A stretch of DNA of 64,000 nucleotides from Betaproteobacteria bacterium HGW-Betaproteobacteria-11 (GTDB lineage: Bacteria; Pseudomonadota; Gammaproteobacteria; Burkholderiales; Rhodocyclaceae), in NCBI GenBank assembly GCA_002842395.1, contig PHCV01000001.1, positions 248,001 to 312,000 of the forward strand. Direction: 5' to 3'. Below the pieces are notes generated by a model that did not search any database, was not told the DNA's origin, and saw only the letters and a program-made list of their open reading frames with translations. Position 1 is the stretch's first letter. Each line of letters starts with the position of its first letter. Position numbers and translations under genes: made by a program. Shown here one piece after another: positions 1-64,000 of this stretch.

Positions 1-446
1 ATATATCCGCCGTCCTGCCGTACATAGAAGATTGGAAGCACGGTGGAAAGGTAAGGTTGGATTGCCAGTCGATTGCTCCCGACAAGCACTGGAACCGCAA
101 GATCCAATTCCTCGAATAGTGCCTGTGAGAAATCCCCTTCGCTGAAGAACTCACGGGTAACGCCCCCGACCTCGATCAAAATATGGGGGTCACTACCAAT
201 GTCCCGTCGAAGCAGATAAGTACGCTGATTGTGTTCGAACGTAACTTCCGCGACTTGACACTTTTCTCGAATGTCTTCTCGGAATTTCGCGTCAAACCCC
301 AAACAAAATGCCACGGCCTGAACAAGCGGGGTCTTGCCACTTCCATTTGGTGCGTGAAGGGACGTCGTACGTCGACCGAATGACAGCGACGGACTCTCCC
401 ATCCGTTCACACCTCGCGCCGTTAGCTTCAGTGTAAGCAGTTTCAT
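1..446 (-). CDS. ABC-three-component-type ATPase, N-terminal part (runs off left edge)
   Basis: An open frame of 148 codons starts at ATG 446-444 and stays open to the window edge, so the C-terminal half lies outside. It begins with a hydrophobic strand (MKLLTLKL), followed by a Walker A motif APNGSGKT at residues 32-39, as in SMC/RecF-like ABC ATPases with a large insertion between Walker A and B. Its start overlaps the stop of the preceding small gene in a TGATG junction, indicating translational coupling. By family knowledge such an ATPase is the sensor or motor of ABC-three-component (ABC-3C) conflict systems, partnered by a middle component and an effector. Walker B and signature motifs cannot be checked because they are cut off. 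Confidence 0.75.
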   Translation of the reverse strand, partial: MKLLTLKLTARGVNGWESPSLSFGRRTTSLHAPNGSGKTPLVQAVAFCLGFDAKFREDIREKCQVAEVTFEHNQRTYLLRRDIGSDPHILIEVGGVTREFFSEGDFSQALFEELDLAVPVLVGSNRLAIQPYLSTVLPIFYVRQDGGY

Positions 447-925
447 CAGACTTCCTCTCGAATTCGTCGCTCCGCTCTGATGTTTTCAAAGCTACGCTCA
501 ATAATCAGGAGCGCATTCGCCAGAGGCGACGCCTCCTGGTCGCGTACGTGCTTAACGATTTCGCGCCCCTTCGAGGTTGCTGAGATCGCGGAATTTCGTG
601 AGTCAACCTCCGCCAAGCCGGTTCGCTCCAAAAATGTCAATGCCTTCACCGTGCGAATGCGAAGGTTTGCAGACCATCCGATATCTTGGGACGATCCCTT
701 GAATCCAGCGACAGTTCTCTCCAAACATTCACCGACCAATTGGCCTAGTTCGGACATCTGAGGCTTGCTGCTGCCTTTCGACAGCGTCAATATGACCATC
801 GCAAGCAGTGGAAGATGGAACAGCGCCTCGTTGTCTAGCGACGATTGAAAATGCGCCTCACGTAGTGGTGGCGGAAGGCGAAGTTGACGCTTCTCGGCCT
901 CACGGAAGAAGTCGTCGTAATTCAT
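446..925 (-). CDS. Small middle component of ABC-three-component operon
   Basis: A 159-residue protein with no signal peptide or membrane segment. Around residues 30-60 and 85-125 it has helical, winged-helix-like stretches (FHLPLLAMVILTLSKG; RIRTVKALTFLERTGLAEV). It overlaps the nuclease gene upstream by 4 bases (ATGA) and the ATPase gene downstream by 1 base (TGATG). This tight effector-middle-ATPase order, rather than recognisable sequence identity, is the main reason for the call. In ABC-3C systems the middle component is thought to bridge ATPase and effector. A generic wHTH regulator is the alternative. Confidence 0.6.
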   Translation of the reverse strand: MNYDDFFREAEKRQLRLPPPLREAHFQSSLDNEALFHLPLLAMVILTLSKGSSKPQMSELGQLVGECLERTVAGFKGSSQDIGWSANLRIRTVKALTFLERTGLAEVDSRNSAISATSKGREIVKHVRDQEASPLANALLIIERSFENIRAERRIREEV

Positions 926-2088
926 TTCGAATATCTTCTTACGACGACTGAGCCAACGGCCCCGAAAAGAAGTTCGCGGTCCAGCGCCGAGAACTTCTTG
1001 ATCTCCGAATCAGCCGAAAGCGTACAAATCAGTTTGTCAAGAGACGAGAAAGTAGCGCCCGGCTTAACCCAATCATCATGCAACTTGTCGACCAAAGCGA
1101 GCAAGACGGCCATATCCATTGGGGAGTAGATGTGTCGCGCATCTCGAAGCCAAATGTCCCACTTAACTTTCTGATGCGATGCAAACTCAATCATCGCATC
1201 ATCCGCTCCGGCTTGCTTCATCCAGCGTGTGATTACGGACGCAGTCTTGAGTGCCTTAGGTACAGCACCTTTCAGTAGCGCCTCATACGCCGTCCGAGAA
1301 ATACATAGGATTTCCAGCAAATCATCCAAACCGACACCAGACAACGATTCGATGTCACTCTTCGCGACACCTTCGAGCGACGTCCTCGATTTCCGAGACA
1401 CAAGGTCAACCAAGCCGTTGGCAAGCTCAGTTGTCTCGTCAAAGCTTAGATCGATCTCGCTGTAATTATGGATTGCCGTTCGCGCAGCACTTGCAAACGC
1501 GCCACGGTCGGTTTCGATGTAAGAAGCTGCGGCGCGCAATGACAATTTTCCCAACACGCAGGCGGTTGTACCGGGGTCTGCGGGAGGCTCAATGGAGAAT
1601 ATCGCGGAAAAGTTGTCAGCCAAGAACTTCGCTGCCTTAGCCTTTGGAGTCCTTCCTCGAAGCTCGTCCACTACCGTAACGACCCCCTCATCGAAATGAA
1701 CATTCGAAAGCAAGGTAACTTCGCTACAGGTGTTGTCAAACACAATGGCGTGAAGAAGCAACTTTCCAGCAAAACTTGTTTTGATCTTTCCTAGACTTTC
1801 CTCGTCGACTCCTTGGCTTCGGCTAGCGATAGCAAAAATCTCTTTGGTACTCCATTGATGATTAAGTCGTTTCTTTGTCTTTACCTGAAAGAAATGATAC
1901 GTCGGTTGCCCATTGATCTGCCGCCGTACGACGAAGTCATCGTGAAAGTCACAGTAAACACAATCTATGCCATTTCCTTCAAGGATCTCTAGGGCAGCAA
2001 AGGCGGCCGCCTGGAATTGCATGTCGAAGCGCGATATCGTGTCGCGGCCGGAGTCTTCCGCTGGCGCAACCGATTCAATATGCTTCAC
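922..2088 (-). CDS. DUF4297/Cap4-like nuclease effector with C-terminal ABC-3C domain
   Basis: Using a GTG start at 2088 the product is 388 residues. The N-terminal part resembles the DUF4297 (Cap4-type, PD-(D/E)xK fold) nuclease. It has GRDTISRFDMQFQ near residues 14-26, an acidic cluster CDFHDD at 46-51 and the catalytic-type motif FFQVKTKK at 66-73. The remaining ~300 residues are helical and unrecognised, in the place where ABC-3C effectors carry their shared C-terminal domain. The frame stays open to an ATG at 2229. A perfect TTGACA hexamer on the minus strand (2156-2151) inside that extension, and the domain start, favour the shorter form. It is the first gene of the three-gene operon. 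The likely role is DNA cleavage in antiphage or anti-plasmid defence (inference). Confidence 0.68.
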   Translation of the reverse strand: MKHIESVAPAEDSGRDTISRFDMQFQAAAFAALEILEGNGIDCVYCDFHDDFVVRRQINGQPTYHFFQVKTKKRLNHQWSTKEIFAIASRSQGVDEESLGKIKTSFAGKLLLHAIVFDNTCSEVTLLSNVHFDEGVVTVVDELRGRTPKAKAAKFLADNFSAIFSIEPPADPGTTACVLGKLSLRAAASYIETDRGAFASAARTAIHNYSEIDLSFDETTELANGLVDLVSRKSRTSLEGVAKSDIESLSGVGLDDLLEILCISRTAYEALLKGAVPKALKTASVITRWMKQAGADDAMIEFASHQKVKWDIWLRDARHIYSPMDMAVLLALVDKLHDDWVKPGATFSSLDKLICTLSADSEIKKFSALDRELLFGAVGSVVVRRYSK

Positions 2089-2828
2089 GTCTAATGGCCT
2101 GTTCCGTGACGTCAGAGAGAAGGTGGATTTAGCACGAATTGTGATGCAAATGTCAAGCCAAGATGGGCCGGACACAATTGGTTGAATCGTCGCGGCAGCC
2201 CTCTTCACGAGAACCGGTACATGGAGCACTCCAGCTTCCCCGCGCCAGTTCCGACGAAGATGCCTTCGTACAGCGATATTTGGATCATTCGTGTTTAGGC
2301 TGCGAACTGAATGGGCGAGTATGTCGTATCACCTGTGGTCTGGTCGGCACATAGTGAACCGTCTGATGGCTCACCAGATGCGCCAGGCCACCGCGCCGTA
2401 AGCTCGCTGGATCCACGGCTTCTGATGGCTGATTTTCGACTTAAACCGAATCTTCCAGACTCCCGACGCACATGGCGGCTCTGGCCGAACTACGGACCCA
2501 CGGAACAATTCCGCCAACTTTCCTTGATCGGCCATTGCCGCTATTGGCATCCGAGGGGTAGGTTGCCGGTATGGAGTTGGCACCTGCCGTGAGCAAAGAA
2601 CTAAGGCGGAACAGCAACTTTCTAAATAGGTGAACTCAAGCTTTCGACCTAGAAGCGCCGTTCCGCATTCGATATCTTGAACGTCATTATCTGAGATAGA
2701 GCCGTCGGTTGTCGACATGCTATGATTTTCAGCTTGGCGGCCATTGCTGCAAGTGACCTCTAGGAGGTTGGGAGGCCAGTAGAAATTGGACACCGGCCGT
2801 TGCTCACGAACAAGAGAAGAACCGGATC
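2089..2828. other. Divergent intergenic region of the defence island
   Basis: About 740 bases separate the nuclease gene (leftward) from parA (rightward). A TTGACA hexamer is present on the minus strand at 2156-2151, with only a weak -10 candidate (TAAATC) downstream. The small frames here show no recognisable protein and are not annotated. No tRNA-like or insertion-sequence end was recognised. The palindrome at its right end is listed separately. Confidence 0.4.
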
Positions 2829-2852
2829 TTATGATCACCGCTTTGATCATAA
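2829..2852. promoter_or_regulatory. Perfect 9-bp inverted repeat upstream of parA
   Basis: TTATGATCA, six bases, then TGATCATAA form an exact dyad. It ends 28 bases before the parA ATG and just upstream of the Shine-Dalgarno sequence. This position suits an operator for autoregulation or a parS-like binding site. It could also form an mRNA hairpin. The dyad is seen directly; the function is inferred. Confidence 0.5.
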
Positions 2853-2880
2853 TAGCCTCAGTCAGACGGGAGAACACGCA

Positions 2881-3726
2881 ATGGCAAGACCGAATGGGCC
2901 ACTGACAGTCTGCGTCATCAACTTGAAGGGTGGTGTAGGAAAATCGACAATCTCTGCCCTGCTGGCAAGGAACGCTCTTTCGACTAGACAGCGCGACGTA
3001 CTTGCGATTGACTTGGACCCTCAGGCGAACCTCAGCCAAGCGCTGATGAGTAGCAACTACAACGCCTTCCTGGCGCAGCGAAGACCTTCGATCGTTGAAA
3101 TCTTCAACGGCTATTGCCCCGCCTCGCCCGGAAAGTCGGGCTCCGTGTTGAAGCCAAACACGGGCGTCGAACTGATCGCCAAGGTCGGTACCAACACGCT
3201 GCAACTCATTCCATCGAGGTTTGACTTCTCTGACAACCTGACCAACTCACTGCGTCCCGACCCGAAAGTACTCGCTCGATTCCTGGCTGGAAACTTCCAG
3301 CACAAGGACTTAATCATCATTGACTGCGCCCCCACAGAGTCAATCCTCACGCATGCGGCCTACCACGCGAGCGGACTGGTCTTGGTGCCTGTAAAGCCAG
3401 AATTCTTCGCGACTATCGGTTTTCCGTTGCTGCATGAGTCACTCGTGGACTTCAGGCGGAAGAATCGCGGACACACCCTCGATGTTGCTGGCGTGGTGAT
3501 CAACAACGCCTTCTATCACGGGGGGAACGACGGCGGCCCCGAGAAGGCTCGAGCGCTCGAGGAGATTCGAGTCGAGGCGCGGAAGAATGAATGGCCCATC
3601 TTCAGAACACAGATACCGTTCTCACGAGGTTTCCCAAAGATCATGCGAGGGGATCACAGCTATTCTGGCAATGCCGTTATGTTCCCGCGATTCGCAAAGG
3701 AATTTTTTGACTCGATCGGACTATAG
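2881..3726 (+). CDS. parA: ParA-family (MinD/ParA) ATPase
   Basis: A 281-residue protein with a deviant Walker A motif LKGGVGKST at residues 15-23, the Walker A' region AIDLDPQANLSQ at about 43-54 and the Walker B-like strand LIIIDCAPTES near 150. ATG 2881 is preferred over the longer open frame from 2800 because GGGAG lies at good spacing before it and the ATPase fold begins within a few residues. No ParB gene follows. Instead there is a 193-residue unknown protein 6 bases downstream. ParA proteins position plasmids, chromosomes or protein cargoes by ATP-dependent DNA binding. In this accessory setting it may be a remnant of plasmid or ICE partition, or part of an unnamed two-gene system. 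Confidence 0.85.
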   Translation: MARPNGPLTVCVINLKGGVGKSTISALLARNALSTRQRDVLAIDLDPQANLSQALMSSNYNAFLAQRRPSIVEIFNGYCPASPGKSGSVLKPNTGVELIAKVGTNTLQLIPSRFDFSDNLTNSLRPDPKVLARFLAGNFQHKDLIIIDCAPTESILTHAAYHASGLVLVPVKPEFFATIGFPLLHESLVDFRRKNRGHTLDVAGVVINNAFYHGGNDGGPEKARALEEIRVEARKNEWPIFRTQIPFSRGFPKIMRGDHSYSGNAVMFPRFAKEFFDSIGL

Positions 3727-3732
3727 ACAAAC

Positions 3733-4314
3733 GTGATGACGGAAATGACGAACAAATACCACCTGTTGAGGTCTCTCTTGGTGCCATTGCTGCGGGAGTG
3801 GGGCTACGACACGGTTCTTCAATGCCTAGCCGAAGCCCAAGCGAAACAGGCCAAGGAAGACCTCTCGCTCACGGCGGATAAGCGTAATCCTGCGAAGCAC
3901 TACCGTCGACCAAACGCGGTTGAAATGGCTGAGCGCCTCGACACCGCTGGGGATCGGAAAGAACCCCTTCGATCTCTCGCAGCAAGATTTGACGCCAAGA
4001 CATTCCTCCCGACCGCCTCGGATGTGAGGCACTTTCTCGAAATGCGCGGCCAAGACCTTGGTTCCGTCAAACAAAGACAGGACTCGTTCAAGAAGGTCCT
4101 GGACGTGTTGCTAAGCATGGCTGACGACGAGTTGATGCTGCTCCAAGCGTCTGGCACACATGCGGGTCCGACCCAGCTTGGACCGCTGTCCGACGCGATT
4201 AAGGCCACGAGCGCTGCGGTGAGAAACACAGATTCGTATGCGGAGCCAGCCGCTGCCGAGGAATCAGTCGAGCCACGACTCAAGTCGGCTGGCAACGACG
4301 CGGTGAAGTCCTGA
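3733..4314 (+). CDS. Unrecognised protein paired with parA
   Basis: The frame opens with GTG 3733 directly followed by ATG 3736; either could start translation, giving 192-193 residues. The protein is soluble and largely helical. Residues 1-45 look like an amphipathic helical start, 75-135 contain a conserved-looking SLAARFDAKTFLPTASDVRHFLEM stretch (quoted in part), and the C-terminal 45 residues are acidic and Ala-rich with no fold evident. No ParB motif (GERR-like or HTH) is seen. The 6-base gap and same strand make co-expression with parA likely. I do not recognise the family. It could be a non-canonical ParA partner or a defence-island protein. Confidence 0.6.
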   Translation: MMTEMTNKYHLLRSLLVPLLREWGYDTVLQCLAEAQAKQAKEDLSLTADKRNPAKHYRRPNAVEMAERLDTAGDRKEPLRSLAARFDAKTFLPTASDVRHFLEMRGQDLGSVKQRQDSFKKVLDVLLSMADDELMLLQASGTHAGPTQLGPLSDAIKATSAAVRNTDSYAEPAAAEESVEPRLKSAGNDAVKS

Positions 4315-4669
4315 CGATTGGACGACCATGACGCCGGGCGACATTGACCTAAGCTGCTGCCAGCGAAATTCGAACCGCTCGAGCAACGTTAGTGGGTCGA
4401 CTGCGCAAGTTCGCAGGTGCGGGAACCTGACGTTCAGTAGCCCGACACTGCCAACGTCAGCAAGTGGCAGCATTGCTGACGCTGCGACGGCCATGCCCAA
4501 TGGCAGCATTGGCCGAGGGGCACTCAGTGGCCGTGATGCCCGAGTGACTGCTGCACTCAATGACCTGCCACTGGATGATCGCAACGGCGAATGGCGGTAG
4601 CGGGTCGCTTGCAGCCCCAATCCGGCATTCAATTTTCCCACGTTCAGCAAAATTTGAATTGCCGATTCG
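4315..4669. other. Intergenic region at end of the low-G+C island
   Basis: No supported gene. An 11-base word TGGCAGCATTG occurs twice (4465-4475, 4501-4511), along with several short GC-rich direct repeats. Small open frames on both strands cross it but show no homology I can recognise. Base composition changes from the lower-G+C island to the high-G+C chromosome near here, so an island boundary is plausible. No att site or insertion-sequence end was identified. Confidence 0.35.
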
Positions 4670-5119
4670 TCATGCCTTGCGCGCCGCCAGTTCCCGATCC
4701 AATTGCCGTGCGAAAGTATGCTGGTCGCTGGCTGAAAACGCCGCCGGGCCGCCGGTTTCGACGCCGGACGAGCGCAGCGTGTCCATGAAGTTGCGCAGCG
4801 TCAGCGCGGCGGCGATGCTGCCCACGTCGTAGAGTTCGCCGCGTGGGGTGATGACCTTGGCGCCCTTGGCGATCACGTCGGCGGCGAGCGGGATGTCGCC
4901 GGTGACGACCAGGTCCCCGGCCGCCACGCGCCGCGCGATCTCGTTGTCGGCCACGTCGAAGCCCTTGGGCACCTGCAACGCGCGGATGTGCGGCGAGCGC
5001 GGCACGGCCAGCATCTGGTTGGCGACCAGCGTCACCGCGACGCCGGTGCGGGTGGCCGCCCGGAACAGGATTTCCTTGATCGGTTTCGGGCAGGCGTCGG
5101 CATCGACCCAGATCTGCAT
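4670..5119 (-). CDS. yaiI: UPF0178 / YaiI-YqxD family PIN-like protein
   Basis: A 149-residue protein starting at ATG 5119 with the family signature [16 protein letters not shown] at residues 3-18. It goes on through [19 protein letters not shown] and the conserved Dxx[16 protein letters not shown] region near 75-95. Length matches the family (about 150). Members resemble PIN/NYN nucleases by fold, but no biochemical role is established. The frame is open further upstream, but that portion is antisense-frame noise over the vapC gene. A degraded copy of its 5' end lies at 5853-5897, on the other side of the toxin-antitoxin pair. Confidence 0.9.
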
Positions 5120-5187
5120 GGGATGGGAGCTTTGAAAAGTCGGCTTTGGCACTACGGCGACGTCAGGCCTTGGCGTGGCTTTCGGCT

Positions 5188-5571
5188 TCACTTCTGCACG
5201 AAAACCACGTTCGGCAGCCCCTGGAAATGCGCATCGCAGGTGAGCAACTCGGCGCCGTTCTCGGCCGCGGTGGCATAGACCACGGCATCGGCGGTCGCGA
5301 GCTTGTACAGGCGGCACATCTCGGCGGCGCGTAACGCGGTGCGCGTATCCAGCGGCGCGACAACGCACTTCTGGGTGTAGGCGATCATCTGGTCCGCCTG
5401 ATCCTCGCCGACCTCGCGCGCCAGCCACTTCGCCAGCTCCAACTGCACGATGGTCGGCACGATACATTCGGCCTTGTCGGGAATTTCCTTCACCAGCTTC
5501 TTGCGTAGCGGGCTGCCGATAAGCCATTCGATCCACGCCGAGGTATCGACCACACGGACAGGATGCGGCAT
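5188..5571 (-). CDS. vapC: PIN-domain ribonuclease toxin (VapC-like)
   Basis: A 127-residue PIN-domain protein. [11 protein letters not shown] at residues 8-18 gives the first catalytic Asp. E45 in VQLELAKWL is a second acidic position, and [10 protein letters not shown] near 92-101 with LLTCDAHF near 108-115 supplies the C-terminal acidic residues. Its start overlaps the stop of the upstream AbrB-type gene by one base (TGATG), the usual antitoxin-toxin coupling. By family knowledge it is an endoribonuclease toxin cutting tRNA or rRNA; the target cannot be read from sequence. Confidence 0.88.
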
Positions 5572-5783
5572 CAGAAGCGATCCTGCCGGTCGCGGTAGTC
5601 GGCGGGGTCGGCGCCCTTGGCGATGCCCGCCAACTGGCCGAGTTCGGGGACGGGAATCAGCAGGACGCCCGCCGCCTTGGGAACGAAGACGAACTCCTGT
5701 CCTGCTTCCCAGTGCCGTTCCTCGCGGACGGACTTGGGAATCGAAATCTGGAATTTGCTGGAGAGGGTCGCGGTGGCGGTCAT
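5571..5783 (-). CDS. vapB: AbrB/SpoVT-type antitoxin (VapB-like)
   Basis: A 70-residue protein with an N-terminal swapped-hairpin AbrB domain. [18 protein letters not shown] at residues 3-20 is the classic start, followed by [12 protein letters not shown]. The Arg/Asp-rich C-terminus (DYRDRQDRF) should wrap and neutralise the PIN toxin encoded immediately downstream. It lies first in the pair, as is typical, and has a dyad immediately upstream of its ATG, so autoregulation is likely. Confidence 0.87.
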
Positions 5784-5786
5784 TGT

Positions 5787-5820
5787 CTTACCTCGCTACG
5801 ATCGATAGTAATCGGGTAAG
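5787..5820. promoter_or_regulatory. Putative VapB operator dyad
   Basis: CTTACC at 5787-5792 and GGGTAAG at 5814-5820 form an imperfect inverted repeat (CTTACCtCG against CGGGTAAG), with a central CGATCG. It begins 4 bases upstream of the antitoxin start codon, where AbrB-type antitoxins usually bind their own promoter. Seen by eye only. Confidence 0.4.
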
Positions 5821-5852
5821 AATATCACGATGGACGAGTTTGGGTCGGACTG

Positions 5853-5897
5853 GATCGGTTTCGGGCAAGCATCGGCATCGACCTGGATTGGCATGGG
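5853..5897 (-). pseudogene. Partial duplicate of the UPF0178 gene 5' end
   Basis: These 45 bases match 5078-5122, the 5' end of the UPF0178 gene, at 39 of 45 positions by hand alignment. On the minus strand they read [15 protein letters not shown] before diverging. The copy carries only the first ~15 codons and cannot encode a working protein. The vapBC pair lies between the two copies, so an insertion or recombination with partial duplication is suggested. Confidence 0.65.
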
Positions 5898-6011
5898 CCA
5901 CCATTGCCTGCTCCTTCCACATCGGCGCGTTTGAACCAACGAATCGTGGCGCAAGCCCATACCGATTACCGGTAAGCGGCAAAACCAGTCCGGGGCGACA
6001 ACAACGGCCCC

Positions 6012-6027
6012 TGTCGGGTTTCCTACA
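6012..6027 (+). promoter_or_regulatory. NifA upstream activator sequence (TGT-N10-ACA)
   Basis: TGT 6012-6014, ten bases, ACA 6025-6027: an exact match to the NifA binding consensus. It lies 60 bases upstream of the -24 element before nifN, within the normal range for enhancer-type activation. Confidence 0.8.
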
Positions 6028-6071
6028 AGCGCAAACGCTGCCAAGCCATTGACCCATATACCTTGTCAGGT

Positions 6072-6087
6072 TGGCATGGCCTTTGCA
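6072..6087 (+). promoter_or_regulatory. Sigma-54 (-24/-12) promoter of nifN operon
   Basis: TGGCATGGCCTTTGCA carries GG and GC dinucleotides exactly 12 bases apart, matching the TGGCAC-N5-TTGCA consensus apart from one position. Together with the NifA site upstream it predicts transcription starting near 6098, about 27 bases before the nifN start codon. Confidence 0.85.
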
Positions 6088-6124
6088 CTTGGAGAACTGT
6101 CCTCCTTTGAAGGCGCCCATCGCC

Positions 6125-7522
6125 ATGGCCGAAATCCTCAAACGCCAGAAAGCCCTCGCGGTGAATCCGCTCAAGGCCAGCCAGCCCATTGGCGCGGCGC
6201 TGGCTTTCCTCGGCCTGAAGAACAGCATCCCCATGCTGCACGGCTCGCAGGGCTGCACGGCTTTCGGCAAGGTGTTCTTCGTGCGCCATTTCCGCGAGCC
6301 GATCCCGCTGCAAACCACGGCCATGGATCAGGTGACGACCGTGATGAGCGCCGACGAGAACGTGATCGAAGGGCTCCGGGTGATTTGCGAGAAGAACCGG
6401 CCGGAGGTGATCGGCCTGCCCACCACCGGGCTTTCGGAAACCCAGGGCGTCGATATCAAACGGCTGGTGCGGGAGTTCCGCGAACGCTATCCGCAGTTCG
6501 CCGCGACGGCCGTGGTGCCGGTGAGCACGCCGGATTTTGCGGGCTGTCTCGAATCGGGCTATGCGTTGGCGCTGGAAGCGATCATCGACGTGATGGTCGA
6601 AAAGTCGGCGCTGGTGGGACGCCGAAAAAAGCAGGTGAATGTGCTCTGTGCCTCGATGCTGACCCCCGGCGATACCGAGGCGATCAAGGAATGGATCGAA
6701 GCCTTCGGCCTGCGTCCGGTGCTGCTGCCCGACATCGGCGATTCGCTTGACGGCCATCTGGTCGAGGCCGAAACCACGCCGCTGACCCTGGGCGGCACGC
6801 CGAAGAGCGAGATTGCGAGCATGGGCGAGTCGGTGGCGACGCTGGTTATCGGCCGCTCGCTGCACAAGGCGGCCGATCTGTTGCGCGAGCGTACCGGCGT
6901 GCCGGATTGGCGCTTCGACCATCTGCTCGGCCTCGATGCGTGCGATGCGTTCACCCGGGCGCTGGCGGAGATTTCCGGCCAGCCGGTGCCGGCGAGGATC
7001 GACCGGCAGCGGGCGCAACTGCAGGACGCGATGGTGGACACCCACTTCATGACCGGCTTCCTGCGCGTCGGCCTCGCCGCCGATCCCGACCTGCTGCTGG
7101 CGCTCGGCCAGTTTCTGGCCAGCGTCGGCGCCGAAATCGTCGCCGCGGTGGCCCCGACGCGAGCCGAGGTGCTGGCCGAAATGCCTGCTGAATCGGTGCG
7201 CATCGGCGATCTGGAGGATCTCGAGCGCGGCGCGCTGGCGCACCGTGCCCAGTTGATCGTCTCCAATTCCCATGCCGCGGCAACCGCCGAGCGTCTGCAC
7301 ATCCCCCTGCTGCGTGCGGGTTTTCCACAGTACGACTGGGTCGGCGGCTACACACGTTGCTGGGTCGGTTATCGCGGTGCGCGCCAGGCCCTGTTCGATA
7401 TCGCCAATCTTTTTCTGGGGAATCCTCATGAAATCCCTGCCTACCGATCCATCTACCGCGCCGCCACCGAATGCGATCCGGCAAGCCGGCCGGCGACTGG
7501 CGCTGGCCTGGTCGGCCACTAG
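6125..7522 (+). CDS. nifN: Nitrogenase cofactor scaffold subunit NifN
   Basis: With ATG 6125 the product is 465 residues, the normal NifN length. It shares the NifK/NifN fold. [18 protein letters not shown] at residues 39-56 places Cys44 at the position of the Azotobacter vinelandii NifN cluster ligand, and [12 protein letters not shown] and [11 protein letters not shown] lie in the C-terminal domain. NifN pairs with NifE to mature the FeMo-cofactor precursor (NifB-co to VK-cluster). Unusually, no nifE precedes it. The gene is first in its operon, directly after a NifA site and sigma-54 promoter, with VapBC genes upstream. An upstream in-frame ATG at 6071 lies inside the promoter and is rejected as start. 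Confidence 0.93.
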
Positions 7523-7952
7523 CGAGGCGCCGGACATGCTCAAGGTCGCCTTTGCCAGCGATGACCGCGTCATGGTCAATCAGCACTTTGGCGCCGCCGA
7601 AGGTTTTGCCATCTACGCGCTGGATGGCGAGCGCGCGCAACTGGTCGAACTGGCCGAATTCCCGCCGGAAAGCATGGATGGCAACGAGACCAAGCTGCCG
7701 GCGAAGATCGCCGCCCTTGCCGGCTGTAGTGCCGTGTATTGCCTGGCCGCCGGCGCTTCGGCGGTCAAGCAGTTGCTGGCCGCCGGCATCCAGCCGCTCC
7801 GGCTTGACGCTGAAGCCGCGATCGAACCCCTGCTGAAACAGATCAGCGTCGCCATCAAGGCAGGCGGCATCGCCTGGGTGGACAAGGCACTGCGCAAGGA
7901 GGGCGATGCCGCGCGCTTCGAACGCATGGCCGCCGAGGGCTGGGAGGAGTGA
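7428..7952 (+). CDS. nifX: NifX, FeMo-co precursor carrier protein
   Basis: The NifX core starts [26 protein letters not shown], followed by [40 protein letters not shown] (quoted as landmarks), the fold that binds NifB-co and the VK-cluster. ATG 7428 with TGGGGAA before it gives 174 residues including a ~37-residue leader and overlaps nifN by 95 bases. The alternative ATG 7538, just after the nifN stop and with GAGGCG upstream, would give 137 residues. Azotobacter NifX also has a short leader, so I favour 7428. NifX passes precursor between NifB and NifEN. Confidence 0.88.
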
Positions 7953-8033
7953 TGAATACTCTGCCAGCGATCCGTTTTTGCATTTTCTTCCCGTGTTTTC
8001 CCTTGCCCTTCCCCTTCACCTAAAGGAGTCCCC

Positions 8034-8513
8034 ATGACCGTTACCCTCACCCTCGCCGCCGAAGCGGCCAGCGATCCGATCTACCAGACCGACTTCATCA
8101 AGGAAATGCTGCGCCAGACGCGCGCGCTCGACAGCTATGGCCAATGGGACGGCAAGCCGATGCCGGAGATCCTCGACAGTTACGTGCTGACCCGGGAACG
8201 GAAGCGCGAGATTCCGGTGATCGGCGATCCGGACGACCAGATCATTGCGCGGGTCAAGGCGTTCCACAACGCGATTGCCGTGCTGATCGAAAAGGAATGC
8301 GGCCTGATGGCGGTGCCCTTCGTGCAGCTGACGCATGAAGGCTTCGGCCGCGCCCTGATCGTGGTCGGCAAGCTGGTGGTGATGGACCGTACCCTGCGCG
8401 ACGTGCATCGCTTCGGTTTCGAGAGCCTGTCGAAGATGAAAAGCGAGGCCGACAAGTACCTCGCGGTGGCGCTCGAAATCATCGGCAAGCATGGCGACGT
8501 GGCCGGGATGTAG
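8034..8513 (+). CDS. NifX-associated nitrogen fixation protein (DUF269)
   Basis: A 159-residue DUF269 protein with a strong Shine-Dalgarno sequence (AAAGGAG) before ATG 8034. Recognisable stretches are DPIYQTDFIKEMLRQTRALDSYG near residues 14-36 (quoted in part), GDPDDQIIARVKAFHNAIA and VGKLVVMDRTLRDVHRFGFES. DUF269 genes follow nifX in most proteobacterial nif clusters and are presumed accessory to cofactor assembly; the exact biochemical role is not settled. It lies 81 bases downstream of nifX in the same operon. Confidence 0.9.
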   Translation: MTVTLTLAAEAASDPIYQTDFIKEMLRQTRALDSYGQWDGKPMPEILDSYVLTRERKREIPVIGDPDDQIIARVKAFHNAIAVLIEKECGLMAVPFVQLTHEGFGRALIVVGKLVVMDRTLRDVHRFGFESLSKMKSEADKYLAVALEIIGKHGDVAGM

Positions 8514-8644
8514 GGGCCGCGGCCCGGCCCCCCAGCCCGCTTCCCGGGGGGCAGGGCGACGGCCATCCCCCCCAGCCCCCTTCCCGGGGAAGGGGGTGAC
8601 TGAAATGAGCGGGCGTGCCCGCCAATGGTTGGAAAGGAGTTGCT
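8514..8644. repeat. GC-rich hairpin repeats between DUF269 and CCE_0567 genes
   Basis: Two related C-tract/G-tract units (starting near 8530 and 8566) occupy the spacer, including CCCCCTTCCCGGGGAAGGGGG-type self-complementarity and a GCGGGC/GCCCGC hairpin. They probably form RNA structure that could tune expression across the operon. They resemble, but are not clearly copies of, the G-tract repeats at 12.2, 40.7, 51.6 and 54.3 kb. Confidence 0.5.
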
Positions 8645-8854
8645 GTGACTGAGGAAGAACTGAAAGACCTCGACCGCGAGGTCAAGAAACTCAAGCGCGT
8701 GGCCAGCGAATGGGCCGGTCGCCTGCACGACCTAGTGGAGGATCGGTTGCCCGCCGGCTGGCAGGAACTTCCGGAAATTTCACAGGGCACGCTCGGCGCC
8801 TGCCAGGCCTGGGCGGCTGCTAACGCCCGGCTGCAGGCCGCACAGAAAGGATAA
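8645..8854 (+). CDS. CCE_0567-family small nif metalloprotein
   Basis: A 69-residue protein starting at GTG 8645, with GGAAAGGAG just upstream. The sequence TEEELKDLDREVKKLKRVASEWAGRLHDLVEDRLP is a helical-hairpin start typical of the Rop-like CCE_0567 family that follows DUF269 in nif operons. The family has been described as metal-binding in cyanobacteria; function in nitrogen fixation is not established. It ends 5 bases before fdxB, supporting co-translation. The longer ATG frame from 8615 begins upstream of the ribosome binding site and is rejected. Confidence 0.85.
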   Translation: MTEEELKDLDREVKKLKRVASEWAGRLHDLVEDRLPAGWQELPEISQGTLGACQAWAAANARLQAAQKG

Positions 8855-8859
8855 ATCGC

Positions 8860-9150
8860 ATGGCAACGATCAATGGCTTGACTCGTGACGGCAGCGCCTG
8901 GACGCCGCAGTTCGTCAGCTTTCTCGACCCGAAGAAATGCATCGGTTGCGGCCGCTGCTACAAGGTCTGTCCGCGCAACGTGCTCGATCTGGTCGAGCGG
9001 GGCGAGGAACTGATGGATGAAGACGCGGACGACGATGACGATCAGATGATGGTGATGACGATCGCCCATGGCGGCGATTGCATCGGCTGCGGCTCCTGCG
9101 GGCGGGTCTGTCCGAAAGGCTGCTACACGTATTCCGCTGCTGAAGCATGA
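8860..9150 (+). CDS. fdxB: Ferredoxin III, nif-specific (FdxB)
   Basis: A 96-residue ferredoxin with two [4Fe-4S] motifs. CIGCGRCYKVCP has cysteines at 27, 30, 33 and 37; CIGCGSCGRVCPKGC has cysteines at 74, 77, 80, 84 and 88. An acidic linker (DEDADDDDDQ) lies between them. The 2[4Fe-4S] arrangement and operon position match FdxB, thought to supply electrons for cofactor maturation or to nitrogenase. Its stop overlaps the start of the next gene by 4 bases (ATGA). Confidence 0.92.
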   Translation: MATINGLTRDGSAWTPQFVSFLDPKKCIGCGRCYKVCPRNVLDLVERGEELMDEDADDDDDQMMVMTIAHGGDCIGCGSCGRVCPKGCYTYSAAEA

Positions 9151-9488
9151 CTCCCGAAGCTGCGCAACCCACTGGCGAGAGGGTGCTCGAACGGCTGTGC
9201 GCCGAGGCGGCGCGTTATGGCGTGGACTTGCCCGGACTGGCGTGGGCAACGGCGCGCTTCGAACTGCAGCGCGACCCGCTGACCGGCCGTGACGCGCTGC
9301 TGTCCCGCTGGCGCTGCGAGAGCCGCAATGTGCAACTGCTGCTGCGGCCGGATGGCTACGTCTATGGCGAGTGCGATTTGCTGGCCGATCATCCGACCCG
9401 GCCCGAACTCTGGATGGATGTTCTGGCGGTCTGGGGCATGCCCGCGGCGCTCAAGTGCGAGCCAAATCTGATCATGAAACCGGTATGA
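9147..9488 (+). CDS. Unrecognised protein at the end of the nifN operon
   Basis: A 113-residue soluble protein translationally coupled to fdxB (ATGA overlap). It contains no cysteine cluster of its own beyond scattered Cys residues (C19, C56, C76, C103). A notable middle segment reads RWRCESRNVQLLLRPDGYVYGECDLLADHP, suggesting a small beta-rich domain. I do not recognise the family. Its position as the last gene before the next NifA site makes a nitrogen-fixation accessory role likely. Confidence 0.75.
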   Translation: MTPEAAQPTGERVLERLCAEAARYGVDLPGLAWATARFELQRDPLTGRDALLSRWRCESRNVQLLLRPDGYVYGECDLLADHPTRPELWMDVLAVWGMPAALKCEPNLIMKPV

Positions 9489-9498
9489 CTTCCCGCAA

Positions 9499-9514
9499 TG
9501 TCGGGTTCGCGACA
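9499..9514 (+). promoter_or_regulatory. NifA upstream activator sequence before iscA-nifUS
   Basis: TGT 9499-9501, ten bases, ACA 9512-9514 match the NifA consensus exactly, 70 bases upstream of the -24 element. The inner bases (CGGGTTCGCG) resemble those of the first site (CGGGTTTCCT). Confidence 0.8.
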
Positions 9515-9583
9515 TTGGCCGCGGCCTCCCCATCTCTGCGCAAAGTCCGATAAACACAGGGTTCAATGGCCGTACCGGCGGGT

Positions 9584-9599
9584 TGGTATGGAGCTTGCA
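9584..9599 (+). promoter_or_regulatory. Sigma-54 (-24/-12) promoter of iscA-nifU-nifS
   Basis: TGGTATGGAGCTTGCA has the invariant GG and GC spaced 12 bases apart. Transcription should start near 9610, leaving a leader of roughly 40 bases before the iscA start codon, which has a clear AAGGAG ribosome binding site. Confidence 0.83.
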
Positions 9600-9648
9600 C
9601 AAGTCGGAGTGAAGCTTCATTCCCCGACACCTTTCAAGGAGAACCGCC

Positions 9649-9975
9649 ATGATCAATCTGACACCCGCTGCAACGAAAGCCATCAACCGGTTCATCAAGG
9701 CGGCCGAAACTCCGGTGGCCGGCTTGCGCCTCTTCGTTTCCGGTGGCGGCTGCTCCGGCCTCCAGTACGGACTGCGGCTGGAACAGATCAAGGGCGAAGA
9801 CGATTTCGAGCTCGAAATCGGCGCCGGCGCCAAGCTGCTGGTGGATCCCATGAGTCGTCCGATGCTGGAAGGGTTGACTGTCGATTTCGTCGATAGCCTG
9901 ACCCAGACCGGCTTCAAGTTCAACAACCCGAATGCCACCGGCGCCTGCGCCTGCGGCCAGTCGTTTTCCGCCTGA
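9649..9975 (+). CDS. iscA: Nif-specific A-type Fe-S carrier (IscA-nif)
   Basis: A 108-residue HesB/IscA protein. Cluster ligands are visible: Cys35 in [10 protein letters not shown], and Cys100 and Cys102 in GACACGQSF near the C-terminus. ATG 9649 follows AAGGAG at good spacing. In nif operons this protein sits directly before nifU and carries Fe-S clusters for nitrogenase maturation. It ends 11 bases before nifU. Confidence 0.92.
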
Positions 9976-9986
9976 GGAGCCCGGCC

Positions 9987-10874
9987 ATGTGGGATTATTC
10001 CGAGAAGGTTCGCGAGCATTTTTTCAACCCGAAGAACTCGGGGCCGCTGGAAAACGCCAATGGCGTCGGCGATGTCGGCTCGATCAAGTGCGGCGATGCG
10101 CTGCGCCTGATGTTGCAGGTGAACCCGGAGACCGAGATCATCGAGGCCGCGCAATTCCAGACCTTCGGCTGCGGCTCGGCCATCGCGTCGAGTTCGGCGC
10201 TGACCGAGATCATCAAGGGCAAGACCCTGGATGAAGCGCTCAAGGTCAGCAATCAGGACATCGCCGATTACCTGGATGGCCTGCCGCCGGAAAAAATGCA
10301 TTGCTCGGTGATGGGGCGCGAGGCGCTGCAGGCGGCAGTGGCCAACTATCGCGGCGAAGTCTGGAGCGATGATCATGAGGAAGGCGACCTGGTCTGCAAG
10401 TGCTTCGCCATCGATGCCGTGATGATTGAAGACACCATTCGCGCCAACGGGCTCAAGACGCGCGAAGAGGTGACCAACTACACCAAGGCCGGCGGTGGCT
10501 GCTCGGCTTGTCACGAGAAGATCGAGGATGTCCTGATCGCGGTGAATGGCCGGCTTTACGGCAGCGAGCCGAAGCCGAGGAAGGCGCCGGCGCGTTTGCC
10601 AAATGAATCGCCGGTGAAGCCGAAGCTGACCAACTACCAGCGCATCCGCAAGATCGAGGACACGCTGGAGGCCATCCGTCCGATGTTGCAGCGCGACCAT
10701 GGCGATGTGACGCTGGTCGAGGTCGACGGCAAGAAAATCTACGTCGCGCTGTCCGGCGCCTGCCAGGGTTGCTCGATGGAAGCCGCCACCCTGGGCGGCA
10801 TCCAGCAGAAACTGATCGAAGCGCTGGGTGAACTGGTGCAGGTATTGCCGGTCGCCGCGCTCGCCCACACCTGA
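9987..10874 (+). CDS. nifU: Fe-S cluster scaffold NifU
   Basis: A full three-domain NifU of 295 residues. The IscU-like N-domain has Cys35, Cys62 and Cys106. The central [2Fe-2S] ferredoxin-like domain has Cys137, Cys139, Cys172 and Cys175. The C-terminal Nfu domain has CQGC with Cys259 and Cys262. These numbers coincide with those of Azotobacter NifU for the first two domains. The protein assembles clusters from sulfur delivered by NifS, encoded next, for delivery to NifH and NifDK. Confidence 0.95.
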
Positions 10875-10896
10875 CCGACAGCCGCCGGGAGACATC

Positions 10897-12105
10897 ATGA
10901 AACCGATTTACATGGACAACAATGCCACCACGGCCTGCGATCCGGCCGTGGTCGAGGCGATGCTGCCGTTCTTCACCGAACAGTTCGGCAACGCCTCGTC
11001 GATTCACAGTTTCGGTGCGCAGGTCGGCAAAGCCCTGAAGGACGCCCGGATCAAGGTACAGAATCTGCTCGGCGCGGCTCACGATTCGGAAATCGTGTTT
11101 ACTTCCTGCGGCACCGAATCCGATTCCACTGCCATTCTCTCCGCGCTCAAGGCGCAGCCCGAGCGACGTACCCTGATCACCACGGTGGTCGAGCATCCGG
11201 CGATTCTGGCCCTGTGCGACCAGCTCGAAAAAGAGGGTTATGTGGTGCACAAGCTGCCGGTGAACAAAAAAGGCCGCGTCGATCTCGACGAATACAAGTC
11301 GCTGCTCAGCGAGCGGGTCGCCCTGGTTTCCGTGATGTGGGCCAACAACGAAACCGGCACCTTGTTTCCGGTCGAGGAAATGGCCGAAATGGCCCACGAG
11401 AAGGGCGTCATGTTCCATACCGATGCGGTGCAGGCGGTGGGCAAGGTGCCGATCGACCTGAAAACCACGAAGATCGACATGCTCTCGCTCTCGGGCCACA
11501 AGCTGCACGCGCCGAAGGGCATCGGCGTGCTCTACGTGCGCCGCAATACCCGCTTCCGTCCGCTGCTGCGCGGCGGTCACCAGGAGCGCGGACGGCGTGC
11601 CGGCACCGAGAATTCGGCCTCCATCGTCGGCCTCGGCGTGGCCTCTGAATTGGCACTGCAACACATGGAGACCGAGAACACGACCGTCAAGCGCCTGCGC
11701 GACCGCCTGGAGCGGGGCATCCTGGCCCGGGTCAATAATGCCTTTGTCAATGGCGACACGCTGTACCGCCTGCCCAATACCGCCAGCATCGCGTTCGAGT
11801 ACGTCGAAGGCGAAGGCATCCTGCTGCTGCTGAACAAGATGGGTATCGCGGCCTCCAGCGGATCGGCGTGTACCTCGGGTTCGCTCGAACCTTCGCACGT
11901 CATGCGCGCGATGGGCATTCCCTACACCGCGGCGCACGGCACCATCCGCTTCTCGCTGTCGCGCTACAACACCGAAGAGGAAGTCGATCGGGTGATCGCG
12001 GCGGTGCCGTCGATCATCGCGCAACTGCGGAAACTGTCGCCCTACTGGAGCGGCGACGGTCCGGTGACGAATCCGGAGCAGGCCTTCCAGCCGGAGTACG
12101 CCTGA
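10897..12105 (+). CDS. nifS: Cysteine desulfurase NifS
   Basis: A 402-residue group I cysteine desulfurase. The PLP lysine is Lys202 in SLSGHKLHAPKG and the catalytic cysteine is Cys325 in SSGSACTSGS, both at the positions known from Azotobacter NifS. The start ATG 10897 lies 22 bases after nifU with CGGGAGA upstream; the longer frame from 10828 overlaps nifU and is rejected. It mobilises sulfur from cysteine for cluster assembly on NifU. This is the last nif gene in the window; no nifV, nifW or nifZ follows. Confidence 0.95.
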   Translation: MKPIYMDNNATTACDPAVVEAMLPFFTEQFGNASSIHSFGAQVGKALKDARIKVQNLLGAAHDSEIVFTSCGTESDSTAILSALKAQPERRTLITTVVEHPAILALCDQLEKEGYVVHKLPVNKKGRVDLDEYKSLLSERVALVSVMWANNETGTLFPVEEMAEMAHEKGVMFHTDAVQAVGKVPIDLKTTKIDMLSLSGHKLHAPKGIGVLYVRRNTRFRPLLRGGHQERGRRAGTENSASIVGLGVASELALQHMETENTTVKRLRDRLERGILARVNNAFVNGDTLYRLPNTASIAFEYVEGEGILLLLNKMGIAASSGSACTSGSLEPSHVMRAMGIPYTAAHGTIRFSLSRYNTEEEVDRVIAAVPSIIAQLRKLSPYWSGDGPVTNPEQAFQPEYA

Positions 12106-12199
12106 GGCCGGGCAAACGCGGATTCAGGTTCGCTCTGGCCGGCGCGGTAACCGGGAACGCAAGCCGTGCCTATGCTTCGCAACCTGGATTGACGAATCA

Positions 12200-12366
12200 C
12201 TCACTTGGCATCGTGTCGAATAGCGAGCGGCTTTGCACTTCCTGCGGTCGCAGCGAGCCGCTCAGGAACCCCCCCCCGCGAGGGGGGCGAAGGGGGGCGG
12301 GAGTTCAAGAACGGGCTGACTTTCATGAGGCGGGAAACATCACCCCGCCTCATGAAAGTCAGCGCC
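12200..12366. repeat. Dispersed G-tract/hairpin repeat, copy 1 (3' end of fdhA)
   Basis: A GC-rich module (CTTTGCACTTCCTGCGG onward from about 12232, then alternating C and G tracts) is followed by a perfect hairpin. The 20-bp arms are 12315-12334 and 12344-12363, with a 9-base loop AAACATCAC. A close copy lies at 40.7-40.9 kb, with relatives at 51.6 and 54.3 kb. The hairpin overlaps the last codons of fdhA and its loop carries the fdhA stop codon. It likely forms a stable 3' structure on the fdhA mRNA. The preceding stretch 12106-12199 holds nothing I recognise. Confidence 0.8.
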
Positions 12367-15047
12367 AGGTTCGATGCGCACCGCGCAGTATTTGAACTCG
12401 GGAATTTTGCCGAAGGGGTCGAGGGCCGGGTTGGTCAGCAGGTTGGCGGCGGCTTCGACATAGCAGAACGGCATGAACACCGTGTGGCGCGGCAGGCCGG
12501 CGTCCAGGCGCGCGGTGGCGGCGAGTTCGCCGCGTCGGGTGAGGAGTCTCACCGTCTCGCCAGCGCCGACTTTCAGCTCGGCGAGATCGTCCGGATGCAG
12601 GTTGATGTAGGGCGAGGGCTCGAGGCGATCGAGCACGGCAGAGCGTCGCGTCATGGCGCCGGTGTGCCAGTGTTCGAGCTGGCGGCCGGTGATCAGCACC
12701 CAGGGATAATCGGCATCGGGCGTTTCCGCCGCGTGACGGTAGCTGACCGGGAGAATGCGGCCGCGGCCGTTGGCGGTCGGAAAGTTCTCGGTAAAAATGA
12801 TCGGATGGCCGGGGTCGTCAAGCGTGGCACAGGGATAGGTGACGGCCTCTTCGCGGTCCAGCCGCGCCCAGGTGATGCCACTGATGCTGCGCATCGCCTG
12901 GCGCATTTCCTCGAATACGGCAGCCGGGTCGGCATAGTTCCAGTCGAGTCCCAGCCGGCGGCCCATTTCCCCGATCAATTCGAGATCCTGGCGCGCCCCG
13001 CCCGGCGGAGTGAGCGCGGCGCGACCGATCTGCACGGTGCGGTCGGTATTGGTGAAGCTGCCGGTTTTCTCGGCGCAGCTTGAAGCCGGCAGGATGACGT
13101 CGGCCAGCGCCGCGGTTTCGGTGAGGAAAATATCCTGCACGACCAGATGTTCGAGCCGCGCCAGGCCCTCGCGGGCGTGGTTGAGGTCAGGATCGGACAT
13201 CGCCGGATTCTCGCCGACGATGTACATGCCGCGAATGACATGGGCATTCGCGGCGGCGATGATCTCGGTCACCGTCAGCCCCGGCACCGCGGAGAGCGGT
13301 GCGCCCCAGAATTTGGCGAAGTGCTCGCGCACCGCGGGGTCGGCGACGCGCTGGTAGTTTGGCAACATCATCGGGATCAGGCCGGCATCCGAAGCGCCCT
13401 GCACGTTGTTCTGGCCGCGCAACGGGTGCAGCCCGGTGCCCGGGCGGCCGATCTGGCCGGCAAGCAGCGCCAGCGCGATCAGGCAGCGCACGTTGTCGGT
13501 GCCGTGGGTGTGCTGGCTGATGCCCATGCCCCAGAAGATCATCGCTGCCTTGGCCGTGGCATACAGGCGCGCCACTTCGCGCAGCGTTGCCGCAGGAATG
13601 CCGACGGCATTGCACACCGCTTCCGGCGCATAGGCTTTGAGATTTTCCCGGTAGGCCGCGTCGAAGCCATCGACCCGCGCGGCGACGAAAGCTTCATCGG
13701 CCAGCCCCTCGAAGACGATGGTGTGGAGCAGGCTGTTGAGCAGCAGGACGTCGCTGTCGGGCTTGAAGTGCAGGGCATGGGTCGCATCGCGCGCCAGTTC
13801 GGTGGCGCGCGGATCGATGACGATGAGTTTCGCGCCGCGGCGCGCGGCGTTTTTGATGAAGCTGGCCGCGACCGGATGGTTGGACACCGGATTGGCGCCG
13901 ATGACGATGATGACATTGGCGAAAGCGACGTCGCGCACCGGATTGGATACCGCGCCGGAGCCAATGCCTTCGAGCAGCGCGGCGACCGACGAGGCGTGGC
14001 ACAGCCGCGTGCAGTGGTCGACGTTGTGATTGCCGAAACCGAGGCGCACCAGCTTCTGGAACAGGTAGGCTTCCTCGTTGCTGCCCTTGGCCGAACCGAA
14101 GCCGGCGAGCGCGGCCGGGCCGTGGGTCGCCTTGATGCGCGCCAGGCCGCCGGCGGCCAGGGCGAGCGCTTCTTCCCAACTCGCCTCGCGGAACTGCGTG
14201 CGCCAGTCGGCTTTGCTGCCGGAGAGGCGGGCATCTTTCGGCGCACCGGCGCGACGGATCAGCGGCGTGGTCAGGCGGTCGGGATGACGCGGATAGTCGT
14301 AGCCATAGCGCCCCTTGACGCACAGCCGTTCCGCATTGGCCGGCCCGTTGCGGCCGAGGACGCCGACGATGGCGTTGCCGGCGACCTGGTAGGTGAGCTG
14401 GCAGCCGACGCCGCAATACGGGCAGAGCGAAGCGACCAGTTTTTCCGCGCTGTCATGCTGTCTGGATTGCAGGGCGCCGGTCGGGCAAGCGGCGACGCAT
14501 TCGCCGCAAGCCACGCAACTGCTCTCGCCCAGCGGTGCGCCGGCATCGAAGACGATCTCGCCGCGCGCGGAGAGGCCGATCACGTCGTTGTTCTGGATGT
14601 CGCGGCAGGCGATCACGCAGCGCGTGCAGCGGATGCAGGCGTTGGCATCGAAAGTGATCGCCGGGTGGGAAGTGTCGACCGCGACAGCCGAAAAACTCGG
14701 CGCTGGGGGCGCGGCGCGGCGGGCGCCGACCACCTCCGCCCAGTGACCGAGCTCACCGTCCGCAGCGGGGGCTTCGCCGAGCAACAGTTCGATCACGCCA
14801 CGACGCGCGGCCTGCGCCCGCCCGCCCATCGCGTGGACGACCATGCCTTCGCGCGGCTGGCGGCAGCAAGAGGGCGCGAGTGCGCGCTCGCCCTCGATTT
14901 CGACCACGCAGGCACGGCAGTTGCCGGGGCTGCCGAGCCCTTCCTTGTGGCACAGGTGCGGCAGCTCGACGCCATGGCGTCTGGCCGCGGCGAAAAGGGT
15001 CTCGCCCTCCTCGGCGTCGATGGTTCGGCCATCGAGCGTAAAGCGGG

Positions 15048-15051
<4 letters not shown>
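12340..15051 (-). CDS. fdhA: NAD-linked formate dehydrogenase, alpha (molybdopterin) subunit
   Basis: A 903-residue catalytic subunit of FdsA type. A [2Fe-2S] domain comes first (Cys34, 45, 48, 62), then a ferredoxin-like region (CIRCTRCVIAC; CVACGECVAACP), then the [4Fe-4S] motif CPYCGVGC and the molybdopterin domains. NHNVDHCTRLCHASS near residue 350 contains the expected Mo-ligating cysteine, so this is a Cys rather than a selenocysteine enzyme. ATG 15051 overlaps the fdhB stop by 4 bases; the longer open frame is antisense-frame read-through of fdhB. The C-terminal residues GADFHEAG and the stop codon come from the hairpin repeat. It oxidises formate and passes electrons to NAD via FdhB. 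Confidence 0.93.
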
Positions 15052-16723
<1,672 letters not shown>

Positions 16724-16727
<4 letters not shown>

Positions 16728-17167
16728 TTGAGTGACCGCCCGTCGCCATCCTTCACTTCGATCCGCAGCGGGATCCCCTGACGGACGCTTTGCGAGACGG
16801 TGCAGAATTCATCGAACTGGCCAATGATCCGGTCCAGGTGTTCGATTGCCGCACCTGGCCGGGAAAAGTTGAGACTCACGTCGATCTGGGTGATGCGTAG
16901 CCGGTTGTTTTCGTTGCGGCCGGTCGTGGCGGTTGCCGTGGCGGTGATCCGGCCGGCGTCCTGCTTGAATTTTTTCAGCGCGAACAACAGGCTCGCCGCA
17001 AGACAGTTGGCCACGGCGGCAAGCAGGATGCGGGAAGGGTCGGGCCCCTCGCCACCACCCAGCGGTTCCGGTTCGTCGGCGAGCAAGGGCGACAGGCCAG
17101 AACCGAAATCGACCAGAAATTTGTAATTCTCCTGCTGCGTGACGGTGATGGTGACCACATCGCTCAT
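16724..17167 (-). CDS. OsmC-family protein heading the formate dehydrogenase operon
   Basis: A 147-residue OsmC/Ohr-fold protein starting at ATG 17167. It contains LLAAVANCLAASLLFALKKFK near residues 54-74 with the first family cysteine (C61), and DEFCTVSQSVRQGIPLRIEV near 117-136 with the second (C120). The family reduces organic peroxides or acts on other electrophiles. Overlap of its stop with the fdhB start indicates operonic coupling. A link to formate metabolism or redox protection of the Fe-S enzyme is inference. Confidence 0.83.
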
Positions 17168-17318
17168 GGCTGAACTTTCATCCGGGAGAGACGGCGATGG
17201 TACGAGGGCATCCGGCGGATGGCAAGTGGGAGCGTTGTTCGCCGTGGTATGAGCCTGAAGCCGGGAATATTGAGGTAAGGTGAGAAGCGGGTTGATCATC
17301 CCGAGGACGGTGATCAAC

Positions 17319-17849
17319 ATGAACGAAACACAGCTTCGCACGATTGAGCAGATCGAGCAATTTCTCAGCGCCAGCGCGCCCATTGAGTTCTCGACGGCGG
17401 GCGACGATGCTGAGAGGTGTGCACATATCAGTCGGGCGCTGAAGCGCTTTGATTATCCTGGGTATAGCAAGCGCGAACGCGCTGGTGGAGAGCGAAAATG
17501 CCAGCGTGGTGCGCAAGCACACAGGCTACGAGCCTATTCCGCAGCACTATGCCCAGTGGGGGTCACTGCGTTCTATCAGGATACGTTCAAGCCGTGGCTC
17601 AATCTGTACTGCCCCTGCCTGTTTGCGACCAAGGTCGTCAAGCTCTACAAACGCGTGGATGTGAAGACGCCACTGGAGTGCTTGACGCAGTTGTGCGCAA
17701 AGCAGTTGGTTCGACTCAAGCCGGACGTTACGCTGCCGGTGTTGTGGGCACAGGCGCGTTCGCAAACCGACCTGGCAGCGACTCTGGCGATGCAACAGGC
17801 CAAGCGCAATCCCTTCGCCAGCTTTGAGAAACCCAAGCGCCGAGCCTGA
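17319..17849 (+). pseudogene. Decayed DDE/integrase-core transposase
   Basis: The first part (MNETQLRTIEQIEQFLSASA, 17319 onward) matches the start of an integrase-core transposase. The middle, including the DDE core, is missing. Near 17470 the frame shifts to NALVESENASVVRKHTGYEPIPQHYAQ, then back near 17560 to FYQDTFKPWLNLYCPCLFA and the C-terminal end KPKRRA. Two frameshifts and a large internal deletion leave no function. It marks former insertion-sequence activity at the edge of the lower-G+C copper/nitrite region. Confidence 0.8.
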
Positions 17850-18014
17850 CGCTCTCGCCAGCAGAAAGCCTGCCGCGCGCAGCTGCCAGGCAGCCGAATT
17901 GCTGGGCAATCCGCCCGCCGGAAGCCCTGCGGGCAGCAAACCGCAAAACCAGCACAACCTCTACAGCTTCAACCCATCCACCGCCGCAAGCTTTCGTTCG
18001 CATATCTGAAGCGT

Positions 18015-21000
18015 CTATTGCCAATCCCCGGAAGTGCTCGGCAAATTGTGCCCCCACCACCACGAATACAACACCGGAATCACAATCAGCGACAGTAGTG
18101 GCGCGGTGAGCATGCCACCTACCAGTGGCGCGGCGATGCGTTTCATTACTTCAGCTCCGGCGCCTTGGCTGACCATCACGGGCAGCAAGCCGGCGACGAT
18201 CACCGAGACGGTCATCATCTTCGGGCGGATGCGCAGCAGTGCGCCCTGGATGATGGCCTGGTGCAGGTCGCGGCGGTTGTTCAGGCGTCCGGCCTGGCGC
18301 AGTTCTTCGATGGCGTTGTCGAGGTAGAGCAGCATCACCACGCCGAATTCGGCGGCCACTCCGGCAAGTGCGATGAAGCCCACCGCTACGGCCACCGACA
18401 GGTTATAGCCCAGCGCGTACACCAGCCAGAAGCCGCCGATCAGGGAGAACGGCAGGCACAGCAGCACCAGCAGCACTTTGCCGAAATGGCGGAAGTGCAG
18501 GTACAGCAGCATTACTACCAGCACCAACGTGAGCGGGATGACCCATTGCAGGCGTTCTTTGGCATGCTGCAAATTGACGTACTGGCCGGACCATGCAACG
18601 GCGTAGCCCGGCGGTATTTTCACCGACTGTTCCAGCGCGTGCCTGGCATCATTCACGTAGCCGCCGAGGTCGCGCCCGGCAATATCTATGTACACATAGG
18701 CGGTCAGGCGGGCATTCTCGCTCTTGATTTCCGCCGCGCCGTCGCTGAAGTGCAGATGCGCCAGTTCGCCCAGCGGCACTTGCGCGCCGGACGGCGTGGT
18801 GACGCGGCTGGCTTCCAGCGCTTGCAGCGAGTCGCGCAGCGCGCGCGGGTAGCGCAGGTTGATCGGATAGCGTTCGCGCCCATCCACCACCATGCCAATG
18901 TTCTCGCCGCCGATGGCGCTCTGCACCAGCCGCTGCACGTCGGCGACGGTAACGCCGTAGCGCGCAGCTGCGGCGCGGTTGATGTCTATGTCCAGATAGC
19001 GCCCGCCGCTGGCGCGCTCGGCAAATACATTGCGCGTGCCGGGGACGCTTTTAACCGCCGCCTCGACCTGTTGTGTCAGTTGTGCGATGCCTTGCAAATT
19101 CGGGCCGGTGACCTTGATGCCCAGCGGCGTCCGGATGCCGGTGGAGAGCATGTCGATGCGAGTGCGGATCGGGTAGCCCCAGGAGTTGGTCAGCCCCGGC
19201 AGGTGTACCTGGTCGTCAAGTTTTTGTATCAGTTGCTCCGTCGTTTCGCCCGGCGGCCATTGTTCGCGTGGCTTGAGCAGGATGGTAGTTTCCAGCATCG
19301 AGAGCGGCGCGGAGTCGGTCGCCGTGTCGGCGCGCCCGGCCTTGCCAAATACGCGCTCGACTTCCGGCATGGCCTTGATCAGGCGGTCGGTGATTTGCAG
19401 GATGTTCGCCGCTTCGTCGATGGACAGGCCGGGCAAGGTCGTCGGCATGTAGAGCAGGTCGCCTTCATACAGCGGCGGCATGAATTCGCTGCCCAGTTGG
19501 GCCAGCGGCCAGGCCATGGTGAGTGACAGCAGCAGCGCGGCGATCAACGTCAGCTTGCGCTTGCCCAGCGCGGCCAGCAGCACGGGGCGGTACAGCGCTT
19601 GCAGGAAGCGGTTCAGCGGGTTGCGCTGTTCCGTGGCGATGTGTCCACGTATGAAATAGCCCATCAGCACCGGCGTGAGCGTCACCGCCAAAAATGCGCT
19701 GGCGGCCATGGCGTAAGTCTTGGTGTAGGCCAGCGGCGCGAAAAGTTTCCCCTCCTGCCCGCCCAGCGTTAATACCGGCAGGAAGGAAACGGTGATGACC
19801 AGCAGCGAGAAGAACAGGGCAGGGCCGACTTCCAGCGAACTGGTTCTTACTATTTCCCAGTAATCACGTTCCGCCCCGGCGTGCTCCAGATGCTTATGCA
19901 TGTTTTCGATCATCACAATGGCGGCGTCAACCATCGCGCCGATGGCGATGGCGATGCCGCCCAGCGACATGAGATTGGCGCTGACACCTTGTTGCTCCAT
20001 GACAATGAAGGCGACCAGGATGCCGACAGGCAAGGTCACTACCGCCACCAGAGAGGAGCGCAGATGGAACAGGAACAGCAGGCAGACTAGCGCCACCGCC
20101 AGCGATTCCTCGATCAGTTTCTCGCGCAGCGTGCCGATGGCACGCTCTATCAAACCAGAGCGGTCGTAGGTAACCACCAGTTCCACGCCCTCGGGCAAGC
20201 CGGCCTTGAGTTCTTCCAGCCGCGTTTTGACGCGCTCTATGGTTTCCAGCGCGTTGTGGCCGTAGCGCATAACCACGATGCCGCCCACCGCTTCGCCCTC
20301 GCCGTCGAGATCGGTGACGCCGCGCCGTGCCGCGGGGCCGGTCTGGATGTGTGCCACGTCCTGCAAACGGATGGGAACGCCCTGCGCATCAGCGCCCAAT
20401 GGGATCTGGCGGAAATCATCCAGCGTCCTGAGGTAGCCGCGCGCCCGGATCATGTATTCGGCACGCCCCATTTCCACCACGGAACCGCCACCCGCCAGGT
20501 TGCTGTCGCGCACCGCTTGTTCCACCTTGTCCAGCGTCAGTCGATACGCGGCTAGCCGGCTCGGGTTCACCTCGATCTGGTATTGCCGCGCCATGCCCCC
20601 GATGCTTGCCACTTCGGCGACGCCGGGCAGGCTTTGCAATTCGTATTTCAGGAAGAAATCCTGCAAGGCGCGCAACTCGTCCGGGTTGTGATGATGCTGG
20701 CGGTCGGTCAGCGCATATTGGAACACCCAGCCCACGCCGGATGCATCCGGCCCCAGCGCCGGAGTCACGCCGGGTGGCAGCTTGCCCGCCATCTGGCTGA
20801 GGTATTCGAGCACGCGCGTGCGCGCCCAGTAAGGGTCGGTGCCGTCCTTGAAAATAATGTAGATGAACGACTCGCCGAACATGGAAAAGCCGCGCACTGC
20901 CGTCGAGCCGGGCACCGACAGCAGCGCCGAGGTAAGGGGGTAGGTGATCTGGTCTTCCACGATTTGCGGCGACTGGCCGGGGTAGGCGGTCGTGATGATG

Positions 21001-21140
21001 ACCTGGACATCCGAAAGATCGGGGATGGCGTCCAGCGGGGTGTGCCGGAAGGCATACACGCCCCATGCGCTGAGCAGTGCTGCAAGCAGCAACACCAGCA
21101 GGCGGTTGCGCAGCGACCAGGAGATGATGCGGGCGATCAT
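18015..21140 (-). CDS. cusA: Copper/silver RND efflux pump CusA
   Basis: A 1041-residue heavy-metal RND permease. It starts MIARIISWSLRNRLLVLLLAALLSAWG (first membrane helix) and has two periplasmic loops and the TM4 motif GAMVDAAIVMIENMHKHLE with the proton-relay acidic residue. The CusA-type stretch reads MPTTLPGLSIDEAANIL through GKAGRADTATDSAPLSMLETTI. These signatures favour Cu(I)/Ag(I) over Zn/Co specificity. It overlaps cusB by 4 bases. No outer-membrane channel (cusC) is present on either side, so another channel must serve it. The region is lower in G+C than the flanking genes. Confidence 0.93.
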   Translation of the reverse strand: MIARIISWSLRNRLLVLLLAALLSAWGVYAFRHTPLDAIPDLSDVQVIITTAYPGQSPQIVEDQITYPLTSALLSVPGSTAVRGFSMFGESFIYIIFKDGTDPYWARTRVLEYLSQMAGKLPPGVTPALGPDASGVGWVFQYALTDRQHHHNPDELRALQDFFLKYELQSLPGVAEVASIGGMARQYQIEVNPSRLAAYRLTLDKVEQAVRDSNLAGGGSVVEMGRAEYMIRARGYLRTLDDFRQIPLGADAQGVPIRLQDVAHIQTGPAARRGVTDLDGEGEAVGGIVVMRYGHNALETIERVKTRLEELKAGLPEGVELVVTYDRSGLIERAIGTLREKLIEESLAVALVCLLFLFHLRSSLVAVVTLPVGILVAFIVMEQQGVSANLMSLGGIAIAIGAMVDAAIVMIENMHKHLEHAGAERDYWEIVRTSSLEVGPALFFSLLVITVSFLPVLTLGGQEGKLFAPLAYTKTYAMAASAFLAVTLTPVLMGYFIRGHIATEQRNPLNRFLQALYRPVLLAALGKRKLTLIAALLLSLTMAWPLAQLGSEFMPPLYEGDLLYMPTTLPGLSIDEAANILQITDRLIKAMPEVERVFGKAGRADTATDSAPLSMLETTILLKPREQWPPGETTEQLIQKLDDQVHLPGLTNSWGYPIRTRIDMLSTGIRTPLGIKVTGPNLQGIAQLTQQVEAAVKSVPGTRNVFAERASGGRYLDIDINRAAAARYGVTVADVQRLVQSAIGGENIGMVVDGRERYPINLRYPRALRDSLQALEASRVTTPSGAQVPLGELAHLHFSDGAAEIKSENARLTAYVYIDIAGRDLGGYVNDARHALEQSVKIPPGYAVAWSGQYVNLQHAKERLQWVIPLTLVLVVMLLYLHFRHFGKVLLVLLCLPFSLIGGFWLVYALGYNLSVAVAVGFIALAGVAAEFGVVMLLYLDNAIEELRQAGRLNNRRDLHQAIIQGALLRIRPKMMTVSVIVAGLLPVMVSQGAGAEVMKRIAAPLVGGMLTAPLLSLIVIPVLYSWWWGHNLPSTSGDWQ

Positions 21141-22447
21141 TGGTGCAAATGTTCTTGCATACGCTGTGCGGCATCGTTCAGCGAGGCCGCTGCATCCAGC
21201 AGGAATTGCCCGTTCACCGCCACTTCCGCGCCTTCCAGCAGACCGTCGATGATCTCGATCTCGTCGCCGCTTTCGATCCCGGTTTCGACGCTGAGCGGGA
21301 TGAAGTGACCCCCGCCACGCGACAGCATCACCCTGTCGCCGTCGCCGTTGTGCATCACCGACGAGCGCGGCACCACCAGCGCCTCGTGGGGCTGAGTATG
21401 GATGATCGCGTCAACAAAGCTGCCAGGGCGCAAGTGCAAATTTTTGTTGTCTATTGCAACCCTCGCGCTGACCTTGTTGTTTTCGGCGATGGGGTTGAGG
21501 AAGTCGAGATTGGCCTGGATTTTCCGCCCGTCGGCGGTTTTTATGGTCACCATGTCACCGCGTTGCACGCGCGCGACCTGGTCGGGATACAGCGCAATAT
21601 CAACCCATACCTTTGCGACATCGGCCAAGGTGAACAGCGTGGCGGAAGGCATGACGTAACTGCCTTCGCGCACGTTGATCCGGGTCACGACGCCCGATTC
21701 GGCCGCCACGATCTTGACCACCTCAAATATCGTCCTGGAGTCCTCGATTTTCTGCACGGTATCGAAGCCGATATCTTCATGGAGAAAGCGGGTTCTTTCC
21801 CTGGAAAAGTCCTGCAGCAGGTTCATCGCATATTCGTCTTCCTGAAAACGGACATCGCCTATGCTTTGCAATATCTGGCTGCGCCGTTCCAGAAAGCGGA
21901 TAAATTGCTTTTGCTGCGCGATCAGTTCTTGAGCATATATCTCGTAGATTACCTGCCCTTTTTCGATCTTTTGCCCGATGGAGTGGATATACGTTTTCTT
22001 GATCAGGCCATCGAATTTGCTGTGAATGTTGTAAGCGGCGCTGCCGTCTTCCGTCACGTTGCCATAGGTAACGAATTCCCGGCTGAGGATGGATTTTTTC
22101 ACGCTTGCCAGGCGGACGCCGAGCTTCTGCATGGATGCGCTATCAACATGGATGCCGTGGTCGTGTCCGGTATGGTTCTTGGCCTCCACCAGGTCCATGC
22201 CGCATATCGGGCAGGTGCCCGGATGATTCTGCATGATCTCAGGATGCATCGGGCAGATCCAGGTTTCCCCTTGCCCGGGTTTGTTGATGCTGAACAAGGT
22301 TGACGGATTGGTATCGGATGGCGCAACAGCGCCGGAAGAAGCCACCTGGGTTTCATTCCATGAAATCGAGATGTGCTGATAACAGAAATATGAGGATAGT
22401 ATGGCGGCTGCCAACAGTGCAAGGCCTGCTGTTATTTTCTTCGCCAT
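21137..22447 (-). CDS. cusB: RND efflux adaptor CusB with heavy-metal-binding domain
   Basis: A 436-residue membrane-fusion protein. It has an N-terminal membrane anchor (residues 5-23) and a heavy-metal-binding domain CPMHPEIMQNHPGTCPICGMDL near 64-85. It then shows the lipoyl/barrel and helical-hairpin regions of an RND adaptor (VTYGNVTEDGSAAYNIHSKFDG; RINVREGSYVMPSATLFTLAD). It bridges CusA to an outer-membrane channel and handles Cu/Ag in the periplasm. It starts only 44 bases after the nirK-operon terminator, so it may have its own promoter or depend on read-through. Confidence 0.92.
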   Translation of the reverse strand: MAKKITAGLALLAAAILSSYFCYQHISISWNETQVASSGAVAPSDTNPSTLFSINKPGQGETWICPMHPEIMQNHPGTCPICGMDLVEAKNHTGHDHGIHVDSASMQKLGVRLASVKKSILSREFVTYGNVTEDGSAAYNIHSKFDGLIKKTYIHSIGQKIEKGQVIYEIYAQELIAQQKQFIRFLERRSQILQSIGDVRFQEDEYAMNLLQDFSRERTRFLHEDIGFDTVQKIEDSRTIFEVVKIVAAESGVVTRINVREGSYVMPSATLFTLADVAKVWVDIALYPDQVARVQRGDMVTIKTADGRKIQANLDFLNPIAENNKVSARVAIDNKNLHLRPGSFVDAIIHTQPHEALVVPRSSVMHNGDGDRVMLSRGGGHFIPLSVETGIESGDEIEIIDGLLEGAEVAVNGQFLLDAAASLNDAAQRMQEHLHQ

Positions 22448-22490
22448 ATTTGGTCGTTCGGTTTCTTGTCGCGTGAAAATAAAAAACTAA

Positions 22491-22521
22491 AGTTAAAAAA
22501 GAAGGGAGGCTTGCGCCCCCC
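22491..22521 (-). terminator. Rho-independent terminator of the ncg-nirK operon
   Basis: On the minus strand GGGGGGC, loop GCAA and GCCTCCC form a 7-bp stem (one G-T pair) followed by TTCTTTTTT. It lies 20 bases beyond the nirK stop and before cusB. Confidence 0.75.
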
Positions 22522-22540
22522 TAGTACTACAACGACTGAA

Positions 22541-23506
22541 TCATTTCAGGATGATCATCTCACCCTTGCCCTTTTTCGGGTCGGCGTCCTTCTTGCTTAC
22601 CAGAATCGTAATCGCGCCGCGCAGGGCTGCGTTCATGGAGTGATCAACAATTGCGATACCGGCTACTTCCTTGTCTTTTGGTGTCACAAGGTCGAAAGTG
22701 GCGGCTTCAGCCACGGCCACGTTGTAGGTCTGAATCCCGTACAGCGTGTTCTTCGGGTTGCCGTTGATGTACACGCGATCCCAGATGCTGGCGATAGGAT
22801 GCAGCGCGACTGGCAGGTTGATGTTGGCGTTCACGAAATAGATACGCACGCGTTCGCCCGGCTTGGCTTCCAGCACGTCGTGGTCGCCTTTCGGATCATG
22901 CACAGGATCGTAGTGCAGGACCTTGCCGTTGATCAACGAACCCTTCCAGGCGGCCGGGTCATTCAGCATTGCGCCGTAGTTCTCTACATCCGGAAAGTAC
23001 TGCTGCTGAACCAGCACATACTCGCGATCGGCCTTGGGATAGTTCTTCTTGTCCTTAGGTTCGACGATGATCACGCCATACATGCCGCGTGCGATGTGCT
23101 GCACCATCGGGCTTGCGCCGCAGTGGTACATGAACACGCCGGGAACCTTGGCTTCAAAGGTGAAATGCTTGCTTTGGCCAGGCTTGACTTCGGCGAACTC
23201 ATCCAACACGTTGACTTGCGCTGCGTGGAAGTCCATTGCATGCGAGTTCTTGTTTTCAGCTGGATTGACTAGGGTGAAATCCACGGTATCGCCTTCATCC
23301 ACGCGCACTGGCTTGCCGGGGATGGAGCCGTCGAATGTCCATGCTGCCATGGTATCCGCGCCGCCTACCAGCTTGCCATTGGTCTGCACGTCAGTTTCCA
23401 TGGCCGTCATGGTGATCTTGACGGTTTTCGCAAAAGCCTGCTGCGCGGGAAAAAGCGCAGTTGCCGTTATTGCTGCAATTGCTGCTTTTTTAAATGATGT
23501 ATGCAT
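22541..23506 (-). CDS. nirK: Copper-containing nitrite reductase NirK
   Basis: A 321-residue two-cupredoxin nitrite reductase with a signal peptide (residues 1-26, ending QQAFAK). Type 1 copper ligands are His89, Cys129, His137 and Met142. Type 2 ligands are His94, His128 and His289; the catalytic pair is Asp92 (MDFHA) and His236 (VALHPIAS). The Cys-to-His spacing of eight residues resembles AniA-type enzymes rather than the Alcaligenes type. It reduces nitrite to NO in the periplasm. It is last in an operon with a multicopper oxidase and two cytochromes c, the order of the ncgABC-nirK cluster of Nitrosomonas europaea. Confidence 0.92.
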   Translation of the reverse strand: MHTSFKKAAIAAITATALFPAQQAFAKTVKITMTAMETDVQTNGKLVGGADTMAAWTFDGSIPGKPVRVDEGDTVDFTLVNPAENKNSHAMDFHAAQVNVLDEFAEVKPGQSKHFTFEAKVPGVFMYHCGASPMVQHIARGMYGVIIVEPKDKKNYPKADREYVLVQQQYFPDVENYGAMLNDPAAWKGSLINGKVLHYDPVHDPKGDHDVLEAKPGERVRIYFVNANINLPVALHPIASIWDRVYINGNPKNTLYGIQTYNVAVAEAATFDLVTPKDKEVAGIAIVDHSMNAALRGAITILVSKKDADPKKGKGEMIILK

Positions 23507-23588
23507 AATCGTTCCCCTTCTGTAGGTTGGTTAACCACCAAACAACTTTTTGAAACTGCCTCTCCTCCACTGCTTCACTGCACTACTA

Positions 23589-23939
23589 TCAGGATCCGAA
23601 TTTGCATTTGCACAATACGCGTAGATGCAACACTAAATCCTTGATTTCTTCATCGCTCAACACCCCTTCCCACTGTGGCATCAAGACCGATTTGCTGATG
23701 GAAGTGCCACCTTCCTTGATGACCTTGAACAACATGTCGTCCGCGCGTCCCGACATCGCCTTGGAATCGGTGTGGTCGCGCGGAATGACCGACATGTCGC
23801 GGATGTTCACGCCATTGCCGTTGCCTTCCATGCCGTGGCATTGGACACAATAAGCCTTGTAGTTGTCGGCGGCGGTTTCTTTGGCCTGCGCCTGTGCCGT
23901 GTAGGCCAGCAAAACCGCAAACAATAATTTATTTAGCAT
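23589..23939 (-). CDS. ncgC: Monoheme cytochrome c (NcgC-like)
   Basis: A 116-residue periplasmic cytochrome with a signal peptide (cleaved after about residue 19). The heme motif CVQCH is at residues 31-35 and the distal Met is probably in LMPQWEG near 86. Its start overlaps the end of the diheme cytochrome gene by 11 bases. By analogy with the Nitrosomonas cluster it probably passes electrons to NirK or helps tolerate nitrite/NO. The C-terminal tail LCKCKFGS is unusual in carrying two extra cysteines. Confidence 0.85.
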   Translation of the reverse strand: MLNKLLFAVLLAYTAQAQAKETAADNYKAYCVQCHGMEGNGNGVNIRDMSVIPRDHTDSKAMSGRADDMLFKVIKEGGTSISKSVLMPQWEGVLSDEEIKDLVLHLRVLCKCKFGS

Positions 23940-24612
23940 TGACGGCCTCCTTGCTCAACATTTCAAGGTATTGCACCAACTTCTGGATACCGCTGTCTGA
24001 TACATGCTTGTTTGGCATCCAGGTTTTTGGCTCCCAAGCCTGCGGGTTGCGAATGAAGCTCGCCATGAATTCAGGTTGTAAACGGTTTGCCGCCGTATAA
24101 ACCTGCGGTCCGGAAAAACCGCCATATTCCGGTTCAATCAGATGGCAGGTCATGCAGCCCTGAAACTTGTCGAAATTCATTTCGCCCATCTGTTTCGTGA
24201 TCGTACCGGGCACGATTTTTTCCTTGGCGATGAGGTCGTCATGCGGTTTCAGTTTCATCAACTCGGCTGCGATGGCGGTTGCGTCCTCTTTGGAAATTGC
24301 AACGTGATCGGTAAGCGTGGAAACGTCGATCTCGTCACCCTTGGGGCCGGGCTTGATGTGGTCGCCGTAGTACATCCCGGCGGGACGGATGCGTGTTGGT
24401 TTTTGCAGCCAGGAAACTATCCATTTCTGGAGGTACTTGTTGCCCGCATAGGAGAGGTCTGGACCTTTTTTCGCAAGGGCTTCCTTCAAGGTTTGTGCCA
24501 CCGGCCCAGAAATATTGTGGCAGGTCGCGCAATCCTTTTGCAGCAACCCTTCCTCGGCAACCGCAGTACCGGAAAAAACCAGCGCAGCAGACAAGATAAA
24601 TAACTGTTTCAC
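23929..24612 (-). CDS. ncgB: Diheme cytochrome c (NcgB-like)
   Basis: A 227-residue periplasmic protein with a signal peptide (residues 1-19) and two heme c motifs, CATCH at 28-32 and CMTCH at 153-157. A second half containing MPNKHVSDSGIQKLVQYLEML resembles class I cytochrome c folds. It lies 2 bases after the multicopper oxidase gene. Operon position and heme content match NcgB of the Nitrosomonas nirK cluster; the electron partner is inferred. Confidence 0.85.
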   Translation of the reverse strand: MKQLFILSAALVFSGTAVAEEGLLQKDCATCHNISGPVAQTLKEALAKKGPDLSYAGNKYLQKWIVSWLQKPTRIRPAGMYYGDHIKPGPKGDEIDVSTLTDHVAISKEDATAIAAELMKLKPHDDLIAKEKIVPGTITKQMGEMNFDKFQGCMTCHLIEPEYGGFSGPQVYTAANRLQPEFMASFIRNPQAWEPKTWMPNKHVSDSGIQKLVQYLEMLSKEAVNAK

Positions 24613-24614
24613 GT

Positions 24615-25655
24615 TTACTTTCTCCTTTTACCCTGTTCCACGACCCTGCCCTGGAAGCCTAGGCTGTTGAAAATGCCATAACCCTTTTTCATGGATTCGC
24701 TGTAGAAGAAGTTCGGGTCATACACCTTGTCCTTCCATACGTACCAAGCCTCCATCGGTATCCCATCGTATTCGATGACAGTCATCGGGCCGCCCATCAT
24801 CGCGCCGTTGTTGGTCATGTGCCTGTCTACATGGTCGTGCATCACGAAATAACCGGGGTTGTTCATTTTGACAATCACGTCAAAACGCTCTCCGGGACCG
24901 ACTGGAACGGTGTCCGCATAGTAAGGGCTGGCAAGCGGATAGCCGTCCTTGGCGACAACCAGCATGTCATGGCCGTGCAAGTGCATCTGGTGCGTCTCGT
25001 CGCCGGCGCCGTATAGCCGCATTCTCAGCACGTCGCCTTTTTTGACCCTAATGGGCTGGGTCATGGGGAAAGATCTGCCGTTGATCGAAAAATAGTCGGC
25101 CACATCCGCCGGCATGCCGCCCTTGCCATAAACGTTGGCATAGGCCGATTGCCAGCTACTCATCATCAGGATGGCATCCTTGGTGACACTTTTATCGAGA
25201 TCGCTAGGATTTTTCGGATCGACGACAATCGGTCCCCACATGCCCCGGATGGCGACGTGCTCCCAGACATTGACATGGCAGTGGTACCACAGGCTGCCGG
25301 GGCGATCGGCCTTGAATTTGTAAGTGTAGGTTTCACCTGGTTCGATTTCGGACTGCTGGTTTACGCCGGCAACACCATCCATGTGCCAGCTATCGATCTG
25401 GTTGATGCCATGCCAGTGGATGGTATGGTTAAGCGTCGTGTTGTTGTCCACATGAACAGTTACGTCGTCGCCCTCTTTCACGTGAATCAATGGACCAGGA
25501 ACCTGTCCGTTGAAAGCGAACACCTTGTTCGTAAAACCCGGCGCCACATCGATGGTCACTTCATCGATCGTCAGGTGGAATTCGCGTTGCTCGCCCCAGC
25601 ATAAGGCTGGCAGTAATGCGACGCTGAAAATCAGTTTCCGAACTATGACATTCAT
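24615..25655 (-). CDS. ncgA: Two-domain multicopper oxidase (NcgA-like)
   Basis: A 346-residue secreted multicopper oxidase with signal peptide MNVIVRKLIFSVALLPALCWG. Copper motifs are HTIHWHG near residues 77-83, WYHCHVNVWEHVAIRGM near 123-139 (type 1 Cys126 in domain 1), HQMHLHGHDM, and HDHVDRHM in domain 2. Two cupredoxin domains rather than three place it among the small (trimer-forming) multicopper oxidases. In Nitrosomonas the ncgA-ncgB-ncgC-nirK order is the same and the products support nitrite tolerance. The gene follows the operon promoter after a 69-residue small frame. Confidence 0.88.
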   Translation of the reverse strand: MNVIVRKLIFSVALLPALCWGEQREFHLTIDEVTIDVAPGFTNKVFAFNGQVPGPLIHVKEGDDVTVHVDNNTTLNHTIHWHGINQIDSWHMDGVAGVNQQSEIEPGETYTYKFKADRPGSLWYHCHVNVWEHVAIRGMWGPIVVDPKNPSDLDKSVTKDAILMMSSWQSAYANVYGKGGMPADVADYFSINGRSFPMTQPIRVKKGDVLRMRLYGAGDETHQMHLHGHDMLVVAKDGYPLASPYYADTVPVGPGERFDVIVKMNNPGYFVMHDHVDRHMTNNGAMMGGPMTVIEYDGIPMEAWYVWKDKVYDPNFFYSESMKKGYGIFNSLGFQGRVVEQGKRRK

Positions 25656-25689
25656 AAATTCACCCCTACGTTGGCAGATCGAAAATACT

Positions 25690-25703
25690 AAATGGCCTCA
25701 TTT
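25690..25703. promoter_or_regulatory. Palindrome AAATG-N4-CATTT upstream of ncgA
   Basis: AAATGGCCTCATTT is a perfect 5-4-5 inverted repeat 35-48 bases before the ncgA start. It might bind a nitrite- or NO-responsive regulator; it is not a clear FNR (TTGAT-N4-ATCAA) or NsrR half-site match. Function inferred from position only. Confidence 0.3.
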
Positions 25704-25743
25704 GTTGCACCGGATTTCACGCGAATTCAAGCCGCATCGATTG

Positions 25744-25953
25744 CTACACATCTACACATTCGACGGAGCTTGATATGCGCTCCGCGCGCTGACCTTTCAG
25801 GAACAGCAACGCGACCCCGATCCTATGCAGGGCAACCACCTCGATAGGTGGGTTCTTATCCCAGTCAAAACGGATATAAGCCATAAATGCGCCATTGGCA
25901 ACGGCGGTCGCGAACAGAACCAGCGCCAATGTATTCAATTTTTCTTCCCCCAT
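25744..25953 (-). CDS. Small predicted membrane protein upstream of ncgA
   Basis: A 69-residue frame with one hydrophobic segment (LNTLALVLFATAVANGAFMAYI, about 6-27) followed by charged residues. It lies between a good sigma-70 promoter and ncgA, so it would be the first gene of the operon, but no strong ribosome binding site is seen before its ATG. I do not recognise the family. It may be a real small membrane protein or simply part of the leader. Confidence 0.4.
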   Translation of the reverse strand: MGEEKLNTLALVLFATAVANGAFMAYIRFDWDKNPPIEVVALHRIGVALLFLKGQRAERISSSVECVDV

Positions 25954-25980
25954 AAGCTGTTGTAAGGAATCACAGGAGTG

Positions 25981-26008
25981 AGCATAACAGCTTAAACAAG
26001 TAAGTCAA
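25981..26008 (-). promoter_or_regulatory. Sigma-70 promoter of the ncg-nirK operon
   Basis: On the minus strand TTGACT (26008-26003), 16 bases, then TATGCT (25986-25981) gives a good -35/-10 pair. Transcription would run leftward from about 25974 through the small frame into ncgA, ncgB, ncgC and nirK. Confidence 0.6.
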
Positions 26009-26025
26009 CAATAAAATTGTATAAT

Positions 26026-26547
26026 TAGTGCGCGTCTGCGATTGGGTCGATTGGTCCATGGTGTCAGCCCCAGCTTGCGCGATTCATGGGCAAAACCATC
26101 GTCGACCGGTGAATCGCCAGGAAGGCGAAGGCAAAGCGGTTATCTCGCCGTTTCGGTGTGCTGGATGCCGAGCTTGCTGGGGGGGGTGTCCTGCGCTGCC
26201 GCCAGGTCGCCGGCAAGGACCGGGACGGTATGGTCGTGCACCTCAATCGAACACGAAGGGATTGTCAGGCAGGAGGCCAAGGCGGCGGGGCGAAACACCA
26301 CCGGCCATTCCGTACCCCCGCTCGGGATTTGACACGGCCAGGCGTTGCCACCGTGCCTGGCCCGCCTTTTGGGCGAGGCGGTGGGCTTAAGGGAATCCTT
26401 TTTCCCGCCGGGCTCCTTCACCAGACCGGGGCCGGCTCAGTGTATCGGCTACAGTCGACCCGCAGCAGTTAGGCACCGAAAACGATTGTTTGGTGCGCGG
26501 TAGAGTTAACGGTTAATGCAGGGGTATTTCCCGCCCCTGCATTTTAA
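26026..26547 (+). other. Transcribed-looking segment without a supported gene
   Basis: About 520 bases are bounded by a TATAAT hexamer (26020-26025; no good -35) and a terminator (26515-26547). None of the overlapping frames on either strand shows a recognisable protein or clear codon bias. Self-complementary stretches are present: GGTCGA and ATGGT near 26045-26062 against ACCAT and TCGACC near 26093-26105, and GGCCAGGC against GCCTGGCC near 26336-26362. Canonical RNase P, tmRNA and 6S RNA landmarks were looked for and not found. A noncoding RNA or an eroded mobile element are both possible. Confidence 0.3.
26515..26547 (+). terminator. Terminator hairpin
   Basis: AATGCAGGGG (26515-26524), a 9-base loop, then CCCCTGCATT (26534-26543) and TTAATC. 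The 10-bp perfect stem plus short T run could end rightward transcription. Its reverse could also receive leftward transcription past acuI, which ends at 26606. Confidence 0.6.
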
Positions 26548-26605
26548 TCAAGTGGTTTAGCCTGCTCGGGGAACGTAGCGTAAGGGAGAGATGACGCTAT
26601 CAATT

Positions 26606-27589
26606 TCAACGATTGACATTGACGATTACGCGCCCACGAATTCGTCCTGCAAGCAGGTCTGTTGCGAAGGGAATTGCATCGGAAAGACCGATTTCATTGG
26701 CAATCGTACCCAGCTTGGCAATGTTCAGATCCTTAGCCAAGCGCTGCCAGGCTTCCAGCCGGTATTTGCGTGGACACATCACGCTGTCGACCCCGGCAAG
26801 AGTTACGCCGCGCAGGATAAAAGGAGCGACTGTCGTTGGAAAGTCCATGCCCCCGGCTAATCCACATGCGGTTACGACGCCGCGATACTTCGTTGTTGCG
26901 CATACATTGGCCAGTACATGGCTGCCGACAACGTCCACAGCACCTGCCCACCGCTCCTTGCCGAGCGGTTTTCCCGGGCTGTCAAACTCTGACCGGTTAA
27001 GGATTTCTGCGGCACCCAGTCCGGTGACGTAATCGCTTTCTTCCTCCCGACCCGTAACGGCAACAACCCGGTATCCCAATTTGGATAGTAATGTTACGGC
27101 AACGCTTCCCACGCCCCCCGCGGCGCCTGTAACCAGTATGTCTCCTTGATCCGGAGTCACGCCGTGGCGTTCCAAGGCAAGAATGCACAGCATCGCCGTG
27201 TAACCCGCTGTCCCGATCGCCATCGCCTGCCTGGGCGTGAATTGGGCAGGCAAGGGGATGAGCCATTCCCCTTTGAGTCTGGCCTTTTGGGACAGCCCTC
27301 CCCAGTGGGTTTCGCCGACACCCCATCCATTCAGGAGGACGGTTTCACCAACAGCAATACCAGGATGGTCTGATTGTGACACGGTACCGGCAAGATCAAT
27401 GCCCGGAACCATCGGAAACTTCCGCACTACAGGTGCTTTCCCTGTGATTGCCAGGGCATCCTTGTAATTCACGGTCGAGTAAGCCACCTCAACGGTTACA
27501 TCGCCTTCGGGTAGCTGCTCCTCCGCAATGTCGGTTACTGAGGCGCGGTAACCGGAATCATCTTTTTCGATCAAAATTGCCTTGAACAT
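26606..27589 (-). CDS. acuI: Acryloyl-CoA reductase / YhdH-type zinc-free quinone oxidoreductase
   Basis: A 327-residue MDR-superfamily protein starting [18 protein letters not shown], with GGAGGATGA directly before ATG 27589. The cofactor loop [21 protein letters not shown] near residues 150-170 binds NADPH, and the [10 protein letters not shown] motif is typical of AcuI/YhdH. The upstream extension of the open frame covers the promoter and is rejected. Enzymes of this group reduce acryloyl-CoA, detoxifying acrylate or dimethylsulfoniopropionate breakdown products. The adjacent TetR gene and matching operators suggest induction by such electrophiles. Confidence 0.88.
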
Positions 27590-27606
27590 TTCATCCTCCC
27601 TAAAAA

Positions 27607-27621
27607 TAGACCAATCGTCTA
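27607..27621. promoter_or_regulatory. TetR operator upstream of acuI
   Basis: TAGAC-CAATC-GTCTA, a perfect 5-bp inverted repeat 18 bases before the acuI start. The same half-sites recur upstream of the TetR gene, so one repressor probably controls both. Confidence 0.65.
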
Positions 27622-27639
27622 AAAAATGACAAAAAAATA

Positions 27640-28257
27640 TCAGCGAACCAATCCAGCAAAAAAAAGATTTTCGAATACATTTAACGGCAATGGGCTGCGC
27701 TCGAGCTTCGCACGCAAAACAGCACCTTCCCAGCCAATCCAGAAATAGGCTGCGAGTTGCTTGCAATCAACCTCCGCAGATATTTCCTTAGCCTCTCTGG
27801 CAGCGCGAAGGCAGTTCTCCAGTCGGGTTTGCCAATCTGAAAAGACATTGATGAGCTTTTGCCTGAATGCCTCAGGAAGAGCCCCCATCTCCTGGCCAAG
27901 ATTTCCAACGAGGCAGCCTCGCTCATAGTTGAATCGTGCCATTCCATCCTTCGCATCTGCAATAAAGGCGCGGATCCGCTTCAAGGGAGTGAGGGATGCG
28001 TCAAGCACGAAGCTATCTATCTTTCGTGCGAAATAGGACGCATAGCAATCAATCAAGTCGCTGCCGAAGGCTTCCTTGCTATCGAAATAATGATAGAAGG
28101 ATCCCTTGGGAACCTGCACTCTCCGCAAGATTTCATCAATCCCAGTGGCGGAAAAACCTTTTTCGGTAAGGAGTTCGACCCCTACGCGCAACAAGGCCTC
28201 CCTGGTCACATTGGTGCCATCCCTCTGCATTGGCGGGCGGCCACGGCAGCGTTTCAT
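27640..28257 (-). CDS. TetR-family regulator (AcuR-like)
   Basis: With ATG 28257 the product is 205 residues; an alternative ATG 28275 adds six. The N-terminal HTH region ([37 protein letters not shown], quoted as a landmark) is typical TetR. The C-terminal ligand domain includes [15 protein letters not shown], a motif of AcuR/NemR-like repressors with a possible redox- or electrophile-sensing cysteine. GGATAGAG lies before the inner ATG. The gene sits 50 bases upstream of acuI on the same strand and carries its own operator. Confidence 0.85.
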
Positions 28258-28285
28258 AGGGAACTCTATCCGCATGGGTTAATAA

Positions 28286-28301
28286 TAGACTATATCGTCT
28301 A
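28286..28301. promoter_or_regulatory. TetR operator upstream of its own gene
   Basis: TAGAC-TATATC-GTCTA has the same half-sites as the site before acuI, with a 6- instead of 5-base spacer. It is placed just upstream of the regulator's start, indicating autoregulation. Confidence 0.6.
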
Positions 28302-28501
28302 TAAAAGTCAAACCGTTATGGCGTGTGCCTTTCAAACCGCGCAAACAAAGGAACTGGGAAACACCCTCATGCCGTTATGAGTGCTATTTCTTTGCAGGGA
28401 GGGGAGGAAGAGATTAGGAATAGCTGTGGCGGCCTATCCATGCTTGCATGTTTTGTCATACCAAAGACGAGTCACCGGAAAGGTACTTATACGCTGTTGG
28501 T

Positions 28502-28577
28502 TGGTGGGCCCGGCGAGACTCGAACTCGCAACCAAAGGATTATGAGTCCTCTGCTCTAACCATTGAGCTACAGGCCC
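28502..28577 (-). tRNA. ileX: tRNA-Ile2 (CAT anticodon, lysidine type)
   Basis: A 76-nt cloverleaf: acceptor GGGCCTG/CGGGCCC, D-arm GCTC...GAGC, anticodon loop CTCATAA with CAT, T-arm with TTCGAGT, and an encoded CCA. The GACTCATAATC context matches the minor isoleucine tRNA whose C34 is converted to lysidine, rather than methionine tRNAs. It lies just downstream of rpoD. Confidence 0.9.
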
Positions 28578-28625
28578 GCGTGATGCAGGGGTGATCCGCG
28601 TTGCGCGGATCACCTGTCGATGCGG

Positions 28626-30716
<2,091 letters not shown>

Positions 30717-30800
30717 GACCTTCCTCGGCTAAAGTGCATCGACTGGGCGGCCTGCGGGAAGTTCCGGCGGCCTGCCATCGACACAAGGGGCAACTTTCAA

Positions 30801-32561
30801 TTATACCAGAGGGTTGTTTTCCTGCAGAAGAGCGTCGGCCGAGCGTTTTTTTGCCAGCAGGTCGGCCAGCTGTTGCCGCTCCTCCGGGCTCAGACCCTGG
30901 CGGGCTCGCGCCGCGAGCTGTTCGATTTCCGCCGTCAGGGCGTCATGGCGAAGCCGGAGTATGGCGTCGTTGAATACGGTTTCCAGGGCCGAAAAATCGA
31001 CTTCGTCATCCAGTGTCGTCAGCAACGCGGCAATCAACGGCTGGTGTGGTGTGCCGCGAAAGAATTCGCTGAGCAGGCCGAGGCCGCCAGCCGGGAGTTC
31101 GCCATGCTCGAAGGCCTCGGCGATGGCGATCAGTGCCGCGCCGGCCGGTGTTTCCCCGCTGATCAACCCAAGCGGCAACCTGGCCGCCCATTCCGCTTTG
31201 TACAGCACGATTTCGAGCAGTTTGTGCTCGATCGACGACGGTATCGGGCGCCGCTTCATCTGGGCCGAGGCATAACGGCTGCGCGCCAGCGGTCTGAGAT
31301 TGCATTGCGCTTCGACTTCAGCCTGGGAGAGCTGGGCTCGGGCGGCGATTTCCTTGACGATCTGCACCCGCAGGATCGGGGCGGAAATCTTTTGCAGCAG
31401 GGGGCTGGCCAGATGCACTAGCTTGGCGCGGCCTTCAGGGGTGACGGGGGGGCTTTGTCTGACCAGTTCGCGGATCAGGAATTCCGACAGCCGTGTCGCC
31501 TGCCGGGTGTGCTGGAGGAAGGCTTCCCGACCCTGGGCGCGGATGAATTCATCCGGATCCTGCGTGCCGGGCATCTGCAGAATTTCGACCGTCCGGTCAT
31601 CGCTCAGGTGGCCCAGACTGACCTCCATGGCGCGCCAGGCGGCGCGGTCGCCCGCGTTGTCGCGGTCGAAGCAGAAGACCACGCGATGCGCGAGCTTGAG
31701 CAAGCGCTGCACATTGGCGTCGGTGGCTGCTGTACCCAAGGTGGCGACGACATGCTCGACGCCGCTCTGTGCCAGTCCGACCACGTCCATGTAACCCTCG
31801 ACCACCAGTACCGCGTCTTCTCCCTGGATCGCCTTGCGCGCCTGATGCAGGCCGTAGAGTTCACGACCTTTCTCGAACAGCGGGGTTTCCGGCGAGTTGA
31901 GATATTTCGGCTCGCCCTCGCCGATCACGCGGCCGCCGAAGCCGATCACGTTGCCGCGCTGATCCTGGATCGGAAACATGATCCGGTCGCGGAAGCGATC
32001 GTAGCGGCGGCCCTGCTCGCTGTCGATCACCAGGCCGCATTCGAGCAAGGCGGACGCGGCATAGTCGGGGAAGATTTTTTTCAGTCCCTGCCAGTCATCG
32101 GGCGCATAGCCGAGGCCGAAGCGCGCGGCGATTTCTCCGCTCAGGCCGCGCGCCTTGAGGTAGTCGATGGCCTTGGCCGAGGCCTTGAGCTGTTCGCGGT
32201 AGAAGCGCGTGGCGCGGGCCATGACTTCGGTCAGTGGTTCCTTCCCGGCGCGCGCCGTGCGCTGGTGCTCTTCTTGCGGCACGCTGAGGCCGATGCTGGC
32301 CGCCAGTTCCTCGACCGCCTCGATGAAGCCGAGGCCGGCGTATTGCATCACGAAGCCGATGGCGCTGCCATGGGCGCCGCAGCCGAAGCAATGGTAGAAC
32401 TGCTTGGCCGGACTGACGGTGAACGAAGGTGTTTTTTCGGCATGGAACGGGCAGCAGGCACTGTAATTCGCCCCACCCTTGCGCAACGGCACATAGCGTT
32501 CCACCACGTCGACGATGTCGATGCGGGTCAGGAGTTCCTGAATGAAGAATTCGGGGATCAT
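30801..32561 (-). CDS. dnaG: DNA primase DnaG
   Basis: A 586-residue primase. The N-terminal CHC2 zinc finger reads CCPFHAEKTPSFTV...FYHCFGCG near residues 36-61. The TOPRIM/RNA polymerase core has VVEGYMDVVGLAQ and FCFDRDNAGDRAAW, and a C-terminal helicase-binding domain ends the protein. It makes RNA primers for replication. Position between yqeY and rpoD is typical. Confidence 0.96.
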   Translation of the reverse strand: MIPEFFIQELLTRIDIVDVVERYVPLRKGGANYSACCPFHAEKTPSFTVSPAKQFYHCFGCGAHGSAIGFVMQYAGLGFIEAVEELAASIGLSVPQEEHQRTARAGKEPLTEVMARATRFYREQLKASAKAIDYLKARGLSGEIAARFGLGYAPDDWQGLKKIFPDYAASALLECGLVIDSEQGRRYDRFRDRIMFPIQDQRGNVIGFGGRVIGEGEPKYLNSPETPLFEKGRELYGLHQARKAIQGEDAVLVVEGYMDVVGLAQSGVEHVVATLGTAATDANVQRLLKLAHRVVFCFDRDNAGDRAAWRAMEVSLGHLSDDRTVEILQMPGTQDPDEFIRAQGREAFLQHTRQATRLSEFLIRELVRQSPPVTPEGRAKLVHLASPLLQKISAPILRVQIVKEIAARAQLSQAEVEAQCNLRPLARSRYASAQMKRRPIPSSIEHKLLEIVLYKAEWAARLPLGLISGETPAGAALIAIAEAFEHGELPAGGLGLLSEFFRGTPHQPLIAALLTTLDDEVDFSALETVFNDAILRLRHDALTAEIEQLAARARQGLSPEERQQLADLLAKKRSADALLQENNPLV

Positions 32562-32639
32562 GGGCGGATTATCCGGCGATTATGCCGAATCGCCGGCTCC
32601 GTGGGCGCAGGCCGAGGCGGGGGCGTTGCGCTGGAAGGG

Positions 32640-33089
32640 TCAGCCGCCGGCCAGGGCCGCCTTGACCTGCCGCGAGATCTCGCCCATGTCGGCGCGTCCG
32701 GCAACCCGCGGCTTGATCAGCGCAATCACCTTGCCCATCGCGGCCGGCCCGCTGGCGCCGGATTCGCCGATCGCCGCGGCGATGATGGCCTTGATTTCGC
32801 TCTCGGACATCGGCTGGGGCATGTAGGCCGTCAGCACGTCGGCTTCGAATTGTTCGGCTGCGGCGAGTTCGGGGCGCTGCGCGGCGGTGTACTGGGTGAT
32901 CGAGTCCTTGCGTTGCTTGAGCATCTTGTCGATGACGGCGATCACGCCGGCATCGTCGAGCTCGATCCGTTCATCCACCTGCTTTTGCTTGATCGCGGCG
33001 AGCAGCAGGGAAAGCGCATCCTTGCGGGCGCGCTCCCCGGCTTTCATGGCCGCCTTCCAGTCGTCGGCGATACGTGTCTTGAGTGTCAT
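32640..33089 (-). CDS. yqeY: GatB/YqeY domain protein
   Basis: A 149-residue helical protein (MTLKTRIADDWKAAMKAGERARKDALSLLLAAIKQ at the start). It matches the YqeY family related to the tail domain of GatB and has family-typical length. Its exact role is unproven; a link to tRNA-dependent amidation or translation is suspected. It lies between rpsU and dnaG, as in many betaproteobacteria. Confidence 0.92.
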   Translation of the reverse strand: MTLKTRIADDWKAAMKAGERARKDALSLLLAAIKQKQVDERIELDDAGVIAVIDKMLKQRKDSITQYTAAQRPELAAAEQFEADVLTAYMPQPMSESEIKAIIAAAIGESGASGPAAMGKVIALIKPRVAGRADMGEISRQVKAALAGG

Positions 33090-33112
33090 GGCCCTGGTCC
33101 CTGAAACACGAA

Positions 33113-33130
33113 AACCGCCGATCGGCGGTT
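33113..33130 (-). terminator. Attenuator-like hairpin between rpsU and yqeY
   Basis: AACCGCCGATCGGCGGTT is a perfect 18-base palindrome in the spacer, followed on the minus strand by a short T run (TTTTCG). Because the essential dnaG-rpoD genes follow, it is more likely a partial terminator or processing site than a full stop, like the one described in the E. coli rpsU-dnaG-rpoD operon. Confidence 0.55.
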
Positions 33131-33154
33131 ATTTTCGCGCACATGCTCAAAAAA

Positions 33155-33367
33155 TCAATACAGCTTCGGCGGCAGCAACTGGTTGCTGAGGCGCTTTTGG
33201 TGGCGCTTGACGGCCGCGGCAGCCTTGCGCTTGCGCTCGGAGGTGGGCTTTTCATAGAACGTGCGGGCGCGCAGTTCGGTCAGCAGACCGACTTTTTCGA
33301 TGGTGCGCTTGAAGCGGCGCATGGCCACTTCGAACGGTTCGTTTTCCTTGACGCGAATACCTGGCAT
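33155..33367 (-). CDS. rpsU: Small ribosomal subunit protein bS21
   Basis: The 70-residue protein starting [25 protein letters not shown] is a full-length, highly basic bS21 (end [13 protein letters not shown]). It takes part in translation initiation at the 3' end of 16S rRNA. It heads the rpsU-yqeY-dnaG-rpoD operon and is divergent from tsaD. Confidence 0.96.
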
Positions 33368-33444
33368 TGCAATAACCCTGTTTAGGCGGAAAGGCGCGCA
33401 TTCTAGAGATTTTTGGCGCAATGTCAAAGGGTAGAATCGCACCC

Positions 33445-34464
33445 ATGCGTGTGCTCGGCATCGAATCTTCCTGTGACGAAACCGGCGTCGCCCTCTACGA
33501 CAGCGAACGGGGCTTGCTGGCGCATGCCGTCCATACCCAGGTGGCGATGCACGAGGCCTACGGCGGGGTGGTGCCGGAACTGGCCTCGCGCGATCATGTG
33601 CGGCGCCTGATCCCGTTGCTGGAGCGAGTGCTCACTGAAGCCGGAAGCCCTCTTGATCAAATCGATGCCATCGCCTATACGGCTGGTCCCGGACTGGCCG
33701 GCGCGCTGCTGGCCGGCGCCAGTTTCGCCGAGGCGCTGGGCCAGGCGCTTGCTGTGCCGGTGCTGCCGGTGCACCATCTCGAAGGCCATCTGCTCTCGCC
33801 CCTGCTGGCGGCGGACGCGCCGGAATTTCCCTTCATTGCCCTGCTGGTATCCGGCGGCCATACGCAATTGATGTGTGTCAGCGGCGTGGGGAAATACGAG
33901 TTGCTCGGCGAGTCGCTCGACGATGCGGCCGGCGAGGCCTTCGACAAGACGGCCAAGCTGCTCGGCCTGGGTTACCCCGGTGGGCCGGCGTTGGCACAGC
34001 TGGCCGTCAGCGGGCAGCCGGGGCGAGTCAGGCTGCCGCGGCCGATGTTGCACAGCGGCGATTTTTCCTTCAGCTTCTCCGGCCTGAAAACCGCCGTGCT
34101 GACCCTGGTCCGCGACGGTCTCCCGGCGGGCGTGAGGGATGCCGACCTCGCCGCTGAATTCCAGGAAGCGGTGACCGAGGTGCTTGCCGCCAAGGCACTG
34201 GCGGCGTGTCGCCAGCGCCGACTTTTTCGCCTGGTGGTGGCCGGCGGGGTCGGCGCCAACCGGCGTTTGCGCCAGCGGCTGGATGCGGCCCTGGCCGGGG
34301 TCGGCGGCCGGGTGTTCTATCCCGAGATCGAACTATGTACCGACAACGGCGCGATGATCGCGTTTTGCGGCGCGCAACGCTTGTTGCAGGGCAAGGGCGC
34401 GGCCGAAGACAGGCGCGGCGGGTTTGCCGTTCGCCCGCGCTGGCCGCTCGATCAACTGTCCTGA
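33445..34464 (+). CDS. tsaD: tRNA N6-threonylcarbamoyladenosine transferase TsaD
   Basis: A 339-residue Kae1/TsaD ATPase starting [20 protein letters not shown]. The metal-binding histidines are in [12 protein letters not shown] near residues 110-121 and [11 protein letters not shown] lies near 132-142. It transfers threonylcarbamate to A37 of ANN-reading tRNAs; tsaE is also in this window. ATG 33445 is preferred over 33421 by family alignment. At 34211-34227 the sequence carries the dispersed GCCAGCGCCGACTTTTT element (protein QRRLF), where homologues usually have a TGLKRL-like segment. Confidence 0.95.
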
Positions 34465-35051
34465 GTTTTTTCGCCGATGCGCGATTCGGTACCGGAGAAC
34501 AGGTTGATGATGTTGTTGCGGTGACGTTTGACCAGCAGCAACGAAATGGCGACGATGATCAAGACGGTGGCGAGCTTTTCGCCCAGAGCCAGGGCGATCA
34601 GGGGCGCGCTGGCGGCGGCGCTCAGCGCGGCCAGCGACGAGTAGCGGGTCAGATAGGCGACGGCCAGCCAGACGGTGGCCAGCGCCGCTCCCAGCAGCCA
34701 CGAAATGCCGAACATCACGCCGAGCGCCGTGGCCACGCCCTTGCCGCCCTTGAAATTCAGCGTGAATGGATAGATGTGGCCGAGCATGGCGCCCAGGCCG
34801 GTCATGGCCATGATCCAGTCGTCGGCGCCGGCCTGGGCGGCGAGGAACATGGCGAGCAGCCCCTTGCCGCCATCGCCGAGCAGGGTCAATGCCGCGGCCA
34901 GCTTGTTGCCGGCGCGCAGCACGTTGGTTGCCCCCGGATTGCCCGAACCGAAGCTGCGCGGGTCGGCCAGTCCGAAGAGGCGCGAGACGATGACGGCGAA
35001 CGGCAGCGAGCCGAGAAGATAACCAAGCAGCAAAGCCATGCCCAAGCTCAT
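34452..35051 (-). CDS. plsY: Glycerol-3-phosphate acyltransferase PlsY
   Basis: A 199-residue integral membrane protein with about five helices. PlsY signatures are [13 protein letters not shown] near 9-21, [16 protein letters not shown] near 33-48 and [14 protein letters not shown] near 104-117. It acylates glycerol-3-phosphate using acyl-phosphate in phospholipid synthesis. Its 3' end overlaps the convergent tsaD gene by 13 bases. Confidence 0.95.
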
Positions 35052-35101
35052 GTCGAATTCCCTAGAATGAGGGGCGATTTTACCCAGGAGGATGCGACGG
35101 C

Positions 35102-35458
35102 GTGGATCTGATTTTCATCGATGAAATGCGCGTCGAGGCGCAGGTCGGAGTTTTCGAGCGCGAACGCGCCGCACCGCAGACGCTGGAAATCAGCCTGAGC
35201 TTCGGCGTGCCCGACGCGGCGGCGCAGAACGACGACATTACGCGCACCATCCGCTACGACGAGGTCATCAATCGCATCCGCGCCGAACTGGCGGTGCGCC
35301 ACTTCAACCTTCTGGAAACGCTGGGCGAGTTCGTCATCGCCCTGCTGCTCGACGAATTCGGCTCGCCCTGGGTCAGGATCAGCATCGCCAAGCTGGGCAT
35401 CATGAAAGGCGTGCGTCGCGTCGGCGTGCAGATCGAGCGTTCGCGCGCGCAGCGGTAA
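35102..35458 (+). CDS. folB: Dihydroneopterin aldolase FolB
   Basis: A 118-residue FolB starting at GTG 35102 with AGGAGGA at good spacing. Motifs: FIDEMRVEAQVGVFERERAAPQ (quoted in part), DDITRTIRYDEVINRI and FNLLETLGEFVIALLLDEF with the active-site Glu. It acts in folate synthesis. It is divergent from plsY, an arrangement common in proteobacteria. Confidence 0.93.
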   Translation: MDLIFIDEMRVEAQVGVFERERAAPQTLEISLSFGVPDAAAQNDDITRTIRYDEVINRIRAELAVRHFNLLETLGEFVIALLLDEFGSPWVRISIAKLGIMKGVRRVGVQIERSRAQR

Positions 35459-35468
35459 TCGGCATTTT

Positions 35469-36386
35469 TCAGCCACGCGGGTGATGCGCGACGTGGAGCT
35501 GTTTCAGGCGCTCGCGGGCGACGTGGGTATACACCTGGGTGGTCGAGATGTCGGCATGGCCGAGCAGTAGCTGCACCACGCGCAGGTCGGCGCCGTGATT
35601 GAGCAGGTGGGTGGCGAAGGCGTGGCGCAGCACGTGGGGCGAGATGCGTTGTGCCGCAATGCCGGCCACCAGCGCATGCTTCTTGACCAGCACCCAGAAC
35701 ATCTGCCGGGTCATCGCCGCGCCGCGCGCGGTGACGAAGAGGGCATCCGCCACCCGCTCGCCGAGCAGCACCGGGCGCGCCTCGGCGAGATAGCGGGCCA
35801 GCCATTCGGCCGCCACCTCGCCGAGCGGCGCCAGGCGCTCCTTCGCTCCCTTGCCCAGCACCCGCACCACGTTGTCGTCGCGGTTGAGTTCGAACAGGCG
35901 CAGCCCGACGAGCTCGGTAACGCGTAATCCGGTTGCATACAACAGCTCGAGCATGGCGCGATCGCGCAGCCCGAGGGGGGTATTCGTATCGGGAGCGGCG
36001 AGCAAGGCTTCCACCTGGCGCTCCGTCAGGGTTTTCGGAAAGCGTTGCAGCGGCTTGGGTTTGTCGATGTTGCGCAGCGGGTCGCCGCCGATCCGGCCCT
36101 GATCCAGCAGCCAGCGGTAAAGGCGTTTGAGGCTGGCCATCAGCCGCCGCTGACTGGTGGACTTGATGCCGCCGCTGCGGGTATTGAGCTGTACGAGATA
36201 GGCGTTGATGGCCACTTCGTCCGCGCTGACCAAGGTCAGCTGCCGCGCCGCGAGCCAGTGCGCAAACAGGGTGAGGTCGCTACGGTAGCCGGCCAGCGTG
36301 TTTTTTGCCAGGCCATCGGCCAGCCACAGCGCATCGCTCCATTCGTCGAGCAGTGCCGCATCGATCGGGTTCAACGTGAATGGCAT
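35469..36386 (-). CDS. xerD: Site-specific tyrosine recombinase XerD
   Basis: A 305-residue tyrosine recombinase starting at ATG 36386. It has an N-terminal SAM-like core-binding domain (LAKNTLAGYRSDLTLFAHWL). The catalytic domain contains ATGLRVTELVGLRL (Arg), HVLRHAFATHLLNHGADLR (His-x-x-Arg), LGHADISTTQVYTHV (His and Tyr nucleophile). With XerC it resolves chromosome dimers at dif. Single-copy housekeeping context and neighbours argue for XerD rather than a phage integrase. Confidence 0.92.
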   Translation of the reverse strand: MPFTLNPIDAALLDEWSDALWLADGLAKNTLAGYRSDLTLFAHWLAARQLTLVSADEVAINAYLVQLNTRSGGIKSTSQRRLMASLKRLYRWLLDQGRIGGDPLRNIDKPKPLQRFPKTLTERQVEALLAAPDTNTPLGLRDRAMLELLYATGLRVTELVGLRLFELNRDDNVVRVLGKGAKERLAPLGEVAAEWLARYLAEARPVLLGERVADALFVTARGAAMTRQMFWVLVKKHALVAGIAAQRISPHVLRHAFATHLLNHGADLRVVQLLLGHADISTTQVYTHVARERLKQLHVAHHPRG

Positions 36387-36874
36387 TCGTGGTGCAACAG
36401 CCAGCGTTTGACCTCGAGCAGCCAGCCATCGCGATGCCCGGCGAAGCCGCCCAGCTTGCGTTCCGCCGCGACCACGCGATGACAAGGCACCACGATCGGA
36501 TACGGGTTGGCGCCGCAGGCGTTGCCGACGGCGCGCGCGCCGCTGCCGACGCGTGCCGCCAGCTCGCCGTACCCCAGCGTCTCGCCACCGGGAATGGCGG
36601 CGATCGCCGCCCACACGCGGCGCTGGAACGGGGTGCCGGCCGCGGCCAGCGGCAGGGTGAAGACATGCCGCGGATCGGCCAGCCAGGCCCGCAACTGGCG
36701 CACGGCCTCGTGTGCCAGCGGATGGGTCGGGCGGCGCGCCGCGGTTCCCGGCGGCAGGTAGTCGATGCCGGTGATTTCATCCGTGCTGGCGCGGATGCCG
36801 AGTGCAAAGCCGCCGGACGGGATGCAAAAAGTCGGCGCTGGCAATACGGCGGCATACTCGTGCGCGGTCTTCAT
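36371..36874 (-). CDS. ogt: Methylated-DNA--protein-cysteine methyltransferase (Ogt)
   Basis: A 167-residue O6-alkylguanine transferase. The acceptor cysteine lies in NPYPIVVPCHRVVAAERKLGGFAGH. The DNA-binding wing region TPFQRRVWAAIAAIPGGETLGYGELAARVG precedes it (landmarks). It overlaps xerD by 16 bases. Near the N-terminus the peptide PAPTFCIPSG is encoded by the dispersed 19-base element at 36824-36842, so this end may differ from homologues. Confidence 0.93.
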   Translation of the reverse strand: MKTAHEYAAVLPAPTFCIPSGGFALGIRASTDEITGIDYLPPGTAARRPTHPLAHEAVRQLRAWLADPRHVFTLPLAAAGTPFQRRVWAAIAAIPGGETLGYGELAARVGSGARAVGNACGANPYPIVVPCHRVVAAERKLGGFAGHRDGWLLEVKRWLLHHECHSR

Positions 36875-36876
36875 TG

Positions 36877-37503
36877 CTAATCGGCCGCCCCCAGCAGGTC
36901 GCGCTTGAGCCCGCCTTCGGCCGGTCGCTCACCGAGCCAGATGCGCAGCAGGGCCTGATAGAAATCCTCACCCGGCACAGGGTTGCCGACGTGCTTGCCG
37001 TTGACCGTCAGGCGCGTGATACCGTCCGTGCCATCGGGCAGCCAGTCGAGCAGGATCACCGTGCCCTTGACGGCTTCGCCCTGCGCCAGCAGGGTGGCGC
37101 GAAAGCCTTCCAGCCGTGGATTGAGTATCGCCAGTTCGGCTTCGCCGTGGTTCTTGTGGATGCCCTTGACCAGCGCATCGGCGAACTGCTCGGCGGACAA
37201 ATCGCGCAGGGCGACGATGTGGATCCGTTTGGGCCCGAGCAGGGCGAGGATGTCCGCCGTCGTCGTGGTTCGCCGCGGCAGGTAAAGGCCCATGGCATAG
37301 GCCTTGATGAACAGCACGCCGCGCAGACCGGCGCCGTTGAGGGTCAGCGTGGCCGTGTTTTCGGTCGACGGGCTGTCGATTTTGGTGGTCATCTGGAAAT
37401 GGACACCGGCGACGGTGATCCCCGTTTCGGCCAGTGTCCAGGCAGGAGCGGCCAGCAGTGCCAGTCCGCATGCAAGCCAGGCGGTCGGGTGATGGAATTT
37501 CAT
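36877..37503 (-). CDS. Periplasmic chalcone-isomerase-like protein
   Basis: A 208-residue protein with signal peptide (cleaved near AETG, residues 24-26). The chalcone-isomerase-like fold is recognisable from LNGAGLRGVLFIKAYAMGLYLP near 55-76 and LVKGIHKNHG, with GxxFYQALLRIWLGERP near the end. Bacterial homologues are not flavonoid enzymes and their role is unknown; fatty-acid binding has been proposed for the family. It lies 2 bases upstream of ogt on the same strand. Confidence 0.82.
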   Translation of the reverse strand: MKFHHPTAWLACGLALLAAPAWTLAETGITVAGVHFQMTTKIDSPSTENTATLTLNGAGLRGVLFIKAYAMGLYLPRRTTTTADILALLGPKRIHIVALRDLSAEQFADALVKGIHKNHGEAELAILNPRLEGFRATLLAQGEAVKGTVILLDWLPDGTDGITRLTVNGKHVGNPVPGEDFYQALLRIWLGERPAEGGLKRDLLGAAD

Positions 37504-37580
37504 CGGCGGCGTCCTTCGGGGCGGGGTAAAAAGTTCATGCTATCGTACTCGTTCCGCAGGATGAGAAAAAGGCAGCGACG

Positions 37581-39023
37581 ATGCACGAAACCCGATCATA
37601 CTGGTTCTCCTCTTTCCGGCGGGCCGCCGTGTTCCGCGCCGCACTGGCGGCCGCGGTAGCCATCCCGGCCGCCGTGGCCGCGGCCGAGGTGCAGAGTACG
37701 GCGGCCGAACGCGAGAGTTTGGCGCTCACGGTCTATAACCACGATCTGGCGCTGGTCAAGGAGACGCGGCGCGCGGGATTGCCAGGCGGCGAGGTGCGCC
37801 TGGCCTGGCGCGAGGTGGCGGCCTTGCTGCGCCCGGAAACGGCGCTGCTGCGCGCCAGCGACGCAGCGAAGCTGACCTTGATCGAACAGAGTTTCGATTT
37901 CGACCTGCTGACTCCGGCCAAACTGCTGGAGAAATACGTCGGCCGCGAAGTCGGCGTGGTGCGAACCAACCCGGCCACGGGCGAAGAAAAGCGCGAGCGG
38001 GCACTGCTGCTTTCCGCCACTGCGGGGCCGGTGTTGCGCTTTGCCGACCGCATCGAAACCGGGGTGCCTGGCCGCCTGGTGTTCACTGACCTGCCGGCCG
38101 ATTTGCGGGAGCGGCCGACGCTGTCCATGTTGCTGGAAGCGCCGCGTGGCAACTCCCTGCTCGAACTGTCCTATCTCACCGGCGGCCTGTCCTGGCAGGC
38201 GGATTACGTCGCCAATCTGGCGCCCGATGGCAAGACGCTCGATCTCGATGCCTGGGTGACGCTGAGCAACAAAAGCGGGGCGGATTTTCGCCAGGCCACG
38301 TTGCAACTGGTCGCCGGCTCGGTCAATCGGGCCGCCCGCCCGGCGCCGGAAATGATGGCCGACATGGCGCTGATGGCGCGCGCCAAGGTGGCCATGCCGC
38401 AGGAAGAGGCGTTGCTGGATTATCATCTTTACCGCTTCGAGCGGCCGACCACCGTGCTCGACAACCAGACCAAACAGCTTGCCCTGCTCTCGGCGACCCG
38501 CATCCCGGTGCAGCGGGAATACCGGCTGCGCGGAGCGGAGCGCTACCCGCACCAGCCATATCGCGAGCGTGAAGCCCGGCTCAAACCGGCGCTGTTTCTC
38601 GAATTCGCCAACAAGAACGGCCAGCTCGGCAAGCCGCTGCCGGCCGGAATCATTCGTGTGTACGCCAGGGACAGCCAGGGCGCGGCGCAATTCGTCGGCG
38701 AGGATCGGATCGAGCACACGGCGAAGAATGAAACCCTGCGCCTGCGGCTCGGGGAAGTCTTCGACATTACCGGCGAGCGCAGGCAGACGGGTTTCCGGCG
38801 CATCGCCGACAACGTCTCTGAATTCTCCTGGCATATCGGGTTGAGGAATGCCAAGACCGAGGCCGTGACGGTGATCGTCGAGGAGCCGCTGGCGGGCGAT
38901 TGGGAAATCCTCCACGAAAACCTGCCCCACGACAAAACCTCGGCGACCACCGCGACCTGGAAGCTCGTCATTCCGGCGGGAGAGACCGGATCGCTCGATT
39001 ACACGGTTCGGGTGAAGGGATAG
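37581..39023 (+). CDS. DUF4139-domain secreted protein
   Basis: A 480-residue protein with a signal peptide (residues ~10-35, AAAVAIPAAVAAAE). It begins the mature part with LTVYNHDLALVKETRR and carries the DUF4139 domain over the C-terminal half (LLELSYLTGGLSWQADYVANLA; NKSGADFRQATLQLVAG; the final EEPLAGDWEILHEN). The family is beta-rich and of unknown function, likely periplasmic or surface-associated. The M48 protease gene follows after 5 bases, suggesting co-transcription. Confidence 0.85.
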   Translation: MHETRSYWFSSFRRAAVFRAALAAAVAIPAAVAAAEVQSTAAERESLALTVYNHDLALVKETRRAGLPGGEVRLAWREVAALLRPETALLRASDAAKLTLIEQSFDFDLLTPAKLLEKYVGREVGVVRTNPATGEEKRERALLLSATAGPVLRFADRIETGVPGRLVFTDLPADLRERPTLSMLLEAPRGNSLLELSYLTGGLSWQADYVANLAPDGKTLDLDAWVTLSNKSGADFRQATLQLVAGSVNRAARPAPEMMADMALMARAKVAMPQEEALLDYHLYRFERPTTVLDNQTKQLALLSATRIPVQREYRLRGAERYPHQPYREREARLKPALFLEFANKNGQLGKPLPAGIIRVYARDSQGAAQFVGEDRIEHTAKNETLRLRLGEVFDITGERRQTGFRRIADNVSEFSWHIGLRNAKTEAVTVIVEEPLAGDWEILHENLPHDKTSATTATWKLVIPAGETGSLDYTVRVKG

Positions 39024-39028
39024 CGCCG

Positions 39029-40216
39029 GTGAAACTGCGGACCCTCGTTCCGCTTGCTGTATTGGCCGTCCTGACCGCCTGCGCCACCGTGCGCAATCCG
39101 GTGAGCGGCGAGGTCGAACGGACGGTGATGGATGAGCGGAGCGAACTGCGCGCAGGGCAGCAAGCCCATCAGGAGGTGCTCAAGGAATATCGCGCGCTGG
39201 CCAATCCCGTCGCCCAGGCCTATGTCGACGGCATCGGGCAGAAACTCGCCCGCGCCTCGCACCGCGCCAATCTGGAATGGCATTTCACGGTACTCGACAG
39301 TCCGCAGGTGAATGCCTTCGCCCTGCCCGGCGGCTACGTCTACATCACCCGCGGCATCCTTGCCTACCTCGACAGCGAAGCCGAACTGGCCGGTGTCCTC
39401 GGTCACGAGATCGGCCACGTCACGGCGCGGCATGCTTCGCAGCGCGCCACGCGCCAGCAGGCGGCTGGCGTGGGCGTGCTGCTGGCCAATGTTCTCGGCG
39501 CCGTGCTGGAAAGCAAGGGCGTCTCCGGCGCCGCCGATTTCTCCAGCCAGGCCTCGCAACTGGCGGCGGCCGGCTACATCGCCGCCTACAGCCGCGAGCA
39601 GGAATCGCAGGCCGACCGCCTCGGCGCCGACTACCTCGCCCGCAACCACTATGCCTCGGCGCGGATGGTCGACGTCATCCGGGCGCTCAAGCAGCAGGAG
39701 CAGTTTGCCGCCGACCAGGCGCGGGAGGAAGGACGCCCGCCGCCAGCGGGGGGCGGTTGGCTGGCTTCCCACCCCAGCAATGACCAGCGTCTGCATGATA
39801 TCGAGCAGGTCGCGCGACAGACGGCAAACGGCGCTGCCGCGCCGGACGCGGATGGGCGCGAACGCTATCTGAAGGCGATTGGCGGGATTCCCTTCGGCGA
39901 AAGCCGCGAGGAAGGTCTGACCCGTGACCAGCAGTTCTTTCACCCGTTGCTCGGCTTTGCCCTGACCGCGCCGCCGGACTGGCGTCTGCGAAACGGCAGC
40001 GAGGCGCTGGCCATCGTCGAACGCAGCGGCGAGGCCGCCGCGATCATGCGCCTGGTCCCCGCGGAGGCCGGCCAGAACCACGAGGAGATACTTCGCAAGC
40101 TGTTCAATCCCGTCTCGGGACAGGCAACGCACAGCACCGTCAACGGCTTCGAGGCGACCACCTTCGTCGGCCTGGCCCGCTCCGCGCAGGGGATGCAGGA
40201 AGTCGTGCGACCGTGA
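39029..40216 (+). CDS. M48-family metalloprotease lipoprotein (C-terminus split off by frameshift)
   Basis: The 395-residue product starts at GTG 39029 and has a lipobox LTAC at about residues 16-19. The zinc site is GHEIGHVTARH near 125-135, with the third ligand Glu in REQESQADRLGADYLA. BepA-like M48 proteases of this type guard outer-membrane assembly. The frame stops at 40216 after EVVRP, while the following 103 codons in another frame continue the family's usual C-terminal domain. A single-base deletion near 40204-40212 would explain this (EVRATVISG restored by one added base). It may be a real mutation, a sequencing error or recoding. Confidence 0.88.
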   Translation: MKLRTLVPLAVLAVLTACATVRNPVSGEVERTVMDERSELRAGQQAHQEVLKEYRALANPVAQAYVDGIGQKLARASHRANLEWHFTVLDSPQVNAFALPGGYVYITRGILAYLDSEAELAGVLGHEIGHVTARHASQRATRQQAAGVGVLLANVLGAVLESKGVSGAADFSSQASQLAAAGYIAAYSREQESQADRLGADYLARNHYASARMVDVIRALKQQEQFAADQAREEGRPPPAGGGWLASHPSNDQRLHDIEQVARQTANGAAAPDADGRERYLKAIGGIPFGESREEGLTRDQQFFHPLLGFALTAPPDWRLRNGSEALAIVERSGEAAAIMRLVPAEAGQNHEEILRKLFNPVSGQATHSTVNGFEATTFVGLARSAQGMQEVVRP

Positions 40217-40524
40217 TCAGCGGCCCGCAAAACCACCGCTACCTTTTCCTGCATCTGGCGAAGAATGTGCAGGCACTGCGCCGGACGCGCGAGGCGATGC
40301 TCGCCGTCGAGCGCAGCTTCCGTACCATGAAGGAAGACGATCGGCGCCTGGCGCGGCCCTGGCATATCCAGGAGGTGGCCCTGCCCAAGGGTGGCTTTGC
40401 CGAGTTGGCGCATCGCGCGCCTGCCAGCCTGGAGCGGGCCGAAGCGCAGCTGCGGCTGCTCAACGGGGTCTATCCGGCGGGCGAGATCAGGCCGGGAACG
40501 CGGGTGAAGACAGTGGCTGAATAG
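40213..40524 (+). pseudogene. Detached C-terminal domain of the M48 protease
   Basis: The frame from GTG 40213 encodes 103 residues (ISGPQNHRYLFLHLAKNVQAL to LRLLNGVYPAGEIRPGTRVKTV). This resembles the C-terminal module normally fused to such proteases. It overlaps the upstream stop in a GTGA junction, so translation by re-initiation is conceivable. No ribosome binding site is evident. Confidence 0.6.
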
Positions 40525-40539
40525 CCGAGTCGGATTGAC

Positions 40540-40865
40540 GTGAAAGCACGCGCTTGGCATCGCGTCGACTATCGAGGGAAACACCGAATAAGTCGTCATG
40601 CCCGCGCAGGCGGGCATCCAGTGCGTTGATGCTCATGGATTCCCGCTTCGCCCGCCGCGAAGCGGAGTCCCGGGCGTGTCGAGACCGCGGGAATGACGAA
40701 ACCGGGCTTGTTCAGCGGTTCCCGAGCGGCTTTGCACTTCCTGCGGTCGCAGCGAGCCGCTCAGGAACCCCCCGTGAGGGGGCGAAGGGGGGCGGGAGTT
40801 CAAGAACGGGCTGGCTTTCATGCTGCGGGGTGATGTTTCCCGCAGCATGAAAGCCAGCATGACCG
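40540..40865. repeat. Composite repeat region, copy 2, with nested MITE-like element
   Basis: GGCATCGCGTCGACTATCGAG (40557 onward, cf. 12210) and the G-tract module from about 40728 repeat the unit found at 12.2-12.4 kb. Inserted between these parts is a separate inverted-repeat element at 40594-40699 (ends CGTCATGCCCGCG and CGCGGGAATGACG). The terminal hairpin has perfect 20-bp arms (40810-40829, 40839-40858) and loop GTGATGTTT, which is the reverse complement of the copy 1 loop. It sits at the 3' end of proA. No gene is present. Confidence 0.8.
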
Positions 40866-42140
40866 TCAGCTGCGCACCTCGCCGTTGCCGAGCACGATCC
40901 ATTTCTGCGAGGTCAGGCCTTCGAGCCCGACCGGGCCGCGGGCGTGGAACTTGTCGGTGGAGATGCCGATCTCGGCGCCGAGCCCGTATTCGAAGCCGTC
41001 GGCGAAGCGGGTCGAGGCATTGACCAGCACCGAGCTCGAGTCCACCTCGCGCAGGAAGCGCATGGCATTCGTGTAATCCTCGGTGACGATCGTCTCGGTG
41101 TGCGCCGAGGAATATTTGTTGATATGGGCGATGGCTTCGCCGACGTCGGCGACGATCTTGACCGAGATGATCGCGGCGAGATATTCGGTGTAGTAATCCT
41201 CTTCGTTCGCCGCCTTCGCGCCGGGAACGAGGGCGAGGGTTTCCACGCAGCCGCGGATCTCGACCCCGTTGGCCATCAGCATGCCGCATAAAGTCGGCGC
41301 TAGCGAGACGGCGAGCGGGCGGGCAATCAGCAGCGATTCGGCGGTGTTGCAGGTGCCCAGCCGCTGCGTCTTGGAATTTTCGACGATGCGCAGGGCTTTC
41401 TCCGCATCGGCGCTGGCATCGACATAGACGTGGCAGTTGCCGTCCAGATGCTTGATCACCGGCACCCGTGCTTCGCGGCTGATGCGCTCGATCAGCCCCT
41501 TGCCGCCGCGCGGCACGATGACATCGACGTATTCGGGCAGGGCGACGAGCTGGCCGACCACGGCGCGATCGGTGATATTGATGACCTGCACGGCGGTCTC
41601 CGGCAGGCCGGCCGCGCGCAGGCCGGCGGCGACGCAGGCGGCGATCGCCTGGTTGCTGCGCAGGGCTTCCTTGCCGCCGCGCAGGATGGCGGCGTTGCCC
41701 GACTTGAGGCACAGCGCGGCGGCATCCGCCGTGACGTTGGGCCGCGCCTCGTAGATGATGCCGACCACCCCGAGCGGCACGCGCATCTTGCCGACCTGGA
41801 TGCCGGACGGCCGGCGCTTCAAATCGCCGATCTCGCCCACCGGATCGGGCAGGCTGGCCACCTGTTCGAGCCCCTGGGCCATGGCTTCGATGCCCTTGGC
41901 GGACAGCGTCAGCCGGTCGAGCATCGCCGCCTCGAGTCCTTCGGCGCGGGCTTGCGCGAGATCCTCGGCATTGGCCGCGAGCAGCGCCGCGGCTTGTTCG
42001 CGCACGGCGCGGGCCATGGCCAGCAGCGCGGTGTTCTTGGCGGCGGTCGACGCCCGGGCCATTTCACGCGAAGCTTCACGCGCGGCGCGGCCGAGATTCT
42101 GTACGTAGTTTTCGATGTCCATAGCGTTCGGTGCGTTCAT
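40866..42140 (-). CDS. proA: Gamma-glutamyl phosphate reductase ProA
   Basis: A 424-residue aldehyde-dehydrogenase-fold enzyme with the catalytic cysteine in [16 protein letters not shown]. Further motifs are [29 protein letters not shown] and [27 protein letters not shown] (landmarks). It catalyses the second step of proline synthesis. ATG 42140 lies shortly after the holA stop; a frame start further in (MDIENYVQN) is possible. The segment LAPTLCGM is encoded over the dispersed element at 41288-41304. Confidence 0.95.
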
Positions 42141-42144
42141 GAGG

Positions 42145-43038
42145 TCATGCCATCCTGCCACGTGTCAGCTTCAGCACCAACTGAAGAAACTCGTCCCACA
42201 GGTCGCCACGGGCGAGGCCCTTGATGATGCGATCAATCCGCGCCGCATGCAAGAGTCCCGCACGCAGTCCCAGGCTGCGGGCCTCGGTCGCCAGCGCCCA
42301 GAGTACCAGCGGCGGGGCCGCATCCTCGGCCCGCAAGCCTTCCAGCGTGCGCACGGCGCGCACCGTATCCCGGGCCTTGAGCGACGTGCGCAAGTCGCTG
42401 ATGTCGTAACGGGCGACGTTCATCACCGCGGCCTCGATCTTGTTCAGGCCCAGTTCGCCCGGCGGGTAGAGCAATCCCAGTTTCTGGATTTCCTGGTGGG
42501 CGGCGAGCAGGTTGCCTTCGACGTGACTGGCGATGAATTCCAGCGCCGCGCGCGGTGCGCTCTGCTGCTGGCGCGCCAGCCGTGCGGCCAGCCACTGCGG
42601 CAGTTGCGCGGGCGGCGGGGCATTGCATTCGAGGGCGACGCCGGCCGCGGCAAGCGCGCTCACCCAGGCGGCCTTTTTGGCCTGCCAGTCGAGTTCGGGC
42701 AGGGTAATCAGGGTCGCCATGCCCGGCCCCAGTGTCTTGGCGTAGCGTTGCAGGGCTTCACTGCCCTCGCGGCCGGGTTTGCCCGAGGGGATGCGCAGGT
42801 CGATCAGTTTGGATTCGCCGAACAGCGACAGGTTGCCGGCGGCGAGGAACAGATCGTCCCAGCGGAAACCGCTACCGGCGACCAGCACCTCGCGTTCGGC
42901 AAACCCCTGTTTTCGCGCGGCGGCGCGAATCGCGTCGGTCGCCTCGAACACCAGCAGCGGTTCGTCGCCATGCACCAGGTAGAGCGGGGCCAGCGGTTTT
43001 TCGAGGTGGACGGCGAGCTGTTCGGGGCGCAGTTGCAT
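42145..43038 (-). CDS. holA: DNA polymerase III delta subunit HolA
   Basis: A 297-residue clamp-loader subunit: [38 protein letters not shown] at the start, then the AAA+-like domain and [24 protein letters not shown] near 170-195. It loads the beta clamp with DnaX and HolB. It lies between lptE and proA, with an 18-base gap to lptE. Confidence 0.93.
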
Positions 43039-43056
43039 GGCCGGGATGAAATCCGC

Positions 43057-43563
43057 TCAGCTATCGTTGGCCGCGCGCAGCCTGGCCGCGGCCAGCCGGC
43101 GCATGATCTGCTGCACCAGGTCGTTCTGGATGTCGCGCCAGAGCAGGGTTTCCTCGGACTCCTTGGAGAGCACCAGATCGTCGTTGTAGGTGATGTCGCG
43201 GCGGAGCACGATCTGGCTCGGCGGGACGAACTCGGCGCCATCCTGGCCGCTGACCTTGAAGCTGAAGGTGCGCACCAGATCGTACTCGCGCGCCCGGCCG
43301 GCGGCGCTGAGCGAAAGGATGACCTTCTGGCTGGCATCGCCGAGCACGACCAGATGGGCTTCGGCGGCCTTGGGGTCGTCGACGATGCGCGTCGGCGAGG
43401 AGGCTTCGATGCTGCGCTTGAGCTGGGCATAAAAAGCCGAGGTCGGCGTCATGCCGATGCTCAGGGTGGTGAAGGGCAGGGCGTAATTGCCGCGCAACTG
43501 GAAGCCGCAGGCGGCGAGCAGGCCGCTCAGGGCGAGAACGAGTAATAGTTTCGGGGTGCGCAC
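43057..43563 (-). CDS. lptE: LPS-assembly lipoprotein LptE
   Basis: A 168-residue lipoprotein with a signal peptide and lipobox LLAACGFQLRG (Cys19). The body shows the LptE pattern LSIGMTPTSAFYAQLKRSIEA...IVLRRDITYNDDLVLSKESEETLLWRDIQNDLVQQIMRRL. It plugs LptD and guides LPS to the outer leaflet. The leuS-lptE-holA order is conserved in proteobacteria. Confidence 0.93.
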   Translation of the reverse strand: MRTPKLLLVLALSGLLAACGFQLRGNYALPFTTLSIGMTPTSAFYAQLKRSIEASSPTRIVDDPKAAEAHLVVLGDASQKVILSLSAAGRAREYDLVRTFSFKVSGQDGAEFVPPSQIVLRRDITYNDDLVLSKESEETLLWRDIQNDLVQQIMRRLAAARLRAANDS

Positions 43564-43584
43564 GGCAGGCTCCTTGGGTAATTC

Positions 43585-47112
<3,528 letters not shown>

Positions 47113-47113
<1 letters not shown>

Positions 47114-47255
47114 GAGCTTGTGAATAAATCTGCTGCGCGCCCCGATGGCGGCGTTGGGCGGTGCTCGCTCCTCGCCTATCGACTTGATATGTCTCGTCGC
47201 TGCGCTCCGGCCGCCTTGCCCTCGGGCCGCTCGCGACGATTTCTTCACAAGCTCT
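47113..47255. repeat. MITE-like element with 18-bp terminal inverted repeats
   Basis: AGAGCTTGTGAATAAATC at 47113-47130 and GATTTCTTCACAAGCTCT at 47238-47255 are inverted repeats with one mismatch (17 of 18). They enclose about 107 GC-rich bases without a gene. The element immediately follows the stop of the FecR/SPOR gene, ends just before the 112-residue orf and could end transcription from both sides. Confidence 0.75.
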
Positions 47256-47260
47256 GAGGT

Positions 47261-47599
47261 TCATCCGGGATAGGGTGGCCGGATCGCCGCGAGGCGGCGC
47301 CAGTTCTGCGCGGTGAGTACGCCGGATGCTTGCGCGGTCTGTAGCACCCAACCCCAGAAGCGGGACTGGGTTCGCGCCCAGGGACGCCAGCCGAAAGAAG
47401 CGGCATCGGCGCGCAGGCATTCGGCGCGGATCAGTTCGAGCAGATGATTCATCGCCAGTTCGTGACAGGCCGGCGTGTCGGCCGGTGCGTGGCGCGTGGC
47501 CCAGGCGCTGGCCTCGTGCCACAACGTGACGGCGCGGCGTTCCGGGATGCCGGCCTTTTTCGCCAGCCAGGGCAGCAATTGCGGGGTGTTGCTTTTCAT
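47261..47599 (-). CDS. Unrecognised small protein
   Basis: A 112-residue protein starting at ATG 47599 with GGAGACGCC upstream. It has Trp-rich stretches (LPWLAKKAGIPERRAVTLWHEASAWAT; FGWRPWARTQSRFWGWVLQTAQ), suggesting a compact helical domain of the kind found in DNA-binding or regulatory small proteins. I do not recognise the family. Palindromic sequences 50-100 bases upstream may be its promoter or operator. Confidence 0.6.
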   Translation of the reverse strand: MKSNTPQLLPWLAKKAGIPERRAVTLWHEASAWATRHAPADTPACHELAMNHLLELIRAECLRADAASFGWRPWARTQSRFWGWVLQTAQASGVLTAQNWRRLAAIRPPYPG

Positions 47600-47657
47600 G
47601 GCGTCTCCTTTCACTCGGTACGCCCCGACCTTGTGCGACGAGGCTTGCCGTTTTGAA

Positions 47658-47691
47658 GCAATGTATTGCATTGCAACAATACAGATTGTAT
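47658..47691. promoter_or_regulatory. Two adjacent palindromes upstream of the 112-residue gene
   Basis: GCAATG-TATTG-CATTGC (47658-47674) is a perfect 6-5-6 inverted repeat, and ATACA-GAT-TGTAT (47679-47691) is a second small dyad nearby. They lie between the leftward small gene and the rightward helicase gene, so they could be operator sites for either. Confidence 0.4.
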
Positions 47692-47828
47692 CGCATTGAC
47701 CGAATCTAAAGCCAACAAGTTCATTTTATTTGCTGCTATGCAGCATCAGCCTGTCGCTGGGCCTGGAACCTGCCGAGAAGGCTTCGCATCGCCGATATAA
47801 TCGGCTGACTGCCCATCTTCCCCTGGCC

Positions 47829-50141
47829 ATGAATCACCTGCTTGACAAACTCAATGCGCCGCAACGCGCGGCTGTCACTCTGCCCGCCGAACATGCCCTG
47901 ATCCTGGCCGGTGCCGGCTCGGGCAAGACCCGCGTGCTGACCACGCGCATTGCCTGGCTGCTGGCTAGCGGCCAGGTCGGCCCGGCGGGCATTCTCGCCG
48001 TGACCTTCACCAACAAGGCGGCCAAGGAGATGCAGGCGCGGCTGGCGGCGATGCTGCCGATCAATCTCCGGGGCATGTGGATCGGCACCTTTCATGGCCT
48101 GTGCAATCGTTTCCTGCGCACCCATCACCGCGAGGCCGGCCTGCCGCCGCTGTTCCAGATTCTCGACGCCGCCGACCAGCTCTCGGCGGTCAAGCGGCTG
48201 CTCAAGGGCCTGAACGTCGACGATGAAAAATTTCCGCCGCGCGAGCTTTGCCACTTCATCAACGCACAGAAGGAACAGGGCTTGCGCGCCACGGCGGTCG
48301 AGGCCCGGGACGGCTGGGCGCGGCGCCGGGTCGAGCTCTACGCGGCCTATGAGGCGCAATGCCAGCGCGAAGGCGTGGTCGATTTTGCCGAACTGTTGCT
48401 CCGCTGTTACGAAGTGCTCGAACGCAACGAGCCGCTGCGGCGGCATTACCAGGAGCGCTTCCGCCATATTCTCGTGGATGAGTTCCAGGACACCAACAGA
48501 CTGCAATACCAGTGGTTGAAGCTGCTCGCCGGCTACGCGGAACGGAGGCCGGACGCCGGGCCGTCCCAAGCCCGGCCGTCACGTGGCGAAGCCGCAAGCC
48601 GCCCGGACGGCCCTACGGAGTCGCCCGTGACAGACGAGCGTAGCGAGCCGGAAGTCTCCCCGCCCGCGAGGGCGGGGCTGGGGGTGGGCGGGTGTTTATT
48701 CTGCGTCGGAGACGATGACCAGAGCATTTATGCCTTCCGCGGCGCCGATGTCGGCAACATGCGCGACTTCGAACGCGAGTTCAAGGTCGGGCACCTGATC
48801 CGCCTCGAGCAGAACTACCGCTCGCACGGCAATATCCTCGATGCCGCCAATGCGATCATCCGCAACAACCCGCAACGCCTGGGCAAGAATCTGTGGACCG
48901 AGGCCGGCAGCGGGGAACCGCTCCGGGTCTTCGCGGCGTACAGCGAGAATGACGAAGCGCGCTGGGTCGTGGAAGAGGTCAGGGCGCTCTGCCGCGAGGG
49001 CCATGCGCGCAGCCAGATCGCCCTGCTCTATCGCAGCAACGCCCAGTCGCGGGCGCTCGAACATGCCCTGTTCAACGCCGGCATCACCTACCGGGTCTAT
49101 GGCGGCCTGCGCTTTTTCGAGCGCACCGAGATCAAGCATGCGCTGGCCTATCTGCGCCTGATCGCCAACCCGCACGACGACACCGCCTTTGCCCGGGTGG
49201 TCAATTTCCCGACCCGCGGGATCGGTGCGCGCAGCCTCGAAGCCCTGCAGGATGCGGCGCGCGCGCAGGCCGGCAGCCTGTATGCGGCGATTCCCGCGGT
49301 GAGCGGCAAGGGCGGCGCAGCGCTTGCCGCTTTCGTCGCCCTGCTCGAACATTTGCGTGAAGCGGCGCAGCTGCCGCTGCCCGAGCTGGTCGAGCATGTG
49401 CTCGAACATTCCGGTCTGCGCGCGCATTACCGCAACGACAAGGAAGGCGCCGATCGCCTCGCCAACCTCGACGAACTGGTCAATGCCGCCGCCAGTTTCA
49501 TCGCCGAGGAAGGCGCCGTGAGCGAGGAAGGCGAACTCGCCGCGGATCTTGCCAGTTTCCTGGCCCATGCCGCGCTCGAAGCGGGCGAACACCAGGCCGG
49601 CGAGGGCGACGACGCCCTGCAACTGATGACCGTGCATGCGGCCAAGGGCCTCGAATTCGACGTGGTCTTCATCAGCGGGCTGGAAGAGGGGCTGTTTCCG
49701 CACGAGAACAGCGTGACGGAGGACAAGGGGCTGGAAGAAGAGCGGCGGCTGATGTACGTCGCCGTCACCCGCGCCCGCCAGCGGCTTTACCTCAGCTCGG
49801 CGCAGAGCCGCATGCTGCACGGGCAGACCCGCTACAGCCTGCCCTCGCGTTTCATCGAGGAGATTCCGCCCGCGCTGCTCAAGTGGCTGACGCCGCGAAC
49901 GGGCGGCGGGTTTGCCGGCGATCCATTCGCCGTGCCGCCAGCGCCGACTTTTTCCAAGGGCCATGCGCCGCATGCGGACAGTCCCTGGCGAATCGGGCAG
50001 AGCGTGTGTCATGCCAAGTTCGGCCCTGGCGTGATCGTCGGCGCCGAAGGGCGGGGCAGCGATGCCCGCGTCGAAGTGAACTTCGCCGCGGCCGGAACCA
50101 AGTGGCTGGCGCTTTCGGTGGCGAAGCTGGAAGCGGCCTAG
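47829..50141 (+). CDS. uvrD: UvrD/Rep-type superfamily I DNA helicase
   Basis: A 770-residue SF1 helicase starting at ATG 47829. Walker A GAGSGKT is at residues 28-34, motif II DEFQDT at 217-222, motif III GDDDQSIYAFRGA near 294-306, motif V QLMTVHAAKGLEFD and motif VI VAVTRARQRLYL. It unwinds DNA in repair and replication restart. Residues ~237-288, between motifs II and III, are a Pro/Gly/Arg/Glu-rich insertion encoded by a repeat element also found at 51.56-51.70 kb, kept in frame. Near the C-terminus PAPTFSK is encoded by the dispersed element at 49937-49953. It converges on the phosphohexomutase gene with a 4-base overlap. Confidence 0.94.
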   Translation: MNHLLDKLNAPQRAAVTLPAEHALILAGAGSGKTRVLTTRIAWLLASGQVGPAGILAVTFTNKAAKEMQARLAAMLPINLRGMWIGTFHGLCNRFLRTHHREAGLPPLFQILDAADQLSAVKRLLKGLNVDDEKFPPRELCHFINAQKEQGLRATAVEARDGWARRRVELYAAYEAQCQREGVVDFAELLLRCYEVLERNEPLRRHYQERFRHILVDEFQDTNRLQYQWLKLLAGYAERRPDAGPSQARPSRGEAASRPDGPTESPVTDERSEPEVSPPARAGLGVGGCLFCVGDDDQSIYAFRGADVGNMRDFEREFKVGHLIRLEQNYRSHGNILDAANAIIRNNPQRLGKNLWTEAGSGEPLRVFAAYSENDEARWVVEEVRALCREGHARSQIALLYRSNAQSRALEHALFNAGITYRVYGGLRFFERTEIKHALAYLRLIANPHDDTAFARVVNFPTRGIGARSLEALQDAARAQAGSLYAAIPAVSGKGGAALAAFVALLEHLREAAQLPLPELVEHVLEHSGLRAHYRNDKEGADRLANLDELVNAAASFIAEEGAVSEEGELAADLASFLAHAALEAGEHQAGEGDDALQLMTVHAAKGLEFDVVFISGLEEGLFPHENSVTEDKGLEEERRLMYVAVTRARQRLYLSSAQSRMLHGQTRYSLPSRFIEEIPPALLKWLTPRTGGGFAGDPFAVPPAPTFSKGHAPHADSPWRIGQSVCHAKFGPGVIVGAEGRGSDARVEVNFAAAGTKWLALSVAKLEAA
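48540..48692. repeat. In-frame copy of the dispersed GC-rich repeat inside uvrD
   Basis: Matches 51560-51702 over shared blocks: GCCGGGCCG, CCCAAGC, GGCGAAGCCGCAA, CCCGTGA, GAGCGTAGCGAGCC and the following C/G tracts ending GGGCGGGTGTTT. It replaces a short loop between helicase motifs II and III without breaking the reading frame. Confidence 0.8.
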
Positions 50142-51514
50142 AAGTCGACGGCGATTCCCGGCCAGGCGGTTTCGAGGGCGACGCGAAACTCTTTCCGGAT
50201 GCGCTCGAGCGCGCGTTTCGAGTCGGCCTCGAAGCGCAGCACGACCACCGGCGTGGTATTCGAGGCGCGCGCCAGGCCGAAGCCATCGGCATATTCGGCG
50301 CGCACGCCGTCGAGGGTGATCAGTTCGCGCGCGGTGGGGAAGCGGCCATGCCGCTGGAGCTTGGCGACCAGCGCGTGCGGCTCGCCCTCGCGCATCGGAA
50401 GGTTGAGTTCGGGTGTGGAGAGGGCCTGCGGCAGGTGTTCGAGCGGCCAGTTGGCATCTTTCCAGCGGGAGACGATCTCGAGCAGTCGCGCGCCGGCATA
50501 GAGGCCATCGTCGAAGCCGTACCAGCGTTCGTTGAAGAAGACATGACCGCTCATCTCGCCGGCCAGTGGCGCGCCGGTCTCCTTGAGCTTGGCCTTGATC
50601 AGGGCATGCCCGGTGTTCCACATCAGCGGCACGCCGCCTTGATGGCGGATGGATTCGGCGACCCAGCGCGAGCATTTGACGTCGTAAATGATCTGCGCGC
50701 CGGGATGGCGCAGCAGCACGTCGGCGGCGAACAGCATCAGCTGGCGATCGGGGTAGATGATCTCGCCATGCTTGGTCACCACGCCGAGGCGGTCGCCGTC
50801 GCCATCGAAGGCCAGACCCAGTTCGGCATCGGTCTCGCGCAGGGCGCGCTGCAGGTCGCGCAGGTTCTCCGGCTGCGACGGATCGGGATGATGATTGGGG
50901 AAGCGGCCATCGACCTCGCAAAACAGCGGGATGACCTCGCAGCCCAGACGACGGAAGAGTTCGGGCGCGATGCCGCCGGCCACGCCGTTGCCGCAGTCGA
51001 GGGCGACTTTCAGCGGCCGGGAGAGCTTGACGTCGCCGACGATGCGTTCGATGTAAGCCGCGCTCACTTCGGCCGTGCGCCGCTTGCCGCGCCCCGTGGA
51101 AAAGTCGGTGCTGGTGATGCGCCGATAAAGCGCCTGGATCGCCTCGCCGTACAGCGTCTCGCCGCCCAGCACCATCTTCAGGCCGTTGTAGTCGGGCGGG
51201 TTGTGGCTGCCGGTGACGGAAACGCAGCTGCCGCTTTCGAGTTGATGCGCGGCGAAATAAGTGACCGGGGTCGGCACGCAGCCGATGTCGATGACATCGA
51301 CGCCGCAAGCCAGGATGCCTTCGGCCAGCGCCTGGGCCAGGGCCGGCCCGGACAGGCGCCCGTCGCGGCCGACGACGATGGAGGACAGGCGCCGCGCGCG
51401 CGCCTCGCTGCCCAGCGCCCGGCCGATCAGGCGGACGCTATCGGCGGTGAGGGTTTGACCCACGATGCCGCGGATGTCATAGGCCTTGAAGATTTCGGGA
51501 GCGATGGCGGGCAT
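50138..51514 (-). CDS. algC: Phosphomannomutase/phosphoglucomutase
   Basis: A 458-residue alpha-D-phosphohexomutase starting MPAIAPEIFKAYDIRGIVGQTL. The phosphoserine loop is SVTGSHNPPDYNGLKM, the metal site AFDGDGDRLGV and the sugar-binding loop GEMSGHVFFNERWYGFDDG. Homologues interconvert mannose- or glucose-6-P and -1-P for exopolysaccharide and LPS. The long upstream frame extension is repeat sequence and is rejected. The dispersed element occurs at 51100-51114. Confidence 0.92.
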   Translation of the reverse strand: MPAIAPEIFKAYDIRGIVGQTLTADSVRLIGRALGSEARARRLSSIVVGRDGRLSGPALAQALAEGILACGVDVIDIGCVPTPVTYFAAHQLESGSCVSVTGSHNPPDYNGLKMVLGGETLYGEAIQALYRRITSTDFSTGRGKRRTAEVSAAYIERIVGDVKLSRPLKVALDCGNGVAGGIAPELFRRLGCEVIPLFCEVDGRFPNHHPDPSQPENLRDLQRALRETDAELGLAFDGDGDRLGVVTKHGEIIYPDRQLMLFAADVLLRHPGAQIIYDVKCSRWVAESIRHQGGVPLMWNTGHALIKAKLKETGAPLAGEMSGHVFFNERWYGFDDGLYAGARLLEIVSRWKDANWPLEHLPQALSTPELNLPMREGEPHALVAKLQRHGRFPTARELITLDGVRAEYADGFGLARASNTTPVVVLRFEADSKRALERIRKEFRVALETAWPGIAVDF

Positions 51515-51559
51515 GGGTTGTCTCCAATGGTCGGGATTCAAGGATGTTAACGTGAAAAT

Positions 51560-51740
51560 GCAGCGCCCGCGCCGGGCCGCCCCAAGCGGGCGCGGCACGC
51601 GGCGAAGCCGCAAACGGTACAAAATTTGTTCGGAGCACCCCGTGATATCGAGCGTAGCGAGCCATATCGAATCCCCCGCGAGGGGGGCGAAGGGGGGCGG
51701 GTGTTTTCCTGCTGCGGGGTGATGTTTCCCGCATCATGAA
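51560..51740. repeat. Dispersed G-tract/hairpin repeat, copy 3 (3' end of yheT)
   Basis: Contains the block shared with uvrD (51564-51702), then TGCTGCGGG-GTGATGTTT-CCCGCATCATGAA. This hairpin has a shorter stem than copies 1 and 2. The yheT stop codon (51734-51736) lies inside the TTCATGA part of the arm. No gene is present between algC and yheT. Confidence 0.75.
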
Positions 51741-52723
51741 TGTTGGCCGAACCAGTGCAGCAGGCGCTGTGGCAGCCAGTCGATGCGGCCGGGCGGCATG
51801 CCGTGAACGAAGCCGGCGTGGCCGCCGCAGGGAGAGATGAGCGGCGTGATGGCGGCGGGAAAACGACGCGGCAGCGCCTGCGCGGGCAGAAAGGGATCGT
51901 CGGCGGCGTGCACCAGCAGGGTCGGCGTGGCGATGGCGGAGAGCAGCGGCCCGCTGCTTGAACGGGCGTAATAGTCGTCGGCATCGTGAAAGCCGTGCAG
52001 CGGTGCGGTGACGGCATCGTCGAAATCGCGCAGCGTGCGCGCGCGGGTTACCCGGGCGAGATCGACCAGGCCGGGAAAATGCTGCGCCTTGGCCACCGTC
52101 TTGGGGATCAGCGTGCGCAGAAAATGCCGCGCATACAGGCGCTTGGGCCAGCGCGAGAGTTCGGCATTGGCGGCGGCCAGATCCAGCGGTGCGCTGACCG
52201 CGGCCGCGGCGCGCAACACCGTGCCGGCCTCCGCTCCGGTTTCGGCCAGCCACTTGAGCAGGGCATTGCCGCCGAGGGAGACGCCGACGGCGAACAGCGG
52301 CGCCTGCCCGTGCGGGTCGGTCGCGCCCGGCGCGGCGAGCCGGCGCAAGACCCAGTTCAGCTCGGCGGCATCGCCGGAGTGGTAGGCGCGCGGCAGCCGG
52401 TTGGGCTCACCCGAACAGCCACGAAAATGCACCACCACGCCGCGCCAGTGGCAGCGGGCCACGGCCTGCATCATCTGGCGGGCGTAATGGCTGCGCGAGC
52501 TGCCTTCGAGGCCGTGGAAGAGCACCACCAGCGGCTGTGCCGGATTGCCATCGATCCAGTCCAGATCGAGAAAGTCGCCATCCGGCGTGTCCCAGCGCTG
52601 GCGGCGATAGGCCGGCAGCGGGCCCTGCCGCAGCAGCGGCCAGACGGTCTGGAGATGGGCGTTGCGCAGCCAGAACGGGGCGTCGAAGGTGCCCGACATC
52701 CCAGGCGTGGGGGCGTGACTCAA
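51734..52723 (-). CDS. yheT: YheT-family alpha/beta hydrolase
   Basis: A 329-residue hydrolase starting MSHAPTPGMSGTFDAPFWLRNAHLQTVWPLLR, typical of YheT/ABHD1-3 proteins. HGLEGSSRSHYARQMM is the oxyanion region, AVGVSLGGNALLKWL holds the nucleophile Ser, and DDPFLPAQALP and CGGHAGFVHG supply Asp and His. The substrate is unknown (ester or lipid). It overlaps the SnoaL-like gene by 4 bases. Confidence 0.9.
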   Translation of the reverse strand: MSHAPTPGMSGTFDAPFWLRNAHLQTVWPLLRQGPLPAYRRQRWDTPDGDFLDLDWIDGNPAQPLVVLFHGLEGSSRSHYARQMMQAVARCHWRGVVVHFRGCSGEPNRLPRAYHSGDAAELNWVLRRLAAPGATDPHGQAPLFAVGVSLGGNALLKWLAETGAEAGTVLRAAAAVSAPLDLAAANAELSRWPKRLYARHFLRTLIPKTVAKAQHFPGLVDLARVTRARTLRDFDDAVTAPLHGFHDADDYYARSSSGPLLSAIATPTLLVHAADDPFLPAQALPRRFPAAITPLISPCGGHAGFVHGMPPGRIDWLPQRLLHWFGQHS

Positions 52724-53142
52724 TGCAGAACCTTGGGCGTATCGATCAGGCTGCCCGGCGGCAGCGCCGAAGCATGATGGGCCACCAGCCGCCAGCCGAG
52801 CAGGCCGCGGACGTAGATGTTGGTTGCGGCGATCGGCGCAAAGCGCTGCGGCTCGTCCTGCTGGCCGACCAGTTCGAGGACGTGACTGATGACGGCGAAT
52901 GGCGTGGTCACCGTGCTCTGCAGGATGACGCGCAGGTTCAGCCGCTGGCCGGAGGCGAAGATATGGCGCCAGGATTCGCGTATGGCGTGGTAACCGATCA
53001 GCCGCGGGCCGCCGGGATGGACGCAGACGATTTCCTCGTCCTCCGACCAGACGGCCATCATCGCCTCCAGATCGCTGGCTTCGAGCGCGGCATAGAAGGC
53101 GGTTTCGATCTCCTGCGGATTGGCATGGATCTTCGCGGACAT
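52720..53142 (-). CDS. SnoaL-like / NTF2-fold protein
   Basis: A 140-residue cone-shaped NTF2-fold domain: ANPQEIETAFYAALEASDLEAMMAVWSEDEEIVCVHPGGPRLIGYHAIRESW (landmarks), then beta strands ending NIYVRGLLGWRLVAHHAS. Such proteins may be isomerases or ligand binders; no active-site assignment is possible. It lies 2 bases after waaF and overlaps yheT, so the three are one transcription unit. Confidence 0.85.
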   Translation of the reverse strand: MSAKIHANPQEIETAFYAALEASDLEAMMAVWSEDEEIVCVHPGGPRLIGYHAIRESWRHIFASGQRLNLRVILQSTVTTPFAVISHVLELVGQQDEPQRFAPIAATNIYVRGLLGWRLVAHHASALPPGSLIDTPKVLH

Positions 53143-53144
53143 GG

Positions 53145-54221
53145 CTAACTCCCGTTATCGCTCGTGGCTATGGCCCCGGCCACCGCGGCGGCGATGGTTT
53201 CCGGCGCCAGTCCGTTGAGGCAGTCGAAATGCCCGAGCGGACAGTCGCGCTCGAAGCAGGGGCTGCAGGGCAGGTGACGATAGAGGATTTTCGCGCGGGG
53301 CGAGAGGGGCGGGGTATAGCCCGGCGAGGACGAACCGTAGAGCGCCACCAGCGGTCGATCGAGCGCGGCGGCGACATGCATCAGCCCGGAATCGTTGCTG
53401 ATCACGGCCTGCGCGCCGGCGATCAGGTCGATGGCCTGGGTTACCGTGGTGCGGCCGCACAGGTTGAGCGCCTGCCCGCCGGTCGCGGCGGCGATTTCCT
53501 CGCCGAGCGCGGCATCCTTGTTCGAGCCGAGCAGCCAGACCGGGTGCCCGGGGCTGGCCAGAAGCCGGGCGAGGGTGGTGAAGTGCGCCGCCGGCCAGCG
53601 CTTGGCCGGGCCGTATTCGGCGCCGGGGCAGAAGATGTAAGGCGCCACATCAAGTGGCAGGCCGAGCGCCAGGCGCGCGGCGCGCTGCACCTCGCCGCTC
53701 GATGCGAGGTGTGTGCGGGGCAGTTCGGCAGGCAGCGGATGGCCGGCCGGAAAGGCCAATGCGGCATAGCGTTCGACCAGCCGCGGATGCCGTTGCGGGT
53801 CGAGCCGACGGCGATCGGTGAGCAGACAAAAACGCGCTTCGCCGTGGTAGCCGATGCGCTTGGGGATGCCGGCGAAAAACGGCATCAGGGCGGATTTCCA
53901 GGAATTGGGCAGGACATAGGCGCGGTCGAAAAAGTCGGCGCTTGCCGGCCCGCGAAGCGGAATCCCCGGCAGACAGAGTCCGGGACGCCGGGCGAGGGCG
54001 CGGCCCAGCCGGTAGCGGCCGGCGAGATCGAAGCGGCCGTGGCCGAAAGGATGGTCGAGCAGCGCATCGACTTCGGCCATGCGCGAGAACAGCGGCGCTG
54101 TCCAGGGCGAGGCCAGCACCTCGATCCGCGCCGCCGGTTCGGCCTGCCTGAGCAGGGCAAGCAGCGGCTGGGCGATCAGCGCATCGCCCAGCCAGGAGGG
54201 GGCAATGATGAGGATATTCAC
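53145..54221 (-). CDS. waaF: ADP-heptose:LPS heptosyltransferase II
   Basis: A 358-residue glycosyltransferase family 9 protein starting at GTG 54221 with GTGAGGATG upstream: VNILIIAPSWLGDALIAQPLL, later YIFCPGAEYGPAKRWP and VISNDSGLMHVAAALDRPLVALYGSSSP. It adds heptose to the LPS inner core. Compared with the usual ...RALR.R.FDRAYVLPNSWKSAL order, an extra stretch PGLCLPGIPLRGPASADF lies before FDRAYVLP. That DNA (about 53929-53995) contains the dispersed element at 53929-53945, so it looks like an in-frame repeat insertion. Confidence 0.92.
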   Translation of the reverse strand: MNILIIAPSWLGDALIAQPLLALLRQAEPAARIEVLASPWTAPLFSRMAEVDALLDHPFGHGRFDLAGRYRLGRALARRPGLCLPGIPLRGPASADFFDRAYVLPNSWKSALMPFFAGIPKRIGYHGEARFCLLTDRRRLDPQRHPRLVERYAALAFPAGHPLPAELPRTHLASSGEVQRAARLALGLPLDVAPYIFCPGAEYGPAKRWPAAHFTTLARLLASPGHPVWLLGSNKDAALGEEIAAATGGQALNLCGRTTVTQAIDLIAGAQAVISNDSGLMHVAAALDRPLVALYGSSSPGYTPPLSPRAKILYRHLPCSPCFERDCPLGHFDCLNGLAPETIAAAVAGAIATSDNGS

Positions 54222-54284
54222 ATTGGCATCCTCACGCTGCGGCCAGGGAGGCACGCCTTAGCGTGAAATACATCGGGGCGCGCA

Positions 54285-54410
54285 CCGGGTCATTTCGAGC
54301 GCAGCGAGCAAACTTCGCCCCCCGCCCCGGGGCGGGGCAGGGGGTGGGGGGCAAGATAAACACCGCCAACTTTCATGATCGGGGGCGTAGCCAACGCATC
54401 ATGAAAGTTA
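54285..54410. repeat. Dispersed G-tract/hairpin repeat, copy 4 (3' end of zf-CHCC gene)
   Basis: GAGCGCAGCGAGC, then C and G tracts, GATAAACACC and a hairpin AACTTTCATGAT (54368-54379) against ATCATGAAAGTT (54398-54409). The TAA stop of the zinc-finger gene is in the right arm. The spacer between waaF and this gene holds nothing else. Confidence 0.7.
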
Positions 54411-54614
54411 GTGATGGCCGTGGGGCCGCTCACCGGTGAATCGGTAGACCGTGCCGCAATAGGGGCAGGTGGCCGTGCCCTCGCTGTTGCGCAGCGGGTC
54501 GAGAAAGACGCGGGGATGGCGGGCCCACAGCGGCGCGCCGGGACGCGGACAGGACAGCGGCAGGTCGTGGGCGGTGATGGCCAGTTCGCGAACGGTTTCA
54601 TCGAGCATCGTCAT
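54408..54614 (-). CDS. Zinc-finger domain protein (zf-CHCC)
   Basis: A 68-residue protein with the pattern LPLSCPRPGAPLWARHPRVFLDPL...ATCPYCGTVYRF, giving Cys22, His33, Cys50 and Cys53 as the CHCC zinc ligands. The family is related to a small subunit of mitochondrial complex I; in betaproteobacteria it commonly follows ilvE, as here. Function unknown. Confidence 0.9.
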   Translation of the reverse strand: MTMLDETVRELAITAHDLPLSCPRPGAPLWARHPRVFLDPLRNSEGTATCPYCGTVYRFTGERPHGHH

Positions 54615-54632
54615 GGGGTATCTCGCAGGAAG

Positions 54633-55553
54633 TCAGAGGGGGGTTAGCCAGTCGGCATGCGCCGGCAGGCGGCCGGCGACCAGTTCGAAGAACAGCGCCT
54701 GCAAGCGGGCGGTGACCGGGCCGCGGGCGCCGGCGCCGATGGTGCGATTGTCGAGCTCGCGGATCGGCGTCACTTCAGCCGCGGTGCCGGTGAAGAAGGC
54801 TTCGTCGGCGATATACACGTCGTCGCGGGTGAGGCGCTTGGAAACGATGCCGTAGCCCAGTTCCTGGGCCAGGGTGATGATGGTGGCGCGGGTGATGCCG
54901 ACCAGGGCCGAGGCGATCTCCGGCTCGTAGATGACACCGTCCTTGACGATGAAAATGTTTTCGCCCGGGCCTTCGGCGACGAAGCCATCGACATCGAGCA
55001 GCAATGCCTCGTCGTAACCGTCGTCGGTGGCTTCCATGTTGGCCAGGATCGAATTGGCATAGGTGGCGGCGAACTTCGCCCGCGCCATGTTCACATTCAC
55101 GTGATGCCGGGTGTAGCTCGAGGTTTTGACGCGAATGCCTTTTTCGAGGCCTTCCTCGCCGAGATAGGCGCCCCACGGCCAGGCGGCGATGGCGACGTGG
55201 GTTTGCGCGCCGCGCGGCGAGACGCCCATTTTTTCCGAGCCGTAGAAGGCGATCGGACGGAGATAGCCGGATTCGAGGCCATTGGCGCGCACCACTTCCT
55301 TTTGCGCCTCGATCAGCGTCGCCTTGTCCCAGGGCATCGGCATGCGGTAGATATGCGCCGAGTTGAACAGCCGGTCGGTGTGTTCCTTGAGCCGGAAGAT
55401 GGCCGGGCCGGATACCGTCTTGTAGGCGCGCAGCCCTTCGAATACAGCCAGACCATAGTGCAGCGAGTGGGTCAGGACATGGGTATTGGCATCGCGCCAG
55501 GGCACGAGCTTGCCGTCGTACCAGATAAAGCCGTCACGGTCGGCCATGGACAT
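54633..55553 (-). CDS. ilvE: Branched-chain amino acid aminotransferase IlvE
   Basis: A 306-residue class IV aminotransferase: DGFIWYDGKLVPWRDANTHVLTHSLHYGLAVFEGLRAY near the start, the PLP lysine in NMARAKFAATYANS and EGPGENIFIVKDG. It performs the last step of valine, leucine and isoleucine synthesis. An internal alternative start at MADRDGF is possible. It is divergent from nudJ. Confidence 0.95.
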   Translation of the reverse strand: MSMADRDGFIWYDGKLVPWRDANTHVLTHSLHYGLAVFEGLRAYKTVSGPAIFRLKEHTDRLFNSAHIYRMPMPWDKATLIEAQKEVVRANGLESGYLRPIAFYGSEKMGVSPRGAQTHVAIAAWPWGAYLGEEGLEKGIRVKTSSYTRHHVNVNMARAKFAATYANSILANMEATDDGYDEALLLDVDGFVAEGPGENIFIVKDGVIYEPEIASALVGITRATIITLAQELGYGIVSKRLTRDDVYIADEAFFTGTAAEVTPIRELDNRTIGAGARGPVTARLQALFFELVAGRLPAHADWLTPL

Positions 55554-55617
55554 GGTGGGTCTCCAGTGTTGCGTTGTCTAAAAGATCGATTTTAACCGGG
55601 GGCGTTAAAATGCGCTG

Positions 55618-56091
55618 ATGAATTCGCCTGCCGCCACGCTGTTCCGTCCCTGGAAGCCGAACGTCACCGTCGCCGCGCTGGTCGAGCGCGCTGGCCGTTT
55701 CCTGCTGGTCGAGGAAGAAACCGAGGACGGGCTCCGCCTCAACCAGCCGGCCGGGCATCTCGACGAGGGCGAATCGCTGATCGAGGCCTGCGTTCGCGAG
55801 ACGCTGGAAGAAACCGCCTGGCAATTCACGCCGACGGCGCTGGTCGGTATCTATCAGTGGCCACGGCCACAGCGTGACGTGACGTATCTGCGCTTCGCCT
55901 TCGCCGGCGCGCTGGGCGCGCACGACTCTTCGCGGTCGCTCGACGAGGGCATCGTGCGTGCGCTGTGGCTGACGGCGGAGGAAGTCGAGGCAACGCAGGA
56001 ACGGCACCGCAGCCCGCTGATCTGGCGGTGCGTGCAGGATTACCTGGCCGGGCGACGTTTTCCGCTCGATCTGCTGCGGCATTACGAATGA
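55618..56091 (+). CDS. nudJ: NUDIX phosphohydrolase NudJ
   Basis: A 157-residue NUDIX protein with the box GHLDEGESLIEACVRETLEETAW near residues 41-63 and NVTVAALVERAGRFLLVEEE before it. NudJ hydrolyses thiamin precursors and nucleoside di/triphosphates; nudJ upstream of mnmA is common. It overlaps the next gene by 4 bases (ATGA). Confidence 0.92.
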   Translation: MNSPAATLFRPWKPNVTVAALVERAGRFLLVEEETEDGLRLNQPAGHLDEGESLIEACVRETLEETAWQFTPTALVGIYQWPRPQRDVTYLRFAFAGALGAHDSSRSLDEGIVRALWLTAEEVEATQERHRSPLIWRCVQDYLAGRRFPLDLLRHYE

Positions 56092-56669
56092 TGCGCATGG
56101 CATGCGGCGCCCTGCTTGGGCTCCTGTTCTGCGCCTGCGCGAGCACTGCCTTGGCCGCCGAAACGGTGACGATCTGTTTCAACTACGGTTGCGCCAGCGA
56201 AGGCGTGGCGCGATTGGCCGAACCCCGGCTGCGAGCCATCGGGAAAGGACTGCACGGAGCGCGCAGCGCGGCCGAAGAGCGCGAGTATCTGGCTGTCGCC
56301 ATCGGTCGGCTCCATGCCTGGGCCGGCGAGCAGACGCCGATCGGCGCCGATCATGCCGGCAATGTGGCCGATGGCGGCGCCTACGGGGCGATGGACTGTA
56401 TCGATCATACGACCACCACCACCCGCTTCCTCGAGCTGCTGGCGCGGCGCGGCTGGCTGCGCTTTCACCATGTCCTGGCGCCGGAGCGGCGCGGCTGGAT
56501 CTTTCAGCATTACACGGCGGTGATCGAGGAAAATCTGCCCTCCGCCCTGCTTCAGGCCGATCCCGGCTCGGCGCGCTGGACGGTCGATAGCTGGTATGTC
56601 GAGCCCGGCCAGCCGGCCCTGGTGCTGCCACTCGAAGAATGGAAGAGTTACTGGAGTCCCGATGCCTGA
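56088..56669 (+). CDS. Secreted protein of unknown function between nudJ and mnmA
   Basis: A 193-residue protein with a signal peptide ending CASTALAAE. The mature part has [15 protein letters not shown], then a His/Asp-containing stretch [33 protein letters not shown] and [21 protein letters not shown]. The cysteine pair and repeated His/Asp suggest a small transglutaminase/peptidase-like fold, but I do not recognise the family. It is coupled to nudJ by an ATGA overlap and overlaps mnmA by 8 bases. Confidence 0.8.
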
Positions 56670-57768
56670 AGAAAAATCGCGCATCGTCGTCGGTTTGTCC
56701 GGCGGCGTCGATTCGGCGGTCGCCGCCCTCCTGCTCAAACGCGCCGGCCACGAGGTGATCGGCCTGTTCATGAAAAACTGGGAGGGCGATGACGACGACG
56801 AATATTGTTCCTCGCGTCAGGACCTGGTCGATGCGGCCGCCGTCGCCGATGTCATTGGCATCGAGTTCGAGGCGGTGAATTTCGCCGCCGAATATCGCGA
56901 ACGCGTGTTTGCCGAGTTCCTCCGCGAATATCGCGCCGGACGCACGCCGAATCCCGACGTGCTGTGCAATTCAGAAATCAAGTTCAAGGCTTTCCTCGAT
57001 CACGCCCTGGTGCTCGGCGCCGGGCACATCGCTACCGGTCATTACGCGCAGGTGCGCCAGTTTCTCGGCGAGTGGCAACTGCTCAAGGGCGAGGACGGCA
57101 CCAAGGACCAGAGTTATTTCCTGCATCGACTCAGTCAGCCGCAGCTTGCCCGGACGCTGTTTCCGATCGGCCATCTCTACAAGCGCGAGGTACGGCAAAT
57201 TGCCCGCGAGGCGGGACTGCCCAATCATGCGCGCAAGGATTCCACCGGCATCTGCTTCATCGGCGAGCGGCCGTTCCGCGAATTTCTTGCCCGCTACCTG
57301 CCGCGGCAGGCGGGGGATATCCGCGTGTTCGGCACGGAGCGGGTGGTCGGCCAGCACCAGGGCGTCGCCTACTACACCCTCGGCCAGCGCGAGGGGCTCG
57401 GCATCGGCGGCGTCAGGGGCGCGTCAGAGGAACCCTGGTTCGTCGCCGGGAAGGACACGACGGGCAATATTTTGTACGTCGTGCAGGGCCATCGCCATCC
57501 CGCCCTGTTGTCCGAACGCCTGGTGGCGGCGGACCTTTCGTGGATCTCGGCGCGGCCGCCGCATGCGCACTGGGTGTATGCGGCCAAGACCCGCTACCGC
57601 CAGGCCGATGCGGCGTGCGAGATCGAGCGGCTCACCAGCGCCGAGTGCGAGGTGGTTTTTGCTGCGCCGCAATGGGCGGTTACACCGGGACAATCTGTTG
57701 TAGTCTACGAATCGCGTGTCTGTTTGGGCGGCGGCGTCATCGCTACACGCCAGGCGCAAATTGCATAA
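56662..57768 (+). CDS. mnmA: tRNA-specific 2-thiouridylase MnmA
   Basis: A 368-residue enzyme with the PP-loop [17 protein letters not shown] near residues 9-25. The two catalytic cysteines are in [13 protein letters not shown] and [14 protein letters not shown], and GHYAQVR and [12 protein letters not shown] are also conserved. It thiolates U34 of Glu, Gln and Lys tRNAs. ATG 56662 agrees with family start [15 protein letters not shown]; the longer frame is rejected. Confidence 0.95.
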
Positions 57769-57848
57769 AAAGCTTGCGCAAGCCCATGAAAAGGGGATTA
57801 GAATCTTTACCGGGTGGCATGCCCGCAAATTTCTGGAGGAATCATCGC

Positions 57849-58142
57849 ATGAACAAAGCTGAACTGATTGAAATCGCCGCCGCGGAAGCCGACATCAGCA
57901 AGGCCGCTGCCGGCAAGGTACTTGATGGCATCATCGCTGCGGTTGTGAAGGCTGTTTCCAAGGGTGACACCGTGACGCTGGTCGGTTTCGGCACCTTCAA
58001 GTCGGCCAAGCGCGCCGCGCGCACCGGCAAGAATCCGAAGACCGGGGCAACGATCAAGATCGCTGCGACCACGGTGCCGAAGTTCTCGGCGGGGAGTGGC
58101 TTCAAGGAAGCGGTGGCCGGCAAGAAAAAGGTCAAGAAATAA
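57849..58142 (+). CDS. hup: DNA-binding protein HU
   Basis: The 97-residue product [27 protein letters not shown]...[25 protein letters not shown] is a standard HU with a Lys-rich tail (GKKKVKK) longer than E. coli HU. CTGGAGGAATC lies before ATG 57849. It compacts and bends DNA; it also could assist the enhancer-type NifA activation (inference). Confidence 0.94.
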
Positions 58143-58173
58143 GCAGGAACCGACGCATCGCGTTGATTGCCAC

Positions 58174-58202
58174 GGGTCCGCGATGCGGGCCCGCTTTTAT
58201 TT
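58174..58202 (+). terminator. Rho-independent terminator after hup
   Basis: GGGTCCGC (58174-58181), loop GAT, GCGGGCCC (58185-58192) then GCTTTTATTT. An 8-bp stem (one G-T) with T-rich tail, 32 bases after the hup stop. Confidence 0.8.
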
Positions 58203-58268
58203 GTGCAGGCCATACCGATGGAATCAGCATGGCCGTTGCCTTCAGCTTCCCGAATTGTGAGGTCACCC

Positions 58269-58619
58269 ATGATTGTCATCCAGCAGGAAAAACGGCATGT
58301 CGAAGTCATCGTTCTGGGTGAGTTTACGCTGGCCGATTTCAAGGAATTCGAAGAGGCGGTACTCTACCGGATCAAGTTCGCCGGACCGGTGAATCTGTTC
58401 GTCGATCTACGGCAGATGCTCGGCTTCACGGTCGATGTGGCATGGGAGGACATCCGTTTCTCACGTCAGCATGTCAATGATTTCAACCGCATCGCGGTGC
58501 TCACCGACAGCCAGTGGCTGGCTTGGAGCGCCTGGCTGTCGCAGTTGTTCACGCGGGCCGACGTGCGCGTCTTCGACGGGGAGCGGGCCGCCCGCGCCTG
58601 GCTCGACGAGCCGGTTTGA
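58269..58619 (+). CDS. SpoIIAA-like (STAS-related) protein
   Basis: A 116-residue single-domain protein: MIVIQQEKRHVEVIVLGEFTLADFKEFEEAVLYRI...VNLFVDLRQMLGFTVDVAWEDIRFSRQHVNDFNRIAVLTDSQW. It resembles the SpoIIAA-like/CRAL-TRIO-type family often annotated as STAS-related. Role unknown, perhaps lipid or protein interaction. It converges on queG. Confidence 0.85.
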   Translation: MIVIQQEKRHVEVIVLGEFTLADFKEFEEAVLYRIKFAGPVNLFVDLRQMLGFTVDVAWEDIRFSRQHVNDFNRIAVLTDSQWLAWSAWLSQLFTRADVRVFDGERAARAWLDEPV

Positions 58620-59702
58620 TTAGCGGCCGACCGGGCCTCTGGCGGCGTGTTGCGCCAGGGCCCAGGCCACGTGTTCGCGCACCAGGGCCGAGGGATGATC
58701 GGCGCGTTGGCGCAGGGCGGCGAGCACGGCGTTTGACGAAGGCGCGTTGCCCAGCGCCACGGCGATGTTGCGCAGCCAGCGCTCATGGCCGATGCGGCGG
58801 ATCGCCGAGCCTTCCAGCCGGGAGTTGAATTCTTCTTCGTTCCAGGCGAACAGCTCGATCAGCGTGGCCTGGTCGAGTCGATGACGCGGCGCGAAATCCG
58901 CTTCTCGCGTGGTCGGCGCCTCACGGTTCCAGGGGCAGCACAGCTGGCAGTCGTCGCAGCCGTAGATGCGATTGCCGAGCTGTGGGCGCAGTTCGGGGGG
59001 GATTGATCCCTGCAGCTCGATGGTCAGATAGGAGATGCAGCGGCGGGCATCGAGCCGGTAAGGGGCGAGAATGGCGCCGGTCGGGCAATGGTCGATGCAG
59101 GCGGTGCAGGTGCCGCAGTGGTCGGTGACGGGCGCATCCGGCGGCAGCTCGAGCGAGGTGTGGATTTCGCCGAGAAAGAAATACGATCCCGCCGTGCGCT
59201 CGAGCAGCAACGTGTGCTTGCCGCGCCAGCCGAGTCCGCCCTGGCGGGCGAGCTGAACTTCCATCACCGGCGCCGAATCGGTGAACACGCGACAGGAGAA
59301 TTCGTCCAGCCGTCCGCTCAATTCCTTTGTCATGCGATCGACAAGTTGTTGCAGGCGTTGGCGCAGCAGCTTGTGATAGTCCCGGCCGAGGGCATAGCGC
59401 GAAACGTAGGCGCGTTCCGGTGTCGTTAGCGTGCGTTCCGCTTCGGCGCCGGCGACAAGGTAGTTCATGCGTGCCGTGATGACGGTTCGCGTGCCGGGGA
59501 CGAGTTCGGCCGGACGGGTGCGTTTGCTGCCGTGGCGCGCCATATAATCCATCTCGCCGTGGTGTCCGGCAGCCAGCCAGGCGGCAAGCTCCCGCTCCAC
59601 ATCGACAATGGCGTCGTCATCATCGGCACGGACAAAGCCGATGGCATCGAAGCCGAGTTCGCGTCCCCAGCGGCGGATGTCTTCCCTGATTGCCTGCTTC
59701 AC
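58620..59702 (-). CDS. queG: Epoxyqueuosine reductase QueG
   Basis: A 360-residue cobalamin/Fe-S enzyme with two [4Fe-4S] motifs: CGTCTACIDHCPTGAI near residues 194-209, and GCDDCQLCCPWNRE with an earlier Cys (RRCISYLTIE). It reduces epoxyqueuosine to queuosine in tRNA. The C-terminal HEAT-like tail is partial. It is divergent from tsaE. Confidence 0.95.
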   Translation of the reverse strand: MKQAIREDIRRWGRELGFDAIGFVRADDDDAIVDVERELAAWLAAGHHGEMDYMARHGSKRTRPAELVPGTRTVITARMNYLVAGAEAERTLTTPERAYVSRYALGRDYHKLLRQRLQQLVDRMTKELSGRLDEFSCRVFTDSAPVMEVQLARQGGLGWRGKHTLLLERTAGSYFFLGEIHTSLELPPDAPVTDHCGTCTACIDHCPTGAILAPYRLDARRCISYLTIELQGSIPPELRPQLGNRIYGCDDCQLCCPWNREAPTTREADFAPRHRLDQATLIELFAWNEEEFNSRLEGSAIRRIGHERWLRNIAVALGNAPSSNAVLAALRQRADHPSALVREHVAWALAQHAARGPVGR

Positions 59703-59726
59703 TATTCAGTTGTCCTATGCGGTGCC

Positions 59727-60233
59727 ATGCCTGACGATCATCTTACTGTAGCTGTCGCGCTGACCGACGAAGCCGCCACGCTGGACTTCGGCGCGCGGCT
59801 GGCGGCGTGCCTGCATGCCGGCATGTCGGTCTGGCTCGAAGGCGATCTCGGCGCCGGCAAGACGACACTGGTGCGCGGCCTGTTGCGCGCCGTGGGCGTC
59901 ACCGGTACCGTGCGCAGCCCGACCTACACCCTGGTTGAAGTTCACCTTGTTTCTGGGTTAAACTTCTACCACTTTGATTTTTATAGATTCAATCAGCCGG
60001 AGGATTTTCTCGATGCAGGGCTGGATGAATACTTTCAGGGACAAGGTGTGTGTCTGGTCGAATGGCCGGAGCGGGCCGCGCCGTATCTGCCGCCGGCCGA
60101 TCTGCGCATCGCGCTGTCCCTCGCCCCGGATCACGGCCGCCTGGTCCGCTGCCAGACGGCGAGCGAGCGAGGCCGCCGATGTCTAGCCCTACTGACCGCC
60201 GTACCCTGCTCAAGCTCGCCGCCGCCGGCCTGA
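59727..60233 (+). CDS. tsaE: tRNA threonylcarbamoyladenosine synthesis ATPase TsaE
   Basis: A 168-residue P-loop ATPase with EGDLGAGKTTLVRGLLR near residues 39-55 and SPTYTLVEVH. It forms the t6A complex with TsaB and TsaD (tsaD is at 33.4 kb). ATG 59727 is preferred over the longer frame overlapping queG. The 3' end overlaps amiC by 55 bases. Confidence 0.93.
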   Translation: MPDDHLTVAVALTDEAATLDFGARLAACLHAGMSVWLEGDLGAGKTTLVRGLLRAVGVTGTVRSPTYTLVEVHLVSGLNFYHFDFYRFNQPEDFLDAGLDEYFQGQGVCLVEWPERAAPYLPPADLRIALSLAPDHGRLVRCQTASERGRRCLALLTAVPCSSSPPPA

Positions 60234-61498
60234 TCCTGCGGGTCACCGGGGTTGCTGCCGGCACGCAAAAAGTCGGTGCTGGCGAGACGGCAAGTCCCCT
60301 GGGCAGCATTCTCGCCGTGCGCGTCTGGCCGGCGCCCGACTACACCCGGGTGACTCTGGAGCATGATCAGCCGCTCAAATACACCACGTTGCTGGTCAAG
60401 GATCCCGGGCGGCTGGTGGTCGATATCGAAGGCGTCGAGTTCAATTCGGTGCTGCAATCGCTGCCTTCGAAGATTCTCGATTCCGATCCCTACATCAAGC
60501 TGATTCGTGCCGGCCGCAACAAGCCCGGCGTGGTGCGGCTGGTGATCGAACTCAAGGGCGAGGTCAAACCCCAGGTCTTCGCGCTCAACCCGGTGGGCGA
60601 GTATGGTCATCGCCTGGTGCTCGATCTCTACCCGGCCGAGCCGATCGATCCACTGATGGCCTTGCTCGACAAATCCGAGGTCCGGCCATCGACAACCAAC
60701 CCGAAATCACCCGCGAAAGATGAAGCAGGCGAACCGCTAGCAGCGCGCGCCAGCGCGCCGCCGGTCGACAAGGCGGCGATCGCGCGACTGGTCACCATCG
60801 TCCTCGATCCGGGGCATGGCGGTGAAGACCCTGGGGCGATCGGTCGTGGTGGCAGTTACGAAAAAAACGTGACGCTTTCGGTCGCCCATCGGCTGAAGGC
60901 GAAGATCGACGCCGTGCCCAACATGCGCGCCGTACTGACCCGCGACGGCGACTATTTCATTCCGCTGCATCAGCGTGTGCAAAAAGCGCGGCGGCTGCAG
61001 GCCGACCTGTTCGTCTCGGTGCATGCCGATGCCTTCATCAAGCCGACGGCGCGCGGCTCCAGCGTCTTCGTGCTGTCGGAAAACGGCGCCAGCAGCTCCG
61101 CGGCGCGCTGGCTGGCGAACAAGGAAAATGCCGCCGATCTGATCGGCGGAGTGAATATCGGGGTCAAGGATCCGTATCTGGCGCGCACCCTGCTCGACCT
61201 CTCGCAGACCGCCACGCGGGGCGACAGCATGAGGCTCGGCCGCGACGTGCTCGGCGAACTCGGCCGCATCAACGCATTGCACAAGGGCCAGGTCGAACAG
61301 GCCGGCTTTGCCGTGCTCAAGGCGCCGGACATTCCGTCGATCCTGATCGAGACCGCGTTCATTTCCAATCCCGAGGAAGAAAAACGCCTCAACGACGAGG
61401 ACTACCAGGAGCGGATGGCCGAGGCCATCCTCAAGGGCCTGCGCCGCTATTTCGCCAAGAATCCGCCGCTGGCCAAATCCAAATTGGCGCTCGGATGA
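60179..61498 (+). CDS. amiC: N-acetylmuramoyl-L-alanine amidase AmiC
   Basis: A 439-residue amidase with a twin-arginine signal (TDRRTLLKLAAAGL, residues 5-18) and an AMIN domain (~50-150). The catalytic domain has VLDPGHGGEDPGAIG, SVHADAF and IPSILIETAFISNPEEE (zinc ligands His, Glu, His, Glu). It splits septal peptidoglycan in the periplasm. KVGAGET after the signal peptide is encoded by the dispersed 19-base element at 60265-60283. The tsaE-amiC order is common. Confidence 0.93.
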   Translation: MSSPTDRRTLLKLAAAGLILRVTGVAAGTQKVGAGETASPLGSILAVRVWPAPDYTRVTLEHDQPLKYTTLLVKDPGRLVVDIEGVEFNSVLQSLPSKILDSDPYIKLIRAGRNKPGVVRLVIELKGEVKPQVFALNPVGEYGHRLVLDLYPAEPIDPLMALLDKSEVRPSTTNPKSPAKDEAGEPLAARASAPPVDKAAIARLVTIVLDPGHGGEDPGAIGRGGSYEKNVTLSVAHRLKAKIDAVPNMRAVLTRDGDYFIPLHQRVQKARRLQADLFVSVHADAFIKPTARGSSVFVLSENGASSSAARWLANKENAADLIGGVNIGVKDPYLARTLLDLSQTATRGDSMRLGRDVLGELGRINALHKGQVEQAGFAVLKAPDIPSILIETAFISNPEEEKRLNDEDYQERMAEAILKGLRRYFAKNPPLAKSKLALG

Positions 61499-61637
61499 TG
61501 GAATGACGAGGCCGTCGGCAGCGCGGCCCTGGTTCCGCCCTTGCACCGTGCGGCAGATCAGCCTGCCACCGCATCCTTTGCCCGCTGGCCGCTTGATATA
61601 ATCCGCCGCTTCCTTCTGTCCTGTCCACAATGCTTCC

Positions 61638-62603
61638 ATGCTGGTCTTTCGCGGAGTGCCCGAGCGGGCGACGACGTCCACCGTGCTCACCATCGGCAAT
61701 TTCGATGGCGTGCATCGTGGCCATCGTGCGCTGCTGACCGAGCTGACCACCCGCGCGCGCGCGCTGGCGCTGCCGGCCACGGTGCTCACCTTCGAGCCGC
61801 ATCCGCGTGAATATTTCGCTCCCGCACAGGCGCCGGCACGGCTCGCCAGCCTGCGCGAAAAACTCGAACTGCTGGCCGATTGCGGTGTCGAGCGGGTGCA
61901 TGTGCTGCGCTTCGACCGGCATCTGGCGGCGTTGACCGCCGAACAGTTCATCGAGCACATTCTGGTACAGGGCTTGTCCGTGCGGACCCTGGTGATCGGT
62001 GACGACTTCCGTTTCGGCCAGGGCCGCCGTGGTGACTTCGCCCTGCTGCAACAGGCGGGAATCGAGCATCGCTTCGTCGTCGACGCCATGCCGACCATCG
62101 CCTGCGAGGGGGTACGTTTCTCCAGCTCGGCAGTGCGCGAGGCGCTGGCGGCGGGCGACATCGAACGGGCGCAAGCCTTGCTCGGCCGCGCCTATGTCAT
62201 CGCCGGACGGGTGGTGCGTGGCAATGGCGTCGGCCGCGAACTGGGTTTTCCAACCGCCAATATCCATATCAAGCACAACCGGCTGCCGCTCTCCGGCATC
62301 TTTGCCGTCACCGTCTCCGGGCTCGGCGGCGAGCCGCTGTCGGGTGCCGCCAGCCTCGGCGTGCGGCCGACGCTGGGCGAAAACCTGAAACCGGTGCTCG
62401 AAGTTCATCTGCTGGATTTTGCCGGCGACCTCTATGACCGGCACGTCACGGTGAATTTCCTGCACAAGCTGCGCGACGAGGAAAAATACGCCAGCCTCGA
62501 TGCGCTCAAGGCCCAGATTGCCCGCGATGTCGAGGCGGTGCGCGCCCACTTTGCCCGCCGCGACACCGCGGCTTCTCCAACCGAAGACACGACTCATGGC
62601 TGA
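61638..62603 (+). CDS. ribF: Bifunctional riboflavin kinase/FAD synthetase RibF
   Basis: A 321-residue protein with an FMN adenylyltransferase domain ([19 protein letters not shown], residues 17-35, HxGH-like) and a flavokinase domain ([26 protein letters not shown], from about 198). It makes FMN and FAD. The 140-base gap after amiC holds no gene. It overlaps ileS by 8 bases. Confidence 0.95.
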
Positions 62604-64000
62604 CTATCGCAAGACCCTCAACATGCCCGACACGCCATTCCCGATGCGCGGCGATCTGGCTCGTCGCGAACCCGGCTGGATCAAGGCCTGGCAGGAGAAA
62701 AAGCTTTACCAGCAAATCCGCGCGGCGGCCAGCGGGCGCCCGCGCTTCGTGTTGCACGACGGGCCGCCGTATGCCAATGGCGACATCCATCTCGGCCATG
62801 CGGTGAACAAGATTCTGAAAGACATCATCACCCGCTCGAAAACCCTGGCCGGGTTCGATGCGCCCTACGTGCCGGGCTGGGACTGCCACGGCCTGCCGAT
62901 CGAGCACAAGATCGAGGTGCAGCACGGCAAGCATCTGCCCGCCGAGCGGGTGCGCGAACTTTGCCGGGCCTTTGCCGCCGAGCAGGTGGAGATTCAGAAA
63001 AAGGGTTTCATCCGCCTCGGCGTGCTGGGCGACTGGGACGCTCCGTACCTGACGATGAACTTCGCCAACGAGGCCGGCGAGATTCGCGCGCTGGCCGAGA
63101 TGGTCAGGCAGGGCTGGGTATCGCGCGGCCTGAAGCCGGTCAACTGGTGTTTCGATTGCGGCTCGGCGCTGGCCGAGGCCGAAGTCGATTATGCCGACAA
63201 GCCAAGCCCGGCCGTCGACGTCGGTTTCGCCTGCGCCGAGCCGGAAAAGCTGGCCGCCGCTTTCGGCCTTGCCTCGCTGCCGGCCGTCGCGTATGCCGTG
63301 ATCTGGACCACCACGCCGTGGACGCTTCCCGCCAACCAGGCGCTCAACGTCCATCCCGAGCTCGACTATGCGCTGCTGGAGACGCCGCGCGGCGTGTTGC
63401 TGCTGGCCGTCGAACTCGCCAGCGCCTGCCTCGAACGCTACGGCCTCGCCGGACGGACGCTGGCGACGGCCAAGGGCGCCCGGCTTTCCGGCCTGCGCTT
63501 CGAGCATCCCCTCTACCCGCGCAGCGGCCCGGTGATTCCGGCGAGCTACGTCGGCGTCGATGCCGGCACCGGCGTTGTCCATGCCGCGCCGGCCTACGGC
63601 GTCGAGGACTTCGTCTCCTGCATGAGCCATGGCTTCAGCTTCGACGACATTCTCAACCCGGTGCAGGCCAACGGCGTATATGCCGATTCGCTACCCTTCT
63701 TCGGCGGCCTGCACATCTGGAAGGCCAACCCGAAAATCGTCGAAAAACTCGATGAGGTCGGCGCGCTGTTCGCCCACGAGAACATCACGCATAGCTACAT
63801 GCACTGCTGGCGGCACCGCACGCCGATCATCTATCGCGCCACGCCGCAATGGTTCGTCGGCATGGACGTGCGTCCGCAGGGCGCTCCCAGCCTGCGCGAG
63901 CTGGCCTTGCAGGGCGTCGATCAAACCGCCTTTTACCCGGCCTGGGGGCAGGCGCGCCTGCGGGCGATGATCGCCAACCGTCCCGACTGGTGCATCTCGC
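62596..64000 (+). CDS. ileS: Isoleucyl-tRNA synthetase (3' part beyond window)
   Basis: An open frame from ATG 62596 runs to the right edge (468 codons). It starts [28 protein letters not shown] and contains the HIGH-like motif [31 protein letters not shown] and the editing region [17 protein letters not shown]. The KMSKS half lies outside. The ribF-ileS order (often followed by lspA and ispH) is conserved. Confidence 0.95.

Follow-up and report, generated by a model that had tools for sequence, protein, structure and literature searches.

The uvrD gene described here carries, in frame, a copy of a palindromic element of about 150 nt in the loop that separates helicase motif II from motif III. 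The explanation that we consider probable is that a dispersed element was inserted into a tolerant loop of UvrD and that this loop has been filled repeatedly, by the element and by other repeats. The gene lies in a stretch of 64,000 nt, called the window throughout, and the genome of the window is labelled G000.

An in-frame insert between helicase motifs II and III

47829..50141, + strand: uvrD, 770 amino acids, with the element in frame (the open reading frame listing begins at an upstream TTG; the ATG is at 47829)
48543..48692, + strand: in-frame copy of the palindromic element, 150 nt, 50 codons, residues 239-288
51563..51706, + strand: copy of the element outside uvrD, taken as intergenic

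The protein of the window contains the Pfam domains UvrD-helicase, UvrD_C, and PcrA_UvrD_tudor. PF00580 scored 269.5 bits and PF13361 scored 271.4 bits, both passing their curated cut-offs (23 and 25.6), and the uvrD equivalog TIGR01075 (NCBIfam) matched in two stretches with 962.1 bits, below its curated cut-off of 1144.45 bits. The best Foldseek matches were E. coli UvrD structures (45-46% identical), and named relatives of this UvrD were mostly labelled Rhodocyclaceae or Rhodocyclales, so that the family referred to below is taken to be Rhodocyclaceae. The protein resembles E. coli UvrD (3lfu and 2is1) in its helicase domains, motifs, and C-terminal tudor-like domain; unlike E. coli UvrD, it has 50 extra residues after motif II, and its residues 236 and 288 align to 239 and 241. 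Its helicase motifs are all intact, motif II being DEFQDTN (last residue 223) and motif III GDDDQS (first residue 294). Judging from this conservation, the helicase with the insert presumably still works.

The insert occupies residues 239-288 and thus lies between motifs II and III, as an earlier note on this DNA had claimed; the coordinates given in that note (48540-48692) differ by no more than a codon from those of the element core (48543-48692). Compared with the usual 20-residue form, this loop has exactly 50 additional codons. The proposed match of several DNA blocks to about 51.56-51.70 kb was borne out and covers nearly the whole element, beyond the blocks that were named. By blastn within the window, 48554-48697 matched 51570-51706 with 71.5% identity over 144 bp (E = 2e-11). 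The local alignment score was 69, which none of 2000 dinucleotide shuffles reached (mean, 21.7; maximum, 42), and the match survived both proper alignment and the shuffle control.

The insert is a copy of a dispersed hairpin element

48544-48547, + strand: GGAG foot of the uvrD copy
48547..48577, + strand: first hairpin of the uvrD copy (arms 48547-48554 and 48570-48577), the stem of which covaries in 66 non-uvrD copies
48583..48595, + strand: second small hairpin of the uvrD copy, GTGGCGAAGCCGC
48658..48677, + strand: third, C-rich/G-rich palindrome of the uvrD copy, CCCCGCCCGCGAGGGCGGGG

An alignment of 66 copies outside uvrD and 7 uvrD copies showed a recurring unit of about 150 nt. The unit starts with a GYAG-like foot and a first hairpin, whose arms vary yet pair and whose loop is CGCCGGGCCGYCCCAAG. 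The second small hairpin (GCGGCGAAGCCGC or GCGCCGGAGGCGC) and a variable stretch make up the middle, and the unit ends with CCCCGTRAYA, CGAGCGCAGCGAGC, and a C-rich/G-rich palindrome closing with GGGCGGG. The foot was GYAG in 42 of the 66 non-uvrD copies (30 GCAG and 12 GTAG); the other feet were ACAG (6), ATAG (4), GGAG (4), and others or gapped (10). In the element alignment, pairing extends to the final G of the foot. Over 17 predicted pairs in the 66 copies, 96.0% of cells pair, compared with 77.7% when partners were shuffled (sd, 0.7; maximum, 79.3) and 38-55% when the pairing was slid. The outer stem consists of 8 column pairs, each of which was paired in 59 to 66 copies of 64 to 66. In a set of six uvrD copies, 96 of 102 cells pair. 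Frame 0 was open in 56 of the 66 non-uvrD copies, most of which had been retrieved by translated search in frame 0; five copies from DNA searches (three from G000 and two from G027) were all open in frame 0, several of them in other frames too.

Further copies and associated repeats lie elsewhere in the window.

12224..12305, + strand: copy of the 3' module (GCAGCGAGCC and the C/G palindrome)
40723..40800, + strand: copy of the 3' module
about 54282..54351, + strand: further partial copy of the 3' module
51705..51740, + strand: palindrome 3' of the 51.56-kb copy, also found at 40810-40858 and 12315-12363 and absent beside the uvrD copy

The palindromes at these three places are near-palindromes of 36-49 nt of the TTTCATGCTGCGGGGTGATGTTTCCCGCAGCATGAAA type, located directly 3' of element modules outside uvrD. 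The mechanical open reading frame of the phosphomannomutase-like gene (named by eye) that adjoins the copy at 51563..51706 enters that copy only from TTG 51622.

A second short repeat, AAAGTCGGCGCTGGCGAGACGGCG, occurs in 8 copies within 3 mismatches in the window, with 0 expected; the 24-mer is located at 6601, 12550, 34202, 36828, 41290, 43693, 49928, and 60269. Its 12-base core was found 11 times within 1 mismatch (0.5 expected), the additional places being 14693, 51101, and 53931. The copy at 49928-49951 lies inside the same uvrD, in the C-terminal part, and at least one copy of this repeat is thus intragenic.

The insert as a query against its whole own genome found 12 places at E <= 1, itself included. 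Under a threshold of E <= 0.01, the 51.56-kb copy found 44 places, most of them only the 3' part, and the 40.72-kb copy found 46; both counts include the query itself and palindrome matches on both strands. Rfam at gathering thresholds reported only a tRNA in the window and no family for the element. In the family, a translated profile of three uvrD inserts matched 70 of 395 genomes at E <= 0.01, and the insert itself matched 7 of 61 relatives at E <= 0.001. Among 300 genomes of the order, 17 matched at E <= 1e-4, and the 12 of these outside the family had short matches only (<=57 bases, first hairpin type). Long matches in these 300 genomes were confined to the family, which is weak evidence for a lack of full copies elsewhere because just two candidates were scored per genome.

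The own genome was also scanned for copies inside genes, at 67 loci, many of them overlapping, around matches returned by three element searches. Five loci had long frames through the match (at least 80 residues before and at least 60 after): uvrD, L002 and L098 (one place), L007, and L049. The frames other than uvrD look by eye like chance frames in GC-rich DNA, and uvrD was the only clear in-gene case among the own-genome loci examined. In three other genomes that share a genus label (G100, G280, and G383; loci L238, L241, and L243), a protein that looks by eye like an ABC-transporter permease has the 3' module read in frame close to its N-terminus. Tandem copies of the element were seen at L287 (G096, contig C286) and L234/L293 (G118, contig C132), and a single frame of 268 residues in G096 spans three adjoining element matches.

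Mobility driven by a RAYT transposase was considered as well. PF01797 (Y1_Tnp) had no match in G027 or G111, both of which carry several element copies, and the one match in G000 had no element in its locus. Of six Y1 loci fetched, one had a partial element match of 28 nt. No association of the element with a transposase was found in G000, G027, G111, or the six Y1 loci, and this candidate was rejected.

The same loop is filled in other UvrD proteins

We measured the linker, defined as the stretch between DEFQDT(N/S) and GD(D)DQS, across relatives. It was readable in 107 of 110 loci and in 26 of 27 later loci (133 of 137 in total; all except L033, L126, L136, and L252), which represent 125 distinct proteins, since eight loci are duplicates of others. 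The first UvrD tree had 79 rows fetched by UvrD similarity, a ranking that puts full-length insert-bearing matches first, and for the later set 30 genomes, picked for a translated element match anywhere, were queried, of which 27 yielded the 27 loci. Because of this sampling, the frequency of carriers is not a population estimate. Most linkers (119 of 133) were 19-28 residues long and 14 were longer, and the nearest relatives of carriers have no insert; orthologues thus do not hold the segment as a common ancient domain. In the 44-row clade with G000, G027, G238, and G114, 31 of 37 insert-free linkers had exactly 20 residues and the other six had 22 or 24.

A full element fills the loop in G000 (70 residues), G027 (69), G012 (70), G238 (70), and G341 (70), and the 107-residue linker of G358 has two element-derived stretches. 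Two species of one genus label, G114 (42) and G030 (36), have a shortened element, each scoring higher against the 66 copies than any of 200 shuffles. Eight loops in total therefore hold this element whole, doubled, or shortened. The linkers of G018 and G307 (45 each) contain a second repeat type, the palindromic part of which has tens of copies in G018, and those of G007 (42) and G078 (67) contain a third, with 3 and 5 further places in their own genomes at E <= 0.01. The loops of G018 and G078 are unrelated to the element, as 195 and 157 of 200 shuffles, respectively, reached their scores. G032 and L174 (49 each) have a common segment, the element score of which was reached by 22 of 200 shuffles. 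A 49-residue linker with the common sequence PDHTxNWDFDPxAE was seen in two relatives, L017 and L174; this insert is specific to their lineage and, by its score, is not the element.

Insertions of at least 25 residues in the 125 UvrDs were all located in the motif II-III loop, and the longest elsewhere was 22 residues, indicating that this loop is the tolerant spot of UvrD. A 20-residue insertion elsewhere, near GLFPHENAVS, was seen in L273 (G188).

The earlier note had described an essential-type repair gene that tolerated a repeat by keeping frame and so added a new protein segment. The frame is kept and the motifs are intact. The case is not unique: UvrDs of other genera carry the element in this loop, and still others carry different repeats there. 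The 50 extra codons are there, and the description as a protein segment is amended in that no sign of selection as protein was seen, in a comparison of five copies with small power.

Coding constraint and predicted structure of the insert

The pN/pS of the insert over the five full uvrD copies (G358 and G114 left out) was 1.11, and that of the controls (423 pairs of ungapped non-uvrD copies) was 1.01. Of 2000 random sets of five non-uvrD copies, 1756 were at or below the uvrD value. On these figures the insert evolves like non-coding copies, as far as five sequences of small power can tell. An AlphaFold model of UvrD (50 sequences) had a mean pLDDT of 83.2 and a pTM of 0.62, and the domain arrangement in it is unsure because of the latter value. 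Residues 242-283 had pLDDT below 50, and the helix 224-233 and strand 289-295 on either side were formed; in this model the 50 extra residues are probably disordered.

History of the uvrD copies

The UvrD tree (101 rows, loop left out) was made by a quick method with SH-aLRT support only and included seven carriers, G030 not being counted. Each carrier stood beside insert-free relatives. The carrier state took 7 changes on this tree (mean of shuffled labels, 6.9), and well-supported branches force 7. A single clade of carriers was 924 log units worse and was rejected (p-AU = 5.5e-30), and a single gain would entail 28 losses (27 if G030 is counted among the carriers). On the element tree of 72 elements, from which G114 was left out as truncated and to which G030 did not belong, the six uvrD copies clustered beyond chance, with 3 changes against a shuffled mean of 5.8 (0 of 500 as low). 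One origin of the uvrD copies was neither shown nor rejected (p-AU = 0.303), although a single change occurred in 0% of 200 bootstrap trees. The copies of G012, G341, and G358 were placed together (100/96), G358 on a long branch, and the uvrD copy of G027 grouped with non-uvrD copies (8-row set, 99/98). The element copies of G000 and G027 are 78% identical.

Synonymous differences among G000, G027, and G012 were 0.22-0.36 in the insert compared with 0.53-0.57 in the rest of the gene, and nonsynonymous differences were 0.19-0.33 compared with 0.15-0.17. By the lower synonymous difference, either the inserts postdate the split of the genes, or they were exchanged, or their hairpins hold them; hairpin constraint could depress the synonymous figure.

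In most carriers, the junction residues are Y/F/H-x-E before the insert and Cys after it, unlike in insert-free sisters. As exceptions, G027 has QIG and S, G030 fits in part, and Cys is also found in some insert-free relatives. The codons ATC TTC GCT GTG after the insert are common to G012 and G341, unlike in the sisters of G341. Likewise, G007 and G078 have common left-flank codons (CTT CGC xxx CTT GCA GGC GGT), unlike the sisters of G007, which suggests exchange of that third-repeat insert. TGTTT after GGGCGGG also occurs in some copies outside uvrD, and part of the right uvrD junction may thus belong to the element. All full carriers have the insert in one orientation and one frame; a profile in that frame was the means of finding G238, G341, and G358, which does not apply to G000, G027, and G012. 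Near the loop (distances of 10-45 codons), carriers showed no raised third-position identity (permutation p, 0.27-0.68), and identity in windows around the loop was no higher between G000 and G027 than between G000 and insert-free relatives. Long-tract recombination carrying the insert left no signal by either measure and was rejected; exchange of little more than the insert is still compatible with them.

The explanation that we prefer begins with a dispersed hairpin element of about 150 nt, present in many Rhodocyclaceae genomes, that would have inserted into the motif II-III loop of uvrD. The gene would have stayed open because this loop accepts extra length and the copy adds 50 codons free of stops in the frame used, and the product would be a UvrD lengthened by 50 residues that are probably disordered. 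This loop would have been filled repeatedly in Rhodocyclaceae, by this element and at least two other repeats, because insertion is tolerated there and perhaps also because the loop DNA is a preferred target. We infer that most occurrences are separate insertions, and we infer likewise how the element moves. Several results speak against repeated separate insertion: the clustering of the uvrD copies on the element tree, where a single origin was not rejected, the likeness of most carriers at the junction and of G012 and G341 in the codons after the insert, the single orientation and frame of full carriers, the closeness of the G000 and G027 copies, and the lack of a transposase linked to the element.

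Alternatively, the UvrD loop may have captured the element in one or a few events, with the filled loop then moving from lineage to lineage through very short homologous exchanges; we regard this as possible, if unlikely. The common junction residues and codons of most carriers, the clustering on the element tree, where one origin was not rejected, the left flanks of G007 and G078, and an insert pS below that of the gene all fit such exchanges. Against them, neither third-position identity near the loop nor the identity of G000 and G027 around it is raised, the G027 copy sits among non-uvrD copies, and the exchanged piece would need to be barely longer than the insert.

It is improbable, in our judgment, that the insert is kept for a function, either as a tuned flexible loop of UvrD or as hairpins in uvrD mRNA acting on translation or stability. 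The kept hairpin pairing in the six uvrD copies and the convergence of several lineages and three repeat types on the loop agree with a function, but the pairing may be mere inheritance from source copies, no purifying selection on amino acids was seen in the five copies compared, and most relatives examined are without the insert.

One ancient insertion in the family ancestor, lost by most descendants, would explain why distant lineages agree in site, orientation, and frame, and the differently shortened forms in G114 and G030, of one genus label, indicate that an insert can last and decay. We give this reading very little weight, because it takes 28 losses against 7 gains, the exactly 20-residue linkers that prevail among insert-free members of the 44-row clade look like the original state, and the insert pS is lower than that of the gene. 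The scatter of carriers on the UvrD tree and the synonymous differences likewise disfavor an ancient shared domain, and of the three histories, separate insertions, short exchanges, and a single old insertion passed down, we consider the last the least likely. Finally, the Pro/Gly/Arg-rich composition of the segment might suggest that it is no repeat at all but a domain peculiar to UvrD or a chance match of GC-rich, low-complexity sequence, which can be dismissed given the shuffle control and the many genomes with full-length copies outside uvrD whose stems covary.

Comparison with known palindromic repeats

In the parts of a study of GTAG/CGTC-tagged REPs drawn on here (BMC Genomics 2013, PMC3733652), these palindromic repeats are described as mostly intergenic, with some in genes and translated. 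They measure 20-40 bp, alone or in dimers or groups, with a stem of mostly 6-9 bp and a GTAG or degenerate GYAG/GYRG tetranucleotide at its base, and they flank a RAYT (Y1_Tnp) transposase gene, although not every REP group has such a partner (PMC3733652). Many of the REP-bearing genes named there are repair genes, a UvrD/REP helicase among them; recB of two Xanthomonas species has different REPs at about the same site, whereas in all other cases genes of a given category carry their REPs at differing positions (PMC3733652). In-frame palindromic repeats in repair genes, including a UvrD/Rep helicase, are therefore already known from that source (PMC3733652). Compared with REPs as portrayed in those parts, our element is likewise palindromic with a GTAG-like foot (GYAG in 42 of 66), lies in frame in a repair gene, and has an outer stem of 8 pairs, within the 6-9 bp range. 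Unlike them, it is a composite of about 150 nt in which only the first hairpin is REP-sized, no RAYT gene flanked by it was found in the genomes and Y1 loci examined, and many lineages have the filling in one and the same UvrD loop, in contrast to the differing sites of REPs other than those in recB. The element contains a REP-like hairpin, and we do not call the whole a REP.

The original work on Rickettsia palindromic elements (RPE) is reportedly that of Ogata and others in 2000 and 2002. In the sections of a later review used here, RPEs, the classic case of in-frame palindromes, are about 150 bp, have an open frame, and occur in frame within unrelated housekeeping genes (PMC10969869). By that description, and not by sequence, our element is alike in being about 150 nt, palindromic, and in frame in a housekeeping-type gene. 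It differs from RPEs, which that account places in Rickettsia with many genes hit, in that uvrD is its one clear in-gene case among the loci of its own genome that were examined. A literature search with little coverage of subscription journals turned up no further account of this element or of a hot spot in the UvrD loop. As far as this search reaches, the element family and its recurrence at one UvrD loop are new.

A bolder reading, which we hold to be rather doubtful, would make this loop of UvrD a genuine hot spot. At least three kinds of palindromic elements would then repeatedly land at, or be exchanged into, one codon position, by site preference or since a longer loop tunes UvrD and hence the mutation or repeat-expansion rate of the cell. 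The system offers a countable natural experiment on how often selfish repeats turn into protein and on whether they do so only where the fold tolerates it. One loop of a well-studied helicase has several fillings by different repeats, close insert-free relatives serve as controls, and assays can compare forms of the enzyme that have and lack the segment.
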